Positions 1 through 36,139 of a stretch of DNA of 36,139 nt are shown here, one piece after another (position 1 is the first letter of the stretch; each line of letters starts with the position of its first letter). The notes beneath the pieces were generated by a model. It worked only from the letters and a program-made list of their open reading frames with translations, had not been told where the DNA came from and did no database searches. The translations under genes were made by a program, and so were the position numbers. Source of the DNA: Cyclobacteriaceae bacterium (GTDB lineage: Bacteria; Bacteroidota; Bacteroidia; Cytophagales; Cyclobacteriaceae); the NCBI GenBank assembly GCA_029882685.1, contig JAOUKH010000009.1, positions 1-36,139 of the forward strand, given 5' to 3'.

Positions 1-297
1 GTCAATCTATTATTACCTACAAACCTAAAAATTACTGTACTCGATGATGTAGGCTCATACATTGAAGATGCAGAAGTTACACTCTATGGTACTGAGGATG
101 ATTATAGAAATGAGGAAAACCCCGTTTCAGGAACCTTAAAGACCAATGAGAGAGGGCAGGTTACTTTTAAAAAATTAGAGCCTAAGATATATTATGTATA
201 TGTAGAAAAAGGTGACCTAAACAACGATGGAGGAGCTGTAGAAACCAATCCTCTTGTAAAAGGTAATCTTAATAAAGTAAATATTATTATAGAATAA
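1..297 (+). CDS. C-terminal part of a Cna-B/carboxypeptidase-regulatory-like domain protein (partial)
   Basis: An open frame runs from the first base to a TAA at 295-297 (98 codons seen; the start lies outside the window). The visible part reads as one immunoglobulin-like beta-sandwich of the SpaA/Cna-B or carboxypeptidase-regulatory type: LKITVLDDVGSYIEDAEVTL at the start, an N-E-R-G-Q-V-T-F turn in the middle and the typical YYVYVEKGD strand near the end. Such domains occur in exported or surface proteins of Bacteroidota; no anchor or sorting sequence follows, so this is the protein's natural C-terminus. The next gene starts two bases after the stop and is probably co-transcribed. The function of the whole protein cannot be judged from this fragment. 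Confidence 0.6.
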   Translation, partial: VNLLLPTNLKITVLDDVGSYIEDAEVTLYGTEDDYRNEENPVSGTLKTNERGQVTFKKLEPKIYYVYVEKGDLNNDGGAVETNPLVKGNLNKVNIIIE

Positions 298-299
298 GA

Positions 300-854
300 G
301 TGAGTGCGGAAAATATAATTATCCAGCTTCAGGATTACACATCAGTTTATCCTGAAGAAATGGAATTTAAAACGCAATTTCTCCAATTACTCAATACCCA
401 CAAAACCTGTTTTAAAAGATCACTTAAAATAGGTCATATTACAGGTTCAGCATGGATTATGGATCAGTCAATGGAATATGCCTTATTAACTCATCATATG
501 AAATTAAATAAATGGCTTCAATTGGGTGGTCATGCCGATGGTGACACTAACATTGCTCGTGTAGCCCATCGTGAAGCCCTGGAGGAATCTGGACTTAAAA
601 GTGTGACATTATCAAGTAATAAAATTTTTGATATTGATATTCACACCATTCCAGAAAGAAAGAATGAAGCTGAACATCTACATTATGATATTAGGTACTT
701 ATTTAATGCCAATAAAACAGAATCTTTACAACACAATCATGAATCCAAAGCACTGAAATGGGTGAGACTTTCTGAAATTCCATCATTAGTGAATAATAAC
801 CTTTCAATAATGAGGATGATTGAAAAATCTAATCTTCTAGTCAATATGAAATAA
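300..854 (+). CDS. NUDIX hydrolase
   Basis: 184-residue NUDIX-fold protein, expected to hydrolyse a nucleoside diphosphate linked to another group; the substrate cannot be read from the sequence. The Nudix box begins at G77 (GGHADGD) and continues to REALEESGL at residues 91-99, which supplies the metal-binding REXXEE glutamates. The first conserved Glu of the box (G-x5-E) is a Thr at position 83, as I recall for other members of this GGHADGD subgroup, so it is probably still active. The start is a GTG two bases after the stop of the upstream gene. The next in-frame ATG, at codon 21, would cut into an N-terminal helix that looks like part of the family, so GTG is preferred. Cytosolic; no signal peptide. 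Confidence 0.85.
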   Translation: MSAENIIIQLQDYTSVYPEEMEFKTQFLQLLNTHKTCFKRSLKIGHITGSAWIMDQSMEYALLTHHMKLNKWLQLGGHADGDTNIARVAHREALEESGLKSVTLSSNKIFDIDIHTIPERKNEAEHLHYDIRYLFNANKTESLQHNHESKALKWVRLSEIPSLVNNNLSIMRMIEKSNLLVNMK

Positions 855-893
855 ATATGTGAACAAAATTTTCAATTTTATTGAATTATAAGT

Positions 894-901
894 TAGATTT
901 G
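894..901 (+). promoter_or_regulatory. Candidate -7 element (TAGATTTG) for the 43-residue membrane peptide
   Basis: TAGATTTG matches the Bacteroidetes -7 consensus TAnnTTTG exactly and lies 32 bases before the ATG at 934. The -33 region is weak (TTTC at 870-873, 20 bases upstream, three of four matches to TTTG). It is the only promoter-like site between the NUDIX gene and the small ORF. Confidence 0.4.
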
Positions 902-933
902 TTTTGCAATCAGTAACAATAAATTAATTCATT

Positions 934-1065
934 ATGTTCGAACAATATATAGGAGATGGTGCCAATCTATTTATAGCAATTGTTGCATGCATCATAGGAT
1001 TTGTAGCAGCAATTGGTTTTATGGATTCTAAAAAAACTAAAAAGAATCAGGAAGAAAGTCACTAG
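934..1065 (+). CDS. Small single-pass membrane protein (43 aa), unknown function
   Basis: An ATG at 934 opens a 43-codon frame ending in TAG at 1063-1065. The peptide has a short acidic N-terminus (MFEQYIGDGANL), one hydrophobic helix at about residues 11-30 and a Lys-rich hydrophilic tail (SKKTKKNQEESH). By the positive-inside rule the N-terminus would be outside and the tail in the cytoplasm. A -7 element lies 32 bases upstream and a strong terminator starts 21 bases after the stop, so it forms a complete single-gene transcription unit. The shape recalls small respiratory accessory subunits such as CcoQ, but there is no sequence evidence for that. I do not recognise the family. Confidence 0.55.
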   Translation: MFEQYIGDGANLFIAIVACIIGFVAAIGFMDSKKTKKNQEESH

Positions 1066-1086
1066 AAAACTAATGATATAAAAAAG

Positions 1087-1117
1087 GGCTATCTAAAAAT
1101 TTAGATAGCCTTTTTTT
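1087..1117. terminator. Bidirectional intrinsic terminator
   Basis: An 11-bp perfect stem, GGCTATCTAAA (1087-1097) with TTTAGATAGCC (1100-1110), is followed by seven T (1111-1117) and preceded by six A (1080-1085). It can therefore stop transcription from both sides: the 43-residue gene on the plus strand and the FKBP gene, whose stop is at 1137, on the minus strand. Confidence 0.9.
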
Positions 1118-1136
1118 GTCAAGTAGAGTTTGATTA

Positions 1137-1565
1137 TTAAGCAATTTCTACCATTTCAATATCAAAAATAAGACTTTTACCAGCTAATTCGTGATTTGCA
1201 TCAATCACAACTACATCGCCTTTTACCTCAGCAATAGTTACTGGTACAGGTGTGCCATCTTGTTGCTGCATCGTTAGGGGCATACCGACTTCTGGCTTCA
1301 TCCCCTCTGGCAATTCTTTCACAGGAACATCAAACATCATCTCTTTATTTCGTTCACCATAAGCTTCATTAGCAGGAATTTCAGCAGTTTTCTTGTCTCC
1401 TACTTTCATTCCATATACTGCGCTATCAAACCCAGCAATCATCATTCCTGCGCCTACCTCAAACTCCAAAGGTGCTCTTCCTTCTGATGAATCGAATACT
1501 TTTCCGTCTGTTAAACGACCTGTATAATGTACTTTTACTTTGTCTCCTTTTTTTACTTCAGACAT
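1137..1565 (-). CDS. FKBP-type peptidyl-prolyl cis-trans isomerase, SlyD-like
   Basis: 142-residue cytosolic prolyl isomerase and probable chaperone. The FKBP core begins GDKVKVHYTGRLTDGKVFDSS and continues with the PLEFEVGAG and GMKVGDKK segments. The IF (insert-in-flap) chaperone domain follows at about residues 70-120 (NEAYGERNKEMMFDVPVKEL), and the frame returns to the FKBP core with the DANHELAGKSLIFDIEMVEI ending typical of SlyD. The metal-binding His/Cys-rich tail of E. coli SlyD is absent, as in many bacterial homologues. No signal peptide. It is transcribed alone, with a terminator just downstream and a candidate promoter upstream. The family assignment is firm; client proteins are unknown. 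Confidence 0.93.
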   Translation of the reverse strand: MSEVKKGDKVKVHYTGRLTDGKVFDSSEGRAPLEFEVGAGMMIAGFDSAVYGMKVGDKKTAEIPANEAYGERNKEMMFDVPVKELPEGMKPEVGMPLTMQQQDGTPVPVTIAEVKGDVVVIDANHELAGKSLIFDIEMVEIA

Positions 1566-1628
1566 TCAACTAAAATTTAATTTTCAAAAATTTACAATAC
1601 TTACTTTATTCACTCCAAATAAGAATCG

Positions 1629-1660
1629 CAAAGATATATGAAATACTGTGATTAGACAGA
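1629..1660 (-). promoter_or_regulatory. Candidate promoter of the FKBP gene
   Basis: On the minus strand TATCTTTG (1636-1629) is an exact TAnnTTTG -7 element. Twenty bases upstream stands TCTG (1660-1657), three of four matches to the -33 TTTG. The implied leader before the ATG at 1565 is about 55 bases. Confidence 0.4.
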
Positions 1661-1704
1661 ATTGAAAAAGAAATAACTAAAAAGTGTGTAAAAAATTAAT
1701 TAAG

Positions 1705-2736
1705 TTATTTTATTAATTCCATATCCTTTACAGCTCCAAATGATGGCTCAATAACCCACTCTCCATTTTTATTAATAAAACCCCATTTATCACCTTTTTT
1801 TGCTGCTGCAAAACCATTTTTAAAATCCCTTCCGCCATCAAATTTAGCTTCAATAACCCATTTTCCGTCTTTGTTAAAATAGCCAGTTTTACCACCTTTT
1901 ACCCCTTTAGCAAGTCCATTAGAAAAGTCAGATATTTTTTCTGAATCTACGGCTAAAACTTCTCCACTTCTATTTGTGTATACCCATTTTTCAGTTTCTT
2001 TTACCATAGCAAGTCCACTTGTAGGATCGAAATTTTTAGCCACTAAAAATTTTGGTTCAATTACCCACTCTCCTTTTTTATTTATGAAACCAACTTTTTT
2101 ATCCATCGTTTTTGCCCAAGCCACACCATCAATAAAATAGCCTACGCCAAAAAATTGCGCTGTAATAACTGTTTTTCCATCAGTACCAACGAAGCCAAAT
2201 TTTTTATCTGCTGCCCTATAAGGAGCCAAACCTTCGGAGAAATTTTTACAGTCAATAGCCCCTGCTATTACAAATTCTTCACCTGTTTTATTTACTACAA
2301 AGAGTTCTCCATTTTTGTGTACAACAGCAAACCCACCATCAAATTTAGATGCTTTTTCGTACTTTAATTCAATAGCTAATTTACCATCAGTATTGATGTA
2401 CCCCCATTTATCACCACTTTTTATCGGGACTAAACCATCAGAAAAACCTTGCATGCCAATTCCGAAAACATTAAAAAGTTTAAAATTTTCTATTTCAGTT
2501 GATAACTTCTCTCCTTTTGGATTAATGAAAAAGAACTTTTTATCTTCATAAATCGGGGCATAGCCATCAGAAAATTGATAACAACTTCTATATTTAGCTT
2601 CAATAGAAAACTCTCCTTTTTGATTTATGTATCCCCATTCTTTTTTGTCTGAGGGTCGTGCTTGTGTAAGGTAAGTTTGTGAAAAAGCACCAGTAGATAA
2701 TACTAAACTTAAGATAATAGTAAATGCAGATTTCAT
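1705..2736 (-). CDS. Exported WG-repeat protein
   Basis: 343 residues with a clear Sec signal peptide (MKSAFTIILSLVLSTGAFSQ, cleavage likely around residue 20). The rest is about nine WG/KWGYIN-type repeats of 35-45 residues, for example DKWGYINTDGKLAIELKYEK, KKVGFINKKGEWVIEPKF and DKWGFINKNGEWVIEPSF. Each is a beta-rich unit with a W/Y-G-(Y/F)-(I/V)-N core followed by G-(E/K)-W-V-I-E-P-x-F. Several units have drifted from the consensus (FFFINPKGE, WVYTNRSGE). WG-repeat proteins are common and largely uncharacterised in Bacteroidota; a periplasmic or surface binding role is a guess. It stands alone, and no strong terminator is visible downstream (only an AT-only hairpin near the stop). Confidence 0.9.
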   Translation of the reverse strand: MKSAFTIILSLVLSTGAFSQTYLTQARPSDKKEWGYINQKGEFSIEAKYRSCYQFSDGYAPIYEDKKFFFINPKGEKLSTEIENFKLFNVFGIGMQGFSDGLVPIKSGDKWGYINTDGKLAIELKYEKASKFDGGFAVVHKNGELFVVNKTGEEFVIAGAIDCKNFSEGLAPYRAADKKFGFVGTDGKTVITAQFFGVGYFIDGVAWAKTMDKKVGFINKKGEWVIEPKFLVAKNFDPTSGLAMVKETEKWVYTNRSGEVLAVDSEKISDFSNGLAKGVKGGKTGYFNKDGKWVIEAKFDGGRDFKNGFAAAKKGDKWGFINKNGEWVIEPSFGAVKDMELIK

Positions 2737-3022
2737 ATAATTAGTGTTTATAATTAGTGATTTATAATTAAAGATATGGATAATTAAACTAATTCATAAT
2801 AATAGCTGCAAAAATATCATGAAATTAATTTCACGACATCAATTAGGTTGTTACAAACCAGACAGACTCTTTTCAAATTTCTTCATTCTAGCTATAAAGT
2901 TTCAAGGGTTAATCACTGGTGAATAGAACCGTTAGAGTTTTTTATTTTATAAATCACTGTAGTAGTTACTAAAGTGATATATTTCTGAATTTCACCAAAC
3001 TAAAACAATTCTGTCGGTCAAA
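2737..3022. other. Intergenic region, no gene recognised
   Basis: AT-rich sequence between the start of the WG-repeat gene and the SDR remnant. On the minus strand a near-match to a -7 element (TATCTTTA, 2776-2769) lies about 33 bases from the WG-repeat ATG. I see no open frame, RNA gene or strong hairpin. Confidence 0.5.
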
Positions 3023-3226
3023 TCAAATATCCCCCAACTGTGTTTGCATAATAATTTCTTCAATCACTGCTGATTTAGACAAATTATAAGCTGCATACAC
3101 CTATTCTGTAACATCCTCTGCTTTCATAAATCTGTCTTCGGGAAAATATACACCTTCCCAGCTTGCGGTTAATGTAGCTCCAGGCATAATACTCACTGTA
3201 GACAAATATTAAATACATGTCCATTT
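3023..3226 (-). pseudogene. Remnant of the 3' part of the SDR gene (duplicate of 5366-6067)
   Basis: This stretch repeats the end of the intact short-chain dehydrogenase gene in the same orientation, 2343 bases away. Bases 3023-3190 align without gaps to 5366-5533 with 14 mismatches in 168 positions. The next block (3191-3226) aligns to 5645 onwards, so 111 bases (37 codons) of the intact gene are missing. The junction falls on a 9-base direct repeat, AGGCATAAT. The remnant has an in-frame stop where the intact gene encodes Ser (GAA TCG GTG has become GAA TAG GTG), a one-base deletion near 3202, and several amino-acid changes before a terminal TGA. It cannot encode a functional SDR. Its upstream end overlaps the last codons of the hybrid kinase gene. 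Confidence 0.85.
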
Positions 3227-4528
3227 CATTATCATAGAATAAAGTTCTTCCAATTTGTAGGGTTTACCCAAATGATCGTCAAGCCCATCTGCAATATATT
3301 TTTCTCTGACTCCTTTTATAGTGTCTGCTGTTACCCCAATAATTGGAGGGACTAATTTATTTTGTTCTTTAATCTTTTTTGTAGTCGTAACTCCATCCAT
3401 TACAGGCATATGTATATCCATTAATATAATGTCAAACTTTCCTTCTTCAAACATTTCAACTGCTAATTCCCCATTAGTTGCTGTCCAAATGTGACACCCT
3501 AATTTTTTCAACATTCTCTTCCCGATATATATATTCATATCATCATCATCAACCAATAGGCAATTAAATCCAAGATCATTCCTTACTTTAGAAGGACTCT
3601 TATCTAATTCTGAAATTTCTGTTATTATGTTGGACTCCAATATAATCCAAAAGGTGCTACCAACACCCAATTTGCTTTCCACTCCAATTTTACCATCAAT
3701 TAACATCACTAATTCTTTACATATAGCTAATCCTAACCCTGTTCCTCTAATAGAATTTGAATATGCATTGTCAAGTTGTTTATACTTTTGAAAAATCTGA
3801 CCTAAACTTTCTTCAGGAATTCCGATTCCATAATCTATAACTTGAACTTTAAATCGCACTTTATTTTTATGAATTTCGATTATAGTAATTATTACTTCGA
3901 TCGTCCCTTCTTCACTAAATTTTATAGCATTTAGTATCAGGTTAGAAATAATTTGGGAAACTTTAACTTTATCAATTTCGATTGATTGAGGAAAATCAGA
4001 AGGAATAACTAACTCAATCTTAAGTCCTTTCTTTTCAGCTTGTTCCATAAACAACTTACTCAAATCATTAAGTAGTTTATTCATGTTGACAGGAATGAGT
4101 TGTATTTCTAGCTTATTCTCTTCTAATTTTTTTAAATCCAACACGTTGTTGGCTATTACTAACAATTGTTCAGAACTTCGGGAAAGAATATTCATATCCT
4201 CACTTTGTTTATTAGTCAAGTTTGGATCTCTTTTCATTAGATCAATCATTCCAATAATTCCATTCAGAGGTGTGCGTATTTCATGACTCATGTTTGATAG
4301 GAACTTGCCTCTAGTTTCTGCAAGACTCTCGGCAATTTGTTTTTTACGAGTTGCTTCATCGATATCTAGCTTTTGCCTCTTTATTAGTTCTTCCACCAAC
4401 ATGTTAATGCCAACCATTATAGCATCAATTGAATCCTCTTTATTACTTGGGGTCAGATAATTGTAATCTGAACCATTTGCAACGTTGATAATAAATTTTT
4501 GTATTTCTGATAACCTTTGGTCATCCAT
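3209..4528 (-). CDS. Hybrid sensor histidine kinase/response regulator, no membrane sensor
   Basis: 439-residue cytosolic hybrid kinase. Residues 1-65 form a helical N-terminal segment with the DSIDAIMVGINMLVEEL pattern seen in many Bacteroidota kinases. HisKA carries the phospho-acceptor His82 (SNMSHEIRTPLNG). The HATPase domain shows the N-box around N200 (NLILNAIKF), DYGIGIPEE at 232-240 and RGTGLGLAI at 261-269. A receiver domain follows, with the DDDD acid pocket at 327-330, phospho-acceptor D371 (LMDIHMPVMDG) and K422. There is no transmembrane or PAS sensor, so input probably comes from the STAS-like protein encoded three bases upstream. There is no HPt or output domain, so a partner must exist elsewhere. 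The last four codons and the stop lie in sequence homologous to the SDR gene, read in another frame. Confidence 0.9.
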   Translation of the reverse strand: MDDQRLSEIQKFIINVANGSDYNYLTPSNKEDSIDAIMVGINMLVEELIKRQKLDIDEATRKKQIAESLAETRGKFLSNMSHEIRTPLNGIIGMIDLMKRDPNLTNKQSEDMNILSRSSEQLLVIANNVLDLKKLEENKLEIQLIPVNMNKLLNDLSKLFMEQAEKKGLKIELVIPSDFPQSIEIDKVKVSQIISNLILNAIKFSEEGTIEVIITIIEIHKNKVRFKVQVIDYGIGIPEESLGQIFQKYKQLDNAYSNSIRGTGLGLAICKELVMLIDGKIGVESKLGVGSTFWIILESNIITEISELDKSPSKVRNDLGFNCLLVDDDDMNIYIGKRMLKKLGCHIWTATNGELAVEMFEEGKFDIILMDIHMPVMDGVTTTKKIKEQNKLVPPIIGVTADTIKGVREKYIADGLDDHLGKPYKLEELYSMIMKWTCI

Positions 4529-4531
4529 GCT

Positions 4532-4909
4532 TTAATCATTTGAAATTAACCATGTAATTGCTTTATCTTTATTTGAAAAGAGTTTTACTGGGACAGTACC
4601 TTTATTTAATCCAATAAAGAAATTTCCAATCATATTACTAATGGGTGAATCAGTCCAAAGTGCTGCTTTGCTAATTATTTGTTGGGATTCTACCCCTGTA
4701 AAATAATCCCTCGCTTCAGACTCTATCGATTTTACATTACGAATATCAACCAATAAAGGCATTTTAATTAATGAAGAAATAAGTTCTTTTTCTGCTTCAA
4801 CATTTTCAATCGCATCAGAAATAGAAATTCTTACATCAGCCATATAATCAACTCTCAAAATGTCATTTTCAATGTACACTGTCGATGTCTTTGTTTTAAT
4901 TTTATTCAT
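4532..4909 (-). CDS. STAS/SpoIIAA-like protein paired with the hybrid kinase
   Basis: 125-residue soluble protein. It begins with a short beta-strand segment (TSTVYIENDILRVDYMADVR), then has the characteristic MPLLVDIRNVKSIESEARDY core and ends with IGNFFIGLNKGTVPVKLFSN and a short helix (KDKAITWLI). This is the pattern I associate with STAS/SEC14-like proteins that sit beside soluble histidine kinases in Cytophagales and other Bacteroidota. The gene ends three bases before the kinase ATG, implying translational coupling. The likely role, by inference, is an input or partner protein for the kinase. The signal it senses is unknown. Confidence 0.6.
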   Translation of the reverse strand: MNKIKTKTSTVYIENDILRVDYMADVRISISDAIENVEAEKELISSLIKMPLLVDIRNVKSIESEARDYFTGVESQQIISKAALWTDSPISNMIGNFFIGLNKGTVPVKLFSNKDKAITWLISND

Positions 4910-5365
4910 CTTAATTGGTATCTAGTCATTACGAAATAATTACATTTCATGTAAATAAAACACAATTGTGAAAATAATGATCATTGGAGATTTCATTCTC
5001 GACATTGAGACTGAAAATCGTTAAACTATTCATTATCTACTATTTTCTTGATAGTTAAAAATTATCCAGTCCTAATCCCCATAAAACTTAATCAATCTTA
5101 CAAAATGGCAACCATAGAAAATGACAACATAGATGTGAAATTCGTTTTTCTTAATGTTTATCCTCACTGTTGATAGATAGTAAAATTAATGTTTTAAGTA
5201 ATTACATCCAAGTTGTAGAAGTTTCAACTACAAGATTTTCTACACTTTTATTGTGTCTATTTATCATGCTTTTCAAAAAAAATATTACAACAACTACAGT
5301 AACACCCTTTTTGTCACTAAAGTTTAAAGCAATAAATTTCTACAAAAATCTCTTTTTAATTAAAG
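4910..5365. other. Intergenic region between the STAS gene and the SDR gene
   Basis: 456 bases without a convincing gene; the short frames here lack family features and have poor starts. It should contain the promoter of the STAS-kinase pair, but no good TTTG-N19-TAnnTTTG match is visible on the minus strand. One inverted repeat, TTGTAG (5213-5218) with CTACAA (5228-5233), lies downstream of the SDR stop and lacks a T-tract, so it is not a clear terminator. Confidence 0.5.
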
Positions 5366-6067
5366 TTAAATATCTCCCAATTGTGGGCGCATAATAATTT
5401 CTTCAATCACCGCTGATTTAGACAAATTATAAGCTGCATACACCGATTCTGCTACATCCTCTGCTTTCATAAATCGATCTTCGGGTAAATCTACACCTTC
5501 CCAGCTTGCGGTTAATGTAGCTCCAGGCATAATGGCGGTTACTTTTATGTCATGCTCTTTCATTTCTTCACGCAAAACCTTTGTCATGCCAAGCATAGCA
5601 TATTTAGAAATACAATAAGATCCACCATTTACATAAGGCATAATACTCGCTGTAGAACAAATATTAAACACATGTCCACTTTTACGACTCATCATTTCTG
5701 GAATAATTTTTCTTGTGAGATGATATGCACTATATAAATTCGTGTTTATCATTTTTTCTAATGCCCCTTCTGCTTCATTGTGCATTTGACCAGGGATAAA
5801 GACTCCAGCATTATTCACTAATACATCTGCGCCACCTAGTGAATTAACATAGTCGCCAAAATCAATCACATCTTTACGGGTTGCCACATCAACTTTTTTG
5901 GTATGTACTTCTATTTGTGTATGTTTTTTAATTTCTATTTTTAGCGCATCCAATTCATCACTATTCCTCGAACAAGTGATTATATCGAATCCATTTGCAG
6001 CAAATTTTTCGATTATCGCTCTCCCGATTCCTTTTGTCCCACCAGTAACAACAATTCGTTTGTTCAT
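5366..6067 (-). CDS. Short-chain dehydrogenase/reductase (SDR)
   Basis: 233-residue classical SDR, an NAD(P)H-dependent oxidoreductase of unknown substrate. The Rossmann nucleotide motif TGGTKGIGRA is at residues 8-17, NNAG at 85-88, catalytic Ser138 (ICSTAS) and YCISK with Tyr151 and Lys155. The PGATLTASW segment after the last core strand is typical of 3-ketoacyl reductase-like members. An open frame extends 28 codons upstream, but the extension (QFYYCFFFSILRKI) is not SDR-like. The ATG at 6067 gives the normal length and leaves an 82-base divergent spacer before mlaE, so it is chosen. The 3' part exists as a second, broken copy at 3023-3226. Confidence 0.92.
   Translation of the reverse strand: MNKRIVVTGGTKGIGRAIIEKFAANGFDIITCSRNSDELDALKIEIKKHTQIEVHTKKVDVATRKDVIDFGDYVNSLGGADVLVNNAGVFIPGQMHNEAEGALEKMINTNLYSAYHLTRKIIPEMMSRKSGHVFNICSTASIMPYVNGGSYCISKYAMLGMTKVLREEMKEHDIKVTAIMPGATLTASWEGVDLPEDRFMKAEDVAESVYAAYNLSKSAVIEEIIMRPQLGDI
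5525..5644. repeat. 9-bp direct repeats AGGCATAAT within the SDR gene
   Basis: AGGCATAAT occurs at 5525-5533 and again at 5636-5644, 111 bases apart. The remnant at 3023-3226 has a single copy (3182-3190) and lacks exactly the DNA between. This is the footprint of a deletion by slippage or short-homology recombination. Confidence 0.85.
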
Positions 6068-6106
6068 TATTTCCAACTGTAATTTCAACTTTAAGATTAT
6101 ACCTGT

Positions 6107-6122
6107 TATCTTACGCAAGATA
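6107..6122. promoter_or_regulatory. Inverted repeat in the SDR/mlaE divergent spacer (possible operator)
   Basis: TATCTT-ACGC-AAGATA is a perfect 6-bp dyad with a 4-base centre, near the middle of the 82-base spacer between two divergent genes. No T-tract follows, so it is not a terminator. Position suggests an operator, but short dyads also arise by chance in AT-rich DNA. Confidence 0.25.
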
Positions 6123-6149
6123 GAGAAGAAGAAACAATAATAAAATTGC

Positions 6150-6893
6150 ATGCAATTAGCATTTATTCATAACCTAGGAAAGTATTTCGTGTTTATGGGT
6201 TCGCTTTTCACAAATCGCGAATCGTTTAAAACTTATTTTAAACTCACCATCGATGAGTGTGTACTAATTGGTGTGAACTCCATTGTATTGGTAAGTATTG
6301 TTGCCACATTTATGGGGGCAGTTACAACCTTACAAACAGCTTATAACCTCGTTAGTCCTTTCATTCCTGATTATGTGATTTCATTAGTAGTTCGTGATAT
6401 GACGGTATTAGAGTTAGCCCCAACCATCATTGCTGTAATTTATGCTGGTAAAGTAGGGTCAAGCATTGCAGGAAATTTAGGTACTATGAGGATCACTGAA
6501 CAAATAGATGCATTAGAAGTTATGGGGATAAATTCAAGTTCATATTTAGTACTTCCAAAAGTGGTCGCTTCCATTTTAATGTATCCACTTTTGGTAATTA
6601 TTGCTGGTATTCTGTCATTAACAGGTGGGTATTTGGTGGGTGTTTTATTAAACATTATGTCTCCCCAAGACTTTATTTTTGGTATCCGTGATGGATTTAA
6701 CCCCTTTTCAATTCAATTTGCACTTATAAAATCGGTAGCCTTTGCCTTTCTTATTAGTTCAATTTCATCCTATAAAGGATATTATACTCAAGGAGGAGCA
6801 TTAGAAGTAGGTATTGCAAGTACTCAAGCTGTTACAACTAGTGTAATCGCAGTACTTTTTGCCGACTATTTATTAGCTCAATTATTATTATAA
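6150..6893 (+). CDS. mlaE: MlaE-family lipid-transport ABC permease
   Basis: 247-residue integral membrane permease of the MlaE/YrbE family, which moves phospholipids between the inner and outer membranes with MCE proteins. The family signature is clear: MTVLELAPTIIAVIYAGKVG followed by SIAGNLGTMRITEQIDALEV and MGINSSSYLVLPKV at about residues 85-135, with hydrophobic helices before and after. The length is slightly below that of the E. coli protein. It is followed three bases later by its ATPase, so the two form an operon. The substrate-binding MCE protein (MlaD) that usually accompanies them is not in the window. Confidence 0.93.
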   Translation: MQLAFIHNLGKYFVFMGSLFTNRESFKTYFKLTIDECVLIGVNSIVLVSIVATFMGAVTTLQTAYNLVSPFIPDYVISLVVRDMTVLELAPTIIAVIYAGKVGSSIAGNLGTMRITEQIDALEVMGINSSSYLVLPKVVASILMYPLLVIIAGILSLTGGYLVGVLLNIMSPQDFIFGIRDGFNPFSIQFALIKSVAFAFLISSISSYKGYYTQGGALEVGIASTQAVTTSVIAVLFADYLLAQLLL

Positions 6894-6896
6894 GAC

Positions 6897-7646
6897 ATGA
6901 TTGAGATAGAAAACATACAAAAATCTTTCGATGATAAATCCATATTAAAAGGTATTTCTGGAGTATTCGAAAAAGGAAAAACCAATTTAATTATTGGTGC
7001 TAGTGGTACTGGAAAAAGTGTACTACTCAAAAATATAGTAGGTTTAGTTAAACCTGATGTAGGTGTAGTTAAATACTCTAATCGTGATTTTACAAATGCT
7101 AATCGTGATCTTAAAACAGAAATAAGAAGAGAAATAGGCATGTTATTCCAAGGTGGTGCATTATTCGACTCTAAAACAGTAGAACAAAACGTAATGTTTC
7201 CACTGGACGTACTCACTACTGCTCCAGTTGATGAAAAACTAGACAGGGCGAACTTTTGTCTAAAAAGAGTTGGACTGGAAAATACTAATAATAAAATGCC
7301 CTCCGAACTAAGTGGGGGAATGAAAAAAAGAGTGGGCATTGCAAGAGCTATAGTAAATAATTCTCAATACTTATTTTGCGATGAACCCAACTCGGGACTT
7401 GACCCTCAAACTTCTATTCTTATTGACAATTTAATTAAGGAAATCACTTTGGAGTATAACATTACTACTGTTGTAGTAACTCACGATATGAACTCCGTTA
7501 TGGAAATAGGGGAAAAGATCATGTTTTTATTTGAAGGTCATAAACTTTGGGAAGGAAACAATTCAGATATCGCTAAAACGGACATTAAAGAGCTTAATGA
7601 CTTTGTATTTGCAAATAGGATGATGAGAAATTTAAGAGACTCTTGA
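6897..7646 (+). CDS. mlaF: MlaF-family ABC ATPase
   Basis: 249-residue ABC ATPase that powers the adjacent MlaE permease. Walker A is GASGTGKS (34-41), the Q-loop is around Q85 (LFQGGALFDS), the signature is LSGGMKKR (138-145), Walker B is YLFCDEP (158-164, followed by NSGLDP) and the switch His is H196 (VTHDM). The GGALFDS and LSGGMKKRVGIARA stretches are typical of the MlaF branch. It is co-transcribed with mlaE. The 3' end overlaps the 3' end of the convergent histidine kinase gene by 15 bases, so there is no room for a terminator between them. Confidence 0.93.
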   Translation: MIEIENIQKSFDDKSILKGISGVFEKGKTNLIIGASGTGKSVLLKNIVGLVKPDVGVVKYSNRDFTNANRDLKTEIRREIGMLFQGGALFDSKTVEQNVMFPLDVLTTAPVDEKLDRANFCLKRVGLENTNNKMPSELSGGMKKRVGIARAIVNNSQYLFCDEPNSGLDPQTSILIDNLIKEITLEYNITTVVVTHDMNSVMEIGEKIMFLFEGHKLWEGNNSDIAKTDIKELNDFVFANRMMRNLRDS

Positions 7647-10600
7647 GCTCGTACTCTTTACCTGAGGTAATTCAATAAAGAAAGAAGTTCCTTTCTTTAT
7701 TTCTGTTTCAAACCAAAGTTTACCCCCAGCATGTTCTATACCATGCTTGGCTATGGCCAACCCAATTCCCGATCCGCTTTCTTTGGTTGTGAAATTTGGA
7801 ATAAATATTTTTTCCTGAACCTCCTCAGGTATTCCTTCTCCATTATCTGTTATTTCAATCAATACTTTTTTACCTTCTAAGTTCTTCATTGAGAGTATAA
7901 TAGTAACCTGTTTATTTGAAGACTGCTCAGCATTTAATATCATATTTAGAATAATACGCCCCATTAATTTTTCATCACCCATTACAAATATTTTCTCATT
8001 TGGAATATCCTCTTCAATTTTAATTTTTGCTTTACTTCTATGCAACGTAATGGTTTGTTTTACCAAATCGGTTAGCGCATAACATTCATGCTCAGGTATA
8101 GGCATTTGTGCAAACGAGCTAAATGAAGAAACTATATCGGTGAGTGTGTCTACTTGCCTTAACAATGAATTCATTGGTTTATCCAATTCCTTATCATGTT
8201 TTTCACCAAGTAAAGTTCTTTGAAGGTGCTGTAAAGTCAACTTCATAGGTGTAAGTGGGTTTTTAATTTCATGTGCTACTTGCTGAGCAATTGTTCGCCA
8301 AGCAGATTCCTTTTCTGTGCGAGCCAATGCTTTTTTACTTTCATCCAAGTTTACAATCATCTTATTATATTCACTTACCATAAGCCCTATTTCATCATCT
8401 GATTTCCACTTAAGTGGGATATTTGTTTCAGATAAAGTTGTCGCCTTAAGTTTTTGCGTAATAAAGCGAAGTGGAAATGTTAACCATTTAGATGCAAAAT
8501 ATGAAATCAACAAAAAGACAATAAATACGATCACGAATACATTTACAATGGTCACAAATACTTCTATTTTTTCTTTTTCTAGATTATTTTCAGACTGGAA
8601 ATAAGGAACACTAAGTACCGCTAATAAGTCTCCGCTTATTGGTGACTGTATCCCAATGTAAGTTGTGTTATATGTAAGTTTTCCCACAGATTCTCTAGCA
8701 GTAAAGCTATGATCTTTCCCTTCTACTATTTTAGTGTATGCAGCCGAAGATATATATTCAGAAAGAACATTTTTCTTATATATGAGAGGTTGACTACTAG
8801 CAATAAGTCTACCATGAATATCAAATATATTAGCATCAGTATTCGCCATTGTACTAGCAAATTTCAATTTATTACTAAGCTCATCACCAAAAAGGTGTAG
8901 ACCTTCTCCTACTTCCTTCTCAATATTTCTTCCTATAACTAAAGCTTTTTTATAATGTTCGTATTCTACTTCTTCCATATATGAGTTGGTAACTAAACTC
9001 AGGGTAACCGCACTTACAGTTATTAGAGGAAGAAAGAATGCCCAATTAAAATACAATTGTATTCTAGCTGAATAGTTTAAAGATTTTCCTGATAAATAAT
9101 AATACAATCCATACATTAGTAATATTACGACTACAAGAAAAATCATCACTAATATTAAAAATGAAAAATTAGAAAACACATTAAAGTAACTGTAGCACAA
9201 ACCACTAACTACCACCATTCTACTACCCTTTTCATTCACTATCAAATGGCAATATCCTTTTTCATCGGCACTATGGTCATTTACATAGTTAACATCAAAT
9301 TTTTGGTGGTAATTATATTCTCCTGAACTATAAACAGGCTTATTATCTGCAAATATTGCATAGCTGAAATTCTTGTTTTCATAGGGTAGTAAAAAGCGAC
9401 TATCTACGAGAAGATCAGGATATACATTATCAGGAATTATTTTTTTCAACTTCAATGTTATAACAACAAACCCTGTACTAATACCATAATTTTTTACTTC
9501 TGTAATACTTACATAACCTTTGTTATATTCTCCTTTATAATCATTAATAAAATATAGTTCTTTTTCTTTCTGAATAGAATTTTCGGGCAGGGTTAGTCTT
9601 AGCTCAGCTAATTCAATCTGATTTTCCTCAGAAAATGATTTTCCCTTAGCATTATAAAGAGTGATATCCACATCATATTTATCGAAATAACTAGATAAAA
9701 ATACTTTTCTAACTTTTTCTTTTACTACATCCTTTGATAAAAAGGGTGTAAACATTCTAGATTTTATAAAAGCATCATTACTAATGCCATTGCTAGTTTC
9801 TAATAACAAATATTCGGCAAGCTCATCGTTACCAATTAAAAATTGAGCAGCAAAACGCTGTTTATTTTCATACTCTCTTCTTTCCTCTAATTCTTTTATA
9901 CTAAATGCCATCAATAATGCTGCACATATAATTCCTGTTAATAGATAAGCAAACGATTGATAACTTACATTTGTAAAACGTTTAGGGAGTTTTGTTAATC
10001 TTAAAACTATGAAGTATAGGATACTAAATAAAACTACCAACCAATTACTCTGATTAGTTAAATAAATAGTAAATCCAAACAAGATTAGTCCAATCAAAAA
10101 CAATAAATTTTGTTTTAAAGAACTATCATCTTTAATAAATAGCTGGAATAATTTATAAACAATATGGTAGAACAATATAAATACAAACCCTCCCATTACC
10201 AGCACCGTAAATACCAATACACGTTCTTTTGAAAAATCTACTGATGAAGTAATATCTAAAGTGTAGTTTGAATTATAATAAACCGTTTCCATCAATAAAT
10301 ATAACTGCCATAATCCTGTACCACTTATAAACCCAAGTAATAGGCTTATTATATTTTCATATTTTATTTCAAAATCATGTTTTTTTGGCAAATTATAAAA
10401 CACATAACCTATTACTAGAAGCAACAAGGTCATGTTAATAAATAAATCAGCAAGTGTTGGTGATATAAACGAGGAAGCAAAAACTTGTGGATTAAAAATA
10501 GAGCTTCCAAAAGCATTAATCTGCCAATCAAATTGAAGCATTATTATTCTAACAGCAACAAGTAAAACAATAACTGTCAAAACACCTTTCCACTGGGTTT

Positions 10601-11300
10601 TATAACCTACTTTATAAGAAAATCTAAATATCCAGAATATAAGTAGTAAAATACCTAAGGCAACAATCAATAATGCATCTGATTTTTCTTTTTTATTTAT
10701 AGTAGAATAGGTATTCCCTAACTGTACAAAAAACAAGCATTCGCTATCATCAATGCATATTTGTTGTACTCCATCATGACTAGTTCGGCTAATCTGGATA
10801 TCATCACTTTTGAAAATATTATGATTAATTTCTGCAAATAAGTACTGGTTTTCTATTAGAGAATTAATATATAGAGGAATTAAAACAAATGTTTCAAACT
10901 CATGGTTTGGAGAGTCCCATTTAAGTACAATGAATTTCCCTTTACGAGTTTCTATATATTTGCTTTTATAATTTCCTATTACATCAATATATTTGGGAAC
11001 GTATTCATTTGATGACCAATAAGATATCTCCCCTCTTTTAAAAATATAATACGGATAGGAAGTTTTGTGTGAATTTAATTTTTCGAATTCAATCGTTTGA
11101 TACTCATTTAGAAAAAGTAGTACTGGATTAATCTCTTTTTTAACCTCATTAGCTTCATCCTTAATTTTGGAAGTAATTAGGTTAAATTCCTCATCATTTT
11201 CATATTGACGTTCCTGAAAATTGAATAATATAATACCAACCGTGATGGTTAACAAAGAAAAGAGAAGTAGTAAAGTTGATTTTCTAGTGAATATTTGCAC
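7632..11300 (-). CDS. Very large multi-pass sensor histidine kinase, NtrY-like C-terminus
   Basis: 1222-residue inner-membrane kinase, far longer than the usual 400-800. In order: an N-terminal membrane anchor (about 8-26); an extracytoplasmic segment; a block of several hydrophobic helices (about 205-470); a second extracytoplasmic region; two more membrane segments around 700-770; a Cache/CHASE-like region (DTDANIFDIHGRLIASS-type strand); a last membrane helix at 912-935; HAMP; and HisKA with His1010 (QVAHEIKNPLTPMKL, as in NtrY). HATPase follows, with N1123 (NMILNAEQS), DNGEGIPEE and a GSGIGLAIAKHG lid. It has no receiver domain and no response regulator beside it, so it is an orphan here. 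The signal is unknown; the membrane block could be the sensor (inference). Confidence 0.88.
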   Translation of the reverse strand: MQIFTRKSTLLLLFSLLTITVGIILFNFQERQYENDEEFNLITSKIKDEANEVKKEINPVLLFLNEYQTIEFEKLNSHKTSYPYYIFKRGEISYWSSNEYVPKYIDVIGNYKSKYIETRKGKFIVLKWDSPNHEFETFVLIPLYINSLIENQYLFAEINHNIFKSDDIQISRTSHDGVQQICIDDSECLFFVQLGNTYSTINKKEKSDALLIVALGILLLIFWIFRFSYKVGYKTQWKGVLTVIVLLVAVRIIMLQFDWQINAFGSSIFNPQVFASSFISPTLADLFINMTLLLLVIGYVFYNLPKKHDFEIKYENIISLLLGFISGTGLWQLYLLMETVYYNSNYTLDITSSVDFSKERVLVFTVLVMGGFVFILFYHIVYKLFQLFIKDDSSLKQNLLFLIGLILFGFTIYLTNQSNWLVVLFSILYFIVLRLTKLPKRFTNVSYQSFAYLLTGIICAALLMAFSIKELEERREYENKQRFAAQFLIGNDELAEYLLLETSNGISNDAFIKSRMFTPFLSKDVVKEKVRKVFLSSYFDKYDVDITLYNAKGKSFSEENQIELAELRLTLPENSIQKEKELYFINDYKGEYNKGYVSITEVKNYGISTGFVVITLKLKKIIPDNVYPDLLVDSRFLLPYENKNFSYAIFADNKPVYSSGEYNYHQKFDVNYVNDHSADEKGYCHLIVNEKGSRMVVVSGLCYSYFNVFSNFSFLILVMIFLVVVILLMYGLYYYLSGKSLNYSARIQLYFNWAFFLPLITVSAVTLSLVTNSYMEEVEYEHYKKALVIGRNIEKEVGEGLHLFGDELSNKLKFASTMANTDANIFDIHGRLIASSQPLIYKKNVLSEYISSAAYTKIVEGKDHSFTARESVGKLTYNTTYIGIQSPISGDLLAVLSVPYFQSENNLEKEKIEVFVTIVNVFVIVFIVFLLISYFASKWLTFPLRFITQKLKATTLSETNIPLKWKSDDEIGLMVSEYNKMIVNLDESKKALARTEKESAWRTIAQQVAHEIKNPLTPMKLTLQHLQRTLLGEKHDKELDKPMNSLLRQVDTLTDIVSSFSSFAQMPIPEHECYALTDLVKQTITLHRSKAKIKIEEDIPNEKIFVMGDEKLMGRIILNMILNAEQSSNKQVTIILSMKNLEGKKVLIEITDNGEGIPEEVQEKIFIPNFTTKESGSGIGLAIAKHGIEHAGGKLWFETEIKKGTSFFIELPQVKSTSSRVS

Positions 11301-11377
11301 GTTACTAAGCGAAGGTTTTCTAAAAATAGTAATTTATCACATTTTCGAGAAGCAATAATCACTCCATCCTACTTACA

Positions 11378-11761
11378 CTATTCATTTGTCGATTTGCTAT
11401 CATATTTTATTCCACCAAATAAATGCAAAAATAATACTCTGGAATAACGAAAAATAAATGGAAGAAGAGTAACAATAATAACAAATACAGAAGTTATAAA
11501 AAACAAAAGATCGGTTATATCAAATAGCCACATAAATATACCTGTAATGAATAGAATAGAAACTGTTACAGCATAACTGATATACATTGCACCGATAAAA
11601 AATCCTGGTTCTACTTCAAACCGCAACCCACAGACATTGCAATATTCGTTCATACGAGTAAACTTGCTTATTATTCCTATAGAATAAGCAAACATATCTC
11701 CCTTTCTACACTTAGGGCATTTACTTTCAATTATAGCTTGATAAGCTTTTTTTTGAGGCAT
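11378..11761 (-). CDS. DUF983 family membrane protein with two CxxC pairs
   Basis: 127 residues from the chosen ATG. A zinc-ribbon-like N-terminus has CPKC (C15, C18) and CNVC (C41, C44), followed by RFEVEPGFFIGAMYISYAV and two further hydrophobic helices, which is the DUF983 layout. DUF983 genes often lie beside cytochrome oxidase genes, and this one is the last gene of the respiratory block. An upstream in-frame ATG (11794) would add 11 residues, but they would lie inside the preceding gene, and MPQKKAYQAIIESKCPKC looks like the natural start. Even so it overlaps the upstream gene by 35 bases. Function unknown; a role in oxidase biogenesis is inferred from position only. Confidence 0.85.
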   Translation of the reverse strand: MPQKKAYQAIIESKCPKCRKGDMFAYSIGIISKFTRMNEYCNVCGLRFEVEPGFFIGAMYISYAVTVSILFITGIFMWLFDITDLLFFITSVFVIIVTLLPFIFRYSRVLFLHLFGGIKYDSKSTNE

Positions 11762-11978
11762 TTTTCCTACTATTCTTATACCAGAAATAGGCAACTACTC
11801 CGATCAGTAAATAAGGGGTGACAAATAAATATAATATTCCGAAATTTAGTGTAGAAGCAATCCCTGCTTCTCCATTACTTACATTGTTCTCTAATGTAGT
11901 TCTACACATTGCACACTGTCCCCATCCTAATTGTATGGAAAACAACCACAAAAATGATAATAATAGCGTGCGTTTCAT
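11727..11978 (-). CDS. Small exported membrane protein with a CAMC motif
   Basis: 83 residues from the ATG at 11978 (a tandem ATG at 11981 would add one residue). A signal peptide (MKRTLLLSFLWLFSIQLGWG) is followed immediately by QCAMCRTTLENN, so the mature protein would begin with a CxMC pair (C22, C25). A glycine/asparagine-rich stretch and one transmembrane helix (about 45-68, FGILYLFVTPYLLIGVVAYF) precede a basic tail. I recognise it as a small protein often found beside cytochrome oxidase genes in Bacteroidota, without an assigned function. C-x-M-C on the outer face suggests Cu(I) binding and a role in oxidase copper loading (inference). It overlaps the downstream DUF983 gene by 35 bases. 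Confidence 0.75.
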   Translation of the reverse strand: MKRTLLLSFLWLFSIQLGWGQCAMCRTTLENNVSNGEAGIASTLNFGILYLFVTPYLLIGVVAYFWYKNSRKNASKKSLSSYN

Positions 11979-11998
11979 CATACACAAAGGTACATACT

Positions 11999-12511
11999 TT
12001 ATGAGTAATACGGGCTAATCATTAAATAAACTATTACACCACTAAATGCAACATATAGCCAAACTGGAAAAGTGATTTTTGCTAATCGCTTGTGTTTATC
12101 AAATTTATCCATAACTGCCTTTGAAAAGGTGAAAAGCACTAATGGTACAACCAATACTGATAAAGCAATGTGTGTTATTAATATGAAGTAATAAACGTAC
12201 TTCATCATGCTATCATCTAAATAAACAGTGGATTCTGAAGTAATATGATACATAATGTACATTACTAAAAATGAAGCAGAGAGTACTAAGTTCATTTTCA
12301 TTAATCGCTCGTGAAACAGCCTCTTTCCTTTTTTTATTGCTATAACTGCAATGATTAGTAATAAACCCGTAAGACCATTTACAGTAGCATAGATTGGTGG
12401 TAAAAACGAAAAATCTACACCTTCAACTTTTACCCTGAATAGTAAAGCAACTGCTATTGGTATAATTACAGAAAGTGCAATAATTAATCGATTAAACTGC
12501 TTCTCATTCAT
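11999..12511 (-). CDS. DUF420 family membrane protein (CtaM-like)
   Basis: 170 residues with four to five transmembrane helices. The LFHERLMKMNLVLSASFLVM and THIALSVLVVPLVLFTFSKA segments, with their conserved His residues, are the DUF420 pattern. In Firmicutes the DUF420 protein CtaM is needed for maturation of heme A oxidases, so an assembly role for the aa3-type oxidase here is likely by family and position. The frame is open for 13 codons further upstream, but that would overlap the SCO-like gene. The ATG at 12511 starts one base after that gene's stop and begins MNEKQFNRLIIALSVIIPIA, a sensible first helix. Confidence 0.88.
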   Translation of the reverse strand: MNEKQFNRLIIALSVIIPIAVALLFRVKVEGVDFSFLPPIYATVNGLTGLLLIIAVIAIKKGKRLFHERLMKMNLVLSASFLVMYIMYHITSESTVYLDDSMMKYVYYFILITHIALSVLVVPLVLFTFSKAVMDKFDKHKRLAKITFPVWLYVAFSGVIVYLMISPYYS

Positions 12512-12512
12512 G

Positions 12513-13085
12513 TTATTTATGTGAGTTTTCTGATAAAATTTTAATTTCAACGATCAAACGATCTATTTCTTTTTCAGTTACTTCATAGTAGCCTCTTATT
12601 CTTCTTTTAGTATCAATTAACACCCACTTTTCGTAATTATTATTCAGTAAACCACATTGCCAAAAATTTCCTACATTTTCACCAGCTTTAAAGGTTACAT
12701 AGTTTTTACCTTTAAAAATGTCGTTACTGAAACTATCAGTAAAAATTATCATTTGAAATATAGTTCCAAGACGCTCATTCATACTCAACATAGAAAACAA
12801 ATGATTATCATCTAGGTTTGGTAAATATGCTAATACCGTAATTCTATTTTCTAATAGAGGTATATCAGATGTGCTTTCAAATAGTTCAAATTCATCTAAA
12901 TTAAGTAAGTAAGGGGTATCAACATTACCACAAATTTCCTCTGTTTCTTCTGGTATATCTCCTACTGTTTGATAGTACAGTGGGATATCAAATTGATTAG
13001 CACCAAATATCTTTAGGAAGATAAAAACACAAACGGGTAGCAGTAAAGCTAAAAATAAAATAACTGGTTTTATGAAACTCTTCAT
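12513..13085 (-). CDS. SCO1/SenC-like protein lacking the copper ligands
   Basis: 190 residues: an N-terminal membrane anchor (about 6-26) and a thioredoxin-like outer domain. The position between oxidase subunit IV and DUF420, and the C-terminal strand-helix KWVLIDTKRRIRGYYEVTEK, match SCO proteins, which load copper into the CuA site. However, the CxxxC copper motif expected after the first core strand is missing: that strand reads ITVLAYLPNLDDNHLFSM. The only cysteines are C19 (in the anchor), C52 and C144, too far apart to form the motif, and the distal conserved His before the YLVD-like strand is also absent (NNYEKWVLID). It is either a degenerate SCO with a structural role or a diverged thioredoxin-fold protein. 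Confidence 0.7.
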   Translation of the reverse strand: MKSFIKPVILFLALLLPVCVFIFLKIFGANQFDIPLYYQTVGDIPEETEEICGNVDTPYLLNLDEFELFESTSDIPLLENRITVLAYLPNLDDNHLFSMLSMNERLGTIFQMIIFTDSFSNDIFKGKNYVTFKAGENVGNFWQCGLLNNNYEKWVLIDTKRRIRGYYEVTEKEIDRLIVEIKILSENSHK

Positions 13086-13098
13086 GAATGAAAACTAA

Positions 13099-13128
13099 AA
13101 CAGGCTAAAGATATATCCATAGCCTGTT
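13099..13128 (-). terminator. Hairpin between the subunit IV and SCO-like genes
   Basis: AACAGGCTA (13099-13107) pairs with TAGCCTGTT (13120-13128) to form a 9-bp stem with a 12-base loop. On the minus strand the stem is followed by TTAGTTTTC, a moderate U-tract. It lies between the subunit IV stop (13154) and the SCO-like ATG (13085), so it could end or attenuate the main oxidase transcript before the assembly genes. Confidence 0.5.
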
Positions 13129-13153
13129 AATAATTTCTATATAAATTTAAATA

Positions 13154-13483
13154 TTACCAACCTCTAAGGTCTAGTATTGCTCCAGCTTCATAACGAAAAG
13201 CTATCAACATCCAAACCACAAATATCATTGGCAATAAAATAGACCACATTAATACTTTAGATTCATGCTTCAAGTGCATAAACTCACCAACAATATAAGC
13301 TGCCTTAACGATTGTCATTACTACGAATATACTTAATTTAAGCATCCCTGTAGAAATGGTGAAGGCAACAATAAACTCTAGTGTAGTAATGAAACCAAGA
13401 ATTCCAGCAACAGTCCAAATATGTTTTATTTTTGCCTTATCAGCAGGGATTACTTGTACATTAGTTGTTTCTTCAGATGACAT
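13154..13483 (-). CDS. ctaF: Cytochrome c oxidase subunit IV
   Basis: 109 residues with three transmembrane helices (about 22-44, 50-70, 78-98). The second helix and loop carry the FVVMTIVKAAYIVGEFMHLKHE pattern characteristic of the prokaryotic subunit IV (COX4_pro) family. It is a small stabilising subunit of the heme-copper oxidase and has no redox cofactor. It lies directly downstream of the subunit III gene, in the usual order for caa3/aa3 oxidases. The N-terminus is hydrophilic and cytosolic. Confidence 0.9.
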   Translation of the reverse strand: MSSEETTNVQVIPADKAKIKHIWTVAGILGFITTLEFIVAFTISTGMLKLSIFVVMTIVKAAYIVGEFMHLKHESKVLMWSILLPMIFVVWMLIAFRYEAGAILDLRGW

Positions 13484-13522
13484 ATTTTTTAATTATTAGT
13501 GTTCAAATATATTCAATAAAAT

Positions 13523-14242
13523 TTAGATCAAGTAGAAGAAGGTAAATACAAATACCCATACTAAATCAACAAAGTGCCAGTAAAGACCTACTTTTTCTAC
13601 CATTTCATAGTGTCCTCTTCTTTCATACATACCTGTTACAGTACGATAGTAAATTAAAAAATTTAATAGTACCCCACTCAAAACGTGTGTACCATGAAAC
13701 CCCGTTATAAAGAAGAATAATGCTGCAAAATCAGGAGGTCCATATTCATTCCATGATAAACTAGCTCCACCTCCACCTGTACCAACGATAAAGTGTGTCC
13801 ATTCCCAAGCTTGACAACCTAAGAAAACTAAACCGCCAATTATAGTCCATAACATCCACTTTTGAACTGCTTTTTTATCCATTCTATGGCCAGCTTCAAC
13901 AGCCAAAACCATTGTTACACTACTCATAATTAAAATAAAAGTCATTATTCCAACAAAAACAAGTGGTAATGAAACGCCATGTAAAAAAGGTACTGCTTCA
14001 AATACTTTCTCTGGTATTGGCCAATAAGATTGGGAGAACACAAATTCACCATGTACAGAAGGATCATATGCTGTATGACTATAACGAACCATTCCATAAG
14101 TTACTAGCAATGCTGAAAATGTAAATGCATCAGAAAGCAGGAAAAACCACATCATAAGTTTACCATAACTTATATTAAATGGGGATTGACCTCCACTCCA
14201 GATACTTGTCTTCGAACTAATCTCAGTTGTAGCAGTTGACAT
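13523..14242 (-). CDS. ctaE: Cytochrome c oxidase subunit III (larger paralogue)
   Basis: 239-residue membrane protein of the heme-copper oxidase subunit III family. Visible hallmarks are the WFFLLSDAFTFSALLVTYGM first helix, the WEWTHFI motif after the middle helix, and the FFFITGFHGTHVLSGVLLN and WHFVDLVWVFVFTFFYL ending with its conserved His and Trp. It contains about six to seven helices. Subunit III stabilises the catalytic core and proton uptake and carries no metal. It is preceded 18 bases upstream by a shorter subunit III gene, so the operon encodes two paralogues. Confidence 0.93.
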   Translation of the reverse strand: MSTATTEISSKTSIWSGGQSPFNISYGKLMMWFFLLSDAFTFSALLVTYGMVRYSHTAYDPSVHGEFVFSQSYWPIPEKVFEAVPFLHGVSLPLVFVGIMTFILIMSSVTMVLAVEAGHRMDKKAVQKWMLWTIIGGLVFLGCQAWEWTHFIVGTGGGGASLSWNEYGPPDFAALFFFITGFHGTHVLSGVLLNFLIYYRTVTGMYERRGHYEMVEKVGLYWHFVDLVWVFVFTFFYLI

Positions 14243-14260
14243 AAATTTTAATTTAATCTC

Positions 14261-14839
14261 TTAACGATATAACAATAAAAATATAAATAAATACAACCAA
14301 AGTCCACCTAAAAAATGCCAATATGTAGTACACATTTCTATTTGTGCCATATTTTTAGAATGAACTTTAAATTTAAATGTTGATACTAATACAATCAACA
14401 AAAATACTATTCCACCAAATAAATGTATTCCATGAAGTCCAGTAAGTAGGTACACAAAAGACCCTGAAGGATTACCAACTAGGAAAACGTTAGAATTCAC
14501 CAAATCTGCCCATGCCATCAATTGCCCTATTAAAAATGCAACCCCTAAAATAGTAGCTCCGCTAATAGCTACCTTCACATTATTGATGTTGTCTTTTTTT
14601 GCAGATAGATATGCCCAATGCATAAATATACTACTCACTATCATTATTCCTGAACTTACCCACAATACGTTAGGTAACTCAAATATTAACCAATTTCCTT
14701 CTGCTTGACGAACAATATATGCACTCGTTATTGAAGCAAAAATCATTACTACTGAAGTAATGAATAACCACATTGCAAACTTCTTAGGGTGTACAGAAAA
14801 CGGTTTTTTAGGCTCTTCGATATGTATATGTGTATCCAT
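14261..14839 (-). CDS. Cytochrome c oxidase subunit III (shorter paralogue)
   Basis: 192 residues, about five helices, same family as the neighbouring gene: PKKFAMWLFITSVVMIFAS at the start, GSFVYLLTGLHGIHLFGGIV in the middle and TYWHFLGGLWLYLFIFLLL at the end (family His and W-H-F motif). It lacks the first two helices of mitochondrial-type subunit III, which is usual for bacterial short forms. Cytophagales oxidase operons commonly hold two such genes, from memory. Whether both subunits sit in one enzyme or are alternatives cannot be told. It ends one base before... the cyoE-proximal side of the operon: the cyoE stop lies just upstream, at 14841. Confidence 0.9.
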   Translation of the reverse strand: MDTHIHIEEPKKPFSVHPKKFAMWLFITSVVMIFASITSAYIVRQAEGNWLIFELPNVLWVSSGIMIVSSIFMHWAYLSAKKDNINNVKVAISGATILGVAFLIGQLMAWADLVNSNVFLVGNPSGSFVYLLTGLHGIHLFGGIVFLLIVLVSTFKFKVHSKNMAQIEMCTTYWHFLGGLWLYLFIFLLLYR

Positions 14840-14840
14840 C

Positions 14841-15695
14841 CTAAACTTTATCTAATAAATAAGCAATTTGCACTATGGGTAAGTACAAAAAAGAACCAAA
14901 CATAATTTTTAAAGCAGATTTTCGTGAACCATCCTTCATCAAACCAAAAGTTTGACTTAAGAATAATGCTCCACAAACAGTTACTATTATTGCTGAATTA
15001 ATTCCTGTAAATCCAAATTTTGCTGGAAGTAACCCTAATGGAATTAAAAACAACGTATATATCATAATATTAATGGCTGTATTTAGGTCTTTTTTTCCCT
15101 TAGATGGCAGTAATTTAAATCCTGCTATTTTATAATCGTCATCTGCTACCCATGCAATTGCCCAAAAGTGAGGGAATTGCCAAATAAACTGAATTCCAAA
15201 AATAATCAAGGCTTCAAAACCAATAGAACCAGTATAAGCCACCCATCCTAATAAAGGGGGTAAAGCACCTGGTATAGCTCCAACAAGTACAGCTATAGGT
15301 CCAACTCTTTTTAACGGTGTATATACAAAACTATAAATAAGTAATGATATAAATGATAAAGCCACAGTAAGCAAATTTGTACTCACATACAACATTGTCA
15401 TCCCAGCTATTCCTGTTAATAAAGCGAAAAATTTGGCTTCATCAATAGATAACCTACCTGTTGGTAGTGGTCTATCAGCCGTTCTTTTCATCAGTTTATC
15501 TAAATCTTTCTCAATAATTTGATTAATAGTAACTGAAGCTCCAGAAACTAGTAAACCACCAAAGAATAGCATGATAAATACGCCCCAATTAATTTGTCCA
15601 TAAGTAGCTAAAGCATATCCAAAACATGATGAAAAAGCAACTAGTAACGATAATCTGAACTTTAAAAGTTCAAAATACGCTTTTGCCTTATTCAT
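14841..15695 (-). CDS. cyoE: Protoheme IX farnesyltransferase (heme o synthase)
   Basis: Integral membrane UbiA-family prenyltransferase that adds farnesyl to heme b to give heme o, the precursor of heme a for this oxidase. It has about nine helices. The two Asp-rich active-site segments are TINQIIEKDLDKLMKRTADR with RPLPTGR (first) and WVADDDYKIAGFKLLPS (second). The ATG at 15695 gives 284 residues starting MNKAKAYFELLKFRLS, the usual CyoE beginning. An alternative ATG at 15734 would add 13 residues of no family character. It follows ctaD after about 150 bases, the largest gap in the block, and no good promoter consensus is visible there. Confidence 0.92.
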   Translation of the reverse strand: MNKAKAYFELLKFRLSLLVAFSSCFGYALATYGQINWGVFIMLFFGGLLVSGASVTINQIIEKDLDKLMKRTADRPLPTGRLSIDEAKFFALLTGIAGMTMLYVSTNLLTVALSFISLLIYSFVYTPLKRVGPIAVLVGAIPGALPPLLGWVAYTGSIGFEALIIFGIQFIWQFPHFWAIAWVADDDYKIAGFKLLPSKGKKDLNTAINIMIYTLFLIPLGLLPAKFGFTGINSAIIVTVCGALFLSQTFGLMKDGSRKSALKIMFGSFLYLPIVQIAYLLDKV

Positions 15696-15847
15696 GATAA
15701 GTTGACCTAAAGATATTTCTAGTATAGTTCTCATTAGTTGTTTACCAACGCTTGATTTATTATCAAATTAATCTTAATGTCTTTTAAAATTTAAATAAAC
15801 GAACTGCCAAAAAAGTTCTATAGTGAAAACTAATTTGGAAATAACAT

Positions 15848-17746
15848 TTACTTTTCTTCATTTACTACTATTGCCTTATTTTCTTCCTTTTCTAAAGCAA
15901 TTAGTTCATTTTCATTCTGGAAATTCGTTTCTGGTGTCTTAGAAAACGGAACTGATTGAGGAATAAAATCAGGCATTTCTTGTATTTCTTTTTCTGATAA
16001 TTTCTTAGAGTATTCTTCATTCACTGGTTTACTCAAATCATATGGCCACCTGTACACCTTTGGAATATCTCCAGGCCAGTTTCCATGACCAGGGTTAATT
16101 GGCGTAGTCCATTCTAATGTAGTAGATTTCCACGGATTAGCTGTAGCTCTTCTTCCTTTAAACATACTATAGAAGAAATTAAATAAAAAGATAAACTGAG
16201 CTATAAAAGTTACAATTGCTGCAACACTTACGAACATATTTAAATCAGTAAAACCATTGAAAGTATCGAAGTTTGTCCACGAATAATATCTTCTAGGAAA
16301 TCCTGCCATTCCAATATAGTGCATTGGAAAGAAGATCAAATAAACACCAATAAAAGTAAGCCAGAAATGAACGTATCCTAATTTTGCGTCCATCATACGT
16401 CCAAACATTTTAGGAAACCAATGATATACACCAGCTAACATTCCAAAAAATGCTGCACTACCCATTACTAAATGAAAATGAGCTACTATGAAATAAGTAT
16501 CGTGCATTTGTATATCAATAGCTGAATTCCCCATAAATAACCCTGTCAAACCGCCAGAAATAAAATAAGAAACTAGCCCTATTGAAAATAACATTGCAGG
16601 AGTAAACACTAAATTACCTTTCCAAAGTGTTGTTAAATAATTAAACACTTTTACAGCAGAAGGAATTGCAATAATTAATGTTAGTAGGGTAAATATTGAT
16701 CCTAAAAATGGATTCATCCCAGTAACAAACATATGATGAGCCCACACAACGAATGAAAGAATGGCAATTCCCATCATTGAACCAATCATTGCTCTATATC
16801 CAAAAATAGGTTTTCTTGAATTTGTTGCAATAATTTCGGAAGTAATTCCTAATGAAGGTAATAATACAATATATACTTCAGGATGACCTAAAAACCAAAA
16901 TAAATGTTGAAATAGAATTGGACTACCTCCTATATTAGGTAAAGCTTCTCCCCCAATGTATATTTCAGATAAGTAAAAGCTTGTTCCAAAGCTTCTATCA
17001 AAAATCAATAATAATGCTGCAGATAATAATACAGGAAATGAAAGCAATCCTATAATAGCAGTTAAAAAGAACGCCCAAATTGTTAATGGTAATTTAGTAA
17101 ACGTCATACCATGCGTTCTCAAGTTAATGATGGTAGTGATATAGTTTATACCTCCAAGCAAAGTTGAAACTATAAACAATGCCATTGCAAGTAACCACAT
17201 TGTCATTCCAAGACCAGACCCTGACATAGCTTGAGGCAATGCACTTAATGGAGGATAAATAACCCATCCACCAGAAGCTGGACCTGTTTCAAGAAATAAT
17301 GAAATAAACATAATTACACCTGAAACAAAGAAGAACCAGTAAGAAAGCATATTCATGAAACCAGAAGCCATATCTCTAGCTCCGATTTGTAAAGGAATAA
17401 GGAAGTTGCTAAATGTACCACTCAACCCTGCTGTTAGTACAAAGAAAACCATAATTGTACCATGCATTGTTACCAATGCTAAATAAAACTCAGGATCTAA
17501 TTTCCCTTGCATATCAATCCATTCTCCAAGAATAGGCTTTAACCAAGTTAAATCCATATCAGGAAAACCTAACTGTAAACGAAAAATAACTGATAAAGCA
17601 CCACCTAATAACGCCCAAATTATTCCTGAAATAAGAAATTGTTTAGCTATTATTTTATGGTCAGTACTGAACACATAAGTGGTCCAGAAATTTCCATGGT
17701 GTTCATGGTCATGTTCGTTGTTATGCATAGTATCTTCAGTAGACAT
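15848..17746 (-). CDS. ctaD: Cytochrome c oxidase subunit I (A-type)
   Basis: 632-residue catalytic subunit with 12 or more helices. It holds heme a and the heme a3-CuB centre and reduces O2 to water while pumping protons. Visible ligands: H95 (TMHGTIM, heme a), H288 and the cross-linked Y292 in GHPEVY, H337/H338 (VWAHHMF, CuB), and H423/H425 (VAHFH, heme a3 and heme a). The Glu of GHPEVY (E290) marks the A1 type with a D-channel. The N-terminus is His-rich (HNNEHDHEHHG), and a charged C-terminal tail of about 60 residues extends beyond the last helix. It lies 15 bases after ctaC. Confidence 0.97.
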   Translation of the reverse strand: MSTEDTMHNNEHDHEHHGNFWTTYVFSTDHKIIAKQFLISGIIWALLGGALSVIFRLQLGFPDMDLTWLKPILGEWIDMQGKLDPEFYLALVTMHGTIMVFFVLTAGLSGTFSNFLIPLQIGARDMASGFMNMLSYWFFFVSGVIMFISLFLETGPASGGWVIYPPLSALPQAMSGSGLGMTMWLLAMALFIVSTLLGGINYITTIINLRTHGMTFTKLPLTIWAFFLTAIIGLLSFPVLLSAALLLIFDRSFGTSFYLSEIYIGGEALPNIGGSPILFQHLFWFLGHPEVYIVLLPSLGITSEIIATNSRKPIFGYRAMIGSMMGIAILSFVVWAHHMFVTGMNPFLGSIFTLLTLIIAIPSAVKVFNYLTTLWKGNLVFTPAMLFSIGLVSYFISGGLTGLFMGNSAIDIQMHDTYFIVAHFHLVMGSAAFFGMLAGVYHWFPKMFGRMMDAKLGYVHFWLTFIGVYLIFFPMHYIGMAGFPRRYYSWTNFDTFNGFTDLNMFVSVAAIVTFIAQFIFLFNFFYSMFKGRRATANPWKSTTLEWTTPINPGHGNWPGDIPKVYRWPYDLSKPVNEEYSKKLSEKEIQEMPDFIPQSVPFSKTPETNFQNENELIALEKEENKAIVVNEEK

Positions 17747-17761
17747 AGTATATTTCTTTTG

Positions 17762-18877
17762 TTATAATGAAGCTTGAGCTTCTTCTAAATTTTCTTCTGT
17801 TTCAATTATTTCTTCTTCACTAGATTCAGTCACCACTTCTTCTTTTACCTCAACCTTACCTTTTATTATTGCTAATTCTTTTTTATCATCTGGAACAAGT
17901 CCAAATAAAGTTTCGTTTTGAGCTACTAATGACATTTGTTCCGACTTCCATTTCTCATAATCTTCTGGTGTATCAACAACAATTATCATTCTCATTGCAA
18001 AGTGTCCTCTACCACATATTTCCGCACATGCTAACTCATAGTTAAACTCTGGGTTTTCTGTTTCATTTCTCATTTCCTGAGTTGTTTTAGTAGGAACAAA
18101 ATGAAATGAAGTAGGCATACCAGGAACAGCATCCATTTTTACTCTAAAATGAGGTGCAAATACACTATGGATTACATCTCTAGCTCTAATTTTGAATAAA
18201 ACAGGTTTTCCTTTAGGAAGATGTATTTCTCTTGGAATAAAATCATCATATGATCCTTCATCTGAAAAATCTACCCCCATTTTGTTGTCAACACTAATTA
18301 ACCGGTAATCAAATTCTCCTAACTTATTATCTGCACCAGGGTAACGAGGTGTCCATGCAAATTGCTGCCCCATTACTTCAATGACTTCAGCATCTTCTGG
18401 TGCTTTACTAGTGATTTCTCCCCATACTTTTAAACCTGAAAAAATCAATATTGAAAGAACAATTGCTGGTACAACTGTCCAAATTAGCTCCAATTTATGG
18501 TTCTCAGGAAAAAATAATGCTTTACGTTTTTCATTATAACTATATTTCATAGGAAAAACGAACAATAAAATATGAGTAATGAAAAATACTACTCCAGTAA
18601 TTACCATTGTTACCCAAAACAGAAAGTCAGTGTCTGCTCCATGTTCTGATGCTAACGGTATATTATAATCATCAAAATAAACGTATGAGTAAACGAATAT
18701 TGACCCAAATCCAAGAATCAGAAAAACAAAAAATAAGAGTGCATTTACCTTATTACTTTTAGTGACAGTCTTCTGACCCGACCCTTTCACTACATCGAGT
18801 AGGGTGCCAATTCTGAACAACATGAACAGAATTAAAACGATAAGAAGAATTCCAATACCAATTACTACTTGAAACAT
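17762..18877 (-). CDS. ctaC: Cytochrome c oxidase subunit II (CuA)
   Basis: 371-residue subunit II. The CuA site is complete: H237 (VIHSVFAPHF), C284, E286, C288, H292 and M295 in CAEICGRGHFAMRM. Four hydrophobic segments precede the cupredoxin domain (about 3-22, 46-66, 86-108, 130-150), two more than in the classical subunit. There is no CxxCH, so it lacks the fused cytochrome c of caa3 enzymes and must take electrons from a separate donor, most simply the ACIII cytochromes encoded just upstream. After the CuA domain comes an unusual acidic tail rich in Glu and Val (VKEEVVTESSEEEIIETEE). No N-terminal lipobox. Confidence 0.95.
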   Translation of the reverse strand: MFQVVIGIGILLIVLILFMLFRIGTLLDVVKGSGQKTVTKSNKVNALLFFVFLILGFGSIFVYSYVYFDDYNIPLASEHGADTDFLFWVTMVITGVVFFITHILLFVFPMKYSYNEKRKALFFPENHKLELIWTVVPAIVLSILIFSGLKVWGEITSKAPEDAEVIEVMGQQFAWTPRYPGADNKLGEFDYRLISVDNKMGVDFSDEGSYDDFIPREIHLPKGKPVLFKIRARDVIHSVFAPHFRVKMDAVPGMPTSFHFVPTKTTQEMRNETENPEFNYELACAEICGRGHFAMRMIIVVDTPEDYEKWKSEQMSLVAQNETLFGLVPDDKKELAIIKGKVEVKEEVVTESSEEEIIETEENLEEAQASL

Positions 18878-18906
18878 ATATCTATATTTTTATTATATAT
18901 ACTTTC

Positions 18907-20268
18907 TTAAATATGATGATGTAAACTTTCCTCTAACATAGGATGATTTTTCGCCACTAAAAGTGACTTCGTTAGATTATGTAGCATCACATATATAAAC
19001 AATGCTAAAAACACCATAAACATTCCTATTTCGATTAAACCAAAAGCACCATCTGTTTTCATTACTCCTGGAGTTATCATTAAATAAAAATCAACCCAAT
19101 GACCAACAATAATAATAGGACATACTACCATTAATATCGACATATGACGCTTTGCATCACGAGTCATTAATAATAAGAATGGCAATACAAAGTTTAAAAT
19201 AATATTAGTGTAAAAAATCCAGGCATAATTACTTGATGAAATTCTCTCTATAAAGTATACAACCTCTTCAGGAATATTTGCATAGTAAATCAATAGAAAT
19301 TGTGAGAACCAAATGTATGCCCAAAAAATACTGAACCCAAAAATAAATTTACCTATATCGTGTAAGTGGTTTGAATTCACAACTTTTAAATATCCTTTCT
19401 GTTTTAACATTACCACAACTATTGTGATAAATGCTAGACCATTCACCCACCAACTGGCAAACATATACCAACCAAACATCGTACTAAACCAATGAGGATC
19501 GACTGACATCACCCAATCCCAAGCTGACACTGAAGATGTTACAGCAAAAATTACTAAAAATATTGCAGATAAGCTTCTAGCTTTTTTCCAATGATCAAAT
19601 CCACCCTCTAAGTCTTCAGCCAACATATGATCTTTAATCAATTTGAAAAACCAATACCACAAACCAAAGAAAATTACCATTCTTGCAACATAGAAAATCG
19701 GGAAAGATCCTTTTGCCAACGGCCAATACCATAAGCCCGCTTTGCCATTAATTATCTTATCAAATGTATCAGTGCCTTCTGCATATAATGTTGAATGTGT
19801 CCAGTGAAATACATCTGCTTTTACTGCAAACCAAGAAACTAACATTATGATACCAGCTAAAGGCAAATAACTAGCCATAGCTAATGGAATTCTCTTCATT
19901 CCTGCTGACCAGCCTGCCTGTGAGGCATACTGAATAGTGATAAAAAATAACCCTATTATGGCTAAGCCAGTAAAATAAACATTATTAATCCATAGATTAG
20001 AAAAAATTCTCTTTAACCAAGGAGCTGATTCATGATGTTCTCCTTCTTCTCCATGTGCTTCTTCAGAATTGGAAACAATGGTATTTTCATCGGCACTAGC
20101 TAGTAAAGAAGTTTCTTCAATTGTATTCAGTGCATGTCCAGCTTCTTCAGCATGACCACCACTTTTTGCCATGAAAACTCCAATTATTAAAAGTACGATA
20201 CCAACAGCACCAAGAATAAATATTTTCTTTTTTGCTCCTGCCGTAAATTCATATCTTTCTTCCGTCAT
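18907..20268 (-). CDS. actF: Alternative complex III subunit ActF (quinone-binding membrane subunit)
   Basis: 453-residue integral membrane protein with about ten helices, one of the two large quinol-handling membrane subunits of alternative complex III. The first helix (KKIFILGAVGIVLLIIGVFM) is followed by an outer His/Glu-rich loop (EEAHGEEGEHHES), then the helical core with the conserved VFHWTHSTLY, ITIQYASQAGW and AWDWVMSVDPHWFSTMFGWY segments. The gene order (ActE before it, ctaC after it) matches other Bacteroidota act-cta operons. It ends HHLHH-like (LEESLHHHI). Assignment rests on the segment AWDWVMSVDPHWFST and on context. Confidence 0.92.
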   Translation of the reverse strand: MTEERYEFTAGAKKKIFILGAVGIVLLIIGVFMAKSGGHAEEAGHALNTIEETSLLASADENTIVSNSEEAHGEEGEHHESAPWLKRIFSNLWINNVYFTGLAIIGLFFITIQYASQAGWSAGMKRIPLAMASYLPLAGIIMLVSWFAVKADVFHWTHSTLYAEGTDTFDKIINGKAGLWYWPLAKGSFPIFYVARMVIFFGLWYWFFKLIKDHMLAEDLEGGFDHWKKARSLSAIFLVIFAVTSSVSAWDWVMSVDPHWFSTMFGWYMFASWWVNGLAFITIVVVMLKQKGYLKVVNSNHLHDIGKFIFGFSIFWAYIWFSQFLLIYYANIPEEVVYFIERISSSNYAWIFYTNIILNFVLPFLLLMTRDAKRHMSILMVVCPIIIVGHWVDFYLMITPGVMKTDGAFGLIEIGMFMVFLALFIYVMLHNLTKSLLVAKNHPMLEESLHHHI

Positions 20269-20290
20269 GATAACTTATTTATAGCCTTGA

Positions 20291-20911
20291 TTATTGTTTT
20301 TGAAGTTTTTGTACATATCTAGCAATTTTCCATCGCTCTACTACACTTAATTGTGAAGCATGAGATTCCATACGCCCTTTTCCGTGTGATATCACATGAA
20401 AAACATGACCTTCAGGTTTATCTTTTATTGCTGCAGAATTATATGCAGGTACACCTAAAAATACCTCTCCTACTTTCCCTGGAGTAATACCATCTTTTCC
20501 ATGGCAATGATCACAAAATTTTTCATACAATACTTTTCCATCTTTAAGAACAGCATCATCACCTTCTGCAAAAGGACTCATTACATTAGCTGCAGAATCC
20601 AAGTCATCTTTATTTACTCGATAAGGCATTTTTCCTCTTGCAATAGTATTTTCTGGAGGAGTTCTCATGTTCATCCCATTAGGATTTACAGGATTTGAAC
20701 TATAATACTCACCGTAATTACTTTTCTTCTGATCCATCTGCACCCAATCTCCAGCACTTGTGTCTGTAATTTGTTTTAGTGGTTCATAAGCTACAGAATG
20801 GTACATATTAGGAGCGAATTCCAAACCAGGATTATCACCTCCAGCACAAGACACCATTGCTACTCCTAGTGCCAACACTAATGCGGTTTTAAAAGACTTA
20901 AGTAGATTCAT
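20291..20911 (-). CDS. actE: Alternative complex III subunit ActE (monoheme cytochrome c lipoprotein)
   Basis: 206 residues from the ATG at 20911. The lipoprotein signal is MNLLKSFKTALVLALGVAMV followed by SCAGG, with Cys at the lipobox. One heme-binding motif, CDHCH, occurs in FCDHCHGKDG, with a distal Met candidate in RMESHASQL. It is the membrane-anchored cytochrome c that passes electrons from the complex towards the oxidase CuA. The frame is open ten codons further up, but MTNIRMRDIH would put charge before the signal peptide and overlap actD, so the later ATG is preferred. About 22 bases separate it from actF. Confidence 0.92.
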   Translation of the reverse strand: MNLLKSFKTALVLALGVAMVSCAGGDNPGLEFAPNMYHSVAYEPLKQITDTSAGDWVQMDQKKSNYGEYYSSNPVNPNGMNMRTPPENTIARGKMPYRVNKDDLDSAANVMSPFAEGDDAVLKDGKVLYEKFCDHCHGKDGITPGKVGEVFLGVPAYNSAAIKDKPEGHVFHVISHGKGRMESHASQLSVVERWKIARYVQKLQKQ

Positions 20912-20933
20912 GTGTATATCTCTCATTCGAATA

Positions 20934-21461
20934 TTAGTCAAAATTTTTATCGTTTACCTCACTTGCTCCCGACTCATTAAGTACTTTTCCAATTTCAGCT
21001 TTGCTAAGATTATTTGATCCTAAATCTACAGCCATGACATGTTTATCATCAGTACTTCTAATATCGAACATTCTTGGCTTTTTATATGGTTTAAGATCAC
21101 TCACTATCATAAATGTAGCTACCATACCTAATGCTGAAAGTAATACTGTAAGCTCAAAAGTTACTGGGATAAATGGAGGTAATGAAATAAAATTTTTACC
21201 ACCAATAATCATTGGCCAATCAACACCAAGCATCCAAGTTTGCATTGTTAACGCTAGGGAAGTTCCCAGCAAACCAAACATAAAAGCTGCTATTGGGAGT
21301 CGGGTTCTTTTATACCCTAAAGCATCTTCCAATCCATGTACTGGAAATGGAGAATATACTTCATGTATTTTCACGCCACTCTCTCTAACCTTTGTGACAG
21401 CTTCCAATAATACATCCTCATCATTATAAATCCCGAGAACAAAGTTTTTTCCACTTTCCAT
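20934..21461 (-). CDS. actD: Alternative complex III subunit ActD (DUF3341)
   Basis: 175 residues, DUF3341 family. A soluble N-terminal half (FVLGIYNDEDVLLEAVTKVR, then GVKIHEVYSPFPVHGLEDAL) precedes two transmembrane helices with the GGKNFISLPPFIPVTFELTV linker between them, the family hallmark. ActD is a structural membrane subunit without cofactors that packs against ActC. It begins three bases after the actC stop. Confidence 0.93.
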   Translation of the reverse strand: MESGKNFVLGIYNDEDVLLEAVTKVRESGVKIHEVYSPFPVHGLEDALGYKRTRLPIAAFMFGLLGTSLALTMQTWMLGVDWPMIIGGKNFISLPPFIPVTFELTVLLSALGMVATFMIVSDLKPYKKPRMFDIRSTDDKHVMAVDLGSNNLSKAEIGKVLNESGASEVNDKNFD

Positions 21462-21464
21462 ATA

Positions 21465-22826
21465 TTATTTTTTTTCAGAACTTGACTTAACAATACTTTT
21501 GAGTTCAGCCATATTGAGTACAGGAAAAAATTTCGAGAACAATAAGAAGGCAGTGAAAAAGAACCCAAAAGAAAATAAATAAACACCAACATCGTACTTA
21601 GTTGGATAAAACATTACCCAACTTGATGGCAAGTAATCACGATGAAGTGAGGTAACAATAATTACAAATCGCTCGAACCACATTCCGATATTTACAATTA
21701 TAGATATCACCATTGTGGAAACAATACTTGTTCTGATTTTTTTGAACCAGAAAAGTTGTGGTGCAATAACATTACAAGTCATCATTGTATAGTAAGCCCA
21801 ATTATATGGGCCAAATGCCCTGTTAATAAAAGCGTATTGTTCATAAGGTACTCCTGAATACCACGCTATAAAGAACTCTGTGATATAAGCAACACCTACG
21901 ATAGATCCTGTAATAATGATTACTATATTCATCAACTCTATGTGATAAATTGTGATGTAATCTTCCAGTTTAAAAACTTTTCTTGTAACCAACATTAATG
22001 TTAGCACCATAGCAAAACCAGAGAATATTGCTCCAGCCACAAAATATGGAGGAAAAATAGTTGTGTGCCATCCAGGGATAACTGAAGTAGCAAAATCCAT
22101 AGATACAATAGTATGTACTGAAAGTACAAGTGGAGTAGCCAAACCTGCTAATATTAATGCTACAGATTCATATCTCATCCAAGTTTTTGCTGCACCATCC
22201 CACCCAAAACTCAATGCACTATACACTGCTTTTGAAATTTTATTAGTTGCTCTGTCTCTAATAGTTGCAAAATCAGGAATTAAACCAATATACCAAAACA
22301 CTAAAGAAACCGTAAAATACGTTGATATCGCAAATACATCCCATAGTAGTGGTGAGTTAAAGTTTACCCAAAGTGATCCAAAAGCATTTGGAAGAGGTAA
22401 TGCCCAATAAAACCCGATCCAAAGTCGTCCCATATGGAACATAGGAAAAGTTGCAGCACAAATAACAGCAAAAATCGTCATTGCTTCAGCAGCTCTGTTA
22501 ATAGACATTCTCCATTTTTGTCGGAATAATAATAGGATAGCTGAAATAAGAGTACCAGCATGACCAATTCCAACCCACCAAACAAAGTTAGTGATATCCC
22601 AAGCCCAACCAACGGTTTTATTCATTCCCCAAACTCCTATTCCTTCCCACAATAATGCAAAAACTGCATAAGCACCTATAGCCAAAATCCCCAAGGATAT
22701 AGCCATTCCAATCATCCAACTTTTTGTTGGCTTACCTTCTACCTGACGACAAATATCTTCAGTAATATCGTGTACCGTTTTACCTTTGGTTATTAACGTT
22801 TCTCTTAAAGGTGAAGTAACTTGCAT
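21465..22826 (-). CDS. actC: Alternative complex III subunit ActC (NrfD/PsrC-like quinol-binding subunit)
   Basis: 453-residue NrfD-family membrane protein with about ten helices. The [20 protein letters not shown] segment (residues ~85-105) and the [20 protein letters not shown] and [17 protein letters not shown] segments that follow are typical of ActC. It forms the menaquinol-oxidising site next to the Fe-S subunit ActB. It follows actB by about 40 bases. Length and motif order agree with other ACIII ActC proteins; no truncation. Confidence 0.95.
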
Positions 22827-22867
22827 ATTTATATGTTTTTTACGCTCAGTTTCGTTTATAATACTAC

Positions 22868-25800
22868 TTACGCTTTGTTTCTAATTTTTGTCATGTAGAA
22901 TACATTAGGTCTTACCCCAATTTCTTCTAAAACATGATAAGCGCGCTTATTTTTCATTATTTTTATTTCTTTTCCTGTCTCACCATCCTCAATTTTCATC
23001 AATTTAGTGATAGCACTATTCTTATCATTCATGTCTCCAAATGTAAGCGCTCCAGCAGTACAAGCAGCAGCACATGCTGTAGTAACCTCTCCATCTTTCA
23101 GTTCTCTTCTTTCTTTCTTAGCTTCCAATTTACCTTCTTGAATTCTTTGAACACAGAAAGAACATTTTTCCATAACACCTCTTGACCGAACTGTTACATC
23201 AGGGTTCAATACCATTTTACCAACTTCAGTATTCATTTGAGGATTTACATCTGCAAATTGATCGTTGTCATGATATTTAAACCAGTTAAAACGTCTTACT
23301 TTATAAGGACAGTTGTTCGCACAGTATCTTGTTCCGATACAACGGTTATAAGCCATCATATTAAGACCTTCGGTGCTATGCGTAGTTGCAGCAACAGGGC
23401 AAACTGTTTCACATGGGGCATTGTTACAGTGCTGACACATCATGGGCTGAAATACTACCTCAGGATTTTCTGCGGCCTTTTCCATTTCCTCATAATCAGA
23501 TACATCATTTGATGCACTGCTATAGTATCTATCGATACGCAACCAAGTCATCTCTCTTCTCATGATAACCTCTTGCTTTCCTACTACTGGAATATTATTT
23601 TCCACATTACAGGCCACAACACAAGCACTACAACCGTTACAAGCATTTAAGTCAATATTAAGGCCCCAATGATGACCATTATATTCATGTCCTTGCCACA
23701 TTGTTAGTTCTTCAGGTTTCACCTGTCCACTTTCACTTTGCCATGTAGCTACATGAGGATGAAACCTTCCAGCACCTTCATCTTTCTTATATTCTTCTAA
23801 GGTCGCTTCCTGAATAACTGTTTCGCGACCCATAAACGTATTCTGCGTTTGAGTTTGAGCTAGTTGATAAACTTCTTCAGTAACCTCAACAGACACACCA
23901 TTTGAAACTCTTAAACATTGAGTCCCATTAACTTTACCTACAAGTGGATAGATGTTTTTACCAACATTATCACCTACCTTACCTGCTTTAGTTCTTCCAT
24001 ACCCTAAAGCAATACCAATTGTTCCATTTGCCTGACCAGGTTGTACCATAATTGGTAGGCTTAATGTTTTACCACCAACAGTTACATTTGCCATTTTTGT
24101 TTTAGCATCATCAAGACGGAAGCCTGCATCAGCAACTGACATAGTGATATAGTTGTCCCAAGTTGCCTTAGTAATAGGATCTGCTAATTCATGAAGTAAT
24201 GGATTGTTTCCTTGTGAACCATTTCCTACAGATGACTTTTCGTAAATCATCAATTCAAAATCACCACCTGACTTATAGTTACTATTAATGGCACTCGCTT
24301 CCGCTGCTACATCTCCAACAAAAGTAAGTGTTACACTTTCTACTTCCGATGGATTTTCGAATACTCCATCATGCAAAGTCTTGTCCCAAAATGCCTGAAA
24401 GTTGCCCGCAGCCATTGTCTTCCAATTATTTTGGAGGTATTTAAAATAATCATCATCATTATCTGACCAGATTAAAAATGATGATTGTGCTTGTCTTGTT
24501 TTGAAAATTGGTGAGATAGTAGGCTGAGCCAAACTATATTGCCCTTTTTTAGGACTAGCATCGTTCCAAGATTCCAAATAGTGATTATCTGGAGCGATAT
24601 AATCAACCAAAGTAGCTGTTTCGTCTTCAACTGAAGCAGTGGATATTTTTAATCCAACTTTACTTAAAGCTCCTACCAATTTCTCTCCCTGATAATAATC
24701 GTAAACTGGGTTTGCATTAAAGAATATTACAGCTGCAACATTTCCAGATGCAGCATCGTTGATGAAAGCATCCATAATAGCTTCATCACCTTTTCTATAA
24801 TTTACAGCAGTACTTAAATCTATAGTGCTACCATAATTATCCAGAAGATCGTTGATGGCATTCACCATTACCTGAATAGAAGGATCATTTGATCCAGCTA
24901 CAACTAGTGATTTTCCTTTTGCTTTCCAAAGATCATTAGCTGCTTTGGATATCGTTTCCTTTTCAATTTTTTGAGCACTTACAGAAGAAATTCCAGCTTT
25001 TTGAGCAAGGATATTATATATATTAGCAATTACAGCTCCTTCTTCAGAAGGTTTAATCATGCTTCTGTAATCAGCATTAGACCCAGTAAGTGTCATGTTT
25101 GACTCAAACTGAAAATGTCTAGACATTTTCTTATCCTTAAGTTTTCTAGTTTGAGCGTATTGATATGTATTTTCGATTGGAGAACCCCAAGTTGAAAGAA
25201 AATCAGCTCCCACACCAACAATTACTTCTGCTTTAGAGAAATCGTAAGAGGGCAATGCCTTTATTCCAAATGAGCGTTCATTTGCTATTGCAGACCCACT
25301 CATCGACACTTGATCGTACATCACATGTTCAGTAGTAGGATATTTTGTTTTAAAATCTTCGATTGATTTAAATGTGCTTGGACTAAGAACTGTATTACTT
25401 ACTATTCTTATATTTCCTCCATTTGCAGCAATTTTATCCAGTTCGGAAATTATACTATCATCTATTTGATCCCATGTAGCATTCTCACCTTTTGATTTTG
25501 GACCTCTTAATCGAGCTTCATCATAAAGAGACAATACAGATGCTTCTACCTGAGCAGAAGTACCACCATTGGTTACTGGAGATAAATTATTTCCGTTTAC
25601 TTTAATAGGTCTTCCTTCTCTTGTTTTCACTAAAACACTACAATAATCTCCACCATTAATATATGTGGAAGCATAATGGTTAGCTACACCTGGATCTACA
25701 TCAACAGGTTTGTTCAAATAAGGAATAGCTTTCCTGACAGGAGCTTCACAAGCAGCTAATGATGCTGCAGCAACACTGAAGCCCATCATTTTCAAGAAAT

Positions 25801-25930
25801 CTCTTCGAGAACTTTCGCTAGTCTCTTCTGTTACAGATTCAGGAAATTCTCTTTCTGCATTTTTAATAAATGCAGCATCGTTAGATAATTGTTCTATACC
25901 TTTCCAGTACGTTTTCTTATTATCTTTCAT
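22868..25930 (-). CDS. actB: Alternative complex III subunit ActB (Fe-S/molybdopterin-type fusion)
   Basis: 1020 residues. A Tat-type twin-arginine signal ([21 protein letters not shown]42 R43) ends in a lipobox Cys at C61. The first two-thirds is a molybdopterin-oxidoreductase-like domain, which in ActB binds no Mo cofactor. The last third is a ferredoxin-like Fe-S domain with motifs [11 protein letters not shown] (764-774), [13 protein letters not shown] (832-844), [11 protein letters not shown] (864-874) and CSFC (923-926) with CAAAC (953-957). In the third motif the second Cys position is Thr, consistent with a 3Fe-4S cluster beside three 4Fe-4S clusters, as described for ACIII. It transfers electrons from quinol to the heme subunits on the outer face of the membrane. 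Confidence 0.96.
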
Positions 25931-25970
25931 ATTGTATATATAAGTAGAATCTTATCTAAAATTAACTGTA

Positions 25971-27218
25971 TTAATAATGACATTTAGCACATTCCAACCC
26001 ACCATTATCTTCTACTGTAAGTGCTTTGTCGCTGTCTTCCTTATGTAGTTCTACTAACTTATCGTAGTACTTATTATCCTTAGTATTAAGTTCTGTATTT
26101 CTATGGCAATCCACACACCATCCCATAGTAAGCATTGAATGCTGTTTTACAACATCCATTTCTTCAATTGGTCCATGGCAAGTTTGACACTCAACTCCTC
26201 CCACATTTACATGTTGTGAATGGTTGAAATAAGACAAATCTGGTAAATTATGAATACGCACCCATTCTATTGGTTTATTGTTTTCTATAGCATCATATAT
26301 TTTACTGATTTCTGTTTCACCAGTGTTTGTTCCTTTTGTAATAGAGCTATGGCAATTCATACAAATATTAGGAGACGGTATGTTTGCATTCTTACTCTTC
26401 ATTACACCTGTATGACAGTAATTACAATCAATTTCATACTGCCCTGCATGAATTTGATGAGAAAATGCAATAGGCTGTGTGGGTTGATAATTTTTTTGAA
26501 TCCCAATGGAGAATAGACCATTAATCACCACTTTAAACATTATAGCAGAAAATAAAAACACTACTAAAAATATAAATGGCTTACTTGAAAGTGTAGCTCC
26601 TATACTAAAAGATTGATTTACAAACTCTTTATCTTCTTTATCAAGATCTTTATTATTTACATATTTAGTGAGTACAGTAGTAATTAATACTAACACTACA
26701 AAAATAAGTGCTAATACAATGATTAAACCAATAACTATAGCATTTAAGTAGGTACTAGGTATTGCAGAATCGGCTTGAGCATCTTCACTAGTTTCGCTTA
26801 CAGCTTCAGCAACTACTTCTGGGTTATCGGTTTCATTCTTTATATAAGCTAAAATATCAAGAATCTCTTCGTCTGAAAACGAATCGAAAGGTGTCATTTC
26901 AGTATTATTATATTCTTTATATAAAGCTACTGCATATTCATCCCCCCCTTTAATTACCTTTTGTGAATTCTTGACAAAACTAATAATCCACTCAACAGAT
27001 GGAGCTCTGTCGTATACATCTTTCAATGCTGGCCCTACTAGTTTATTTTGTACACTATGACAGGTTTTACAATTTGCATTAAACAACGTCTTTCCTTCAC
27101 TGATATTAGCTTCATCAGTAGGAATCTCTTGTGAGAATGCAGTCATGAAAGTGACCGTCAATAAAGCGGTAAATGCGAATGTTTTTAAAATGCGAGCGGT
27201 TAAACTTTTTCTCGTCAT
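25971..27218 (-). CDS. actA: Alternative complex III subunit ActA (cytochrome c fused to pentaheme cytochrome)
   Basis: 415 residues from the ATG at 27218. Signal peptide about 1-30 (ILKTFAFTALLTVTFMTAFS). A monoheme class I cytochrome domain comes first (CKTCH, C50-H54; Met ligand candidate in EMTPF near 108). Two membrane helices follow (about 160-184 and 214-238), then a pentaheme domain: CNYCH (265), CMNCH (286), CQTCH (344), CVDCH (368) and CAKCH (410), for six heme c sites in all. It is the electron-outlet cytochrome of the complex. The frame is open 24 codons further upstream, but that start would lie over the consensus promoter at 27270-27300, so the later ATG is chosen. Confidence 0.94.
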   Translation of the reverse strand: MTRKSLTARILKTFAFTALLTVTFMTAFSQEIPTDEANISEGKTLFNANCKTCHSVQNKLVGPALKDVYDRAPSVEWIISFVKNSQKVIKGGDEYAVALYKEYNNTEMTPFDSFSDEEILDILAYIKNETDNPEVVAEAVSETSEDAQADSAIPSTYLNAIVIGLIIVLALIFVVLVLITTVLTKYVNNKDLDKEDKEFVNQSFSIGATLSSKPFIFLVVFLFSAIMFKVVINGLFSIGIQKNYQPTQPIAFSHQIHAGQYEIDCNYCHTGVMKSKNANIPSPNICMNCHSSITKGTNTGETEISKIYDAIENNKPIEWVRIHNLPDLSYFNHSQHVNVGGVECQTCHGPIEEMDVVKQHSMLTMGWCVDCHRNTELNTKDNKYYDKLVELHKEDSDKALTVEDNGGLECAKCHY

Positions 27219-27269
27219 GCTTACGTTATTTGTTATAACTTTTTTTATAGCCTTTCTTACAAAGCGATA

Positions 27270-27300
27270 CAAATCTAATACGTCCTTCATTTATTTCAAA
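27270..27300 (-). promoter_or_regulatory. Consensus Bacteroidetes promoter of the act-cta operon
   Basis: On the minus strand TTTG (27300-27297) is followed by exactly 19 bases and then TAGATTTG (27277-27270): a full match to the Bacteroidetes sigma consensus TTTG-N19-TAnnTTTG. The predicted transcript would begin around 27263, leaving a leader of roughly 45 bases before the actA ATG at 27218. Confidence 0.75.
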
Positions 27301-27707
27301 TCTTAAATTGCCAACCATTTTTTGTTTTCAGATTAATTCCAAAGTGAAGTTGAATATAAGTGCTTTGTTTTTTGATTTTAAGGCATTTTTAAACTTTAAT
27401 TTTTTGTTATTTATAATTATTATAAATAACAAAAAATATAAAATTTCGTTTTAGGCATTTTTCACAAAAAAACAATCTTGTATAATTCTATTCTTATCTA
27501 CAAATCAAAATGTGCCCATATGTTATATATATTCACATTGTATAATGTTGAGTAGTAATCATTTCTGTGATTATAGTAAAAAAAATTGAAGACAATATTT
27601 AATTCAGAAAATTACAAACGGTATTTACTGTGTTTTAAATTTTTTGAAACATTGTTTTTAAATATTCATACGTAAAACACATATCTAATTTCACCTTTTT
27701 CTCTAAT
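27301..27707. other. AT-rich intergenic region between the act and dar operons
   Basis: Divergent intergenic region of about 400 bases with no gene. It holds a 39-bp perfect palindrome (27399-27437), a short direct repeat GGCATTTTT on either side of it (27382-27390 and 27454-27462), and otherwise low-complexity AT DNA. Regulatory inputs of both operons should lie here. Confidence 0.6.
27399..27437. repeat. 39-bp perfect palindrome (19-bp arms, 1-base centre)
   Basis: Bases 27399-27417 are the exact reverse complement of 27419-27437, with T27418 at the centre. The only G-C pair is G27406-C27430. The 5' arm begins with T-tracts and the 3' arm ends with A-tracts, the reverse of an intrinsic terminator, so termination is not the obvious role. 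It lies about 100 bases upstream of the act -33 element and about 270 bases upstream of the dar -7 element. Protein binding or cruciform formation is possible. Confidence 0.85.
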
Positions 27708-27715
27708 TACTTTTG
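27708..27715 (+). promoter_or_regulatory. Candidate -7 element (TACTTTTG) of the dar operon
   Basis: TACTTTTG matches TAnnTTTG exactly, 39 bases before the ATG at 27755. No TTTG is visible at the -33 position, so the promoter would be weak or activator-dependent. It argues against the longer open frame that starts with TTG at 27713, since that codon lies inside this element. Confidence 0.45.
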
Positions 27716-27754
27716 TTTGTTACGAAAAATAAAAAATCAATTCTATATTTAGGC

Positions 27755-28825
27755 ATGCAAAAACTAACAGAAAAAAAGCTTACTGCACTTGACGCTAAAT
27801 TTGAAGCACAAAAAATAGCCTTCTCTCCCATCGTATTTCAAACTGTAATCTCTTTAAGAGAATTGGGTATTTTAGATTATCTATTTGATAATTCTTCTGA
27901 GGTGAATATAAAAGACATTTGTGAAAACCTTAACTTAAGTGATTATGGAGTACGAGTACTTTTAGAGATGGCTGAATGCGCAAACATAGTAGAGTATGTA
28001 AATAATGATAGAGTAAGACTAAGTAAAGTTGGTTTTTTTATTTTAAATGATGAATTGACAAGGGTTAATCTCAATTTTGTAAATGACATATGTTATGATG
28101 GTGCTAAATCATTAACAGAATGTATAAAGAGTGGTAAACCAGAAGGACTCAAAGTCTTTGGAAATTGGAAAACATTATATGAAGGTTTATCCCAGTTACC
28201 TGAAAAAAATAAAAAGTCATGGTTTGAATTTGATCATTATTATTCTGATGATGCTTTTCCAACAGCTTTAGAAATTGTATTTAAAAACAAACCAAAATAC
28301 CTATTTGATATTGGAGGAAATACTGGCAAATGGTCATTTGCATGTTGTAATTTCGATGAAGATGTGAAAATAAAAATTTTAGATCTCCCTGGACAATTAA
28401 ATGTAGCTCGTGAAAACGCTAAACAAAATAAACTTTTGGACAGAATAGACTTCCATCAGATTGATTTATTAGACGAATTTCAAAGAATCCCACAAGGAGC
28501 TGATGCTATATGGATGAGCCAATTTTTAGATTGCTTCTCTTCCGAAGAGATTATACAAATACTTAAAAATGTAGCTCAAGCAACAAATTCAGAAACTGAT
28601 ATTTACATTATGGAGCCATTCTTTGATAATCAAGAATATCCTGCAGCAAAATATAGTCTAACTGGAACCTCTTTATACTTTACTGCTATTGCTAATGGCA
28701 ATAGTAAAATGTACAGTTGTGAGGCAATGAAAGACTTAGTGAGAAAATCTGGCTTGGAAGTTGCTGAGGTTTTTCCATTAATTGGTCATAGTTACCAAAC
28801 TATATTAAAATGTCGTAAAAAATAA
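27755..28825 (+). CDS. SAM-dependent methyltransferase, O-methyltransferase (class 2) fold, missing the usual His
   Basis: 356 residues from the ATG at 27755. The N-terminal half is a winged-helix dimerisation domain (LRELGILDYLF, LSDYGVRVLLEMAE, VRLSKVGFFIL). The C-terminal half is a SAM-binding Rossmann fold with motif I FDIGGNTGKW (184-193) and the PGQLNVARE (212-220) helix. In plant-type O-methyltransferases the catalytic base lies in a L-H-D-W motif; the matching place here reads QFLDCFSSEE (256-265) with Leu instead of His. It may use another base or methylate carbon (inference). It is the first gene of the dar operon and lies 8 bases before the next gene; methyltransferases of this type occur in flexirubin loci. 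Confidence 0.82.
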   Translation: MQKLTEKKLTALDAKFEAQKIAFSPIVFQTVISLRELGILDYLFDNSSEVNIKDICENLNLSDYGVRVLLEMAECANIVEYVNNDRVRLSKVGFFILNDELTRVNLNFVNDICYDGAKSLTECIKSGKPEGLKVFGNWKTLYEGLSQLPEKNKKSWFEFDHYYSDDAFPTALEIVFKNKPKYLFDIGGNTGKWSFACCNFDEDVKIKILDLPGQLNVARENAKQNKLLDRIDFHQIDLLDEFQRIPQGADAIWMSQFLDCFSSEEIIQILKNVAQATNSETDIYIMEPFFDNQEYPAAKYSLTGTSLYFTAIANGNSKMYSCEAMKDLVRKSGLEVAEVFPLIGHSYQTILKCRKK

Positions 28826-28833
28826 AAACAAGT

Positions 28834-29307
28834 ATGAAAGCTTTATTAATAGTTTACTTTTTATTGCTTTTACCCATATTGCCTCAGCAAGACATGGCTT
28901 CCAATTTCTACAAAGCATTATCTTCTAAAGAAATAAGCATTATTGATAAGCAAATAAAGGAACTTCAAAATCTAGAGACAAACTCACAAATTAGAGCTTA
29001 TCAAGGAGCAATAATTATGAAAAGGTCTTCATTTGAAGAAGCTGTAAAAGATAAAATAGCTATGTTCAGGAAAGGTCATACAGCATTAGAAGAAGAAATT
29101 GTTAAATTTCCTGATAATATTGAGTATCGTTTTTTGCGTTTAGCTATTCAAGAAAATGCACCTAGTATATTAGGGTATAATTCTAACATAAAAACTGATA
29201 AATTAATAATCATAGAACAATACAACAATCTTCCTCAAACTCTTAAAACACATATATTAAATTATAGTAAAGATTCAAAGATTCTTTCTTCCGAAAAATT
29301 ATTATAA
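28834..29307 (+). CDS. Exported protein of unknown function in the dar operon
   Basis: 157 residues: signal peptide about 1-18 (MKALLIVYFLLLLPILPQ), then a mostly helical mature part with KALSSKEISIIDKQIKELQN, RAYQGAIIMKRS, FRKGHTALEEEI and PDNIEYRFLRLAIQENAPSI. The FLRLAIQENAP and GHTALEEEI segments look like a conserved family. I recall similar proteins beside flexirubin genes in Bacteroidota, but none with an assigned function. The helical layout resembles TPR-like or lipid-chaperone folds. Its position after the methyltransferase and before darA suggests a periplasmic role in pigment handling (inference). Confidence 0.7.
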   Translation: MKALLIVYFLLLLPILPQQDMASNFYKALSSKEISIIDKQIKELQNLETNSQIRAYQGAIIMKRSSFEEAVKDKIAMFRKGHTALEEEIVKFPDNIEYRFLRLAIQENAPSILGYNSNIKTDKLIIIEQYNNLPQTLKTHILNYSKDSKILSSEKLL

Positions 29308-29356
29308 AAACAGATAATTATATTATAATGGTCGATTATTTTTTTCAAATGTCTTT

Positions 29357-30277
29357 ATGAAAAACATTTTAGTTGTTAATTATTCTCAAACAGGACAGTT
29401 AAATGATATTTTGAGTAATATTATAAAACCTCTGGGGCATCATAGTATTGAAGTCGTTAGGGTCACTCCATATAAAAAATTTCCATTTCCATGGTCTGGG
29501 AAAGCATTTTTTGATGCAATGCCAGAAACAGTATTAGAGAAACCAATTGAATTAGCTCCTATAACCTTTAATCGTAATAATTATGATCTTATTATTTTCG
29601 GGTATCAACCTTGGTTTTTATCTCCTTCATTACCAGCGACCTCGTTATTAAAAAATGAAAAATTCCTAAATATTATTAAAGACACACCTGTTATTACTGT
29701 AATAGGAGCTAGAAACATGTGGCTTAATGCACAGGAGAGTGTAAAAAGCATGATTCATAACTCAGGTGGTGTTTTAGTAGCCAATATACCACTAATAGAC
29801 AGGAATAATAATTTGGTTAGTGCACTAACGATTATGCACTGGATGTTTGGAGGTGAAAAAACTAGAAAATGGGGCATATTTCCTAAACCTGGAATTTCAG
29901 AAAAAGACATCAATAGTGTTGATGAATTTGGTGAAATCATAAATACAACATTAAACAACAACAACTACAATTCACTACAGAAAAAAATTCTTGAATCAGG
30001 TAGAATAAATATTAAAACCAACATTCTATTTATTGAACAACGAGCCAAGAAATTATTTAGAATTTGGGCCAACCTTATTACATCAAAAGGGACAACTTCT
30101 AAAAAAAGAATGTTTTGGGTAGGTTTTTTTAAGTATTATCTCATTTTTGCTTTATTTATTATTTCTCCAATAGTATTATTAATATTCAATATTTTAGTAA
30201 AACCATTTGTTATGGGTAATCTAAAAAGAAAAAAAGATTATTTTTGTTCCGTAAAATTAAATACCAACAATGCCTGA
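29357..30277 (+). CDS. darA: DarA-like dialkylresorcinol condensing enzyme
   Basis: 306 residues. A flavodoxin-like N-terminus, MKNILVVNYSQTGQLNDIL, leads into DNYDLIIFGYQPWFLSPSL-like core (NNYDLIIFGYQPWF), VITVIGARNMWLNAQESVK and GGVLVANIPL. A membrane-associated C-terminus (about 250-285) ends in a basic tail. This is the family annotated as dialkylresorcinol condensing enzyme; in Chitinophaga-type loci DarA aromatises the product that DarB builds from two beta-keto chains. It overlaps darB by 8 bases (ATG inside the last codons of darA), implying coupled translation. The start ATG at 29357 is preceded by a 49-base gap. Confidence 0.85.
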   Translation: MKNILVVNYSQTGQLNDILSNIIKPLGHHSIEVVRVTPYKKFPFPWSGKAFFDAMPETVLEKPIELAPITFNRNNYDLIIFGYQPWFLSPSLPATSLLKNEKFLNIIKDTPVITVIGARNMWLNAQESVKSMIHNSGGVLVANIPLIDRNNNLVSALTIMHWMFGGEKTRKWGIFPKPGISEKDINSVDEFGEIINTTLNNNNYNSLQKKILESGRINIKTNILFIEQRAKKLFRIWANLITSKGTTSKKRMFWVGFFKYYLIFALFIISPIVLLIFNILVKPFVMGNLKRKKDYFCSVKLNTNNA

Positions 30278-31412
30278 AGTTTATATTACACGTACATCTA
30301 GTTTTTTACCTAATAATCCAATTGACAATGATGAAATTGAAGAGTATTTAGGATTTATTAACGGAGCAGCTTCTAGAACAAGAGCTCTAATTTTGAGGAA
30401 CAATAAGATCAAGCAGCGTTACTACGCTATGGATAAGAATGGGAAACTCACTCACACTAATAGCGAGATAGCTGCTACAGCTATTAAAAATTTGTTTTCT
30501 GCAAATCCTGATGAAATAAAAGAGGTAGAATTATTGAGTTGTGCCACCTCATCCCCCGATCAAATAATGCCTTCACACGGTATGATGGTTCATGGCTCAT
30601 TACCTGAAACAGGAAATGTAGATGTTACCTCTCCTTCTGGTAATTGCTGTTCAGGAATGCATTCTTTAAAATATGCATACTATGCCATAAAATCCGAAGA
30701 AGTAAGCAAAGCAGTTACCTGTGCTTCTGAACGCTTAGGACAAGGAATGCGTCATGACAAGTTTGAGGAAGAGATACAGCGTTTGGTAGAAGTAGAGGAA
30801 AAGCCTATTCTTGCATTTGAAAAGGATTTCTTAAGATGGATGCTTTCTGATGGAGCAGGTTCTTTTTTGATTGAAAATAAGAAAAGTGAAACAGGGGTTT
30901 CATTACGAATTGACTGGATTGAATCTGTATCTTTTGCCAATCAGGAAGAGGCTTGTATGTATCAAGGTTGTGAAAAAATGGAGGATGGGACTACTAAAAG
31001 TTTTAAAGAGTATACTCCTGAGGAAATCATAAATCAATCCATCTTAAGCATTAAACAAGACGTTAAATTACTAGGAGAAAAAATTGTTAAGCTAGGTACA
31101 GATACTTGTGCCAAAACTCTAGAGAAAAAAGGTGTTAAGTCAAGTGAGATAGATCACTTTCTCACTCACATGTCTAGCTACTTTTTTGAAGATAAAATAG
31201 ATGCTCGTATGCATGAAAAAGGAATTCCTATACCTAAAGAGAAATGGTTTACCAACCTAGATAAAATTGGAAATGTGGGAGCAGCTTCTATCTACATTAT
31301 GGTAGATGATTTAATAAAGAGTAAAAAATTAAAAGTAGGTGAAAAAATTCTTCTATCTATTCCTGAAAGTGCTCGTTTCTCCTATGTTTATTGCCTGCTA
31401 ACCGTTTGTTAA
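30270..31412 (+). CDS. darB: DarB-like 3-oxoacyl-ACP synthase III (dialkylresorcinol ketosynthase)
   Basis: 380-residue thiolase-fold ketosynthase. The catalytic triad is visible: Cys127 (SGNCCSGMHS, aligned with the active Cys of FabH), His300 (FLTHMSS) and Asn335 (KIGNVGAAS). DarB condenses two 3-oxoacyl chains to give the cyclohexanedione that DarA converts to a dialkylresorcinol. The sequence is longer than FabH by about 60 residues, with an insert containing the RHDKFEEEIQRLVEVEEK region that occurs in DarB-type enzymes. It overlaps darA by 8 bases and is followed one base later by the next gene. Confidence 0.9.
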   Translation: MPEVYITRTSSFLPNNPIDNDEIEEYLGFINGAASRTRALILRNNKIKQRYYAMDKNGKLTHTNSEIAATAIKNLFSANPDEIKEVELLSCATSSPDQIMPSHGMMVHGSLPETGNVDVTSPSGNCCSGMHSLKYAYYAIKSEEVSKAVTCASERLGQGMRHDKFEEEIQRLVEVEEKPILAFEKDFLRWMLSDGAGSFLIENKKSETGVSLRIDWIESVSFANQEEACMYQGCEKMEDGTTKSFKEYTPEEIINQSILSIKQDVKLLGEKIVKLGTDTCAKTLEKKGVKSSEIDHFLTHMSSYFFEDKIDARMHEKGIPIPKEKWFTNLDKIGNVGAASIYIMVDDLIKSKKLKVGEKILLSIPESARFSYVYCLLTVC

Positions 31413-31413
31413 A

Positions 31414-31812
31414 ATGAAAAAGCAAGAGCTTCCTCAAGACAAATCAGCTTTGGAAGGATATACACGTGATATCTGTTACGTAAAAAATAAAGATGGCAAA
31501 TACGAAAAAGCTTTAAGTACTGGCTGGAATATTAAAGCCGAAGCTCTTGATAATGCTTGGGATGATATTAATCATCGAATTGAAGATGCACGAAATGCAG
31601 TGATAAATGGGGAGAAAAGTCCTATTTATTATTTTTTCGAGTTACGATTGATGGACATGCAAGTAATAACAGGTTATACAGGATTTTGGAGGTTTACTGT
31701 AAAGCGACATATGAAACCTCATGTCTTTAAAAAATTAAGTGATAAAAAGCTTCAGAAATATGCAGATGCATTTGATATTTCGTTGGAAGAACTAAAAAAT
31801 TTTAATGGATAA
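31414..31812 (+). CDS. Conserved protein of unknown function in the dar operon
   Basis: 132 soluble residues, no signal peptide. It begins KQELPQDKSALEGYTRDICY and contains the KALSTGWNIKAEALDNAWDD segment, IYYFFELRLMDMQVITGYTG in the middle and WRFTVKRHMKPHVFKKLSD before a helical tail. The conserved WxxK, YFFE and MDxxxLxxYTGF-like patterns suggest a family-specific enzyme or binding protein. I recall homologues next to darB in flexirubin loci, without known function. It overlaps the following BtrH-type gene by 8 bases and starts one base after darB. Confidence 0.75.
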   Translation: MKKQELPQDKSALEGYTRDICYVKNKDGKYEKALSTGWNIKAEALDNAWDDINHRIEDARNAVINGEKSPIYYFFELRLMDMQVITGYTGFWRFTVKRHMKPHVFKKLSDKKLQKYADAFDISLEELKNFNG

Positions 31813-32842
31813 TAACACCAACCCTCCTATTAGTATTAACCATATACAAACTGCTCATTGCGAAAATGGAGTAACTACAAGTCTACTTCAACATCATGGA
31901 ATTAAGTTTATGAGTGAACCATTAGCATTCGGATTAGGTTCTGGGCTTTTTTACTTACACCTTCCTTTCATCACAGTATTGAACGGACCTTTTATATCAT
32001 TTAGAACATTTCCTGGAGCGATATTTAAACGCACTTGCAGGTTATTAGAGGTTAAAGTTCAACGAAAAAAATTTAAAGATAAGGCCACTGCGCAGCATTA
32101 CCTTGATGATAAAATTGAAAAGGGCATATTAGTTGGAAGTCAGGTAGGAGTATTCCACTTACCTTATTTTCCGCCAGAGTATCGATTTCATTTCAATTCA
32201 CATAATATTATTATTTACGGCAAAGATGATGAGGGTAATTATCTGGTAAGTGACCCTGTTATGGAAAGTACCAATACTCTCTCCCCTAGTGAACTAGAAA
32301 AAGTAAGGTTTGCACAGGGACCTCTTGCTCCAAAGGGACACCTATATTTTCCTGTTAATGTACAACCTGTATCTGATGAATTATTGAAAAAGGGGATCAT
32401 TAAAGCCATTAAACATAGTGTTCGAGACATGTTATATATTCCTGGTTTTTTTGCGGGTGCTAAAGGAATAAAATTTACGGCTCGACAGGTGAGAAAATGG
32501 CGTGATAAGCTTGGGCAAAGAAAGGCAGGTTTGTATCTAGGACAAATAGTTCGTATGCAAGAAGAAATTGGTACTGGAGGGGGTGGCTTTCGTTTTCTCT
32601 ACGCAGCATTTTTGGAAGAGGCAGCCAGCTACTTTAATGGAAATGAAAAACTTTTGGGTGTATCAGAACAAATAACCAAAGCAGGGGATTTATGGCGTGA
32701 GAGTGCTGTTCAAATGGCTGGAATTTATAAAGGAAGATTAACTGAACAAAGTGACTTTGAGCACTCTGCTTCTATTTTAGACGAAATATATGAAGTTGAA
32801 CATCAAGCTTTTCGTCAGCTATCAAAAATTAAATTGTCATAA
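31805..32842 (+). CDS. BtrH-type acyltransferase (BtrH N-terminal domain protein)
   Basis: 345 residues. The N-terminal half resembles BtrH, a cysteine-dependent transferase that takes an acyl group from an acyl carrier protein and places it on an acceptor. The putative nucleophile is Cys19 (QTAHCENGVTTSLLQ), followed by GSGLFYLHLPF and, at about 130-155, SHNIIIYGKDDEGNYLVSDP, a peptidase-like fold with a His and Asp/Asn pair. The C-terminal half (ARQVRKWRDKLGQRKAGLYL, then GGGGFRFLYAAFLEEAASYF) is helical. With an ACP gene four loci downstream, it may transfer an acyl chain to the dialkylresorcinol or a polyene (inference). Confidence 0.8.
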   Translation: MDNNTNPPISINHIQTAHCENGVTTSLLQHHGIKFMSEPLAFGLGSGLFYLHLPFITVLNGPFISFRTFPGAIFKRTCRLLEVKVQRKKFKDKATAQHYLDDKIEKGILVGSQVGVFHLPYFPPEYRFHFNSHNIIIYGKDDEGNYLVSDPVMESTNTLSPSELEKVRFAQGPLAPKGHLYFPVNVQPVSDELLKKGIIKAIKHSVRDMLYIPGFFAGAKGIKFTARQVRKWRDKLGQRKAGLYLGQIVRMQEEIGTGGGGFRFLYAAFLEEAASYFNGNEKLLGVSEQITKAGDLWRESAVQMAGIYKGRLTEQSDFEHSASILDEIYEVEHQAFRQLSKIKLS

Positions 32843-33576
32843 TGCCTCCTCAAATCTGTATTGACATTAAGAATCTTTCAAAAAGGTATAAAAATGCTAA
32901 TTATAATAGCTTAGATAATATTAATTTATCCATTAATACTGGAGATAAATTCGGAGTTCTAGGACCTAACGGAGCCGGTAAAACTACACTCATTTCCATA
33001 ATTTGTAAAATATTACCCTCAACATCAGGAAGTATACATTTTGGACATAAAGGCAATATAAAGCAACAAATAGGTTTTGTACCTCAAGATTATGCTTTTT
33101 ACCCTCAACTAACACCTATTCAAAATTTTGAATATTTTGGAGCTCTTTACAATCTGGATAAAAAAACTATAAAAGCAAGAACAAACAATTTACTATCTGT
33201 ACTTGGATTAGAAAAAGTATCAAGTCAAAAAATAAATACTTTTTCAGGTGGTATGAAAAGACGAGTAAATTTAGGAATAGGAATTATTCATCAACCTACT
33301 ATTTTACTACTCGATGAGCCAACTGTAGGTGTTGATGTTCAAAGTAAACATGCAATAATGAAGTTACTGGATGAACTCAACCAAAATGGTACAACTATCA
33401 TTTACACTTCACATCATTTAGCCGAAGCTGAAGAATTTTGTAACTCTATTATTTTAATAGATCATGGCAAAATGATTGCTAGTGATTCTATAGAGAACCT
33501 ACTAATAAAGCATCAATCTAAAGATCTTCAATCATTATTCATTCAACTTACAGGAACCGAGTATCGTGATGTATAA
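32842..33576 (+). CDS. ABC transporter ATP-binding protein
   Basis: 244 residues, export-type ABC ATPase. Walker A is GPNGAGKT (41-48), the Q-loop is VPQDYAFY (80-87), the signature is FSGGMKRR (134-141), Walker B is LLLDEP (155-160) and the switch His is H191. The ATG overlaps the stop of the BtrH-type gene (TAATG). It pairs with the ABC-2 permease that follows with an 8-base overlap. By neighbourhood, the transporter probably exports a dialkylresorcinol/flexirubin-type product or a precursor to the outer membrane. Confidence 0.95.
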   Translation: MPPQICIDIKNLSKRYKNANYNSLDNINLSINTGDKFGVLGPNGAGKTTLISIICKILPSTSGSIHFGHKGNIKQQIGFVPQDYAFYPQLTPIQNFEYFGALYNLDKKTIKARTNNLLSVLGLEKVSSQKINTFSGGMKRRVNLGIGIIHQPTILLLDEPTVGVDVQSKHAIMKLLDELNQNGTTIIYTSHHLAEAEEFCNSIILIDHGKMIASDSIENLLIKHQSKDLQSLFIQLTGTEYRDV

Positions 33577-34843
33577 ATTCATTATCTCCATAAAGAAAGA
33601 GTTTTTAATTCTACTGAATGATAAAGTAGGGTTGTCATTAATGTTTGGACTACCAATAGCTCTCGTTTTTTTGATGACCATTATTCAGGATAGTGCCTAC
33701 AAAATAATTAATGAAAATAGTGTTGAAATACTTATTTCCAATCAAGACAAGGGAACTTTAGGAGAGAAACTTATTAAACTCATTGAAGACTCAAAAGCTT
33801 TTGATATAGAAACTGATAATAGCTTAAATAAAGAAAATACAAATTCTGAATTACTTAAAAGAGATAAGCTTATCGCACTTTATATTCCAGAAAATTTTTC
33901 AAAATCTATGGAAAATAAAGCGGAACTTGTCTCGAAAAAAATGCTCCAAGATTTAGGGTTATCCAATAACGCAACTACCAACAACAAGCAAGTAAATGTT
34001 GGAATTATTTTTTTTCACGATCCTGTATTACAGGATAATTATGCCAATTCTATTATGAGTTTGATATACACATTTTTAGGTAGTGTTGAGCAAACGTTAA
34101 TGGTTGAAAAAGTATATAACCAAATGGGAATAGATAATCCCAAAAGTCTTGAAAAAACTATCTTAAAAAATAAAATAGAAATTAAAAAAATTGTTGCTAC
34201 AACTACTCATAACGTTCCCAACCCTAATTCAACACAACACAATATTCCTGCTTGGACAATATTTGCTATGTTTTTTATGGTATTGTCTTTAGGAAGCAAC
34301 ATCACTCAAGAAAAAAATAGTGGAAGCTTTACACGTCTAAAAACTACACCTACTCATTATAGCTTAATTCTAATCAGCAAAATGTTAGTTTATATAATTG
34401 CTGCTCTACTTCAAGTTGTAGTTATTTTTTCGATAGGAAAACTCATTTTTCCATTAATTGGTTTACCTGATCTTAATCTACCATCTAATATTGGTGCCTT
34501 TATTGTTATCATTTTATTGAGTAGTATGGCAGCGGTAAGTTATGCAGTAATGATTGGTAGTATTGCCAATACTCCAGAACAAAACAATGGTATTGGGTCA
34601 ATATCCATTATGATATTTGCAGCACTAGGAGGCATTTGGGTCCCTCTTTTCGCATTACCAGATTACATGATATTCATTAGTAATCTCTCCCCTATGCGTT
34701 GGTGTTTGGATGGTTTTTATATATTATTTTTAAGCGATGGTGGATTTATTGATCTAATTCGTGCATTTATATCAATTATCCTTTTTATTATTGCCTGTCA
34801 GCTTATTACATTTGGCAAACTAAAACATGAAAAACTAATATAA
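33569..34843 (+). CDS. ABC-2 type transporter permease
   Basis: 424 residues from the ATG at 33569 (a GTG one codon earlier is possible). One N-terminal helix (GLSLMFGLPIALVFLMTIIQ) is followed by a large external domain of about 180 residues and then five to six C-terminal helices with the GSFTRLKTTPTHYSLI coupling segment and the GGIWVPLFALPDYM / LSPMRWCLDGFYIL segments of the ABC-2 family. Such permeases export lipids, pigments or polymers. It is co-translated with the ATPase and followed by the ACP gene after 6 bases. Confidence 0.92.
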   Translation: MYKFIISIKKEFLILLNDKVGLSLMFGLPIALVFLMTIIQDSAYKIINENSVEILISNQDKGTLGEKLIKLIEDSKAFDIETDNSLNKENTNSELLKRDKLIALYIPENFSKSMENKAELVSKKMLQDLGLSNNATTNNKQVNVGIIFFHDPVLQDNYANSIMSLIYTFLGSVEQTLMVEKVYNQMGIDNPKSLEKTILKNKIEIKKIVATTTHNVPNPNSTQHNIPAWTIFAMFFMVLSLGSNITQEKNSGSFTRLKTTPTHYSLILISKMLVYIIAALLQVVVIFSIGKLIFPLIGLPDLNLPSNIGAFIVIILLSSMAAVSYAVMIGSIANTPEQNNGIGSISIMIFAALGGIWVPLFALPDYMIFISNLSPMRWCLDGFYILFLSDGGFIDLIRAFISIILFIIACQLITFGKLKHEKLI

Positions 34844-34849
34844 ATTATA

Positions 34850-35119
34850 ATGAATAGAGAAGAATTAAAAGCCGAGTTAAAAGTTCATATTATAAAATAT
34901 CTTAATCTACTAGACTTAACACCTGAGGACATTAAAGATGATGAAATACTATTTGGAGAAACATTGGGACTTGACTCTATAGATTCTATAGAATTAATTG
35001 TAATGCTTGAGCGAGAATATAAAATTAAAATAAAAGATCCTAAGGAAGGTCGTAAAGTGCTTGTTGATGTAAATCATATTGCTGATTACATTATTACTCA
35101 AAACGAAAAGACTGCTTAA
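34850..35119 (+). CDS. Acyl carrier protein of the dar operon
   Basis: 89 residues with the phosphopantetheine attachment motif LGLDSIDSIEL; Ser43 carries the arm. The rest is the four-helix ACP layout, with IKIKDPKEGRKVLVDVNHIA before the last helix. It is the last gene of the operon, 6 bases after the permease, and is presumably the carrier for the acyl group moved by the BtrH-type transferase or supplied to DarB. In complete flexirubin loci further ketosynthases and reductases follow such an ACP, but here a convergent gene ends 5 bases away. Confidence 0.92.
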   Translation: MNREELKAELKVHIIKYLNLLDLTPEDIKDDEILFGETLGLDSIDSIELIVMLEREYKIKIKDPKEGRKVLVDVNHIADYIITQNEKTA

Positions 35120-35130
35120 ATGTATTAAGC
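35114..35130. terminator. Small hairpin over both convergent stop codons
   Basis: GCTTAA (35114-35119) and TTAAGC (35125-35130) are inverted copies separated by 5 bases; they contain the ACP stop (plus) and the TerB stop (minus). There is no T-tract, so termination strength is doubtful; it is the only structure between the two operons. Confidence 0.3.
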
Positions 35131-35535
35131 TACCCCCCTGTATTTGATTTTAATTAATTGTTTAATTACTTTTTGTTCATCCATAATTGCATCTAAGGGC
35201 AATTTTAGTTGGTTATGATATAGTTGATAGATAAGTTTCCATTCTTCTTTATCCATAAAGCCATCTGAATTAGCTATTATACACATCCAAGCTATGTACC
35301 TTATTTGCACTTTTTTTTCAAACTTTTTAAGTACATCGGAACATTCAGGTAATAACTTTTTGTAATCAATATTTTCAAGACGTGCAATTTCATTATAAAA
35401 AAGTTCTGGGTTTAGTTCCTCAATCTCTACTAGATTTTTTCCCATTTCCTTTTCTTTTTTATCAACTCGGTCATCGGCATGTATTAATAAATAATAAAGC
35501 TGGGCGATTGTGGCATTTGGATTTAAAGCATTCAT
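35125..35535 (-). CDS. TerB-like protein
   Basis: 136 cytosolic residues with the TerB helical pattern: the YYLLIHADDRVDKKEKEMGK start and the later CIIANSDGFMDKEEWKLIYQ repeat, each with an acidic D-x-D-x-(hydrophobic)-D motif that could bind a divalent ion. TerB-domain proteins are widespread in Bacteroidota and mostly unassigned beyond the link of TerB to tellurite and stress. No other ter gene is near. It is a single-gene unit, convergent with the dar operon, with no clear promoter visible. Confidence 0.75.
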   Translation of the reverse strand: MNALNPNATIAQLYYLLIHADDRVDKKEKEMGKNLVEIEELNPELFYNEIARLENIDYKKLLPECSDVLKKFEKKVQIRYIAWMCIIANSDGFMDKEEWKLIYQLYHNQLKLPLDAIMDEQKVIKQLIKIKYRGVA

Positions 35536-35691
35536 AACAGTATATATATTTTTTTATAACATGAGACAAAATTGTGCCAACTTTTGAAACCTTTAAATCA
35601 TTGCAGTTATATCATTTTTCCAATCACGTATCTCTCATTATAAGAATTTAAGTTTCAAATTTGGAAATATGAAAGTAGATGCACCTAGAAC

Positions 35692-35890
35692 TAACGTGAG
35701 TTCAGGTTAAGGCATCTGGTTTAGATGAAAAACACATCAAAAACCAAAAATAGATATTATTAAGAGCGATGAGATGAGTCTTTTATTTTTGTTGTGTTGA
35801 TATTTAGGAATTTATCACTGCGTTATGAATGACAATTCATTTTTGATGCTTATTAGGAGCATATTTACAATTTCTTAACCCGAACGTTAA
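35692..35890. mobile_element. Possible MITE or IS remnant of about 200 bp
   Basis: TAACGTGAGTTCAGGTTAA (35692-35710) and TTAACCCGAACGTTAA (35875-35890) are imperfect inverted repeats: the reverse complement of the second, TTAACGTTCGGGTTAA, matches the first apart from a small gap and one base. They bracket 165 bases with no gene. From memory, ends reading AACCTGAACTCACGTTA resemble termini of Bacteroidota insertion sequences; this was not checked. No transposase and no clear target duplication are visible. Confidence 0.3.
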
Positions 35891-36017
35891 AAATCATCTT
35901 TTATAACCAAAAGATAATAACAACTTCATAGAGAAAATATTATCTGCTGAACTAAATATTTTTCGTGCAAACGTTTAGGGTGCTATTGAGTGAAAAAGTG
36001 AAATTAAAATAAACCCG

Positions 36018-36112
36018 GATTATGCAATAAAATTCGTAATGAAGCCATAAAGCACAAAGAAATAGGTGGTTATGCAAAGAAGCATAGCACCGCTATGGTG
36101 ATGCGCATAATC
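36018..36112. repeat. Inverted repeat GATTATGC / GCATAATC with internal hairpin
   Basis: GATTATGC (36018-36025) is the reverse complement of GCATAATC (36105-36112). Between them lie a further TTATGC and a hairpin CACC-GCTAT-GGTG flanked by GCAT/ATGC. The cluster of TATGC/GCATA elements at the window edge suggests an insertion-sequence end or a regulatory region of a gene beyond the window. Confidence 0.35.
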
Positions 36113-36139
36113 AAAATGAAGTGTCTATTTCACAGTGAT

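Follow-up and report, generated by a model that had tools for sequence, protein, structure and literature searches.

A STAS–histidine kinase pair lies between an intact SDR gene and a decayed copy of its 3′ end in a Cyclobacteriaceae genome

In the window analyzed here, a 36,139-nt stretch of a Cyclobacteriaceae genome, a STAS-like gene and a hybrid histidine kinase gene are flanked by an intact short-chain dehydrogenase (SDR) gene and a decayed duplicate of its 3′ end. The locus appears to record a chance event of DNA uptake or recombination that added a signalling pair beside SDR. It is a known kind of scar, recurrent in the same genome, and we infer its mechanism. Our preferred explanation, which we hold tentatively, is an additive insertion, by homology-facilitated illegitimate recombination (HFIR) or in a Campbell-like manner, that combined a single crossover between homologous sequences in the SDR 3′ end with one illegitimate join at the kinase 3′ end. 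The locus is thereby a legible trace of gene gain that can be dated in relative terms, has no mobile-element enzyme nearby and can be searched for elsewhere as a gene-end duplicate flanking genes that are missing from a sister species.

Results

Extent and decay of the duplicated SDR 3′ end

A BLASTN self-comparison aligned the 3′ part of SDR with sequence 2.3 kb away on the same strand. Positions 3025-3190 correspond to 5368-5533 (166 nt, 92.2% identity, E = 3e-64), and a second same-strand block pairs 3182-3226 with 5636-5681 (91.3%). The first-pass annotation had described a same-orientation repeat of the SDR 3′ end at about 92% identity, broken by a stop and a frameshift, and this description is borne out: the copy carries an in-frame TAG and has one base fewer, in addition to a 111-nt (37-codon) deletion. 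The repeat that had been placed near 3023-3226 is real, with exact limits of 3020-3226; the parts that align without gaps are 3020-3190 and 5363-5533 (Table 1). The copy is the counterpart of SDR from nt 387 to 3 nt beyond the stop codon. Its deletion is bounded by two repeats of the 9-mer AGGCATAAT, which is common to both repeat blocks, and is of the slippage type.

The copy is closer to 5366-5690, as had been proposed, than to any other gene compared, with 92% identity to 5368-5533 versus 81.5% to the SDR gene of a sister species. No nearer DNA relative was present in its own genome among the 40 scored of 87 candidates, and no nearer protein relative was found there, the next own-genome SDR being 34% identical.

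Table 1. Features of the SDR locus (window coordinates)
Feature	Position	Strand	Basis or remark
WG-repeat protein gene	1705..2736	-	Pfam WG_beta_rep 1.3e-53; missing from sister's SDR-FKBP interval
Stretch without counterpart in sister between SDR and FKBP	1646..5357	.	blastn blocks 10-1645 and 5357-6844 vs L055
Decayed copy of SDR 3′ end	3020..3226	-	In-frame TAG, 1-nt frameshift, 111-nt deletion
Kinase ORF end / SDR copy overlap	3209..3226	-	Junction at or in AA[A/G]TGG
Predicted soluble hybrid histidine kinase (HisKA, HATPase_c, Response_reg)	3209..4528	-	Pfam; stop and last residues within SDR copy
STAS-like protein, DUF7793 / SpoIIAA-like	4532..4909	-	Pfam DUF7793 5.8e-30
Decayed member of dispersed MITE-like repeat family (~190 bp)	4957..5137	+	nhmmer 2.7e-40
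Intact-SDR segment present in copy (last 316 nt including stop, plus 3 nt)	5363..5681	-	Sequence comparison
Intact SDR gene, divergent from MlaE	5366..6067	-	Pfam adh_short 3e-48; 83% aa identity to sister G001

Genes between the copies

A gap of 3 nt separates the STAS gene from the kinase gene downstream of it, and the STAS protein matches PF25056 (DUF7793) at 104 bits, the cut-off being 26. The HisKA, HATPase_c and receiver domains of the kinase all pass the Pfam cut-off, and the protein is predicted to be soluble, as no membrane segments were seen on reading its sequence. Between the copies, no ORF other than these two reaches 80 aa; the earlier statement that just two coupled genes are present holds for ORFs of that length but leaves out ~450 bp of intergenic DNA containing the repeat at 4957-5137. 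No recombinase is found among ORFs of this size between the copies, in agreement with the reported absence of an integrase. A search for an RNA element near STAS gave 0 Rfam matches in 2700-5500 at E values up to 1. A foreign origin was not supported by composition, as the GC and GC3 of both genes resemble those of their neighbours and are unremarkable among the 28 window genes.

The MITE-like repeat was considered as a border of the insert and rejected, since it sits 225 bp inside and belongs to a widespread family (21 nhmmer matches in 20 of 102 own-genome stretches). Terminal inverted repeats are seen in the sister's copy of this repeat, and two further dispersed repeat families are abundant in the window's own genome.

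Among the matches listed from 390 genomes of the order, the best DUF7793 relative outside the own genome is 39% identical. DUF7793 genes in other genomes of the order have a kinase match nearby, and some share an N-terminal GINML-EEL stretch; here, unlike at those loci, STAS precedes a hybrid kinase that ends in SDR-derived sequence. A plasmid or viral home for the STAS gene was not supported, as plasmid records gave 3 matches at 31% identity and viral contigs gave none by a method that detects close relatives only. The pair constitutes a signalling module, and a literature search under the Pfam name DUF7793 returned no paper.

Comparison with a sister species

The sister species G001, the sole other genome of the genus compared, has the order MlaE-SDR-FKBP-NUDIX and lacks the STAS-kinase pair, the WG gene and a second SDR 3′ end. 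Its SDR-FKBP interval holds ~181 bp of unalignable sequence in place of 1646-5357, and this ~3.7 kb is, as judged by alignment, lineage-specific against one relative. The first-pass annotation had raised an insertion and predicted that an empty site would place SDR directly next to the WG gene. A lineage-specific insertion is supported in that the pair and the second 3′ end are missing from the sister, but the SDR-WG arrangement was not found. Because the WG gene is missing as well, the variable stretch exceeds the pair and the copy, and more than one event may have occurred. The idea that the WG gene is a moved orthologue gained no support: the nearest WG gene of the sister is 42% identical (aa) and lies at a different location, and the matching slot in the own genome is filled by two ORFs, the one tested of which matches DUF6090.

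SDR and MlaE are close together in 18 of 30 stretches from relatives (L087-L116). FKBP is beside SDR in the sister only, with one weak FKBP match 3.7 kb off in L094, and synteny beyond the genus therefore gives no polarity. When the sister's sequence downstream of SDR was compared with three candidate flanks in the window, shuffle p values were 0.51, 0.03 and 0.28, and the match at 0.03 was not collinear; as far as these alignments go, the sister's sequence does not identify the native flank.

Relative age and pattern of differences

The copy and the intact gene differ at 14 of 168 positions (8.3%), versus 24 of 168 (14.3%) between the intact gene and that of the sister. As the first distance is below the second, the duplication by this measure postdates the separation of the two species. 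An ancestral arrangement, with an old duplication and deletion of the stretch in the sister, is accordingly very improbable: the comparison rests on one other genome of the genus, but a freely evolving copy should not be nearer to the intact gene than the intact gene is to its sister counterpart, and recombination between the repeats would have left the WG gene in place.

Of the 14 differences, 10 arose on the copy, 3 on the intact gene, and 1 is ambiguous. The copy changes are distributed 4/2/4 over codon positions, as in a pseudogene; those at 680-682 may be one event. All 3 intact-gene changes fall within its last 16 nt, 3′ of every copy change, a clustering with a probability of 1/286 by label permutation in a post hoc test. 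This is the pattern that one crossover near the SDR 3′ end would give.

Homology between the copy and the intact gene ends 3 nt past the stop codon. The 200-bp downstream flanks score 20, whereas simulated relatives diverged by 8, 15 and 25% score at least 250, 174 and 82, respectively; with divergence set to 35%, a score as low as that of the observed flanks came up in 1 of 200 simulations.

The junction and its possible origin

The kinase ORF (4528-3209) terminates within the copy, its last 3-5 residues and stop codon consisting of SDR-derived DNA in another frame. The kinase end meets SDR nt 387 and shares AA[A/G]TGG with it; homology at the junction is limited to this motif and is thus little or none.

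An additive insertion would proceed as follows. Donor DNA from a related strain, with STAS-kinase downstream of SDR, would undergo a single homologous crossover with the resident chromosome in the SDR 3′ end, and the kinase 3′ end would be joined illegitimately to the resident SDR gene of a sister chromosome, near nt 387 and through the few shared bases AA-TGG. Alternatively, a circular donor could enter by one (Campbell) crossover with the same resulting structure. SDR would remain whole, and a 5′-truncated SDR end with native downstream DNA would be left on the far side, where the truncated end would then decay. The kinase would retain its receiver domain, having probably lost a short native tail, and the pair may since have been maintained by selection. 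Consistent with an additive insertion, the sister lacks pair and copy, the copy begins at the kinase end with shared AA-TGG, and like scars occur elsewhere in the genome. The postulated donor order SDR-STAS-kinase was not found: the genus was represented by one other genome, and the search of 390 genomes of the order listed no DUF7793 relative outside the own genome above 39% identity. A single event of this kind leaves the WG gene unaccounted for.

The position of the junction also bears on a reading in which STAS-kinase already lay downstream of SDR and a ~319 bp SDR piece was later copied by template switching to the kinase 3′ end. One short copying step would be enough, and the copy does start exactly at the kinase end with few shared bases, yet this reading gives no reason for the end of the copied piece to lie at the SDR stop, the empty site in the sister would not be covered by the same event, and the clustered intact-gene changes would be due to chance. 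We regard this course of events as unlikely. The first-pass annotation had also named a duplication spanning the insert. Such a tandem duplication of the unit SDR 3′ part-STAS-kinase, with a later deletion that removed the second STAS-kinase and began just past the second SDR stop, seems similarly doubtful. It yields the same order and orientation, and the available part of PMC3784515 documents that unequal exchange produces tandem duplications in pneumococcus. However, it requires a second event with an edge 3 nt past the stop, there is no trace after the copy of the intact gene's downstream sequence or of a second whole unit, and gnd and L228 copies elsewhere in the genome likewise lose homology 2 nt past their stops.

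Similar scars elsewhere in the genome

A survey covering 1.22 Mb of this genome gave three further gene-end duplications that flank other genes. In all three 3′-end cases (SDR, gnd and L228) homology is lost 2-3 nt after the stop codon, at 2 nt in the gnd and L228 copies; the truncated duplicates span ~130 to 360 nt, and two of the three cases lie at contig edges. The fourth case, whose edge coincides with a MITE-like repeat, involves the 5′ end of a CMD/AhpD-like gene; the same sister has an empty site here. The dispersed MITE-like repeat is near two of the four scars, which we note as a lead only. Four such duplicates within roughly one third of the genome suggest repeated use of one route.

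That homology breaks off so sharply at stop codons is a specific peculiarity open to testing, and a donor strain alone does not say why this happens in 3/3 of the 3′-end cases. A process that needs no integrase yet recognizes gene ends, repeatedly bringing in accessory genes, joining them 2-3 nt from the resident stop and leaving a 5′-truncated duplicate on the far side, is conceivable but improbable; the 5′-end case may be a variant of it.

Islands mobilized by tyrosine recombinases enter the 3′ ends of genes (tRNA genes, icd, guaA) and restore the gene end. As at the SDR locus, the restored end is near and the displaced remnant far; unlike those islands, the SDR locus has no integrase, a remnant of ~300 nt, and counterparts with varied targets. 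Site-specific integration at the SDR 3′ end, by an element bringing a replacement gene end and a recombinase acting in trans or since lost, would account for the intact gene, the displaced far-side remnant and the end of homology 2-3 nt past all three stops. No recombinase is found among the ORFs between the copies, the remnant starts ~300 nt before the stop while intact-side changes occupy only the last 16 nt, and the targets differ, one being a 5′ end. We judge such integration to be quite unlikely.

Relation to described systems

A literature search found analogies to the structure of the SDR locus and, in the portions of the sources available, no description of the same structure. The additive insertion that we favour resembles, in the available text of PMC3119063, the deletion-coupled insertions of Haloquadratum walsbyi, in which unrelated DNA occupies one position between conserved neighbours; they are attributed there to uptake from close relatives, and that text, unlike the SDR locus, describes no duplicated neighbour-gene end. 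HFIR that leaves displaced gene ends has been proposed, in the available text of PMC5361080, for Vibrio cholerae T6SS effector-immunity arrays and, as cited there, for rhs loci. As described in that text, the arrays resemble the SDR locus in having a conserved gene as the single homologous anchor and one illegitimate end, with new genes behind the anchor and the old 3′ end downstream in the same orientation. The arrays swap a toxin tip, whereas SDR keeps the same protein end, its remnant is a decaying pseudogene, and what was added is a signalling pair.

Extent and decay of the SDR gene-end duplicate

The first-pass annotation described the 3' end of the short-chain dehydrogenase (SDR) gene as repeated in the same orientation at about 92% identity, and a BLASTN comparison of the window with itself recovered this repeat in two same-strand blocks, 3025-3190 against 5368-5533 (166 nt, 92.2%) and 3182-3226 against 5636-5681 (91.3%). 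Ungapped limits were 3020-3190 and 5363-5533. Because the 9-mer AGGCATAAT is common to both blocks, the copy was read as one SDR 3' end (316 + 3 nt) that starts at SDR nt 387, extends 3 nt beyond the stop codon and has lost 111 nt in a deletion of the type made by slippage between short repeats. The stop and frameshift reported earlier were seen as an in-frame TAG and a 1-nt frameshift, in addition to the deletion. Own-genome searches, in which 40 of 87 candidates were scored, gave no relative of the copy closer than the adjoining SDR, in line with the initial assignment of 3023-3226.

In the 200 bp beyond the stop codon, SDR and copy had no similarity (local score 20), whereas simulated pairs scored at least 250, 174 and 82 at 8, 15 and 25% divergence (200 runs each); at 35% divergence, 1 of 200 scored as low. 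Since pairs at 8-25% divergence score far above 20, the edge at the SDR stop is real and not a result of decay. Tandem duplication followed by deletion is possible, but the sharp edge speaks against a plain tandem duplication.

Comparison with relatives

The sister, the other genome of the genus compared, has the gene order MlaE, SDR, FKBP, NUDIX, as does the window. Its SDR-FKBP gap of 277 bp, ~181 bp of it not alignable, contains no STAS, kinase or WG gene and no second SDR end; the variable stretch is thus window 1646-5357. The insertion proposed earlier is therefore supported by the sister's lack of the pair and of a second 3' end, although the insert is larger than first thought; the predicted empty site, with SDR directly beside the WG gene, was not found, as the sister has no WG gene there either. 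An SDR relative was present in 39/39 genomes searched, and SDR was close to MlaE in 18 of 30 stretches of relatives (L087-L116). FKBP adjoined SDR within the genus only, which leaves a single outgroup. The sister SDR-FKBP sequence did not tell which of three window flanks is the native SDR flank (shuffle p 0.51, 0.03 and 0.28), and the match at p 0.03 was not collinear.

Age and direction of the duplication

Over the 168 nt common to the copy, the intact SDR and the sister SDR, there are 14 differences between copy and intact gene, 24 between the intact and sister genes, and 31 between copy and sister. When the sister serves as outgroup, the copy accounts for 10 of the 14 changes (4/2/4 by codon position) and the intact gene for 3, and 1 is unclear. 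Judged from these sequences, the duplication must, barring gene conversion, be younger than the species split, because the freely evolving copy is still closer to the intact SDR than the sister is. The 3 intact-gene changes are confined to the last 16 nt, and every one of the 10 copy changes lies 5' of them. Such segregation, spotted after the fact, arises once in 286 with random labels; of the copy changes, the three neighbouring ones at 680-682 may represent a single event. Segregation of this kind would result from one crossover between an incoming SDR end and the resident one.

The STAS-kinase pair

That a STAS-like protein and a hybrid kinase lie between the copies was confirmed, with the amendment that the kinase ends in SDR-derived sequence. 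Its ORF runs into the copy, the stop codon and last 3-5 residues being SDR DNA in another frame, and the two are joined at AA[A/G]TGG, common to both genes. Among 14 distinct homologues whose alignments extend through the receiver domain (15 rows, two being one gene), 7 have Trp at the position of Trp436 of the window kinase and all 14 continue for 20 codons or more, so the window kinase probably lost a native C-terminal tail right behind this domain. The homologues are mostly longer proteins, and a naturally short kinase end that lost no tail is a conceivable alternative.

In simulations assuming one age for pair and copy and ~6.5% neutral substitutions, both ORFs of the pair stayed stop-free in 8 of 1000 neutral runs; on the same premise, ~11 stop or frameshift lesions would be expected in the pair at the copy's rate. 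Both ORFs are intact, which argues that STAS and kinase are probably in use. Binding or gating of the soluble kinase is a possible role of the STAS protein, judging from its family. A kinase match was nearby at 8 of 31 distinct DUF7793 loci (35 rows, ~1.5 kb surveyed each side), the window among them and one on the opposite strand; 5 have an N-terminal GINML-EEL stretch in common. No mention of DUF7793 was found in the literature searched.

Features of the window and rows of the own-genome scan (L, stretch; C, contig)
Feature	Location	Remarks
SDR gene	window 5366-6067 (-)	
Decayed copy	window 3020-3226 (-)	
Intergenic DNA		~450 bp; adjoins SDR, first going outward from it
DUF7793/SpoIIAA-like STAS gene	window 4909-4532	
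Hybrid histidine kinase	window 4528-3209	HisKA, HATPase_c and receiver domains
Scar, SDR 3' end	window	homology ends 3 nt after stop
Scar, CMD/AhpD-like gene 5' region	L058 (C76) 3131-3330 and 6131-6475	two rows
Scar, gnd 3' end	L215 (C157) 1-363 and 3577-3939	
Scar, ORF 3' end	L228 (C30) 140-274 and 1429-1551	
Other rows	L214, L257	two families also in other stretches
Other rows	L234, L273, L280	three intergenic or terminator-like pairs
Other row	L282	adjacent paralogous ORFs
Other row	L149	paralogous ORFs
Other rows	L190	two rows; repeats within one long ORF
Other rows	L240	three rows; pairs in or between long ORFs
MITE-like repeat	window 4957-5137	
MITE-like repeat	L058 5941-6129	
MITE-like repeat	L224 2273-2463	with insertion

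Other scars in the same genome

The genome was scanned against itself over 102 stretches (1,215,180 bp, ~35% of the genome), a non-random sample in that some contigs were picked for repeat or STAS matches. Ten rows were obtained at ≥60 nt and ≥78% identity, 700-9000 nt apart, and 17 at 70% identity, 500-9000 nt apart. Five of the 17 make up four gene-end cases: SDR, CMD/AhpD-like, gnd and the L228 ORF. The gnd copies (363 nt, 98.9%; homology ending 2 nt after the stop) have between them one gene for a 1015-aa DUF5122/Por-secretion-tail protein, and gnd had no match at all in the sister. At L228, where 136 positions align and homology again stops 2 nt past the stop codon, the copy is disrupted by a stop as well as small deletions, and a single 249-aa ORF lies between the copies; with 75.7% identity, this is an older duplicate. 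Because both cases begin at or near contig edges, their intact genes are incompletely covered; contig C53, separated by a gap, apparently carries the beginning of the gnd C-terminal domain.

On C76, the CMD upstream region and first part of the gene (6131-6475) recur at 3131-3330 with an internal deletion, and an AraC-type regulator and ilvC lie between the copies. The sister CMD gene directly adjoins the next gene, with no copy, regulator or ilvC. Read one way, the window and C76 show the same order of parts, with a neighbour followed by one accessory gene, the copy, two genes, the MITE-like repeat and the intact gene.

As a control, 53 stretches of the sister and of more distant genomes (770,987 bp), most of them built around SDR loci, were scanned in the same way. 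Of the 16 pairs obtained, several involve ORF parts, and none coincides with the 3' end of a gene to within 40 nt of a stop. The contrast of zero cases in 0.77 Mb with four in 1.22 Mb cannot be called firm. The scar described in the first-pass annotation is a true one, its guess of an insertion was correct, and the pattern recurs in this genome.

Mechanism

Additive insertion with one homologous and one illegitimate end is best supported. SDR would provide the homologous end and the kinase joined to SDR nt 387 the illegitimate one, by homology-facilitated illegitimate recombination (HFIR) or single-crossover integration of a circle. The same two ends characterize HFIR as proposed for T6SS effectors displaced in sequence in Vibrio (PMC5361080). 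Two further papers describe pairing of incoming DNA with the sister chromatid, a model tested for merodiploids in pneumococcus (PMC3784515), and uptake from close relatives, inferred in Haloquadratum (PMC3119063). Additive insertion does not account for the loss of homology at the stop codon in 3/3 3'-end cases, one unexplained regularity of the scars. This regularity would follow from a process sensitive to gene ends, for instance a site-specific element working in trans, but such a process lacks an enzyme and a common target; template switching is also possible. The SDR scar is a known kind of event, its mechanism unproven.

Dispersed repeats and the WG gene

The MITE-like family (~190 bp) gave 21 hits in 20 of the 102 own-genome stretches (1.22 Mb). 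The sister's copy is bounded by terminal inverted repeats of 18 nt (CAGGGC-type, 94% complementary) and is split by an insertion with an ORF that reads as transposase-like. On C76 the repeat end (6129) abuts the start of the duplicated segment (6131); in the window they are 225 bp apart. A tie to the scars is only a lead, because other repeat families are abundant.

Two such dispersed families are abundant in this genome. The contig end, window 36010-36139, lies in another dispersed repeat, found in 9 other sampled stretches (87-98% identity), and a ~350-bp repeat at L214 3823-4359, also in 5 other stretches, sits inside a MITE-like copy.

In the slot upstream of guaA (L118 7154-8209, L149 7919-9056), the sister has a WG-repeat gene, whose place in the own genome is taken by two ORFs, of which one matches DUF6090. 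The WG gene of the own genome adjoins FKBP in the window. Its C-terminal end (window 1715-1866) is 78% identical in DNA to the sister WG gene, the proteins being 42% identical overall, a likeness that perhaps comes from repeat-unit turnover or partial conversion.
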